This document shows positions 1 through 34,062 of a stretch of 34,062 nucleotides of DNA, in pieces. The stretch is from Akkermansiaceae bacterium (lineage in GTDB: Bacteria; Verrucomicrobiota; Verrucomicrobiia; Verrucomicrobiales; Akkermansiaceae). The stretch spans positions 1 through 34,062 of the forward strand of contig JAKMGP010000198.1 of the NCBI GenBank assembly GCA_022424905.1, given 5' to 3'. The position numbers and the translations under genes are program-made. Position 1 is the stretch's first letter, and each line of letters opens with the position of its first letter. The notes under the pieces were generated by a model. It was not told the origin of the DNA, did no database searches, and was given only the letters and a program-made list of their open reading frames with translations.

Positions 1-609
1 GTTTAGACCGACACGATTCCAATCAAAAACCCGGTAAGTGGTGTCTGAATTTTGTTGGATTTCATAAATGAGAAAACCCGCGCCGATTGCGTGAAGTCGA
101 CCAGACGGAATGAAAATGGATTCGCCCGGCTCTGGGCTGACTGCGTGGACTTGTTCTTCTAAGGTTCCTTCAGAGAGGGACTGCTGGAATGACTCGCGTG
201 TACACCCATCTTTTAGGCCAATGTAAAGTTTGGCTTCGGGATCGCATTCGGCGATATACCACATTTCGGTTTTTGGTTCACCACCCAGTTCACGAGAAAG
301 GTTCTCAGGAGGATGGACCTGGATAGAGAGATCGTCGCGAGCATCGAGAATTTTTATTAGGAGCGGGAAACGGTCTCCGGTGAACCCTTTGCCAAAGATT
401 GCCTCGCGGTGATTGGTCCAGAGATCATGGAGTGATTTGCCCGCGTATGGGCCAGACGAGACGATGGATTGTGCATCAGGACGATCACTCATTTCCCATG
501 ATTCTCCGTAGGGCTGATCATCCGGGAGGTTTCGCCGATAGATTTTTTCAAAAGAGCGCCCCCCCCACACACGAGCCATGTAAATCGGCGAAAATGAAAT
601 TGGTTCCAT
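1..609 (-). CDS. manA: Mannose-6-phosphate isomerase, class I (3' end outside window)
   Basis: Zinc-dependent cytoplasmic enzyme interconverting mannose-6-phosphate and fructose-6-phosphate. The gene runs off the left edge, leaving 203 N-terminal residues. Translation of the minus strand from the ATG at 609 starts MEPISFSPIYMARVWGG. It contains QVHPP (zinc-binding His), KTEMWYI (zinc-binding Glu) and a later block IPSGRLHAIGAGF followed by EIQQNSDTTYRVFDW, which are hallmark segments of type I phosphomannose isomerases. AAGGAG directly abuts the ATG with no spacer, which is unusual, but no better start gives the family N-terminus. It is divergent from ftsK across about 170 bases. Fold and family are secure; the C-terminus is unseen. 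Confidence 0.93.
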   Translation of the reverse strand, partial: MEPISFSPIYMARVWGGRSFEKIYRRNLPDDQPYGESWEMSDRPDAQSIVSSGPYAGKSLHDLWTNHREAIFGKGFTGDRFPLLIKILDARDDLSIQVHPPENLSRELGGEPKTEMWYIAECDPEAKLYIGLKDGCTRESFQQSLSEGTLEEQVHAVSPEPGESIFIPSGRLHAIGAGFLIYEIQQNSDTTYRVFDWNRVGLN

Positions 610-777
610 CTCCTTGAAAATGGGGAGAAAAGGATATTTCGACAAGAAAACTGATGTTTGAGTGATTATTTAAGAAACCCAGACTATGCAGATACCTTTA
701 AGTTCCTTCTTGCCTGATCGACCGTTCTTATGCGAAAATAGTTCGCACAGGGAGATTAAGTCTCTTCATCTAAAATA

Positions 778-3228
778 ATGGCCAAGCAAAAAAAGCCGAG
801 GAGACAGCACGCGGTGTTGAAGAAAGAGGGTGGCCAGGAGTTAATTGGAATCGGTTTGATCCTAGTGGGATTATTGATTTTCTGTTCTCTCATCAGGTTC
901 ACAACCGTCGACTTCATAGATTGGAAGTTCTTCGGTAGCTTCGCTCCGGAAGGGGTGGAATCGCGCAATACCCAAAATCTGATCGGGCCAGTTGGTGCTT
1001 TGATCGGATTTGTCTTTATTGCTCTTTTTGGAGCGGCGGCCTATTTGCTTGCAGTTGGAACGATTTGGCTTGGATTTGTGGTGGCATGGTTCAAGAGCCG
1101 GCTAGGTCTTAACACTTTGATTGGTTTCGGGTCACTGATGTTTGCCAGTGCCGCCCTCTTCAGCGTCCTTGAGATTTTTGGAGGCGTCCACTTTGGAAAT
1201 TGGCCTGGAGGTGCGGTTGGCGAGGGTCTTGGTAATTTTGTCTTCAAAAGCCTGCTTGGTTCGGTGGGGGCGACTATCGTATTGTTTGGGGTTTATCTTG
1301 CCAGCGTGATTCTTTTAACTGGATGGCATCCAGTTACTTTTGCCCGTGCGTCTTTAGTATCTATTGGAGCATTCATTTCCAGCTCACGCGCGAAGCGGGC
1401 GGCCAGACCAGCACCACCGGCACCTGTCCAGAAGCGTGCCAAGCGTAAGAAGGGCCAATCTGTGGCTGAGCCAACGCTTGGTCCAGAATCCAGTGTTGAG
1501 GAAGATGGTCAGGGTGTCCTTCAATTAAGGCAGATCCCAACACCGCAAATTATCGATTCATCTCAGAAAAAAGTTGCTCCTCTCGCTGGAGCTCGGCCCT
1601 TTGAGCGCAAGAAACCGACTCATACTGGGCTTAGCACCGAGGGCTTTGAGGATTACGAGTTGCCCGGATTTGATCTTCTTGAATTTGACGAAGAAAATGA
1701 TGTCGAGCCGGAAGACTTCAGTGAAGAACTCCTAGCGACCCAAACAATGATTATCGAGACTTGTCGCGCTTTTGGTGTCGAGGTCACCGCCGGCGATATC
1801 ACCCGTGGTCCTACTATCACGCGTTATGAAATCTATCCGGCTATTGGTTTGCGAGTGAGCCGCATTACCCAACTTGAGGCTGATCTTGCCCGTGCAACTA
1901 AGGCCGAGCGAATCAATATTCTAGCGCCGATTCCTGGCAAGGATACGGTTGGGATCGAGATCGCGAATGATGATCGGGTGGCGGTTGCGCTTCGTGAACT
2001 TCTGCAGGACGAATCTTTTCGCAGCTCCAAGCGAAAGATTCCTCTCGCCCTTGGCAAGGATGTTTATGGAAACACCGTGGTAGGAGATCTCGCTGCGATG
2101 CCTCACTGTCTTGTGGCCGGTGCGACCGGCGCGGGTAAGTCAGTCTGCATCAATTCCATCATCACAAGTATTCTTTATAAGTTTGGTCCTGATGAACTTC
2201 GCTTCATCATGATCGATCCAAAGGTCGTGGAAATGCAGGTTTACGCGAAGTTACCGCATCTTGTCGTGCCGGTTGTTACTGATCCTAAGCGAGTGGTAGG
2301 GGCCTTAAACTGGTGTGTCAATGAGATGGAGCGCCGCTACAAGATTTTTGCAAAGCTTGGAGTAAGAAACTTCGATAGCTTTAACAACCGAGTTCGTACT
2401 GAGGAAGAAGTGGTCACGCCGGAAGAGCAAGAGGATCTTGACTCTATTGTGGACGAAGAGGCGGTTGAATCGATGGCTAAGGCTTTTGAGGATGGCGATC
2501 TCGGCCCAGTCGCTTCGCGGGATGATGAAGTTGATGCAGACGATCTCGAGGTGCCGGACCGATTCCCATACATCGTTGTCATTATTGATGAGCTTGCCGA
2601 TCTTATGCAGACCGCTCCGGCTGATGTCGAAGGAGCGATTGCCCGGATCGCCCAGAAGGCTCGTGCCGCCGGTATACACTTGATCGTAGCGACCCAGACT
2701 CCACGAGCCGATGTTGTCACGGGTATTATTAAGGCGAATATTCCAAGCCGTATTGCCTTTCAGGTTTCGTCGTCACTCGATAGCCGTGTGATTCTCGATA
2801 ATAAGGGTGCTGAGAAATTGGTTGGTAAGGGAGATATGCTCTTCCTGCCCCCAGGGTCAGCCAAATTAGAACGCGCCCAAGGTGCTTTTGTTTCAGATGA
2901 GGAAGTTGAGCAAATCGTCAACTTTTGCGCGAACCAAACCGAACAGCGGTTTGAAGAGAGTATTCAGAAGGTCATCGAAAGCGGCGGGTCAGATGGCGAT
3001 GGTGGTGGCGAAGAAGTCTCAGATGCTGACGAGGAGACACTCGAGCGCTGCATGGAAGTACTTCGTGCCGAAGGAAAGGCTAGTACTTCGCTTCTACAGC
3101 GCCGTCTTCGGCTAGGTTATACCCGTGCTGCCCGCATGATCGATATCTTGGAAGCCCGTGGTATCGTAGGGCCAGCCGATGGTGCTAAGCCACGGGAGGT
3201 TCTTATTCCTGTTACGGGTGACGAATAA
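778..3228 (+). CDS. ftsK: FtsK/SpoIIIE DNA translocase
   Basis: Membrane-anchored hexameric ATPase that pumps chromosomal DNA through the division septum and helps resolve dimers. Of 816 residues, about 1-20 are basic and cytoplasmic. Hydrophobic segments lie around 21-40, 68-105, 112-132 and 160-182, followed by a basic/Pro-rich linker (200-230) and an acidic stretch (285-320). The motor has Walker A GATGAGKS at 448-455 and Walker B VIIDELADLM at 601-610 with D604 and E605. The C-terminal winged helix (gamma domain, about 753-812) includes GYTRAARMIDILEARGIVG. Between RNFDSFNNRVR (531-541) and the Walker B strand lies an acidic segment of about 55 residues that is longer than in typical FtsK. 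No clear Shine-Dalgarno precedes the ATG at 778. Confidence 0.96.
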   Translation: MAKQKKPRRQHAVLKKEGGQELIGIGLILVGLLIFCSLIRFTTVDFIDWKFFGSFAPEGVESRNTQNLIGPVGALIGFVFIALFGAAAYLLAVGTIWLGFVVAWFKSRLGLNTLIGFGSLMFASAALFSVLEIFGGVHFGNWPGGAVGEGLGNFVFKSLLGSVGATIVLFGVYLASVILLTGWHPVTFARASLVSIGAFISSSRAKRAARPAPPAPVQKRAKRKKGQSVAEPTLGPESSVEEDGQGVLQLRQIPTPQIIDSSQKKVAPLAGARPFERKKPTHTGLSTEGFEDYELPGFDLLEFDEENDVEPEDFSEELLATQTMIIETCRAFGVEVTAGDITRGPTITRYEIYPAIGLRVSRITQLEADLARATKAERINILAPIPGKDTVGIEIANDDRVAVALRELLQDESFRSSKRKIPLALGKDVYGNTVVGDLAAMPHCLVAGATGAGKSVCINSIITSILYKFGPDELRFIMIDPKVVEMQVYAKLPHLVVPVVTDPKRVVGALNWCVNEMERRYKIFAKLGVRNFDSFNNRVRTEEEVVTPEEQEDLDSIVDEEAVESMAKAFEDGDLGPVASRDDEVDADDLEVPDRFPYIVVIIDELADLMQTAPADVEGAIARIAQKARAAGIHLIVATQTPRADVVTGIIKANIPSRIAFQVSSSLDSRVILDNKGAEKLVGKGDMLFLPPGSAKLERAQGAFVSDEEVEQIVNFCANQTEQRFEESIQKVIESGGSDGDGGGEEVSDADEETLERCMEVLRAEGKASTSLLQRRLRLGYTRAARMIDILEARGIVGPADGAKPREVLIPVTGDE

Positions 3229-3245
3229 GGGAAGTGGCCATTCCC
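3229..3245. terminator. Short palindrome between convergent ftsK and propeller genes
   Basis: GGGAA (3229-3233) pairs with TTCCC (3241-3245), starting directly after the ftsK stop. There is no U tract, so it is at best a weak or Rho-assisted end point for the two convergent genes. Confidence 0.25.
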
Positions 3246-3275
3246 GCCTGATTATTACGGTCTATTGAAAAGGGA

Positions 3276-4496
3276 TTAATTTCGTTTCTCAATACAGAAA
3301 AGGTGCTCTTCACCACGGAGAAACCAATTGCCATCTGTGATAACCGGCGAAGCCCACAGTGGTTCACTGAGTTCCATCTTAGCTATTTCTTCAAATTCTG
3401 GACCAGGTTTAACCACTGTGATCAGACCCTTTTCAGATCCAAAAACAACATGATCTCGTAAGACCACAAGTGAGGCTGAATGTTCGCGCCCTAGTTTCTG
3501 CTTCCAGAGCAACTTACCTTCGTGTGCTTTCCAACAGGTCGCCGTGCCCGAATCGGAAACTACGAGATAGTAACCTTTCACTACTACCGGACTAGGAACG
3601 TAGGATGGGTTCTTTCGGGTGTGCCAGATCACATGAGTTTCGGTGACGTTTCCGCTGCCGGTGGGGTCAATCGCCATCATATGTTTACTGGGAAAGCCAC
3701 ATGTCATGTAGAGATACTTTTGGTCGTAAACTAAAGAGGCGACAAACTGATCAGTGGGTCCGTCTATGATCCAGTGTTGTTTGCCGGTGTCGGGATCGTA
3801 AGAAGCAACGCTTTTGCTTCCTGAGAGAATGAGTTGGTTTCGTCCACCGATGGTTCGGATTAGAGGCGTGCAATAACTTCGTGTCTTATTTGGTCTGGGC
3901 GTTTTCCATGCTTCGCTGCCGGTCTCCTTATTTAGAGCCACGATGTAGGCGTTTCCGTCGTGATCACCGTTAATAATGACCTTATCCTTCCAAAGGATTG
4001 GGCTGGAGCAGTAACCGTGAACACTTGAAAAAATGCCAGGCCGTTTTTCCCAGAGCTTCTTCCCTTCCAAATTGTAAGCCGCAATAAACATCTTTTCCTG
4101 ATCAAGGAAGCTTACATAAATAGATTTACCATCGGTCACTGGAGTACTCGAAGCGCGGCTATTTTTGCGGTGTACTTTTTCGATGGGTGATTCGAGGACG
4201 GTTTTTTGCCAGAGAGTTTTTCCCGTCTTGATACTGAGGCACATCAGCAGCCGTTCTCCTGATTCTTCGTCAGCCGAAACCAAAAAGAGTTCGTCGCCCC
4301 AAATGATCGGTGAAGCATGTCCCTTGCCGGGAATCTTAACTTTCCATTTCACATCTTTTTCGATCGACCACTCTAGGGGAGCTTTTTCGTCGGGAACCAC
4401 GCCATCCCCGGTGGGACCACGCCATCCTGGCCATTCGCCTGCGGAGCTGTTCGCTAAAAGGCTTAAAAAGATAACCGTGTTTTTTAAAAACGTCAT
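3276..4496 (-). CDS. Secreted PQQ-like (quinoprotein-type) beta-propeller protein
   Basis: Exported 406-residue protein of the PQQ-binding-like repeat family. Residues 1-20 form a signal peptide (MTFLKNTVIFLSLLANSSAG), followed by EWPGWRGPTGDG, a start very common in secreted propellers of Planctomycetota and Verrucomicrobiota. Repeated blades carry aromatic/Gly signatures such as TGKTLWQK, GKKLWEKR, GSEAWKT, TGKQHWIID and EGKLLWKQK, spaced as in an eight-bladed propeller. Many such proteins are annotated outer membrane protein assembly factor BamB-like or PQQ-dependent dehydrogenase-like, but no dehydrogenase catalytic residues are evident. Function is therefore unknown, probably binding or scaffolding in the periplasm. 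It is divergent from the first PSD1 gene across 120 bases, so co-regulation is possible. Confidence 0.85.
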   Translation of the reverse strand: MTFLKNTVIFLSLLANSSAGEWPGWRGPTGDGVVPDEKAPLEWSIEKDVKWKVKIPGKGHASPIIWGDELFLVSADEESGERLLMCLSIKTGKTLWQKTVLESPIEKVHRKNSRASSTPVTDGKSIYVSFLDQEKMFIAAYNLEGKKLWEKRPGIFSSVHGYCSSPILWKDKVIINGDHDGNAYIVALNKETGSEAWKTPRPNKTRSYCTPLIRTIGGRNQLILSGSKSVASYDPDTGKQHWIIDGPTDQFVASLVYDQKYLYMTCGFPSKHMMAIDPTGSGNVTETHVIWHTRKNPSYVPSPVVVKGYYLVVSDSGTATCWKAHEGKLLWKQKLGREHSASLVVLRDHVVFGSEKGLITVVKPGPEFEEIAKMELSEPLWASPVITDGNWFLRGEEHLFCIEKRN

Positions 4497-4616
4497 TCTT
4501 CTGACTACGTCGAAAAGCGAGAGGTCGTTTCAATCCTCAAAAATTCGATGTCATCAGAGCAAGATCGGAGGTTGGATATCCGTAATGATTAGCTAAGCTT
4601 CTCAAGATATTTTCTG

Positions 4617-7607
4617 ATGCTCATTCGTTTTATTTTCACTCTCATTCTTGGTCTTTCCGCACTCAGTGCGAAAGTCAGCTTCAATGACGAAATTCGCCCC
4701 CTATTATCCAATACTTGTTACCGCTGTCATGGTCCGGACGAAGAGGATCGTAAGGCCAAGCTTAGACTTGACACTCGTGAAGGGGCTACGAGGGAGCACG
4801 AGGGGTTTGCCGCTATTTTGCCTGGCAATATCGAAGACAGTGAGTTGATCTACCGTATTGTTACGGATGATGAGGATGAAATGATGCCGCCTCCGGGAAA
4901 GGGGGAGCGATTTACTAAGGAACAAATCGAACTTTTCAAGCGGTGGATCGAAGAAGGAGCGGAATACGAGGTCCACTGGTCATACGCAAAGCCCGTTCGA
5001 GCTGAGATTCCTCGGGTCAATGAAACCATGATGAAGGTTCGTAATCCCATAGATGCATTTGTTCTCAGCCGACTCGAGAAAGAAGATCTTCAGCCTAGCA
5101 AGGAAGCTGATCCTCATACCTTAATTAGACGTGTTGCCCTCGATCTCACCGGACTTCCACCCACTAAGGAGGAAGTCGACGTATTCCTCGCGGATGAGAG
5201 TGCCAAGGCATACGAAAATTTAGTCAACCGTCTTCTCAACAAGCCTGCGTTCGGTGAACACTGGGCTCGTATGTGGCTGGATCTCGCTCGCTATGCGGAT
5301 TCAGCCGGTTATGCGGATGACCCTGGTCGCACTATTTGGGCCTATCGAGATTGGGTTATTCGTGCCTTCAATGAGAACATGCCGTTCGATCAATTCACCA
5401 TTGACCAAATCGCTGGTGACCTAGTTTCCAACCCGACAGAAGATCAACTCATTGCAACAGCGTTCCACCGCAATACTAAGACGAACAACGAAGGCGGAAC
5501 GAGTGATGAAGAATTCCGTAATGCAGCCGTCGTTGATCGTGTCAATACGACTATGGCAACTTGGATGGGGACCACAGCAGCTTGTGCCCAGTGTCATACC
5601 CACAAATATGATCCGATCAGTCATGCTGAGTATTTTCAAATGTTCGCCATTTTCAATCAATCGGAAGACGCCGATCGACGTAATGAAGCTCCAATCATTC
5701 AGGTGATGGGGGATCAGAATAAGAAACAAGCCGCTAAGATTTCCGCCGAGATCGCAAAGTTGGAGATGGAAATGAAATCTGCGAATAAGCCCGACCTTAA
5801 AGCTTTTGCGAAATGGGAGGCGGATTTGAAGCCCAAAGCGAGTCGTTGGCATGTTCTCATGCCAAGCAAGATGGCTGCGAGTTCCGGTGCGAACTTAAAA
5901 GCAGATTATGACGGCTCTATCCTCGTGAGTGGAAAGACAGCCGAAACGGATGATTATACTATTGCCGCCAAAAATAAGCTAAAAAAAATCACCGCAATCA
6001 AGATCGAGGCCCTCGCATATGATAAACTGACTAGCGGAGGCCCAGGCCGAAGTGGAAACTTTGTCCTTAACGAGATCGAACTCAGCAGCGGTAAGAGTAA
6101 AGCTTCTTTTTCTAATGCCTCTTCGACCTATGATCAGAATAAGTTCGAAGCGGCCTCCGCGATCGATGGTGATTCTGGCAATGATTCTGGTTGGGCTGTT
6201 GGTGGATCACTAGGGAAAGATCATCATATCGTGGTGGAGTTAGACAAACCTCTCGAAGGGGAGGATCTTAACCTCAAACTGCTGCAACGCTATCCCAACC
6301 ATGCTCTTGGCCGCTTTCGGGTTTTGGTAACTGATTCTGCAGCTCCTTCCACTGCGCTTTCCTCCGAGACGATTGCGATCCTCAAAAAGTCTCCTGTAAA
6401 ACGGAGTGCTGCTGAGAAGACCAAGTTAATTGCTGTTTATAGCAAGACCAATCCCAATATAATTGCTCAGACCAAGAAGCTTGCGGATCTCAAAAAGCAA
6501 CTGGGCACCGTGAAGCCTCTCACCTCGGTTCCCATCATGCGTGACTTGCCCAAAGATAAGCGTCGTAAGACTCACATTCAACTTCGGGGGAGCTATTTGA
6601 GTCTTGGTGAAGAGGTGAGCCCCGGAGTGCCTCAAGTCTTTGGCTCGCTGCCCCAAGGCTCGAATCCCGACCGGCTCGCCATGGCGAAATGGTTAGTGGA
6701 CCAAGAAAATCCTTTGACCGCTCGCGTGGTTGCTAATCGGTTTTGGGAGAATCTCTTTGGGGTTGGGCTCGTTCTTACAAGCGAGGAATTTGGATCTCAG
6801 GGCGAACGGCCTTCTCATCCAGAACTCCTTGATTGGCTTGCGGTCGAGTTTATGGATAGGGGATGGGATGTTAAGAAATTTCTCCGCCTTCTTGTCACTT
6901 CATCAGCCTATCGCCAGAAGTCTCATGTTAGTGATGAGATGGCCGCACTGGATCCTGACAATCGTCTGGTCGCTCGCGGCCCACGGGTCCGACTTTCCGC
7001 AGAAATGATTCGAGATCAGGCTCTTGCGGTTTCTGGATTGTTGAGTTCGAAAATGTATGGTGTTCCGGTTCGGCCGCCCCAACCTAATCTTGGTCTCAAG
7101 GCTGCCTTTGGAGGCGGAACCGATTGGAGCACAAGCTCGGGCGAAGATAAGTTCCGTCGCGGCCTATACACGAGCTGGCGTCGTTCTAGTCCGTATCCTT
7201 CCATGGCGACCTTCGGAGCTCCTAATCGCGAGGTTTGTACTGTGCGACGTGGTAATACTAATACGCCTTTACAAGCCCTTGTGACCTTGAACGACCCTGT
7301 CTATATTGAAGCCGCTCAAGCTCTTTCTCGACGAATGGTGGAGCAAAAAGGGACGGTTGCTAATATGATCAAACATGGCTTCCAACTCTGCCTTTCACGT
7401 CCTCCTAACGAGGTCGAAACTTCCCGATTGATCGCTTTCTACGATTCCACGCGCAGCAAATATGCCGCCGACCGAAAGCTCGCGCAGGAAATGGCTACCA
7501 ATCCCATCGGCCCAGTTCCTAAAGATGTTGATATCGTAGAGCTCGCCACCCTGACGGTTATCTCAAATGTTCTTCTCAATCTCGATGAGACTTTGATGAA
7601 GCGTTAA
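4617..7607 (+). CDS. PSCyt1-PSCyt2-PSD1 protein (DUF1549/DUF1553) with discoidin-like insert
   Basis: Large exported protein (996 residues) of the planctomycete cytochrome family. Signal peptide about 1-18 (ends LSALSA). The PSCyt1 domain has the c-type heme motif CYRCH (34-38) with a likely axial Met in EMMPPP. The DUF1549 region (about 141-345) has LTGLPPT, HWARMWLDLARYADS and a second CAQCH (323-327). DUF1553 follows from about 690, with NPLTARVVANRFWENLFG and later RRGNTNTPLQALVTLNDP. Between them, residues about 410-575 resemble a discoidin-like carbohydrate-binding fold (SGNFVLNEIEL, AIDGD, LLQRYPNHALGRFRVLVT). These genes are characteristically followed by DUF1501 genes, as here (23-base gap). 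Biochemical role is undefined; a heme-dependent or sugar-degrading envelope function is often proposed. Confidence 0.9.
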   Translation: MLIRFIFTLILGLSALSAKVSFNDEIRPLLSNTCYRCHGPDEEDRKAKLRLDTREGATREHEGFAAILPGNIEDSELIYRIVTDDEDEMMPPPGKGERFTKEQIELFKRWIEEGAEYEVHWSYAKPVRAEIPRVNETMMKVRNPIDAFVLSRLEKEDLQPSKEADPHTLIRRVALDLTGLPPTKEEVDVFLADESAKAYENLVNRLLNKPAFGEHWARMWLDLARYADSAGYADDPGRTIWAYRDWVIRAFNENMPFDQFTIDQIAGDLVSNPTEDQLIATAFHRNTKTNNEGGTSDEEFRNAAVVDRVNTTMATWMGTTAACAQCHTHKYDPISHAEYFQMFAIFNQSEDADRRNEAPIIQVMGDQNKKQAAKISAEIAKLEMEMKSANKPDLKAFAKWEADLKPKASRWHVLMPSKMAASSGANLKADYDGSILVSGKTAETDDYTIAAKNKLKKITAIKIEALAYDKLTSGGPGRSGNFVLNEIELSSGKSKASFSNASSTYDQNKFEAASAIDGDSGNDSGWAVGGSLGKDHHIVVELDKPLEGEDLNLKLLQRYPNHALGRFRVLVTDSAAPSTALSSETIAILKKSPVKRSAAEKTKLIAVYSKTNPNIIAQTKKLADLKKQLGTVKPLTSVPIMRDLPKDKRRKTHIQLRGSYLSLGEEVSPGVPQVFGSLPQGSNPDRLAMAKWLVDQENPLTARVVANRFWENLFGVGLVLTSEEFGSQGERPSHPELLDWLAVEFMDRGWDVKKFLRLLVTSSAYRQKSHVSDEMAALDPDNRLVARGPRVRLSAEMIRDQALAVSGLLSSKMYGVPVRPPQPNLGLKAAFGGGTDWSTSSGEDKFRRGLYTSWRRSSPYPSMATFGAPNREVCTVRRGNTNTPLQALVTLNDPVYIEAAQALSRRMVEQKGTVANMIKHGFQLCLSRPPNEVETSRLIAFYDSTRSKYAADRKLAQEMATNPIGPVPKDVDIVELATLTVISNVLLNLDETLMKR

Positions 7608-7630
7608 AATCTCAAATTATTTTGCATCGT

Positions 7631-9079
7631 ATGAATCCACAGTTAGAAAGCCTGCAATACAATACACGGCGGCACTTTTTTAAAAAATGCTCCATGGGGC
7701 TCGGCGGAGTTGCACTTAGTGAAATGCTCGCGACTGATGCTATGGGCTTAGAAGCTCCCGATAATCCGCTCCTACCTAAGCTTCCGCATTTTGCGCCCAA
7801 AGCGAAGCGGGTAATCTACCTTCACCTCACTGGATCACCACCCCATCTTGATTTGTGGGATCACAAGCCCGAGCTCGTGAAGCGTGACGGCCAGGAATGC
7901 CCGGACGAATACATTAAGGGGAAGAAGTTCGCCTTTACCTCAGGCACCCCCAAGCTCATGGGTAGCCCGCGTACTTTTAAGCAGTATGGTAAGAATGGTC
8001 TGTGGATGTCCGACGCGATCCCGCACTTGCACGGCGTGGCTGACGATCTCTGCATCATCAACTCGATGACCACTGATCATTTCAATCACGCGCCCGCTGA
8101 GCTTTTCGTGCACACTGGTTTCCAGCAGCCGGGCCGTCCTGCCTTCGGAGCCTGGACGACCTATGGTCTGGGATCCGAAAACCAAAATCTACCTGGATAC
8201 GTAGTTCTTATTTCTAGTGGAGTGCAGCCGAATGGTGGGAAGAGTTCCTTCGGCTCGGGCTTTATTCCGTCTGTTCATCAAGGCGTGCAGTGTCGTTCAA
8301 AAGGAGATCCTGTTCTTTACGTCACTGACCCTCCGGGCATGGATCGTAGCTTGCGTCGCTCGAGCCTTGATACCCTCCGCGATCTTAATGAGGCCGCTGC
8401 CAAAGACTTTGCCCATCCTGAAACCCTGACACGCATGGCACAATACGAACTAGCCTTTCGTATGCAAATGTCAGTCCCCGAGGTTATGGATATTTCGAAG
8501 GAATCGAAGAAGACTCTTGATTCCTACGGCGCTCAACCCGGTGCCTCGAGCTTCGCTAATAACTGCCTTCTTGCGCGGCGCCTTGCCGAAGACGGAGTTC
8601 GTTTTGTTCAGCTCTTTGACTGGGGGTGGGATTTCCACGGGACAAATCCCAAGGAAGACATACGCGATGGACTCACCAATAAATGTGCCACTATGGATAA
8701 ACCCATTGCGGCCTTGATCAATGACCTCAAGGAGCGGGGACTCTTCGAAGACACTCTTATTATTCTCGGCGGAGAATTCGGGCGAACTCCATTCCGTGAA
8801 GGCCGAACGGCCAAGGGGAAAGTGCTTGGTCGTGATCATTTTCCTGATTGTTACACCATGGTCATGGCTGGTGGGGGAGTGAAAGGGGGATACACCCACG
8901 GCGCGTCCGATGATCTTGGTTTTTCGGTGGCCCGTAACAAAGTCCACGTTCACGATTTACAGGCTACTTGGATGCATCTTCTTGGGTTTGACCATGAGAA
9001 ACTCACCTACCGCTTTCAGGGCCGCGATTACCGTCTCACTGATGTTCATGGCAAAGTGGTGAAAGATCTTCTTCTTTAA
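7631..9079 (+). CDS. DUF1501 protein (Tat-exported, sulfatase-fold-like)
   Basis: 482-residue DUF1501 protein, partner of the preceding PSD1 gene and almost certainly co-transcribed. The ATG at 7631 is preferred over the in-frame TTG at 7622 because it gives a compact twin-arginine leader (NTRRHFFKKCSMGLGGVAL). Typical DUF1501 segments follow: AKRVIYLHLTGSPPHLDLWD (about 61-80), MTTDHFNHAPAELF, QLFDWGWDFHG, ILGGEFGRTPF and GRDHFPDCYTMVMAGGGVKGG. DUF1501 proteins are structurally related to the alkaline phosphatase/sulfatase superfamily. Asp/His clusters such as GRDHFPD could bind metal, but the usual sulfatase CxPxR nucleophile motif is not visible. The substrate cannot be inferred. No clear Shine-Dalgarno sequence precedes the start. 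Confidence 0.92.
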   Translation: MNPQLESLQYNTRRHFFKKCSMGLGGVALSEMLATDAMGLEAPDNPLLPKLPHFAPKAKRVIYLHLTGSPPHLDLWDHKPELVKRDGQECPDEYIKGKKFAFTSGTPKLMGSPRTFKQYGKNGLWMSDAIPHLHGVADDLCIINSMTTDHFNHAPAELFVHTGFQQPGRPAFGAWTTYGLGSENQNLPGYVVLISSGVQPNGGKSSFGSGFIPSVHQGVQCRSKGDPVLYVTDPPGMDRSLRRSSLDTLRDLNEAAAKDFAHPETLTRMAQYELAFRMQMSVPEVMDISKESKKTLDSYGAQPGASSFANNCLLARRLAEDGVRFVQLFDWGWDFHGTNPKEDIRDGLTNKCATMDKPIAALINDLKERGLFEDTLIILGGEFGRTPFREGRTAKGKVLGRDHFPDCYTMVMAGGGVKGGYTHGASDDLGFSVARNKVHVHDLQATWMHLLGFDHEKLTYRFQGRDYRLTDVHGKVVKDLLL

Positions 9080-9149
9080 TCGAGAAGGCTTAATTAAAAT
9101 CGTGAGGCATTGGCTTGCCATAAAGTTTCGACTCACTAGTCTATTCACG

Positions 9150-9545
9150 ATGAAAAAACAAATAGCCTGGATGGTCGCAGCTGTGGTGCCCATCCTCCTA
9201 ATTACTACTGCTTCTGCAGATGAGCCTAAGGCTCCTGTAGTGGAAGCTACCGCTGAGGCCAAGATCCCCACGCTCACTTATTATTATTTCGATGGATGAC
9301 CGCTTTGCGCGAAAATTTCGGTCATCGTGAATGACCTCAAAAAGACAAAGGGAAAAGAAATTACTTTCAAAAACGTTCTCGTCGGAACCGGCAAGAGCAA
9401 GGAAGAAATCAAAAAAGCCAAGCTCAAGGGACATGGTATTATCGCTAAGGACAAGAGTGGTAAGCTCGTCGATACGATAGAAGGCCACACCTATGGGAAA
9501 AAAGAAGTGGATGCAGTTGTAGCCAAACTCCTTGCCAAAAAGTAA
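9150..9545 (+). CDS. Probable secreted thioredoxin-like selenoprotein (U-x-x-C), TGA at 9297 read as Sec
   Basis: Two open stretches in one frame, 9150-9296 and 9300-9545, are separated only by TGA at 9297-9299. Read through, they give a 131-residue protein. It has a signal peptide (about 1-23, ending TTASA), then strand TLTYYYFDG, Sec50-P-L-C53, a helix, and a C-terminal part (GHGIIAKDKSGKLVDTIEGH) matching thioredoxin beta3-beta4-alpha. The TGA stands exactly where the first Cys of a CxxC redox motif belongs. Without recoding, the first part is a signal peptide plus an unfinished strand, and the second lacks both. UGA is a normal stop here (folD and the DUF374 gene end in TGA), so it is not globally reassigned. 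Thioredoxin's cis-Pro position appears as H-G-I. No Shine-Dalgarno is seen; TTGCCA (9115) and TAGTCT (9137) are a weak possible promoter. Likely a periplasmic redox protein; partner unknown. Confidence 0.78.
9297..9336 (+). promoter_or_regulatory. Bacterial SECIS-like hairpin downstream of the in-frame UGA
   Basis: GGTCAT (9320-9325) and ATGACC (9331-9336) form a perfect 6-bp stem capped by the five-base loop CGUGA (9326-9330). The loop has G as its second base followed by U. It begins 26 bases after the UGA. Known bacterial SECIS elements need a short apical loop with a G in its first two positions, at a distance of roughly 16-37 bases from UGA, so this fits. A competing outer pairing exists: TGACCG (9297-9302), which includes the UGA, with CGGTCA (9319-9324). 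The stem lies inside the coding sequence, as in fdhF-type elements, where SelB would bind. Confidence 0.65.
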
Positions 9546-9574
9546 GTAAATTCCATCTACTTTACTGCACAAAA

Positions 9575-9601
9575 AACCGGAAGATTTCTTCCGGTTTTTT
9601 T
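9575..9601 (+). terminator. Rho-independent terminator of the selenoprotein gene
   Basis: AACCGGAAG (9575-9583) pairs perfectly with CTTCCGGTT (9588-9596) around an ATTT loop and runs into seven consecutive T (9595-9601). It lies 30 bases after the stop at 9545. This implies that the second half of the recoded reading frame is transcribed as the 3' part of one unit. Confidence 0.9.
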
Positions 9602-9766
9602 GTCCAGCTGAAGAACTTAGCGCTAAAATTACGGGTGCATAGCTCCGAAAGAGAATTGTTTGGTTTTTTGTTATTTCCCATCTAAGACCTTCCAGGTGAT
9701 AGGGGTAAGTTTTCTCGGAGAGATCTGCGAAGAGGCGGAGAACTTTAAGGAGCTTGATTCGTCAAT

Positions 9767-11386
9767 TCAGCGGGCGATTTGCAAAAGGTCTGCCTTTAAT
9801 CTCTGCGATTCCCGGGGGCTTAAATTAAAGGGCTTGGGGTTATCATAGCCGATCCAGACAACAATCACTTTCTCCGGGCTAAGAGAGGCAGCCCAGTGAT
9901 CAGTGCCAGGAAGTGATAAGCCACTTATGAAATCGGGGATTTTTTTCAATCGAGAATGATCTGCGAAAGCGGGGAAGGATGCGGCTGGGCGGGAGAAAAG
10001 TGTCCTTTCTTTTTGGATCAGTTCACGAACGAAGACCGGCGTAGGCCGTGAACCATTTTGGAGAAGGGTGGCGTAAGCAATGGCCAATTCAAGAGGTGAA
10101 ACACTGAGTGTCCCTCGATAAAGATCTTCGCCTTTTCCAAAAGTTCCCTCAAATCCAAATCTTTTGAGTAGTTGGATTGCGTCTTGGGCCTGAAGTTGAC
10201 GTCCAGTGGCGACTGGATTTCCGACAATCGGTAAGTGTCCGCGTTCTAGGGCAATTGTCCCGATCAGAGGCTCAATCATGAGCGGGCCAAGGTCGCGATG
10301 TGAATCAAGAGCCCGGTTGAAGCCGGTAGGTTTTTTTTCACGGCATCCGACCACTCCAAGAAGATCTCCGTTACGGGGGTCGATAGCGATCGAAGCCATT
10401 TGGCATCCATCTGGAATAGAGGTTTCTTGAACAAGCTTTTCAAGTTTACGTTGAAGTTGGAAATCAATTGAGGTTATGACCTCCAAGCCACCAGTTGTAA
10501 TCTGTGTTTCGTTGAGAACAATTTCGAGAGGGCGCCGTAGTACGCGTGTTCCATGATCTGTTTCGAGATCTCCGGCGTTGGGATTACGAAGATCGAGAGC
10601 TTGGGATTTAATTGCATCGGCCTGTTCTGGGCTGATCACTTCAGTAGTTATGAGGCGGTCAAGGACCTCATCACGTTGCCGGACTGCTCCCTCAAGGTTG
10701 CGCCACGGACTACAGGCGTGTGGTGCTCTAATAATCCCGACGAGGAGGGCGCATTGTCCTTTTGTAAGTCTGGAAGTAGGGCGGCCAAAATAATTGAGGG
10801 AGGCTTCTTCGATGCCATTGAAGCCGGAGCCAAAATAAATACGATTCAGATAAGCTGTTAGGATTTCTGATTTCGAGAATTTTGATTCGATGCGGTAGGT
10901 GATTGCAATTTCGAGGAATTTCCGGTTCAAGGATTTCTTCTCCCTTAAATCGAAGGTATTACGTGCCAGTTGCATCGAAAGGGTGGAAGCTCCTTGGGTA
11001 AAGTCGAGGTCTTTGGCATTCCTTAAAGTCGCGCGGGCCAGGCCCCAAAAATCGACACCTTCGTGGTCCATGAAGCGGGCGTCTTCACGGGCAAAAAGGC
11101 AGATTTTTAGAAAAGTTGGAATTTCTTCAAATTCAACAAGGCGGCGGTTGGCGCCGTGGATCGTCCCGATTTCAATTCCATTTCGGTCAAGCAAGACGGT
11201 GCGCTCGGGCATACGGGAGGTTTCGGATAGATCGAACTTACTGGCGTGCCAAGCGTACCAACCAATCATTAACAGAAGGGGAATGAGCAGGGTAAGGCCG
11301 CCTTTCCAGGCAAATTCCCAAAGGCGTTTCAGGCTCATTACCCATTTGATCCAGCGCTGTTGACGATTTTGATAACTCGAACTCAT
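9767..11386 (-). CDS. Class A PBP-type peptidoglycan glycosyltransferase with degenerate transpeptidase domain
   Basis: Inner-membrane peptidoglycan polymerase of 539 residues. One membrane segment lies about 27-47 (GGLTLLIPLLLMIGWYAW). The GT51 domain (about 70-240) keeps its motifs: AREDARFMDHEGVD with catalytic E101, QGASTLSMQLARN and AYLNRIYFGSGFNG. The C-terminal half aligns with class A PBP transpeptidases (FNRALDSHRD, SPLELAIAYATLLQNGS, VVWIGYDN), but the SxxK serine and lysine are replaced (GPLMIEP, 367-373). The SxN region is shortened, and KTGT has become LPGT (492-495). It should still polymerise glycan strands but not cross-link them. It lies 12 bases after the membrane protein gene upstream, in an apparent three-gene operon with an IscA-like gene. 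Confidence 0.9.
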   Translation of the reverse strand: MSSSYQNRQQRWIKWVMSLKRLWEFAWKGGLTLLIPLLLMIGWYAWHASKFDLSETSRMPERTVLLDRNGIEIGTIHGANRRLVEFEEIPTFLKICLFAREDARFMDHEGVDFWGLARATLRNAKDLDFTQGASTLSMQLARNTFDLREKKSLNRKFLEIAITYRIESKFSKSEILTAYLNRIYFGSGFNGIEEASLNYFGRPTSRLTKGQCALLVGIIRAPHACSPWRNLEGAVRQRDEVLDRLITTEVISPEQADAIKSQALDLRNPNAGDLETDHGTRVLRRPLEIVLNETQITTGGLEVITSIDFQLQRKLEKLVQETSIPDGCQMASIAIDPRNGDLLGVVGCREKKPTGFNRALDSHRDLGPLMIEPLIGTIALERGHLPIVGNPVATGRQLQAQDAIQLLKRFGFEGTFGKGEDLYRGTLSVSPLELAIAYATLLQNGSRPTPVFVRELIQKERTLFSRPAASFPAFADHSRLKKIPDFISGLSLPGTDHWAASLSPEKVIVVWIGYDNPKPFNLSPRESQRLKADLLQIAR

Positions 11387-11398
11387 TATCTGCGTTGC

Positions 11399-12139
11399 TT
11401 ATGGGTAAGCTGGAAGAGAGGCCTCGGGGTTAGCCATTGCTGGAGGAGTGATTGTAAAAGTAGCGCCGCTTGCTGTGGTATGCTCTACCGCTGCAAGGGG
11501 AACTACCGTTACAAAAACGGTTTTTCGATTTTCAAAAGCAGTCGCGCCAATATTTAAAATAGCAGCGCATTCCCGTTGTTTTTTAAGAGTTAGTATATTT
11601 CCTAGCTGAAAACTTTCAGGAGTAGCGTCTTCTGATGGAAAGAGGCATTCTAGGAAAACTGGGTAGGGAAGGGGAGCTGCGACTGCATCGGGCCGAATCA
11701 TGGCTTGGGCCTTGACCACAATACCTGGGCTGAGAAAATCCTCCTCAGTGAGCTTTTCGACTCCGATGATACGGTATTCTCCAGTAACGTAAGTAAGGAA
11801 TTTTGGCTTTTTAAAATTGCTGAGGTAGGCGCGTCGCAGCTCTTTGTTGAGGGTCTCTAGATCGGTTTGGCTGAAGCTCTGAAATTGAGCCTCGAGCTCC
11901 TTGGGATCGCTGTCTTTCATAGGAACAGGTGTGTCGAGAGGAGAGAAGGCTTTCGGTGATTCTAGTCTCCCCACCTTCAACATCAGTTTATAGCTAGTCG
12001 GGTTAGTGGGGTCCCGGAAGAGGTTGAGACAAACAATCCATGAGGTTATCGCAAAAGAGACGGCTAGAATATTAGCGAGTAACCACCAAAAAAGCGGGGT
12101 CCGCTTTTTTGGGAAATCATCAAAATCGGACGGGGCCAT
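11399..12139 (-). CDS. Membrane-anchored protein of unknown function
   Basis: I do not recognise this 246-residue protein. It has a short acidic N-terminus (MAPSDFDDFPKKR) and one transmembrane segment about 16-40 (FWWLLANILAVSFAITSWIV), then an extracytoplasmic domain of about 200 residues. The middle part (70-105) is charged and probably helical (DPKELEAQFQSF, DLETLNKELRRAY). The remainder alternates beta-type segments (TYVTGEYRIIGVEKL, GIVVKAQAMIRPDAV, KTVFVTVVPLAAV) and ends Pro/Ala-rich. It sits 6 bases after the IscA-like gene and 12 bases before the PBP gene, so it is likely co-transcribed. A link to peptidoglycan synthesis is only positional. Confidence 0.75.
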   Translation of the reverse strand: MAPSDFDDFPKKRTPLFWWLLANILAVSFAITSWIVCLNLFRDPTNPTSYKLMLKVGRLESPKAFSPLDTPVPMKDSDPKELEAQFQSFSQTDLETLNKELRRAYLSNFKKPKFLTYVTGEYRIIGVEKLTEEDFLSPGIVVKAQAMIRPDAVAAPLPYPVFLECLFPSEDATPESFQLGNILTLKKQRECAAILNIGATAFENRKTVFVTVVPLAAVEHTTASGATFTITPPAMANPEASLPAYP

Positions 12140-12145
12140 TCTAGG

Positions 12146-12526
12146 CTATTTGCAGTTAGTCCCGTCAAGGGTAGGGTCATACTCGGGCTTTTTCCCTTCT
12201 TCGGATGGCTCAAAGGAGGTTCCACATCCACAAGAGCGTGAAGCGTTGGGGTTGAAAATCTTAAAGCCCCGGTCGGAGAGCTCATCGGTAAAATCGACGG
12301 AGCACCCTTCGAGGAAATCGAAAGAATCGTGAGCCACGATAAAGCGTGTTCCGTTCAGATTGATTATTTCATCACCTTCTTGAGGTTCGCCAATGCGCAT
12401 GGTGTAAGCCAGGCCGGCACAGCCCCCGCGTTCTACGCCAAGGCGCAGCCCGGAACCTTCCGGGGCATTCTTGGTCGCAAGGAGGATAGCGAGTTCGCTA
12501 GCGGCTTTTTCAGTCACTGTAATCAT
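12146..12526 (-). CDS. IscA/HesB-type iron-sulfur cluster carrier
   Basis: A-type carrier (126 residues) that receives or delivers Fe-S clusters to apoproteins in the cytoplasm. It begins MITVTEKAASELAILLATKN and has the three conserved cysteines: C36 in ERGGCAGLAY, and C99 and C101 in SRSCGCGTSF. A tail of about 20 residues (EPSEEGKKPEYDPTLDGTNC) extends beyond the usual length of about 107 and ends in an extra Cys at position 125. It is the first gene of a compact minus-strand group with a membrane protein and a PBP, not an isc or suf operon, so IscA, ErpA and SufA assignments cannot be separated. It is divergent from the DUF374 gene across about 210 bases. Confidence 0.92.
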   Translation of the reverse strand: MITVTEKAASELAILLATKNAPEGSGLRLGVERGGCAGLAYTMRIGEPQEGDEIINLNGTRFIVAHDSFDFLEGCSVDFTDELSDRGFKIFNPNASRSCGCGTSFEPSEEGKKPEYDPTLDGTNCK

Positions 12527-12736
12527 AGCTCTTCACCCACAAGATATGAGTGAAAATTGAGATGTTCCAGTGTTCTTTTCTCAAAGAAGCTTTAGGTGAT
12601 CAAGATGCGTATAATTTTGTGACAGTGAAGCTCATTTTTAAATTTGCGGATTCTTGTTTCAGGATTCGTGCACTCGGTTTTACGGTAAAAGGATAATTAG
12701 TGTTCTATGGATTGAATTGAGGTCAGTTCTTGCTTA

Positions 12737-13459
12737 TTGCGTCTGTCCTGTAAACTTGGAGCAGAAAGATCGATCACTTTGACATCCGATAACCAGATTC
12801 GAACATCAAGGAAAGCTCGTGTCAGCGGAAAGCTTGGAGGCTGGTTGATTCGTATTCTTGGTATGACTTTGCGCCGCGAAGTGATCGGGAATGTCTCTGA
12901 GTTAAACGCACGTGATCAACCGATTATACACGTGATGTGGCACAATCAGATTCTTGCTGCTCCTTATCTGTGGAGGAAAATGTATCCGAGGCGCGAGTGT
13001 GTCGTACTCACTAGCGCGAGTAAGGATGGGGTAGTTTTGGCCTCGGCGGTTAAAGTTTTCAAGTTGGGTGCGGTCCATGGCTCGAGTAGCCGTCGCGGTG
13101 CGGCCGCAATTGTGGCGCTGAGACGAGCGTCGAAGAATGGGAAAGATCTCGTTTTTACACCTGATGGTCCTCGGGGGCCTCGATATCAACTTCAGCCAGG
13201 TGTGATTAAAATTGCCCAAACAACCGGCCTTCCGATAGTACCTATGAGGATTGATTATCTCTCGTGCTGGACTCTGAAGACTTGGGATCGTTTTCGGATA
13301 CCCAAACCGTTTAGCAAGGTCAGGATCATTTTGGAGGAACCGATAACGGTTCCGCGCCGACTACATGATGAAGAATTCGAGAAAGAACGGCTTAGGCTTG
13401 AGAAATGCCTACTTCAAGATATCACGGACTGCGAAGAGAAATATGGCAGCGATCATTGA
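12737..13459 (+). CDS. DUF374 lysophospholipid acyltransferase-family protein
   Basis: Membrane-associated acyltransferase of up to 240 residues (PlsC/LPLAT superfamily, DUF374). It shows [14 protein letters not shown] (the H-rich active-site region of this subfamily), [41 protein letters not shown] and the signature [16 protein letters not shown], then [20 protein letters not shown], which usually binds the acceptor. In relatives the product adds acyl chains to lipid A or a related lipid; the acceptor here is unknown. No ATG fits: TTG at 12737 gives the longest product and TTG at 12779 is an alternative, so the first 15 residues are uncertain. It overlaps folD by 17 bases. Confidence 0.85.
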
Positions 13460-14312
13460 TGGAAAAAAAGTAGCGGAAGAAGTTCTCGCCGAGTGTTCTC
13501 GTGAGATTGAAGAGTTGAAGTCCAATGGAATCACTCCGGGTTTAGCTGTTGTTTTGGTGGGTGAAGATCCGGCCAGCCAGGTCTACGTAAATTCAAAAGT
13601 TCGGAAGTGTGCTGAGTTGGGGATTCATTCCGAAAAAGTCGTGCTGTCAAAGGACGCTTCTCAGGACGAGGTCCTAGCCACCGTGAAGCGTCTCAATCAA
13701 GATGCTTCGATTCATGGGATTTTAGTGCAATCGCCGCCGCCATCGCAAATCGATGAGGAGGAGATTGTCCGCACAATTGATCCGGTTAAGGATGTGGATG
13801 GATTTCACCCTGAAAATGTTGCTAAATTAGCTCTGGAAGATCCTTCTGGTTTCGTGCCCTGCACTCCGGCGGGTTGTATGAGGCTTCTTGAAGCGAGTGG
13901 TGTCGAAACCTGCGGTGCCGATGCGGTGGTCGTGGGAAGAAGCATGATTGTGGGTAAACCGATGGCGCTTTTACTGATGGCAAGGGGGAGTGACGCCACC
14001 GTGACGGTTGCCCATTCGAGGACTAAGGATCTAGCTGAGGTTTGTCGGCGTGCTGATATTATTGTCGCGGCCGTAGGCATCCCCGAGTTTATCAAAGAGG
14101 ATTTTGTGAAGCAGGGGGCGACGATTATCGACGTCGGCATCAACCGTGTCGAAGATTCAGCTGCAAAACGCGGCTACCGTCTTTGTGGAGATGTCGATTA
14201 CAAGGGTGTCTTCGAGAAGACTGGAGCAATCACTCCGGTTCCGGGTGGAGTTGGGCCGATGACAATTGCAATGCTTATGAAGAATACGATCAAGGCAGCC
14301 CGGGCTCTTTGA
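13443..14312 (+). CDS. folD: Bifunctional methylenetetrahydrofolate dehydrogenase / methenyltetrahydrofolate cyclohydrolase
   Basis: Cytoplasmic enzyme of one-carbon folate metabolism: NADP-dependent oxidation of 5,10-methylene-THF to methenyl-THF, and hydrolysis to 10-formyl-THF. The ATG at 13443, with GAAGAG four bases upstream, gives the standard start [13 protein letters not shown] and 289 residues. The frame stays open further upstream into the acyltransferase gene, but this is a chance extension. Motifs: [17 protein letters not shown] with the catalytic Lys, [39 protein letters not shown] (nucleotide binding) and [19 protein letters not shown]. All expected residues are present. The stop is TGA, useful evidence that UGA still terminates in this genome. 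Confidence 0.97.
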
Positions 14313-14386
14313 ATTCTAGAGAGAGGGAGTCTCCAATCTAATTTTTTCGGATTCATACCCCACCTTCTGAGACGCGCTGGTCCGTA

Positions 14387-14418
14387 AAAAAGCCGCATCC
14401 TGGAGGAAGCGGCTTTTT
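14387..14418. terminator. Bidirectional Rho-independent terminator between folD and rpsI
   Basis: AAAAAGCCGC (14387-14396) and GCGGCTTTTT (14409-14418) form a perfect 10-bp stem around a 12-base loop. A-tract and T-tract flank both sides, so it can end transcription from folD (+) and from rpsI (-). Confidence 0.9.
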
Positions 14419-14443
14419 GGGAGGTTTGTTTCGCTGAAGCGGT

Positions 14444-14833
14444 CTAGCGCTTCGAGAACTGGAAGCGTTTGCGGGCGCCAGGCTGCCCGGGCTTTTTGCG
14501 CTCCTTTGCTCGTGGGTCGCGGCGAAGAAGGCCTGCGGCTTTGAGGGCTGGGCGCAGCTCAGGATCGTGAAGGATCAGAGCTCGGGCTATCGCCAATTTG
14601 ATGGCATCGGCCTGTCCGTGAAGTCCGCCGCTGCGTGAAACAGCCTTAACATCGAACTTGTTTTTGAGGTTTGTAACCTGAAGAGGTTCGAGGAGTTGTC
14701 CTTGCAAAGTGAGGGTGGTGAGAACGTCCTCGAAGGGCTCGTTATTGATGGTGATATTTCCGGTTCCGGCAGTTAGCCAGACGCGGGCAACGGCGGTCTT
14801 CCGACGACCTGTTGCAGTAAAAGTTTCGCTCAT
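14444..14833 (-). CDS. rpsI: 30S ribosomal protein S9 (uS9)
   Basis: Small-subunit ribosomal protein whose C-terminal tail reaches the P-site tRNA. 129 residues beginning MSETFTATGRRKTAVARVWL, with SRSGGLHGQADAIKLAIARAL in the core and the diagnostic basic tail ending GARKRFQFSKR. The length is normal. It follows rplM at 24 bases, the almost universal L13-S9 operon, and ends before a shared terminator. Confidence 0.98.
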   Translation of the reverse strand: MSETFTATGRRKTAVARVWLTAGTGNITINNEPFEDVLTTLTLQGQLLEPLQVTNLKNKFDVKAVSRSGGLHGQADAIKLAIARALILHDPELRPALKAAGLLRRDPRAKERKKPGQPGARKRFQFSKR

Positions 14834-14857
14834 GGTATTTTATGAAGGAATAAAGGT

Positions 14858-15286
14858 TTAGAGAGTGACGGGCTGTGGCTCCTGGGCTTCGTGAGAGTGT
14901 TCTTCCCCTGCGTAAACCTTAAGCTTCTTCATTTGGGCGGAACCAAGTTTGTTCTTTGGGACCATGCCCTTGACAGCCCATTCGAGGATGAGCTCGGGAC
15001 GACGCTGGCGCACCTTGTTGGGAGTCTCAATCGTCTGGCCGCCGACGTAACCGGAGTGACGGGCGTAGATCTTATGCTGCTCTTTGCTACCACTGAATTT
15101 GGCGTGCTCGGCGTTGATGATGACGACAAAGTCACCGGTATCGATGTGAGGCGTAAAAATCGCCTTGTGCTTTCCGCGAAGGAGACGGGCTGCCTCCACG
15201 GCGACTTTTCCGACGATCTGGTCCTTGGCATCAATAATGTGCCATGAACGCTCGACGTCAGCTGGTTTTGCTGAAAACGTTTTCAT
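14858..15286 (-). CDS. rplM: 50S ribosomal protein L13 (uL13)
   Basis: Early-assembling large-subunit protein, first gene of the L13-S9 operon. The ATG at 15286 gives the canonical MKTFSAKPADVERSWHIID and 142 residues; an open upstream extension to 15373 is not conserved-looking and is rejected. Core motifs: VAVEAARLLRGKHKAIFTPH, GDFVVIINAE, YARHSGYVGG, AVKGMVPKNKLG and QMKKLKVYAGEEHSHEAQ. It is divergent from the gamma-synthase-like gene; about 70 bases between them must hold both promoters. Confidence 0.98.
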   Translation of the reverse strand: MKTFSAKPADVERSWHIIDAKDQIVGKVAVEAARLLRGKHKAIFTPHIDTGDFVVIINAEHAKFSGSKEQHKIYARHSGYVGGQTIETPNKVRQRRPELILEWAVKGMVPKNKLGSAQMKKLKVYAGEEHSHEAQEPQPVTL

Positions 15287-15357
15287 TGTTTTACTGGGTT
15301 CCGTTGGGCCCGCTGGGGAATCCGGCGTGCTGTAAGGGGCGCGAAAGCTAGGAGGGG

Positions 15358-16905
15358 TTGAATAGGGTGTCAACGCAATTATCAGGAAAGGAGAGCTTGC
15401 GAAACGCCCCCGAAGGCGTCAGAAGTCGCGCCGTGCGGGATCTCCTAAAAAATCCACTCTGGGATGGCAAGTCGACCGGTCGGCCGATTCCAGATACAAC
15501 TCATGCTTGCTCGGTTTCCCTTCCGACGTGGGATTCCGTGGTTGGCTACGAGGAGGGCCGGGACCGTGTGATGAAGAAGCTAGAAGCGGGATATCCCCGA
15601 TTTTTTCTACATCCGCTGGTGAAACGGGTTTTTGCGAAGGCGACCGAAGAGATCGCAGAGACAGGGAAGCGAGCCATCGTTTTTCCTCATAAAAGAGCCG
15701 CTCAGGGGGCCCAGCGTTATGTCGAACGGAAATTAGCAGTGGCAACTCGAATCGCGAGCTACGATGAGGGAATGCAGGCTTTAATTGTCCCAGAAACTGC
15801 GATTGGTGTGGCAATGGAATATTGGAGGTTCACGGGCGAGATCATTAGCAGTCGCCGGGCCGAGGATCTTCTCAAGGAGCGGGATTCCGAGGGTGGATCA
15901 GTTGTGATGTTGAAACAGCAGCTGTCGGAGTTTTCTGGAGCGGCTTTAGATGATCACTATTTATATGAGAGCGGTATGTCCGGTGTCTTTGCGGCTTATC
16001 GAGCGGTGATGAACCTTTTTCCGAGTAAAAAGACTCTGCAGTTGGAATTCCCTTACGTTGATGCTCTGAAGGTCCAGCAGCGTTTTGGAAACGGTGTCGT
16101 TTTTCTTTATGATGCCGATGGGGAGGACCTTGATGCCGCGGTCCGAAGAATCCAAGAGGGTGAATTTGCCGCGGTTTTTTGTGAAGTGCCAAGTAATCCG
16201 CTGTTAAGGACAATCAATCTTCCACGGATTTCAGAAGCTTGTCGTCAAGGTGGCGTGCCATTAGTGGTTGATGACACAATCGCTAGCTCTATAAATTTAC
16301 AGGTTTTGCAATATGCGGATCTGGTGACTACGAGTTTAACGAAGTGGATTTCAGGAATGGGAGATGTCATGGGTGGAATGCTGACGCTGAATGCTGATTC
16401 TCCTTGGGCGAGTGAATTCCGCTCGTTTCTAAGCGAAGATACCGAAGGGGGATCACGACTTTATAGTGGGGATTGCCGGGTTTTGAGCTCGAACATCAGG
16501 AGCTACCGCCAGCGGGTTGAGAAATCGAATCAAAACGGTGAGCTAGTTGCGGACTATCTCCACGAGCATCCTGCGGTCGGCCGAGTCTGGTATCCAAAAT
16601 TTAATACTCCCCATGAATATCGTCTAATTCGTAGGGAGAATGGTGGCTATGGCGGCCTGGTTTCGTTTACTCTAAAACAGCCGCGTAAGATGCCGAAGGT
16701 TTACGATGCCTTAGAGCTTTGTAAGGGGCCAAACCTAGGAACTGAATTTACCTTGGCTAGTCCTTATACAATGCTAGCACACTACTTTGAACTCGATTGG
16801 GCCGAAGCTTGCGGAGTTTCTCCGAATTTACTCAGATTATCAGTGGGGAATGAGGAGGGGGATCTTATCATTGGGGCCCTCGCCCGTGCTCTTGACCTTG
16901 CTTAA
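15358..16905 (+). CDS. Long cystathionine gamma-synthase-like PLP enzyme
   Basis: Cys/Met-metabolism PLP enzyme (fold type I), about 515 residues against about 380-400 for usual bacterial MetB. The C-terminal 320 residues carry the catalytic domain: ESGMSGVFAAYRAVMN, VVDDTIAS with the cofactor Asp, and TTSLTKWISGMGDVMGG with the Schiff-base Lys about 329. The extra N-terminal 190 residues include TTHACSVSLPTWDSVVGYEE and AGYPRFFLHP. I associate these with the long eukaryotic (fungal STR2/Met-7-like) cystathionine gamma-synthases, from memory only. Probable role: joining an activated homoserine to cysteine or a sulfide. Starts are ambiguous: TTG 15358 sits 2 bases after AGGAGG, GTG 15367 11 bases after it, and TTG 15397 is also possible. 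It overlaps the argJ end by 4 bases. Confidence 0.82.
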   Translation: MNRVSTQLSGKESLRNAPEGVRSRAVRDLLKNPLWDGKSTGRPIPDTTHACSVSLPTWDSVVGYEEGRDRVMKKLEAGYPRFFLHPLVKRVFAKATEEIAETGKRAIVFPHKRAAQGAQRYVERKLAVATRIASYDEGMQALIVPETAIGVAMEYWRFTGEIISSRRAEDLLKERDSEGGSVVMLKQQLSEFSGAALDDHYLYESGMSGVFAAYRAVMNLFPSKKTLQLEFPYVDALKVQQRFGNGVVFLYDADGEDLDAAVRRIQEGEFAAVFCEVPSNPLLRTINLPRISEACRQGGVPLVVDDTIASSINLQVLQYADLVTTSLTKWISGMGDVMGGMLTLNADSPWASEFRSFLSEDTEGGSRLYSGDCRVLSSNIRSYRQRVEKSNQNGELVADYLHEHPAVGRVWYPKFNTPHEYRLIRRENGGYGGLVSFTLKQPRKMPKVYDALELCKGPNLGTEFTLASPYTMLAHYFELDWAEACGVSPNLLRLSVGNEEGDLIIGALARALDLA

Positions 16906-18155
16906 ACTAAGCCGTCTTTTTTTGCCTGTTTCCAGTAGGCATATTCTGAGCGATTGAAATCGACGTATTCCGGTGAAAGATCGGAGGAGTAGATCCGGTG
17001 ATTTGCGTTCCCAATACCAAGATCAATAGTGATCTTGAACGCTGGTTTGCTGACGATGTTTCGAAGAACCTCGGGATTTGTCTTGGCCTGCAAGCCACCC
17101 TTACAGGCAACCTTGGATTCGTAATAAATATCAACGAACTCCTCGCGAATGCTGGCGCCGGAATAACCAACGGCATGAATGATGCGGCCCCAGTTAGGGT
17201 CTTCGCCATTCCATGATGATTTGACCAAAGATGAATTGGCAACCGCCTGAGCTACCTTTTTAGCGTCGGATGCATTGCGGGCGCTCTTCACTTCAAGCGT
17301 AACAAACTTAGTGACGCGTTCTCCATCGCGGACGATGGCCTTAGCGAGTTTATTCATCACAAATTCGAGAGCGTGACTGAAGTCACGGCATTCTTTGGTT
17401 CCACGGCGAATTGTCTTATTTTCGGCGGCACCATTGGCGAGAACGATCACAGAATCATTGGTGGAAGTGTCGCCATCAATCGTGATACGATTAAAAGTAT
17501 TCTCAACGCTGTTTTCGATTGCCTCCTTCAGGCAGCTCTTCCCCACGTTGGCATCGGTGGTGACAAAGCAAAGCATGGTCGCCATGTTCGGGTTGATCAT
17601 GCCGGCACCCTTAGCGCAGCCGCCAATACGGACGCGCTTGCCGTGAAGCTCGAATGAAATCGCAAACTCCTTTTCGTGAGTGTCGCTGGTAATGATGGAG
17701 CGGGCGACATCATTACCATTCTTGGGTCCTAGTCCAGCTACCAGTTCTTCGTATTTTGGTTCAATCCGTATCATCGGCATTGGCAGCCCGATTACTCCGG
17801 TGGAGCAAACCCCCACTTCCCGTTGTCTTAGTTCGAGGAGTTTAGAGGTTTCTTTAGCCATGTTTTTTGCGTCTTGCATGCCAGTGGGTCCCGTGCAGGC
17901 GTTGGCATTCCCGCTATTTGTAATAATGGCCCTCAAGCTTTCGGCACGGAGGTGGCTTTGGGAAACCCGGACTGGTGCAGCCTTCACTCGGTTTTGAGTG
18001 AACATCCCAGCACTCAAGCATTTCCTTTTCGAGTAAATCAGGGAAAGATCAAGGCGGTCTGACTTTGGATCCTTGATGCCACAAGAGATCGCGCTTCCAA
18101 AAAAATCGCGGGCCGCACAAACGCCACCTTTAATTCGAGTGTAGGGAAGATCCAT
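16902..18155 (-). CDS. argJ: Bifunctional glutamate N-acetyltransferase / amino-acid acetyltransferase
   Basis: Cytoplasmic arginine-biosynthesis enzyme that moves acetyl from N-acetylornithine to glutamate, closing the acetyl cycle. 417 residues. Hallmarks are [12 protein letters not shown] (oxyanion region), [12 protein letters not shown], and the autoprocessing site [15 protein letters not shown], where T193 becomes the new N-terminal nucleophile after cleavage between Ala and Thr. Later motifs are [13 protein letters not shown] and [19 protein letters not shown]. All expected residues are present, so the protein should self-cleave into alpha and beta chains. Whether it also accepts acetyl-CoA cannot be told from sequence. 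It follows argC at 23 bases as an argCJ operon and ends tail-to-tail with the gamma-synthase-like gene. Confidence 0.96.
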
Positions 18156-18178
18156 GGGGGGAGGAAGGTGAACTGAGG

Positions 18179-19219
18179 CTATAGGTTTTGCAATCCGTCA
18201 GTTACAATATTTCCAACCATAAGATTAAAACTTTGGATCGCCTGGCCAGCAGCGCCCTTCCCAAGATTGTCTTCGGCACTTTGGACGATCACTCGTCCGG
18301 TGCGAGAATCATGGTGCCAGCCGATGTCTAGGTAGTTTGAGCCAGTGACATGTTTGGTGTCGGGTGAGATGCCGGCTCCACGGAGGCGAACAAATGGGGC
18401 GTTCCGGTAAGCGTTCCTAAGGACTTCATCCACGCGATCAAAGTCACCGGTCAATTTCGCAAAAATCGTAGTGCAGATTCCAGCTGTAACGGGAATGAGA
18501 TGAGGGACGAAAGAGATCGTGACTTTTTCGCCAGCAGCTTTTCCAAGTTCTTGCTCAATCTCGGAAAGGTGCCGGTGGCGCGGAAGGCCATATGAACGAA
18601 TACTTTCATTGACTTCGGCAAAGATGAGAGAGAGGTCTGCCTTGCGGCCGGCACCACTGACACCACTCATCGATGAAACATTAATCGATGAGTGTTCGAC
18701 AAGTCCCTCTCTTAAGAGGGGAATGAGGGGGAGCATGATTGAGGTGGGGTAACACCCAGGTGATGCAATGAGCCGAGCCGCTTTAATCTCGGACTCGTAG
18801 ACCTCAGGAATTCCAAAGACGGCCTCGTCGAGTAACTCGGGAGCGGGGTGTGGGTGGTCGTAAAAATCTTGATAGACGGTGGGGTCGTCGAGCCGGAAAT
18901 CAGCACTCAAATCGATCACTTTTATTCCGAGACCCAAGAGATCTCGTGCGAAGGGAGCGGCTGTCCCGTGAGGAAGGGCCAGAAAGGCAACCTCGGCACC
19001 AGTCGCTGCGACGGATTCCATGTCAGGCTCGATGAAACAAATCTCGGTTCCGGGATGGCTTTCGAAGCGAGGGAAAACTTCAGTCACTTTCTTTCCGGCG
19101 TACGCGCGGGAAGTGATCGCGACAACCTCGGCTTTTGGGTGGCAAAAAACAAGGCGCAGGAGCTCCAAGCCAGTATACCCGCTCGCTCCAATGATCGCAA
19201 TTTTGGTAACTTCAGACAT
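18179..19219 (-). CDS. argC: N-acetyl-gamma-glutamyl-phosphate reductase
   Basis: Third enzyme of arginine synthesis: NADPH-dependent reduction of N-acetylglutamyl-phosphate to the semialdehyde. The start at 19219 gives MSEVTKIAIIGASGYTGLEL with the dinucleotide-binding loop at residue 11, and 346 residues; an upstream extension to 19279 is open but has no homologous look. The active-site Cys is C156 in IASPGCYPTS. Further family motifs are IDLSADFRL, FGIPEVY, SGVSGAGRK, FVPHLIPVTAGI and GTGYN-type substitutes near GSNYLDIGW. It is cotranscribed with argJ (23-base gap). No good Shine-Dalgarno precedes the ATG. Confidence 0.96.
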   Translation of the reverse strand: MSEVTKIAIIGASGYTGLELLRLVFCHPKAEVVAITSRAYAGKKVTEVFPRFESHPGTEICFIEPDMESVAATGAEVAFLALPHGTAAPFARDLLGLGIKVIDLSADFRLDDPTVYQDFYDHPHPAPELLDEAVFGIPEVYESEIKAARLIASPGCYPTSIMLPLIPLLREGLVEHSSINVSSMSGVSGAGRKADLSLIFAEVNESIRSYGLPRHRHLSEIEQELGKAAGEKVTISFVPHLIPVTAGICTTIFAKLTGDFDRVDEVLRNAYRNAPFVRLRGAGISPDTKHVTGSNYLDIGWHHDSRTGRVIVQSAEDNLGKGAAGQAIQSFNLMVGNIVTDGLQNL

Positions 19220-19325
19220 CAGGAAGGTTTTGCGCCGGAGCTTCGCGCGGGGCAAGCGCGAAAAGAGAGGAATTCCCACTCTTGAAAAATTAGGGTTTTG
19301 CGTTCACATCTTTGTTGCCGCCAAA

Positions 19326-20729
19326 ATGAAGTGCTTCGCGTTAATCATTCTCCCCTTGTTTGTAGTTCCCGCCCTATTGGCTTCGGAGCTAGGGGAGGCT
19401 GTGGAGCGACTCGAAGAACCGACGATTGAGAATGCGAAACTTGTGCTGGAGGAGTTGGATGCCTTGATTGCTAAAGGAGATGCCCGCACGGTTACTCTGG
19501 GAAAAAAAATGCATCGCAGTGTGAAACGACTGTTCACTAAAGAGTATAATGTGAATGAAAGTCGTAAGATGGCCGAAGCTCGGGAGGCCAAGGCCAAGCA
19601 GTTTGATCGAAATGCCCGACAATGGCTCAGACCAAATATTCATGGGAAGGTTAACAAGCTTGCCGCATCAGCCGCCTATCGTGATGCTAGGGAATTGCGG
19701 AGGGAATCCCAGTGGGCTCAGGAGAAGTCTTCAAAGGAATGGTTAGAGGAAGTTTCGGACTATGAAAAGATGCTCGGAGACCTACAATTTTCAAAGGAGG
19801 ACGAAGCTCTCATTATTCTGGCATCGGTACTGATGAAGGTTGTGAAAGAAACCTCTTGGGTCGACCGGCCTCTCTTAAAGTATGATAACGCCCGGATTCA
19901 ATTTATTCGAGATCGAGCTACGAATATTGATCGATGGCTGACCCTGGCAGCTCATGCTGCTGATGCTGGTGAGCTTGAATTGTCTTACGATTTTTACCGG
20001 AAGGCTGGGAGTGAATCAGGGCGCTTTCGGGTTGGAGCGAAACTGGCAAACCAACTGGAAAGCGAAGGGTATCTTGGATCAGCAATTAATTTTTTGAGAA
20101 GACTGGGTGAAGTCGATCATGCTAATGAATTACAAGACCGGAAGCCTAAGCTGAGTCATGAGGATTACAAAGCTTTGGAGGGGGCGGCTCTCACTAGAAA
20201 TGTTGCTCCGTCCTGTGTTCGGATCTCAACTGTGAATGGTCAGGAGACCGGGTTCTTTTATAAGGGGGGAGGCCATGTATTGGCCTGCAAGCGGATTCTT
20301 TTAGGCCAAGATGGCAAGGTGTTGCCAGTTAGGGTGACTCTGGAAGACGGACAGAGCTTCAAGGCAGAGGTGCTTGGTATTTCGGAGAAGAACGATATCG
20401 CCGCTTTGAAAATTGGGTGTCGAGTGCATGAGTTGTTGCCAATCGGAGGTCGTGAGGACCTCAAATCAGGAGTTACCCTCAAACTTTTTGGATTGGCAGC
20501 TAAGGATGAAAATGTCGCGGATGTGATTCCTTGTACGGTTCTCTCACCGATGGAGTTTTGGAAGAATCAACCAACCTCAAAGTTGGCTCTTGATGCAAGC
20601 GGGGAGTGTCGCGGTGGGCCTATTGTTGACCACCGGGGCCGGGTAATGGGGATCTTTCTAGCATCAAAAACAGGGAGTGCCCGTTCGCTGGAAGCGGGTG
20701 CAATTCATGCCTTTTTAAAAAGCCTTTAA
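19326..20729 (+). CDS. Secreted protein with trypsin-like domain lacking catalytic His and Ser
   Basis: 467 residues from the ATG at 19326, which opens directly into a signal peptide (MKCFALIILPLFVVPALLAS); a longer open frame overlaps argC and is rejected. Residues about 22-285 are helical and charged (YNVNESRKMAEAREAKAKQF; LYDFYRKAG-type repeats near 218-262 suggest TPR-like helices). Residues about 290-467 follow the trypsin/DegP-like pattern: a GHVLACKRIL segment (316-325) at the catalytic His position with R323, KNDIAALKI with the Asp retained (D357), and CRGGPIVDHRGRVMGI (428-443) at the catalytic Ser position with R429. So it is probably a pseudo-protease used for binding. Function is unknown; neighbours give no clue. 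Confidence 0.8.
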   Translation: MKCFALIILPLFVVPALLASELGEAVERLEEPTIENAKLVLEELDALIAKGDARTVTLGKKMHRSVKRLFTKEYNVNESRKMAEAREAKAKQFDRNARQWLRPNIHGKVNKLAASAAYRDARELRRESQWAQEKSSKEWLEEVSDYEKMLGDLQFSKEDEALIILASVLMKVVKETSWVDRPLLKYDNARIQFIRDRATNIDRWLTLAAHAADAGELELSYDFYRKAGSESGRFRVGAKLANQLESEGYLGSAINFLRRLGEVDHANELQDRKPKLSHEDYKALEGAALTRNVAPSCVRISTVNGQETGFFYKGGGHVLACKRILLGQDGKVLPVRVTLEDGQSFKAEVLGISEKNDIAALKIGCRVHELLPIGGREDLKSGVTLKLFGLAAKDENVADVIPCTVLSPMEFWKNQPTSKLALDASGECRGGPIVDHRGRVMGIFLASKTGSARSLEAGAIHAFLKSL

Positions 20730-20771
20730 GGTCGACGGGCTGGCTTTAGGGAAAGGAGCGAGAACCAAGAT

Positions 20772-22394
20772 CTATTCGAGTCTTATCTTTGTCCAAGCTT
20801 CGGCCATGCGGTTACCGAGTGCGATGATTCCTTTGGAGCCAAAGAGCACAGGGTTGTGCGGGAGATCCGAGGTTTCGACGAATGTAAAATTCGGATCGCT
20901 GGCGTCCAGGGCTTCAAGATCAGAGTTGAGATCGTAGAGTTTTTCATCACCGGTAATGTCTGCCGTAAGTATGGGTTGCTCGGTGAGAATCCAATTGAGA
21001 TCGGGAATTTCTAGATCTTTACGGGTCGCATTCATAAAATTTTGAAAGCGGTCGGTGTATTTGTCCGCCATCCAATTCAGGGCGCGGTCGTTTTCGCCAC
21101 AGTGCCAAAAGATGGCTGGGATTTCGCATTGGTAGCCCTGTTGTGTGAGATCGTCACGGCACTTTTTGATTCCGGTTATCCAATCTTGATAGCGGTCGCG
21201 GTAAGATTCCTTGGATCCTTCGGGAAGCCAATCGAGTGATTGCGATCCGCTGTCGGTGAACTTGTAGATCGCGAGGATTTCGCCATTTTCCATGGTGGGA
21301 ATTAATTGTTGCCCGAAGCTTAGCTCGGGACCGAAGTCTCCGAGGTGCTTGATGGGTGATAAGTGTTCCCAACCATTTGAGGTTGTGACCTTGCCAAGGT
21401 TGTATTGGTAAAGGGCCTTTTGTGGTTTTGCGAGAGGGGTATTTTTGATGTCCGTGACCCATGATGCTTCTCCCTCCATGTTGCGTTGTCCTCCGAGGAT
21501 GAAGAGTTTTATTTTTTTGGCTTTGGGCATACGAAGCCTTTGCCGGTTTGAGGTGCGGTTTTGATCGAAGTAGGCGGCAGCGTATGCTTCCCCGTGTTGA
21601 AGTTGGCCGAGAGTGCCGAAGTGATAATGCAGGCCGACCGGGCGTCCAATTTTAAACGACAGGTGAGATGTCGGGACGAAAAAGACCTTGGGGTCAGATT
21701 CGACAACAGCCATCTGGGCGTTGCGGATAAGGGTGACGTTGGCACGGTTGTCCATACCCCAAACCCCCTTGGTGCTAATTTCTCCGACGAAAACCTTTAG
21801 CTCAGGGGTAGAAAGATCTTCACGAATCTTGGCGATGAAGTTGCGCAGGTTTTTTTCGTAGTGTTCCTTTCCTATGGGGTGGAACATGTCGTTCTCTCCT
21901 TGGTGCCACATGAGAGCTTCGATTTTGTAGGTCAGGCTTTGCTTTTTAAGATCAGCCAAACGGTCGCGAACCTGAGTGATAAAGCGTTGGTAAAGCTTAC
22001 GGCTTTTCTCGTTGCCGCCGTCGGGTGCCCAGTCGTTGATGAGGGTTGTCCCGCCCCAAGCATCTTTGATAAGGGCTAGCGGGTGCTTGCTTTGTTGACG
22101 GAAGGCTCTGGCAAAGGTAATTTCTGGACCAAAGTTATTTCCGACAACACGGAGATCGGTCCAACCTTTTGATCTGTGATCTGCTCCGGTCTGATAGGAA
22201 TAACGCACGTTTTCCAGGGGGCTTAGTGCGTTGTGAAAGGGAGGAAAGGTTTCAACGAGTTTCGGGTTGGTGTCGGCACCTTCCATGTTTGATTGTCCGG
22301 CGAAAAGAAAGACGCGGACGGGCTCGGTTGCGAGGGCTGAAAGACAAAGAAAAGTGGCGCTGATTATGGAGATGAAGATTGTCATTTTAGGCAA
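20772..22394 (-). CDS. Secreted two-domain SASA/DUF303 carbohydrate esterase-like protein
   Basis: 540 residues: signal peptide about 1-22, then two tandem sialate-O-acetylesterase (SASA, SGNH-type) domains. Domain 1 (about 26-285) has VFLFAGQSNMEG with the nucleophile S35, MWHQGEND (162-169) and a His-rich block GLHYHFGTLGQLQHGEAYA that can supply the catalytic His. It is probably an active deacetylase of sugars. Domain 2 (about 296-540) repeats the layout, but its block I reads LGGQRNMEG, with R304 in place of Ser, and block III reads FWHCGEND, so it is likely inactive. It overlaps the upstream DUF1501 gene by 8 bases and is the last gene of the second PSD1-DUF1501 operon. Substrate unknown; acetylated polysaccharide is plausible. 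Confidence 0.88.
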   Translation of the reverse strand: MPKMTIFISIISATFLCLSALATEPVRVFLFAGQSNMEGADTNPKLVETFPPFHNALSPLENVRYSYQTGADHRSKGWTDLRVVGNNFGPEITFARAFRQQSKHPLALIKDAWGGTTLINDWAPDGGNEKSRKLYQRFITQVRDRLADLKKQSLTYKIEALMWHQGENDMFHPIGKEHYEKNLRNFIAKIREDLSTPELKVFVGEISTKGVWGMDNRANVTLIRNAQMAVVESDPKVFFVPTSHLSFKIGRPVGLHYHFGTLGQLQHGEAYAAAYFDQNRTSNRQRLRMPKAKKIKLFILGGQRNMEGEASWVTDIKNTPLAKPQKALYQYNLGKVTTSNGWEHLSPIKHLGDFGPELSFGQQLIPTMENGEILAIYKFTDSGSQSLDWLPEGSKESYRDRYQDWITGIKKCRDDLTQQGYQCEIPAIFWHCGENDRALNWMADKYTDRFQNFMNATRKDLEIPDLNWILTEQPILTADITGDEKLYDLNSDLEALDASDPNFTFVETSDLPHNPVLFGSKGIIALGNRMAEAWTKIRLE

Positions 22395-23802
22395 GAATTT
22401 CTTTGATCACTTTTGCGGGTTCAACGCCGGTGAGACGCATGTCGAGGCCTTGAAATTTCTTGGAGAAGCGATGGTGGTCGATTCCTAATAAGTGGAGAAG
22501 GGTGGCGTGAAAGTCGCGAACGTGGACTATATCTTTGGCGGCGTTGTAACCAAGTTCGTCGGTTTCGCCGTAGCTCATGCCCGGCTTAACTCCCCCTCCT
22601 GCCATCCACATTGAGAAGCCTTTGATGTGGTGGTCGCGTCCAGCTCCTCCCTTACCTTGGAACATTGGGGTGCGGCCGAATTCTCCACCCCAGACGACAA
22701 GAGTATCCTCCAATAAGCCGCGCTGTTTGAGGTCAGTGAGGAGAGCCCAAGTGGGTTGATCAGTGAGCTTGCTACAGATCCCCATATACTTTTCAAGTCC
22801 GCCGTGGTGATCCCAGCCGCGATGGTAAAGTTGAACGAAGCGGGTTCCTTTTTCGATGAGGCGCCGAGCTAGAAGGCAGTTGGAGGCATACGACCCGTCC
22901 CCGGGCTTGGCGCCATACATGTCTAGAGTCTTTTGAGATTCGCCGGAGAGGTCGGTGAGTTCAGGGACTGAGGCCTGCATTTTGAAGGCCATTTCGTAGG
23001 CGCTAATGCGGGTTGCAATCTCAGGGTCGTCGACGAGTTCGTTACGTTGGGAGTCGAGCTTCTGAATAGTTTTGATGAGCGCGTTCTGATGCTGTCGATC
23101 CACTCCATTCGGATTTGTCACGTAGTGAACAGGGTCTCCGGTGGAATTGAATTCGACCCCCTGAAATCGAGAGGGGAGGAAGCCGGAACCCCACTGGCGG
23201 GAGGCGATGGGTTGGGGGTTACGTCCCCCGACGGAAGTGAGAACTACAAAGCCGGGAAGGTTTTCGGACTCAGACCCAAGCCCGTAGTTGATCCAGGAGC
23301 CCATCGAAGGGCGACCGCTGATGGCAGTACCTGTATTTATAAAGGTATGAGCAGGATCGTGGTTGATTTGCTCGGTGACCATGGACCGGAGGACGGTGAT
23401 GTCGTCCGCCATCTTCTGGTGGTAGGGAAGGAAGTCGGAAATATATTGGCCCGAATTCCCGTGTTTTTTAAATTTGGTGAGGTGGCCTTGAACCTTAAGA
23501 GCTTGTCCTTGGAGTTGTGCGATGGGTTGGCCCTTGGTGAAGGATTCCGGCATGGCCTTCCCGTTCAGCTTATCGAGTTGGGGTTTGTAGTCGAAAGTCT
23601 CGAGATGAGATGGTCCGCCTGCCATACAGAGAAAGATGACGCGCTTTGCTTTAGGTGCGTGGTGCGGGAAGCCGGACAGGCCGGGGTATTTTTCAACGAG
23701 ACCATCTGCGCGAGTGAGTTGAGAAAGGAGGGCTGCGGATCCGAAGGAAAGTCCAGTGTTGTTGAGGAAAGTTCGACGATTGATGAAGTTTGTGGCGTTC
23801 AC
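22387..23802 (-). CDS. DUF1501 protein (Tat-exported), second copy
   Basis: 471 residues, same family as the gene at 7631. A twin-arginine leader NRRTFLNNTGLSFGSAALLS opens the protein. Family blocks: KRVIFLCMAGGPSHLETFDY (about 54-73), MVTEQINHDPAHTFINTGT, YHRGWDHHGGLEKYM, VVWGGEFGRTPMFQGKGGAG, GRDHHIKGFSMWMAGGGVKPG and LLHLLGIDHHRFSKKFQG. It carries HH pairs in GWDHHG and GRDHH where the first copy has single His; the second copy is closer to the usual family consensus, as I recall it. It is translationally coupled (8-base overlap) to the SASA esterase and 68 bases after the PSD1 gene. Confidence 0.92.
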   Translation of the reverse strand: MNATNFINRRTFLNNTGLSFGSAALLSQLTRADGLVEKYPGLSGFPHHAPKAKRVIFLCMAGGPSHLETFDYKPQLDKLNGKAMPESFTKGQPIAQLQGQALKVQGHLTKFKKHGNSGQYISDFLPYHQKMADDITVLRSMVTEQINHDPAHTFINTGTAISGRPSMGSWINYGLGSESENLPGFVVLTSVGGRNPQPIASRQWGSGFLPSRFQGVEFNSTGDPVHYVTNPNGVDRQHQNALIKTIQKLDSQRNELVDDPEIATRISAYEMAFKMQASVPELTDLSGESQKTLDMYGAKPGDGSYASNCLLARRLIEKGTRFVQLYHRGWDHHGGLEKYMGICSKLTDQPTWALLTDLKQRGLLEDTLVVWGGEFGRTPMFQGKGGAGRDHHIKGFSMWMAGGGVKPGMSYGETDELGYNAAKDIVHVRDFHATLLHLLGIDHHRFSKKFQGLDMRLTGVEPAKVIKEILA

Positions 23803-23870
23803 GGAAATAGAGGGTTGGAAGTCAAAATGCAGGGCATGCCCCGGGTTGATTTTGATTGCTTCTTTGGGGC

Positions 23871-26411
23871 TTAGTTGCGTGTGGTTGTCTCGCTAAGATT
23901 AAGAATGGCGCGTGAGACAGTGGTCCAGCTAGCGAGAGCAATGGCATCGAGGTTTTCGGGTTTGGTTTGGCCAACCTTTACAAGGGCAGTTGCCGAATTT
24001 GGATTCTTTTTAAAGTCAGCCTCGGCGTAGGTGAGGAGTTGTCCGATGGCGTCACGTTCTTCGGTCGTTGGTTTGCGGTTGAGAGCAAGATCAAAGGCAT
24101 GGTGGAGACGCGCAAGATTGTCTGATTTAGATTCTTTGAGAATCCGCTCGGCAAAAACGCGTGCGGCTTCAACAAAGGTGGGGTCGTTCAAGAGGTTGAG
24201 TGCCGCTACTGGGGTGTTTGATTTGGGGCGTTCCGCGGTGCATTCTTCTCGGCTGGGAGCATCGAATGCCTTGAGCATGGGGTGCAGGAACTGCCGCTGC
24301 CAGTGGATGTAAAGACTGCGGCGGTAGATTTTTGCGTCAGTGTCTTGTTTATATTTTCGGACCGGGAAGTTGAGGTGGCGATAGTATCCACTAGGTTGAT
24401 AGGGCTTAACGGATGCTCCACCAAGGTCGGTGACGAGGAGTCGGGAGAGTGAGAGAGCGTTGTCTCGGACCATCTCGGCAGGGAGGCGAAAGCGGGCTTG
24501 TCGGGCAAAAAGTTCATTGTAGGGATCGCGCTCGCGTAGGTTTGAGGAAACGAGTGAAGATTGGCGGTAGGCTCGCGAGGTTACGAGAGTCTTGACCATC
24601 TTCTTGATGTCCCAATTGGATTCGTAAAACTCGACGGCGAGCCGGTCGAGAAGTTTGGGGATTGATGGTGGTTGGCCCTGTCCTCCAAAGTCACCGAGCG
24701 AGCGGGAAAGGCCGGTTCCAAAAAAGAGATAGAAGAGGCGATTTGAGGTAACGCGGGCCGTAAGTCCGCCGGTTCCGTTTTGAGGATCAGTGATCCAGTT
24801 TGCAAGATCAAGGCGGGTCTGACGTCCTTCTTTTTTGATCTTGGGTAAGAAGTGGGGAACAGCGGGTTGAACAATTTCCCCGGATTCATCGAGCCAATTC
24901 CCTCGTGGTAAGATTCGCGAAATGCGAGGCGTCTTGAGTGCCTTAGTGATCATCGTGAGTTTCCCAGAGGATGCGATTTGCGCACGACGTTCTTCAGTAG
25001 TTTTCCATTGGCTAAGCTCGTCGCCGGAGATGAGCTTGGCGAGTGCGTCATTGGTTCGTTTGAGGCCATCAGACCATTTTTGCTTCTCTCTAGGGTTTCC
25101 GGCCTTCTTGGCAAGAGAGGCTCGGTCGACAGATTCTTTGATAAGGCGAGCAATTTCGTTTCGGCTGCCTTTCGAAAGGTCGTTAAGCTTTTTGTTTAGC
25201 GAGTTGAGTTCGGCTTCTTGGCTGGAAGTTAGTACCGAGATTTCAGGGGGGCGGTGGGTCGGAAGAGAGTTTGTTCCGGACTTAAAGTGTTGCTCATCAT
25301 CGATGTCGGCAAAGAAGGCTCCCAGGGTGTGGAAGTCCTTGGCGGTGTAGGGGTCATATTTATGATCATGGCACTGTGCACACCCCACAGTGGCTCCCAT
25401 CCAAACAGCGGAGACGTTGCGGACGCGATCTGCTTGGTAAATGGCGCGATACTCGGCCTGTTGTAGCCCGCCTTCGTGGGTGGTTTGAAGGAGTCGATTG
25501 TAGCCAGTTGCTACAAGTTGTTGCTGGGTCGGATTTGGGAGGAGGTCGCCAGCCAGTTGCTCTCGGGTGAAGCGATCAAATGGCATGTTTTCGTTAAAGG
25601 CGCGAATGACATAGTCGCGATAAGGCGAGATGTTGTGATCTTGATCGCCGTGGTAACCAACGGTGTCGGCGTAGCGGACGAGGTCGAGCCAGTAGCTTGC
25701 AAGCCGCTCTCCAAAGTGAGGAGATCTCAGGAGACGATCGACTTCGGTCTCGATGGCAATTTGGGGATTAGCTTCAAAAGAGTTTAGAAAGCGATCACGA
25801 TCAGCGGGGGTAGGGGGAAGGCCGGTCAGGTCAAAGTTTAGTCGGCGAAGAAGGGTGACGGGATCAGTATCGGGTGATGGCGAAATGGCGACCTTTTCAA
25901 GTTGGGAGAGAATGAAATGGTCGACAAAGTTGATGGGCCAATCCTTGGACTGAACCTCAGGGGTGGGGTGCTTGAGTGGGTTTTTGTAAGTCCAGGGATC
26001 ATCATATCCCGCGCCCTCTTTGATCCACTGCTTGAGAAGCTCAAGTTCCTGCGATGAGACTTTTTTGTGGGTTTCGGGAGGGGGCATAATCTCCTCTGGG
26101 TCCTGGCTAAGAATTCTCGCAATAACTTCCGATTCATTAGGTTTGCCAGGCTCGATTGGGACCTCAAATTCACCCCCTTCCGTCGCTCCTTTATAGCTGT
26201 CGAGCCGCAGTTCAGCCTCTCGGGTCTTTTCGTCCGGGCCGTGGCAGTGAAAGCACTTGTCGGAAAGGATGGGGCGGATATCGCGATTAAAATCAACTGC
26301 AGCATGTCCGCTTGCCGTGCCAAGGAAGGTGAGAGCGAGGGTTTTTAATGAGAAAAAGGAGCGCGATTTTTTGAGTAAGGAGATGAATGACCGGGTCAAT
26401 TGGGACGTCAT
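23871..26411 (-). CDS. PSCyt1-PSCyt2-PSD1 protein (DUF1549/DUF1553), second copy
   Basis: 846 residues from the ATG at 26411, which has AAAGGA at the right distance (9 bases) upstream; the frame is open to 26486 but that extension lacks a signal. The leader ends at about residue 36 (LGTASGHA). The PSCyt1 heme motif is CFHCH, with EEIMPPPETH as the likely Met-ligand region. The DUF1549 block has LTGLPPTPADRDRF, YWLDLVRYADTVGYHGDQD and CAQCHDHKYDPYTAKDF. DUF1553 has NRLFYLFFGTGLSRSLGDFG and PKSNTPVAALNLLNDPTFVEAA. It lacks the discoidin-like insert of the first copy, having instead a charged helical stretch (about 380-460). It heads a PSD1-DUF1501-esterase operon. Confidence 0.92.
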   Translation of the reverse strand: MTSQLTRSFISLLKKSRSFFSLKTLALTFLGTASGHAAVDFNRDIRPILSDKCFHCHGPDEKTREAELRLDSYKGATEGGEFEVPIEPGKPNESEVIARILSQDPEEIMPPPETHKKVSSQELELLKQWIKEGAGYDDPWTYKNPLKHPTPEVQSKDWPINFVDHFILSQLEKVAISPSPDTDPVTLLRRLNFDLTGLPPTPADRDRFLNSFEANPQIAIETEVDRLLRSPHFGERLASYWLDLVRYADTVGYHGDQDHNISPYRDYVIRAFNENMPFDRFTREQLAGDLLPNPTQQQLVATGYNRLLQTTHEGGLQQAEYRAIYQADRVRNVSAVWMGATVGCAQCHDHKYDPYTAKDFHTLGAFFADIDDEQHFKSGTNSLPTHRPPEISVLTSSQEAELNSLNKKLNDLSKGSRNEIARLIKESVDRASLAKKAGNPREKQKWSDGLKRTNDALAKLISGDELSQWKTTEERRAQIASSGKLTMITKALKTPRISRILPRGNWLDESGEIVQPAVPHFLPKIKKEGRQTRLDLANWITDPQNGTGGLTARVTSNRLFYLFFGTGLSRSLGDFGGQGQPPSIPKLLDRLAVEFYESNWDIKKMVKTLVTSRAYRQSSLVSSNLRERDPYNELFARQARFRLPAEMVRDNALSLSRLLVTDLGGASVKPYQPSGYYRHLNFPVRKYKQDTDAKIYRRSLYIHWQRQFLHPMLKAFDAPSREECTAERPKSNTPVAALNLLNDPTFVEAARVFAERILKESKSDNLARLHHAFDLALNRKPTTEERDAIGQLLTYAEADFKKNPNSATALVKVGQTKPENLDAIALASWTTVSRAILNLSETTTRN

Positions 26412-26831
26412 GTGGGGTGATCCTTTATCGGGATTAGAAAAACGGCAAAGAGGATTGGGGATCCTATCAAGTCGGTCGTTGATCATGTTGGTAGAAACGT
26501 GACTCCTTTGAAGATCTTTCTTTTAATCCCTGATAAGACTGAGAGTGAGGCCCTCTCATCGCGGCGGCGGCTCTTTTGTGAAGTAGATGAGGGTAAGTGG
26601 CGCGCAAAATCATAAAAGCGGCTCCAGAGACCAATCCGGAGCCGCTTCGCACAAAGCCGGTTGATCTCCCGAGGGAGGGAAAATCGGCATTATCGTTATA
26701 ACTTCCCAGAAAACGTAGCTGGAGGGGCGGTTTTGTCTACGGATGAATAAAAAAACCTGCAATTCTTAGTGGGAACCGCCCAAAATTTCTAAAAAAGTAT
26801 TTCAGGGTTAATGATAATGAGGGAGTTACGA
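26412..26831. other. 420-base intergenic region between PSD1 (-) and ABC exporter (-)
   Basis: No convincing gene. It holds the AAAGGA ribosome site of the PSD1 gene (26421-26426), presumably its promoter, the ABC-gene terminator (26614-26647), and an imperfectly understood inverted repeat GGGCGGTT (26725-26732) / AACCGCCC (26774-26781) with a 41-base A/T-rich loop. Confidence 0.6.
26614..26647 (-). terminator. Probable terminator of the ABC exporter transcript
   Basis: AAGCGGCTCC (26616-26625) and GGAGCCGCTT (26638-26647) pair perfectly over 10 bp with a 12-base loop. Read on the minus strand, the stem is followed by TTTTATGATTTT. It is 185 bases after the ABC gene stop. There is no T tract on the plus side, so it acts leftward only. 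Confidence 0.7.
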
Positions 26832-28547
26832 CTATTTGATAGTGTTAGCCAACTCCGCAAATTTTCCTCCTTGATTGATGAGCTCGTCGTAGGGCCCTTC
26901 CTCAATGACACGTCCTTTTTGCAGAACGTAGATACGATCGGCGTTCTGAATAGTCGAGAGTCGGTGAGCAATCACGATAGAGGTGCGGTTTTTCATTAAT
27001 TCATCAAGCGCCTGTTGGATAAGAAGTTCGGTCTGGTTGTCGACTGAAGCCGTTGCTTCATCGAGAAGAAGAATGGGAGGGTCTTTAAGGAGGGCCCGAG
27101 CGATTGACAGGCGCTGCTTTTCTCCGCCTGAGAGTTTCACGCCTCGCTCCCCGACATTGGTATCGAGTTGACCTGGTAGCGCGCGAACAAATTCGCTGGC
27201 CTTGGCGGCTTCAAGAGCTTTCCAGATGGCATCGTCATTAGCGTGGCGATCTGCTAGCGAGAGATTTTCGCGCACTGTTCCGTTGAAAAGAAAAGCTTCC
27301 TGAGTCACATAGCCAATGGCATCCCGCAGTGACCCTTTTGCGAGGGTGTTTAGTTCTTTCCCATCAATCAGAACAGAGCCGTCGTCGTATTCGTAAAATC
27401 GGCAAAGCAGGTTGACGATTGTTGACTTTCCAGCACCGGTGGAGCCGGCCAAAGCGATCGTCTGTCCGGGTTCTGCGATGAGGGAGACATCGTCGAGCGT
27501 TGGTTGGTCTTCATCGTAAGAAAAACTAACGTTGTTAAATTCGACCGCGCCTCTGACGGGTCGGGGGAGAGGGTCTCCACTCGCGGCGTCTGGTTCATCA
27601 TTAGAGTCGAGAATTTCAAAAACACGGTCTGCGGCGGCACGAGAAGACAGAGCCATCTGATTGAGCTGGTGGAGCTTGCTGACTGGCTCGTAGAACAAAG
27701 AAAGAAGTAAAAAGAAGGTCAGGAGTTCATCAAATTGCATGGTGCCTTGCATCACCGCATATCCTCCAAACCCGAGAACTAGGACGTATCCCGTGCTGTT
27801 GAAGAACGACATGCTCGGATTGTAAAAAGCCCACCATTTCATGATTCGCAAGGTGGCCTTGCGGAGCGCGCTTGAAAGCCCATTGAAATGTTCGTGTTCA
27901 TCTTTTTCCGCGGCGTAGGCTTTGATCTGGCGAATCCCAGCAATATTGTCGTGCAATACTGCGTTTAGGTCGGAGGAAGCATCACGCTGCGCCTTGTATC
28001 GCCCTCGAGCCTTTCGAGTGTAAATCCACGCCCCCATTACTAGGAAGGGAATTGGAAGAGTGGCCCATAATGCAACCGTGGGATCCAACCAATACATCGT
28101 GATTCCAACCGCGAGGATTTGAATGATCGAAATAAGACCTAACTCAATTCCATCGATTAGAATTCGCTCCATCGCGGTTACGTCTTCGACGACCCGAGTC
28201 ATGATATCCCCGGTGCGGCGGCTATCGAACCATCGCAGTGGGAGTCTTTGAATCTTACGGTAGAGGTCAGAGCGGATATCAAAAATCACCCGTTGCTCAA
28301 AGTGGTTGTTCAAAATGATGCGGGCGCAATTTAGAGCATCCTTGATAAAAAAGCTCAGGAGGCCGATCAAGACCCAGGGGAGAAAGACATCAAATTGTCG
28401 ATTCGGAATGATGTCCCCGGTGATGTGCTTGGTGACGAGCGGGAATACGATGACTGAGGCCGCCATTATAGAGGCGCACAGGAACTGAGATCCCCCGAGA
28501 AGGGGGTATCTTTTTAAATAACCAATAACACGCAGGACGCTCGACAC
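26832..28547 (-). CDS. MsbA-like ABC exporter (fused permease and ATPase)
   Basis: 571-residue half-transporter that works as a homodimer in the inner membrane, with a type I ABC exporter membrane domain (about 1-310; hydrophobic segments near 18-40, 55-75, 135-175, 245-290). The ATPase domain runs from about 335 to 571: Walker A GSTGAGKST (368-376), Q-loop VTQEAFLFNGTV, signature LSGGEKQRL (472-480), Walker B PILLLDEATAS with D496/E497, and the H-loop His in VIAHRLST. The sequence looks MsbA/lipid-exporter-like (YKAQRDASSDLNAVLHDNIAGI is typical), but the substrate cannot be fixed. It is monocistronic and divergent from the coiled-coil genes. Confidence 0.93.
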   Translation of the reverse strand: MSSVLRVIGYLKRYPLLGGSQFLCASIMAASVIVFPLVTKHITGDIIPNRQFDVFLPWVLIGLLSFFIKDALNCARIILNNHFEQRVIFDIRSDLYRKIQRLPLRWFDSRRTGDIMTRVVEDVTAMERILIDGIELGLISIIQILAVGITMYWLDPTVALWATLPIPFLVMGAWIYTRKARGRYKAQRDASSDLNAVLHDNIAGIRQIKAYAAEKDEHEHFNGLSSALRKATLRIMKWWAFYNPSMSFFNSTGYVLVLGFGGYAVMQGTMQFDELLTFFLLLSLFYEPVSKLHQLNQMALSSRAAADRVFEILDSNDEPDAASGDPLPRPVRGAVEFNNVSFSYDEDQPTLDDVSLIAEPGQTIALAGSTGAGKSTIVNLLCRFYEYDDGSVLIDGKELNTLAKGSLRDAIGYVTQEAFLFNGTVRENLSLADRHANDDAIWKALEAAKASEFVRALPGQLDTNVGERGVKLSGGEKQRLSIARALLKDPPILLLDEATASVDNQTELLIQQALDELMKNRTSIVIAHRLSTIQNADRIYVLQKGRVIEEGPYDELINQGGKFAELANTIK

Positions 28548-28650
28548 GCCGGCAAATTGTCTTCTTCCACCGCAGATGCAAGCGATAGAGTGTAAAAGTC
28601 AGCTACTTATTGAGAATAATTCATTTTTCGGTGAATTTTCTGATTGCCGG

Positions 28651-29490
28651 ATGGCCGCCAACACCGATAGCTTATTTCAAACACCACCTTACGACAAACA
28701 TCCCATGGTTAATACTTTAGGCACACTAACAGCAATCGTCCTCGCATTCTCGGCTTTCGTGGCCTACAAGAATAAAGGGGAGTTCGTAATACAAGTCGCA
28801 GCAGTTGAGAAACAAAATGCCGATAAGACCGTAAATACAAAGACCTTTAACGGTCTCGTTGACGACATCGCAAAGCTCGAAGCTACGCAACAAGAGGCAA
28901 TCGGAAAACGTGATGGCCTTCGCGCCGAGGTCGAGAAGCAGACTGCGGCTAATGATGCTGTCCAGGCTGAAATCGATAACAAGCAAAAGGAGCTTGATTC
29001 GACTAAGAATGAGGTCGCCGATGCTCAAGAGAAATTGAAAGAACTTGGTGACCTTGAGGAGCTTGCTCCAAAGATTGAGCGTCTTCAGGCTTCTATCGCT
29101 GAGCTTAAAGGACAGGTTGCAACTTTGAATACGGAGATCGAGCGCCTTCGCGGTGAAAAGACAAGCACCGGTCAGGTTCTTGTTGCTGCGAAGACCAAGC
29201 AAAGCCAGATGACTTCTGGTCAGTCTTTCCCGACTATGAAGACCACTATCCGATCTATTGATCGTCGCCTTGGAATTGTCACTCTTGCGGCAGGAATACG
29301 TTCTGGTGTGATCGGCGGCTCTCGGGTTGCTGTGATTCGCGGGGGAGAGAAAATCGCTGAACTCAATGTGAAGGCCGTCTCCGCCAACCTAGCGACGGCA
29401 GATGTCATTCAAAGCTCCCTCCAAGAAGGTGTCGATGTTGCGCCGGGTGATATCGTGATCCCAGTCGAATCTGCTACAAGCGGAAACTAG
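28651..29490 (+). CDS. Membrane-anchored coiled-coil protein, paralogue 1
   Basis: Not a family I recognise. From the ATG at 28651 it is 279 residues: a short cytoplasmic start, one membrane segment about 21-40 (TLGTLTAIVLAFSAFVAY), a long coiled coil about 65-180 with heptad-like charged runs (EKLKELGDLEELAPKIERLQ, TLNTEIERLRGEK), then a compact C-terminal beta-type domain of about 75 residues. In that domain, MKTTIRSIDRRLGIVTLAAG is followed by RSGVIGGSRVAVIRGGEKIAELNVK and GDIVI. ATG 28705 (MVNTLGTLTA) is an alternative start. The C-terminal domain aligns by eye with that of the next gene, 50 bases downstream, so they are tandem paralogues, probably envelope structural or tethering proteins. 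Confidence 0.8.
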   Translation: MAANTDSLFQTPPYDKHPMVNTLGTLTAIVLAFSAFVAYKNKGEFVIQVAAVEKQNADKTVNTKTFNGLVDDIAKLEATQQEAIGKRDGLRAEVEKQTAANDAVQAEIDNKQKELDSTKNEVADAQEKLKELGDLEELAPKIERLQASIAELKGQVATLNTEIERLRGEKTSTGQVLVAAKTKQSQMTSGQSFPTMKTTIRSIDRRLGIVTLAAGIRSGVIGGSRVAVIRGGEKIAELNVKAVSANLATADVIQSSLQEGVDVAPGDIVIPVESATSGN

Positions 29491-29540
29491 ATTTTACAAA
29501 CATAGTCAAAAACACATTTTACCTACGAACCTAGTATCTT

Positions 29541-30344
29541 ATGATTAAAGAAATTCTTACTTACTCCATCGCAATTGTCGCTATCGCTGCGTCTGGTTTC
29601 TTTGGCTGGTCCGCCAAAGAAAAATATACAAAAACGACCGAGGAGCGAATAATCTTGGAAGGTGAAAACAAGAATCTGAGTCTGAGCATCTCGAAAAAGG
29701 ACGACGAGAAGGATACTGCGATTCAAGCTAAAGACCTCGCCTTAGATGAGCAGGCCAAGGCTGGGGCTGAGTTAGAGTCAGCAAAGTCCAAGGGGACTGA
29801 GCAAGCTAACACTCTTGATGCGGTGAGTGGTGACCTCGAGGCTGCTGTGGCTGAGAAGAAGAAAATCGATGCTTCCATGGAAGCGCTTCGCGGAAAGTTT
29901 CCTGGGATCGAGCTTGAAGAGGTCCCTCGCGTTGTGAAAGACATGGAGGCGAACCAAAAGAAGCTCGTCGGTGAAGAGGAGGATGCAAGTCTCGTCAAAA
30001 AGCGCCTTGAGGAAGATATCGCAAAAAACCTCGCTGAGAGCAGCCGTATAGTCGAAAAGATCAATCAGAGTATCAAGCGTGTCGAAGGGAATACTTTCCA
30101 AGCGACGATCGTCGCAGTTGATAATGACTGGAATTTCGTAGTGATTGGAGCAGGTGAGAAATCCGGTCTTACCGGCGACTCAAAACTCCTGATTCAACGC
30201 GACGGACGGCTTCTTGGTAAGCTTCTTATCTCGAAGCTTGAGCCAAACACGGCTGTTGCTGATGTCGAGCCAGGCAGCCTTCGAAATGGCGTCGCTCTCC
30301 AAGCTGGAGACCAGGTTATCCTCGAAAGTGTTAGCTCAAACTAG
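29541..30344 (+). CDS. Membrane-anchored coiled-coil protein, paralogue 2
   Basis: 267 residues with the same architecture as the preceding gene: an N-terminal membrane anchor about 5-24 (ILTYSIAIVAIAASGFFGWS), a coiled coil about 30-180 (ENKNLSLSISKKDDEKDTA, EAAVAEKKKIDASMEALRG), and a C-terminal domain FQATIVAVDNDWNFVVIGAG followed by KSGLTGDSKLLIQRDGRLLG and GDQVI. Shared features with paralogue 1 are the order x-T-I-x-x-V/I-D, G-x-x-S-G-V/L-x-G-x-S/D, an R-x-G/D-x-x-I/L-x-x-L strand, the A-x-A-D-V segment and a final G-D-x-V-I. Its stop is followed 25 bases later by a strong terminator, so the pair is one transcription unit. Function unknown. Confidence 0.82.
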   Translation: MIKEILTYSIAIVAIAASGFFGWSAKEKYTKTTEERIILEGENKNLSLSISKKDDEKDTAIQAKDLALDEQAKAGAELESAKSKGTEQANTLDAVSGDLEAAVAEKKKIDASMEALRGKFPGIELEEVPRVVKDMEANQKKLVGEEEDASLVKKRLEEDIAKNLAESSRIVEKINQSIKRVEGNTFQATIVAVDNDWNFVVIGAGEKSGLTGDSKLLIQRDGRLLGKLLISKLEPNTAVADVEPGSLRNGVALQAGDQVILESVSSN

Positions 30345-30369
30345 CGCGGAGATTACTCCGTAATTTTCG

Positions 30370-30402
30370 AAAGGCGGCTCTTGTTGAGTCGCCTTTTTTT
30401 TT
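30370..30402 (+). terminator. Rho-independent terminator after the coiled-coil pair
   Basis: AAAGGCGGCTC (30370-30380) pairs with GAGTCGCCTTT (30386 onward, one G-T wobble) around a TTGTT loop, followed by an uninterrupted T tract to 30402. Confidence 0.92.
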
Positions 30403-30489
30403 GTCTCAAAAAAAGTTTAGAATTGGATGCGCTTACCATTGACGAAGGTCAATTGAGGTGTTCATATCCAGCCCGTTCAACCGAGCGCC

Positions 30490-30580
30490 GGACCGGTGGC
30501 TGAGTGGTTGAAAGCGCTCCCCTGCTAAGGGAGTATACGTCAAAAGCGTATCGAGGGTTCGAATCCCTCCCGGTCCGCCA
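30490..30580 (+). tRNA. tRNA-Ser(GCU)
   Basis: A class II tRNA folds by eye. Acceptor GGACCGG (30490-30496) pairs with CCGGTCC (30570-30576), followed by discriminator G and an encoded CCA (30578-30580). The anticodon stem CTCCC/GGGAG encloses loop CTGCTAA with anticodon GCU, reading AGC/AGU serine codons. A long variable arm (TACGTCAAAAGCGTA) and a T arm GAGGG-TTCGAAT-CCCTC complete it. It is flanked by terminators on both sides, so it is an independent transcript. Antisense ORFs here are tRNA shadows. It is not the selenocysteine tRNA (anticodon would be UCA). Confidence 0.97.
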
Positions 30581-30586
30581 TATTTC

Positions 30587-30625
30587 AAAGCCCTTCTTCT
30601 CAATGAGTTGGAGGGCTTTCCTTTT
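30587..30625 (+). terminator. Terminator after tRNA-Ser
   Basis: AAAGCCCT (30587-30594), extended by a T-G wobble and a C-G pair, pairs with AGGGCTTT (30612-30619). CCTTTT follows. Confidence 0.75.
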
Positions 30626-30772
30626 GTAAAGGTGGGGGAGTGATACACCTTTAGGTAAGATTTGAAGAGGTTTCATAAGCTTTCGTAATGACATCGTATC
30701 GATAGTCTTTGTTTTCGAGCAGTATCAGTCACACCCTTGTTTTGGGGTTCTAGTCGACCTTAAGTTGTCTTG

Positions 30773-31025
30773 ATGAAAGACAAGAAGCAAACGGATAAGA
30801 AGAAGGGAAAGAACTACGGCCAATCTTATTCCACGGAGGGATCTGGGAGTATCAGATGCTCTGAAATCTACAATGGAACATCTTTACTGGTATGAGGGGC
30901 AATTGGACCTGAGGAAGGAAGAGAAACCAGGCACAGCTGCCTTAGCCGCTATCGCTGCGTGTTTCGGGGTGAGTCGTTTCGACGAGATAGTCGACGAGGC
31001 GAAAGAAAAAGGCGCTATACCGTGA
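30773..31025 (+). pseudogene. Small protein gene with an apparent single-base frameshift
   Basis: From the ATG at 30773 one frame reads a Lys-rich start (MKDKKQTDKKKGKNYGQ) and stops at 30895 after 40 codons. The neighbouring frame then carries a protein-like stretch: SDALKSTMEHLYWYEGQLDL, then KPGTAALAAIAACFGVSRF and DEIVDEAKEKGAIP, ending TGA at 31023. Removing one G from the GGG at 30838-30840 joins them into an 83-residue product through STEDLGVSD. I do not recognise the family. Alternatives are a real 50-residue gene starting at the internal ATG 30873, a sequencing error, or programmed frameshifting. No strong Shine-Dalgarno is present. Confidence 0.4.
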
Positions 31026-31037
31026 GCGCATGAGGGC

Positions 31038-31166
31038 TTAGGCACTTTTTGGAAGAGCCTTGTTCTGGTTGAATGGCAGACAGCAATCCTGATAGCTTTT
31101 TTTGCTCTTGCAGGGGCAAAGAGAAAGGTGGCGCTCTTTTGAAATTTTTTCGAAGGCTTCGGGCAC
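31038..31166 (-). CDS. SEC-C zinc-motif mini-protein
   Basis: The minus strand encodes a short frame ending CPCKSKKSYQDCCLPFN, a perfect SEC-C zinc-binding motif (C-x-C-x8-C-C; cysteines 17, 19, 28, 29), known from the SecA C-terminus and from many small stand-alone proteins. The frame opens after a TAG just upstream of 31179. The only usual start is GTG at 31166, giving 42 residues (MPEAFEKISKERHLSLCPCK at the start). It could be a complete mini-protein or the surviving end of a longer gene. The T-rich plus-strand run at about 31100 is the reverse of its Lys codons. No clear ribosome site. Role unknown. Confidence 0.55.
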   Translation of the reverse strand: MPEAFEKISKERHLSLCPCKSKKSYQDCCLPFNQNKALPKSA

Positions 31167-31509
31167 TGGAGAGTGTTGGAAGCATGAGGGCTAATTGTAA
31201 TCTGTTCTTTCCCGGAGAGCGGGAGATCGGATTGTCTCTCGAATGAAAAAGCTAATCTTTTGAATCTGCAATGTGCTTCGTAGCGAAGACCTTTCGCCTA
31301 GGCTGGCTGCTAGGAATTTGCTTTTGGCGGAAAGGCCGTGAAGAACGGGTTTCGGCGGAGTTCATGGGGGAGAAAGAGGGTGGGTTTCACACCCGACAAC
31401 TACGAGACTTTTGGCTAGTGGCCAAAGGTGAACCACCGGGGTGCCAGCTTCTGCCTTGTTATTGCGTGTGACTCTATTAATCCTTTGACCTAACGATTCG
31501 GTTCTTCGT
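31167..31509. other. Gene-free stretch
   Basis: I see no credible gene here. A 66-codon open frame (31271-31471) has no family look and a Cys/Trp-rich, out-of-frame-like composition. A 6-bp hairpin, TTTGGC/GCCAAA (31410-31426), is present without a T tract. Confidence 0.5.
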
Positions 31510-33111
31510 CTATTCTGTGAATCGAAACGAAAATAGATCGGCCTGGTTCAGGACGAAACGCAGATGGATTTGCTTGCCTGCGAGATTACTTAAATCGTCT
31601 GCCCCTTTCCATGTGACCACAGCGTCTATATGATCGTCGGACAGCGGATTGCAGTCTTTCAACGCGAAACTTGGGATGGGGTGTTTTTCTCCATCTAGAA
31701 TCTCAACACGAATTTCTCCGGCTTGCCCGAGTTGGGCGTTGTAATTCACGGTCAATTTGTTGCCAGTGAAAATCAATGGTTTGGTGACGAGTTCGCCGTG
31801 TTCCGTCTCAGCGCGGACAGAGACAAAACCGTCCTTGCGGATTGTGAATCGGCGGACCCGGGGAAAGCTTCCGTCCTCGTGTGGTCCGTTTATACCTAGG
31901 TTCTCACTGGCGTACATTGAGAGTTTATCTGGCTCTTCAGGAAGCTCTACCATTTCCTGCCAAAGATGGTTAGATCGGATCTTGTGGCGATCAGCAGGTG
32001 CCGATTTTGGAATGACGGGATGTTCCATCCAGCGATAGAAGTGGAGACCGTCGCGGCTTGCCATTAGCATGGGGTCGACTGATCCATTGAACTGCGCCGG
32101 GAAGCCGAGGTAAATATGTGGTGCGCGTTTGTATGGCTTCACCTCGTTGGTGTAGAGGTGCTCTAAGTTCGTTCCTGGCCGCCCGTCGTCCCGATGATAG
32201 ATGAGCCACTGTGGCTTGGTCCAGTTAATGAAGTCTTTGGAGAAGGTCACAAGGATGTCACGTTTCCAGCCTGGAGCCTTGATGCCTGATTCGCCTGAGT
32301 CGTTACGTAGATGACGGAAATAGACGGCGTAGCGTTTTCGTTCGGCATCCCAAAACCCTTGGTTGCAGGAGTCCAAAGAATAGTCACTGCTAACAATCGG
32401 CCCGTCGCTTGCGACTTCCCAGTGGATGCCGTCAATGGATTGGTAGCCATAGAGGCCTGTCTTTCCGCAATGGTGCCCTTGTCCACTAAATCCTTTGTAT
32501 CTAGAGGCCGCCGGCGCTGCCGGATTCGTGTCTATAAACGGGTTGAATTGATGGGTAGCGATCCAGTCTCCGCTATCTTTTGCTTTAAAAGTGGTATCGT
32601 CAAAAAGGACGTTGTTTTGCTTAGACCCAATCCAATCGTAGATCCCAAGATTGGGTTTTTCGAAGGTGTGTCCATCCTTGCTGATCGCGTAACACAGACG
32701 CCCACCCGTAATTTTCATGTTTTTGTTCCACCCGTAGGTGTGGTGGCCCATATACCAGGCTTTGATGACTCCGTTGTCCTGAATATACTTTGCATACCGA
32801 CACCAAGGCCCCTCCCAATCAGCATCATGAGTCATGGCGACATCCGTGGTTTTATTCGTTGCGGGAGTCATCGCAAACAGTCGCCTTTTAGCGCTACCGC
32901 GCAGGGAGCCCAAGATGTAGTTGTCGACGAACAGCTCTCTGCGTGAACCGATTTCAAGCGGTTTTGAATCCAAAGTGGGTGCTTCAAAAGCGATGGGTTG
33001 CCGGGCTAGCTCCTGCCCTGTGTTGTCATCCGCCAGTAGGACTTTTATGTGTCCAAGCAAGACCAGCGAAACCAAAAGAATGTGGGTTCTTACGGGTATG
33101 AATCGTCTCAT
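31510..33111 (-). CDS. Secreted five-bladed-propeller glycosidase-like protein
   Basis: 533 residues with a signal peptide about 1-27 (ILLVSLVLLGHIKVLLA). After it comes EIGSRRELFVDNYILGSLRG, the opening typical of secreted planctomycete/verrucomicrobial proteins annotated as glycosyl hydrolase family 32/43-like. Blade-like repeats follow: GRLCYAISKDGHTFEKPNLG, YGYQSIDGIHWEVA, LVTFSKDFINWTKPQW, LMASRDGLHFYRWMEHPVI. The last 120 residues are beta-rich (DGFVSVRAETEHGELVTKPL, AGEIRVEILDGE), resembling an accessory module. Catalytic residues cannot be assigned by eye. Divergent from a sialidase-like gene, suggesting a glycan-degradation locus continuing to the right. Confidence 0.75.
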   Translation of the reverse strand: MRRFIPVRTHILLVSLVLLGHIKVLLADDNTGQELARQPIAFEAPTLDSKPLEIGSRRELFVDNYILGSLRGSAKRRLFAMTPATNKTTDVAMTHDADWEGPWCRYAKYIQDNGVIKAWYMGHHTYGWNKNMKITGGRLCYAISKDGHTFEKPNLGIYDWIGSKQNNVLFDDTTFKAKDSGDWIATHQFNPFIDTNPAAPAASRYKGFSGQGHHCGKTGLYGYQSIDGIHWEVASDGPIVSSDYSLDSCNQGFWDAERKRYAVYFRHLRNDSGESGIKAPGWKRDILVTFSKDFINWTKPQWLIYHRDDGRPGTNLEHLYTNEVKPYKRAPHIYLGFPAQFNGSVDPMLMASRDGLHFYRWMEHPVIPKSAPADRHKIRSNHLWQEMVELPEEPDKLSMYASENLGINGPHEDGSFPRVRRFTIRKDGFVSVRAETEHGELVTKPLIFTGNKLTVNYNAQLGQAGEIRVEILDGEKHPIPSFALKDCNPLSDDHIDAVVTWKGADDLSNLAGKQIHLRFVLNQADLFSFRFTE

Positions 33112-33167
33112 CTCATTTGACTGCTAGAAAATTACTTTTGGCGGGAAGGAGTTGGAGTCGCACTTGC

Positions 33168-33213
33168 GATTGGAATATAAAACCCAAGAAGATTGGAATA
33201 TAAAACCCAAGAA
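33168..33213. repeat. Two perfect tandem copies of a 23-bp unit
   Basis: Positions 33168-33190 and 33191-33213 are identical (unit starts GATTGGAATATAAAAC and ends CCAAGAA). It is a simple duplication, close to the start of the propeller gene on the minus strand. Confidence 0.95.
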
Positions 33214-33529
33214 AAGTGTTCACGCTCTAAAAATCAAATTACAAACCAATCGGAGTTACGCCCACCTTAAAGGCCCGAAAATCTCCTTTACCATATTATT
33301 TCGAGCGTGCGGCAGGTGTTCCCCCGGTAGGATGGGTAGAGTCTAATGCCTGACAAAACCTTTTGCTCCCACGGGTTTAAGGCTTCCCAAAGGATAGACC
33401 CTAGTTCGTCTTTACATGGAAGTGCCGATTTGGGCTGGTTGCGTTTGGTGTGAAAGTAATCAATTGAGTTTGATGCTGATTGGTCTCGACATCTGAACCT
33501 GTCAATTTTTGAGTATTGTCATCTCGCTT

Positions 33530-33555
33530 CCTAGGTCTGGGTATTCCAGACTAGG
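33530..33555 (+). promoter_or_regulatory. Inverted repeat in the leader of the sialidase-like gene
   Basis: CCTAGGTCTGG (33530-33540) and CCAGACTAGG (33546-33555) pair over 10 bp with one bulged G and a five-base loop, 34 bases before the start codon. It could be an operator or an mRNA hairpin; TTTCATTT follows, too weak for a clear terminator. Confidence 0.4.
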
Positions 33556-33589
33556 TTTCATTTCTAATGAATTACGAATAAGGAAAGCC

Positions 33590-34062
33590 ATGAGAGGATC
33601 AAAGAGAAGTGAGTTCCGTATATTAGGAAGGTCTGTTGCCTGTGCCGCTATTTGGTTTGCAGTCACCGGAATAGTGAGAGCTGAGGAGACGCCTGACTCG
33701 ACCAAGTCTCGTACTGGCCTAAATGTTTCCTCGGTCATCGGCAGTTCTGAACCGTTTTTTGAGCAGTGGGATAAAGGTGGTCTCGGTCTGCATGGCACCC
33801 TTTCAGTCGCCATGGATGGCACAGTCCTGATGTTTGGCCGTGGTGGAGGAAAAAACATCCATGAAATTTTTCTTAGGCGATCAGAAGACGGGGGAGCGAC
33901 CTGGTCGGAGCGCCAGCAGATCGGCAAATCGATCGAAATGGATTGGAAATCCCTTGGTATCGGGCCATACGATGGGGAGGGATGGGGTAATGATAAGCAT
34001 TTTGCCTATGCTACGCTAGGCACTAGCGTGGTTGATGAGAATACTGGCGAGATCATGGTTTT
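33590..34062 (+). CDS. Sialidase/BNR-repeat exo-glycosidase-like protein (3' end outside window)
   Basis: The first 157 residues are visible; the gene is open at the right edge. ATG at 33590 with AAGGA (33580-33584) at a good distance. The N-terminus is basic, then hydrophobic (GRSVACAAIWFAVTGIVRAEE), a signal peptide of about 33 residues. The mature part has EPFFEQWDKGGLGLHG, VAMDGTVLMFGRGGG and an Asp-box, RRSEDGGATWSERQQIG, typical of the six-bladed sialidase fold (sialidase family, BNR repeats). Homologues in PVC bacteria are numerous and often not true sialidases. Substrate unresolved. It is divergent from the secreted propeller gene. Confidence 0.75.
   Translation, partial: MRGSKRSEFRILGRSVACAAIWFAVTGIVRAEETPDSTKSRTGLNVSSVIGSSEPFFEQWDKGGLGLHGTLSVAMDGTVLMFGRGGGKNIHEIFLRRSEDGGATWSERQQIGKSIEMDWKSLGIGPYDGEGWGNDKHFAYATLGTSVVDENTGEIMV

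Follow-up and report, generated by a model that had tools for sequence, protein, structure and literature searches.

Thioredoxin-like proteins with a U-x-x-C motif constitute a known and large class among selenoproteins (section 7 of PMC13188914; Table 2 of PMC2398784), which softens the claim, made in a preliminary description of the locus studied here, that periplasmic proteins of this kind are rare. Described systems that share features with the locus are the selenocysteine (Sec)-containing thioredoxins (PF00085) and the thioredoxin-like selenoprotein SaoT (NF040730), both with U-x-x-C; the thylakoid slr1796 family (NF038096) and clostridial TrxA (NF047697), to which it is weakly similar; and 'Trx-like 3', a marine-enriched, distant thioredoxin-like U-x-x-C class of the GOS survey (PMC2398784), compared here by its description only. 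The gene that we characterize lies in a 34,062-nt stretch of DNA from an Akkermansiaceae bacterium (the window) and, judging from its sequence and that of its relatives, is almost certainly a selenoprotein gene. Its family consists of thioredoxin-fold U-x-x-C selenoproteins that carry a signal peptide and two invariant histidines, lack the cis-proline and have few counterparts with Cys.

The preliminary description had noted a single frame broken only by TGA, at the position of the first Cys of a CxxC motif, and both sequence and coordinates are as given there. With TGA translated as a residue, the gene is one frame in which codon 50 is the sole TGA (Table 1); it reads MKKQIAWMVAAVVPILLITTASADEPKAPVVEATAEAKIPTLTYYYFDG-U-PLC-AKI..., which places the Sec site within U-P-L-C. 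By eye, the signal peptide runs MKK...ILLITTASA, with DE following the likely cleavage site. UGA was also said to be an ordinary stop nearby, and this holds: 3 of 22 window ORFs, picked from 61 listed, end in TGA. Translation table 11 truncates the frame at codon 50, and ordinary gene calling would therefore probably overlook the gene. The strong terminator said to close the unit can be read directly (CCGGAAG-ATTT-CTTCCGG plus a T run at 9577-9601), but a consensus scan of 9050-9700 did not list one. It may work in both directions, because the T run is complementary to the A run ahead of the stem.

Table 1. Features of the locus and its flanking genes, in window positions.
Feature	Position	Strand	Basis or location
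Predicted selenoprotein CDS, 131 residues (ATG ... TGA codon 50 ... TAA)	9150..9545	+	Translation; homologues with exactly one TGA
Signal peptide, residues 1-23, A-S-A ahead of likely cleavage site	9150..9218	+	By eye; similar homologue N-termini
TGA codon 50, predicted selenocysteine 50	9297..9299	+	Translation and conservation across relatives
Cys53 of U-x-x-C, likely resolving residue	9306..9308	+	Invariant in 30/30 alignment rows
SECIS stem-loop GGUCAU-CGUGA-AUGACC, apical loop 9326-9330, UGA-to-loop 26 nt	9320..9336	+	Conservation; published bSECIS model
Invariant His95-Gly96, start of third core strand, place of thioredoxin cis-Pro	9432..9437	+	Alignment and model
Gly112-His113, just past fourth core strand; His113 invariant, Gly112 nearly so	9483..9488	+	30-row alignment and model
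A run, 7-bp stem-loop and T run; probable rho-independent terminator, perhaps bidirectional	9571..9601	+	Direct reading
PSCyt1/PSCyt2/PSD1 gene	4617-7607		Upstream
DUF1501 gene	7622-9079		Upstream
Transglycosylase gene	9767-11386	Opposite	Downstream

The TGA is kept across relatives in several genome collections, which overlap, so that their match counts must not be summed. A search of 192 relatives found matches in 37 genomes; of the 38 match rows, 35 hold a single TGA (34 genomes; two of these 35 rows come from the gene's own bin). Among 386 genomes sampled from the order, 49 had a match, and 45 of 51 rows, in 44 genomes, held exactly one TGA; the other six were Cys relatives in G131, G190, G563 and G576, a fragment in G071 and an ordinary thioredoxin in G550. 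The G071 match covers residues 82-130 only, near a contig end and with the TGA part missing, and was excluded from alignments while still being counted among the 37 and 49 genomes. By strict motif, U-x-x-C holds TGA in 29 of 31 loci, and the other two (L022, L026) were found to do so on separate reading. The same was true for 41 of 42 loci read in a further set, the 42nd (L118) being an ordinary glutaredoxin with Cys and TVP and not a family member. Thus, where the preliminary description had called for homologues with U-x-x-C or C-x-x-C, U-x-x-C is kept and C-x-x-C occurs in four distant relatives; no residue other than Sec or Cys, and no lasting stop, was seen at this position among the homologues read.

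In named genomes, a scan turned up 41 loci, 40 of them family members with TGA and the 41st a glutaredoxin. The titles of the 40 records name Verrucomicrobiota or groups within it, apart from one 'Bacterium' and one Lentisphaerales. Among named records, the closest is Akkermansiaceae bacterium UBA5688 (L078, 98%). The Lentisphaerales MAG (L113), the only family member under such a title, comes from a genome with selB over cut-off and could reflect transfer or a mixed bin. In a sample of 387 genomes of the phylum, matches were confined to the gene's own genome and G530. The matches in G530 (L119, TIPT) and G550 (SIPM) were set aside as generic thioredoxins, in which the cis-Pro is present. Among viral contigs, 80 stretches fit a pattern, and none encoded a relative. 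The gene's own bin holds a second copy (L041, C85:4000-20000), 95% identical and with the same neighbours at nearly equal distances; because its gene order is that of the window, it seems to represent a second strain or species in the bin, not a paralogue.

The distribution of the TGA bears on whether the frame could be the product of sequencing error, a pseudogene or genome-wide reassignment of TGA. The window corresponds to contig C325 in a draft bin of 347 contigs with 5.33% contamination, which leaves some room for such a cause. However, it is contradicted by one-TGA copies in 44 of the 386 genomes of the order, as well as in two records not titled MAG (L087 and L116), by the use of TGA as a terminator by 3 of the 22 picked ORFs, and by a dN/dS far below 1, with purifying selection on both halves of the gene in 15 picked same-genus copies. 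We regard this explanation as exceedingly improbable. Equally hard to credit is that the TGA is a true stop, yielding a 49-residue peptide, and that the second half is started separately at a downstream GTG, codon 60. Of 40 unique genes, 37 have GTG there, but the other three, as well as L142, L144 and L145, have GTT. Moreover, both halves are under purifying selection, a stop would sever the active site from the first strand, and the Cys relatives continue straight through.

A stem-loop following the TGA, to which the preliminary description did not refer, has the properties of a bacterial SECIS element. Its consensus, GGUCAU-CGUGA-AUGAYC, begins 20 nt past the TGA, and the TGA sequences read share a 6-base stem and 5-base loop, with the loop starting 26 nt past the TGA, which fits the published model as set out in section 5 of PMC13188914 (a 5-nt loop with G at its second position, 6 bp and a 26-nt distance). 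Of 38 unique 60-nt stretches, 35 have the loop CGTGA and 3 have AGTT(A/G); loop positions 2-3 are G-U in all 38, and likewise in 15 further loci. The strongest evidence for a SECIS is a freeze at silent sites. In 40 unique genes, after removal of those with N, the inner four codons (58-61) had a mean relative codon entropy of 0.15 compared to 0.88 in 33 further conserved codons; among the latter, the GGA directly before the TGA was lowest, at 0.27. Of the 39 unique genes with Gly at that codon (9294-9296), 36 use GGA, a silent constraint 5´ of the recoded stop.

Pairing is maintained in 97.3% of 222 cells from 37 stretches (one of the 38, holding N, having been removed), a level reached by 0 of 500 shuffles and compared to at most 47.7% for slid structures. 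Broken pairs were found at the outer pair in 5 of the 37 rows and at one inner pair in 1 of 37, with another in L142. Covariation is thin, with two pairs changed on both sides in 3 cells: a compensatory U-A to C-G swap common to L069 and L070, and one other cell. The observed numbers of two-side-changed pairs and of further pair types were equalled by 27 and 26 of 500 shuffles, respectively. Folding energy is likewise weak, at -2.95 kcal/mol for the consensus and an MFE of -10.6 (z -0.31) for the 60-nt RNA of the window, which 64 of 200 shuffles matched. A lower stem in the window fold was dropped, being absent from the consensus. Allowing up to two mismatches, the 17-base motif occurs once in the window.

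The machinery for Sec insertion, which the preliminary description had asked to be sought in the same genome, is all there: selA, selB and selD exceed their curated cut-offs, and a tRNA-Sec with anticodon TCA exceeds its own. The selD gene of this genome (L077, contig C8) has an in-frame TGA in GG-U-ASK and, by eye, a possible downstream stem-loop with a G-U loop; because of this TGA, SelD here is probably a selenoprotein as well. Counted by hand from the table of 192 relatives, selB was over cut-off in 33 of the 37 genomes that match the gene and in 51 of the 155 that do not, an association that the p-value of a Fisher test overstates because the genomes are related. The four gene-bearing genomes without selB above cut-off (G005, G008, G016 and G108) are 80, 88, 65 and 86% complete, respectively. 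Four of five further genomes also have selB over cut-off, the exception, G735, being a 1.6-Mb assembly. Matches to tRNA-Sec above gathering were found in 112 of the 192 relatives and were left out of the co-occurrence counts, as many of the 46-50-bit matches may be other tRNAs, their anticodons being unchecked. One relative, G172, carries two such matches on contig C73 (119883-119977 and 120585-120679), some 700 bases apart.

With Cys in place of Sec, AlphaFold2 predicts a thioredoxin core with moderate confidence (mean pLDDT 77.1, pTM 0.63). The protein resembles Sec thioredoxin in its predicted fold, in the place of U-x-x-C, and in having a UGA with a downstream SECIS-like stem-loop. It differs in its signal peptide and in having His-Gly in the place of the cis-proline ahead of the third core strand; H95-G96 shows no variation across the 30 alignment rows and aligns with V-P of 8xyw. 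The family also lacks W-C-G-P-C, the thioredoxin motif. The claim of the preliminary description that the protein is unlike classical thioredoxin should nevertheless be softened, since its core is by prediction that of an ordinary thioredoxin.

In line with the suggestion that no named family matches the protein, it exceeds no Pfam or NCBIfam cut-off. Against PF00085 it scored 12.7 bits (cut-off 23.5), with a best E of 0.0029 among 29 family members, and against NF038096 and NF047697 it scored 15.6 and 19 bits, below cut-offs of 140. SaoT was absent from the matches listed for the window protein and matched only 5 of the 29 members, at a best E of 0.034. GOS_C (NF045500), a model whose presence in our copy of the library was unchecked, did not appear among the matches of the window protein at E <= 10 or among the 21 families matched by any of the 29 members at E <= 0.1. 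Several U-x-x-C thioredoxin-like groups appear among the 119 families of the 2026 catalogue (Table 1 of PMC13188914), none of them clearly equal to this one, and no paper on the family was found in the literature searched, most subscription journals, figures and supplements being outside its reach.

The weak similarities raise the question of whether the family has been glimpsed earlier. At E <= 0.1, NF047697 matched 28 of the 29 members (best E 3.2e-06) and NF038096, which we take to belong to the cd02950 group, matched all 29 (best E 0.00035). As described in PMC2398784, Trx-like 3 is a marine-enriched U-x-x-C class with weak similarity to cd02950 (E > 0.001) and 212 Sec members, and it is possible, if doubtful, that our family is this known but never modelled selenoprotein class. 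The GOS survey reported 183 Cys homologues of Trx-like 3 (PMC2398784), as against the four Cys lipoproteins from a single genus found here.

These four proteins (L071, L072, L138 and L140; genus g28, same order) share H-G with the Sec family and have C-x-x-C at the Sec position. They differ in reading C-F-L-C there, in a lipobox-like Cys, and in forming one branch of the tree, separate from 48 Sec rows (L078-L095 and identical rows having been removed beforehand). Long branches and few columns keep this tree from settling the order of events. No Cys form was seen within the Sec clade among the 48 Sec rows. One genome, G563, carries both a Sec and a Cys copy. In the Cys lipoprotein gene of L140 (G576), GGTCATCG lies one codon off the SECIS register of the Sec genes and could be a relic or due to chance.

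The gene looks to be stand-alone. Its full gene order in the window is common to close relatives only, and the most frequent neighbour recurs in at most 11 of 44 loci, mostly the closest relatives (a 45th locus, L073, was excluded for having no motif). Gene pairs of the planctomycete cytochrome type (PSD/PSCyt, together with DUF1501 or DUF1552) adjoin the gene in at least six arrangements, window included. They are PSCyt2/PSD1, accompanied by DUF1501, in the window clade, L060, L064 and L072, and PSCyt3/PSD2-5, accompanied by DUF1552, in L096 and in the Roseibacillus group, of which L068 was checked by Pfam. By Pfam, the neighbours in the L105/L110 group are ankyrin and amidohydrolase genes, not cytochrome pairs. 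Because PSCyt1 genes are so common (49 to 66 matches per genome in seven genomes), chance adjacency is likely and no partner is inferred; a possible tie to envelope cytochromes is a lead, not a result. No neighbour clearly indicating a substrate was found among the loci examined.

Given the gene parts and their conservation, we propose that SelB and Sec-tRNA(UCA) would bind the stem-loop and that Sec would be put in at the UGA of codon 50. The signal peptide would export the chain from the cytoplasm and be removed near residue 23, leaving a mature protein predicted to be a minimal thioredoxin domain. From U-x-x-C and the fold, Sec50 would attack disulfides or other oxidised substrates and Cys53 would resolve the intermediate as a selenenylsulfide, and the invariant His95-Gly96, in place of cis-proline, and His113 probably tune the substrate range and the reactivity of Sec50. 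The product is thus probably an exported thiol/selenol-disulfide oxidoreductase, acting in the cell envelope.

With the cis-proline gone, Sec50, Cys53, His95 and His113 might instead bind copper, zinc, mercury or an Fe-S cluster, as an envelope metal chaperone or sensor that carries out no disulfide exchange. H95 and H113 are invariant alongside U50 and C53, cis-proline may keep metal off CxxC according to PMC2757866, and certain selenoproteins may use Sec to ligate a metal (PMC13188914, section 7). However, U-x-x-C within a thioredoxin fold is usually regarded as redox-active, and the annotated recurrent neighbours include no metal-handling gene, save families of c-type cytochromes, which these genomes commonly hold; we consider a metal site unlikely and continue to favour an oxidoreductase. 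A further reading, to which we give a similarly low weight, is that loss of cis-proline and gain of two invariant histidines in a Sec-only thioredoxin-fold branch created a Sec-Cys-His-His extracytoplasmic site with chemistry beyond that of Cys. The protein would then be an envelope peroxidase or reductase of a new type, or else a metal site with selenium as ligand. Its chemistry would be irreplaceable by Cys, in keeping with the absence of Cys forms among the 48 rows of the Sec clade.

Neither of the protein-family libraries searched, Pfam and NCBIfam, has a model for this family, and the word Verrucomicrob- was absent from the selenoprotein papers that were text-searched. The family would extend the roughly 119 prokaryotic selenoproteins catalogued in Table 1 of PMC13188914 by one. 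With the proteins aligned, the SECIS constrained and a sister family that uses Cys available, the role of Sec is directly testable, and the invariant His-Gly without cis-proline is a natural test of that proline's role.
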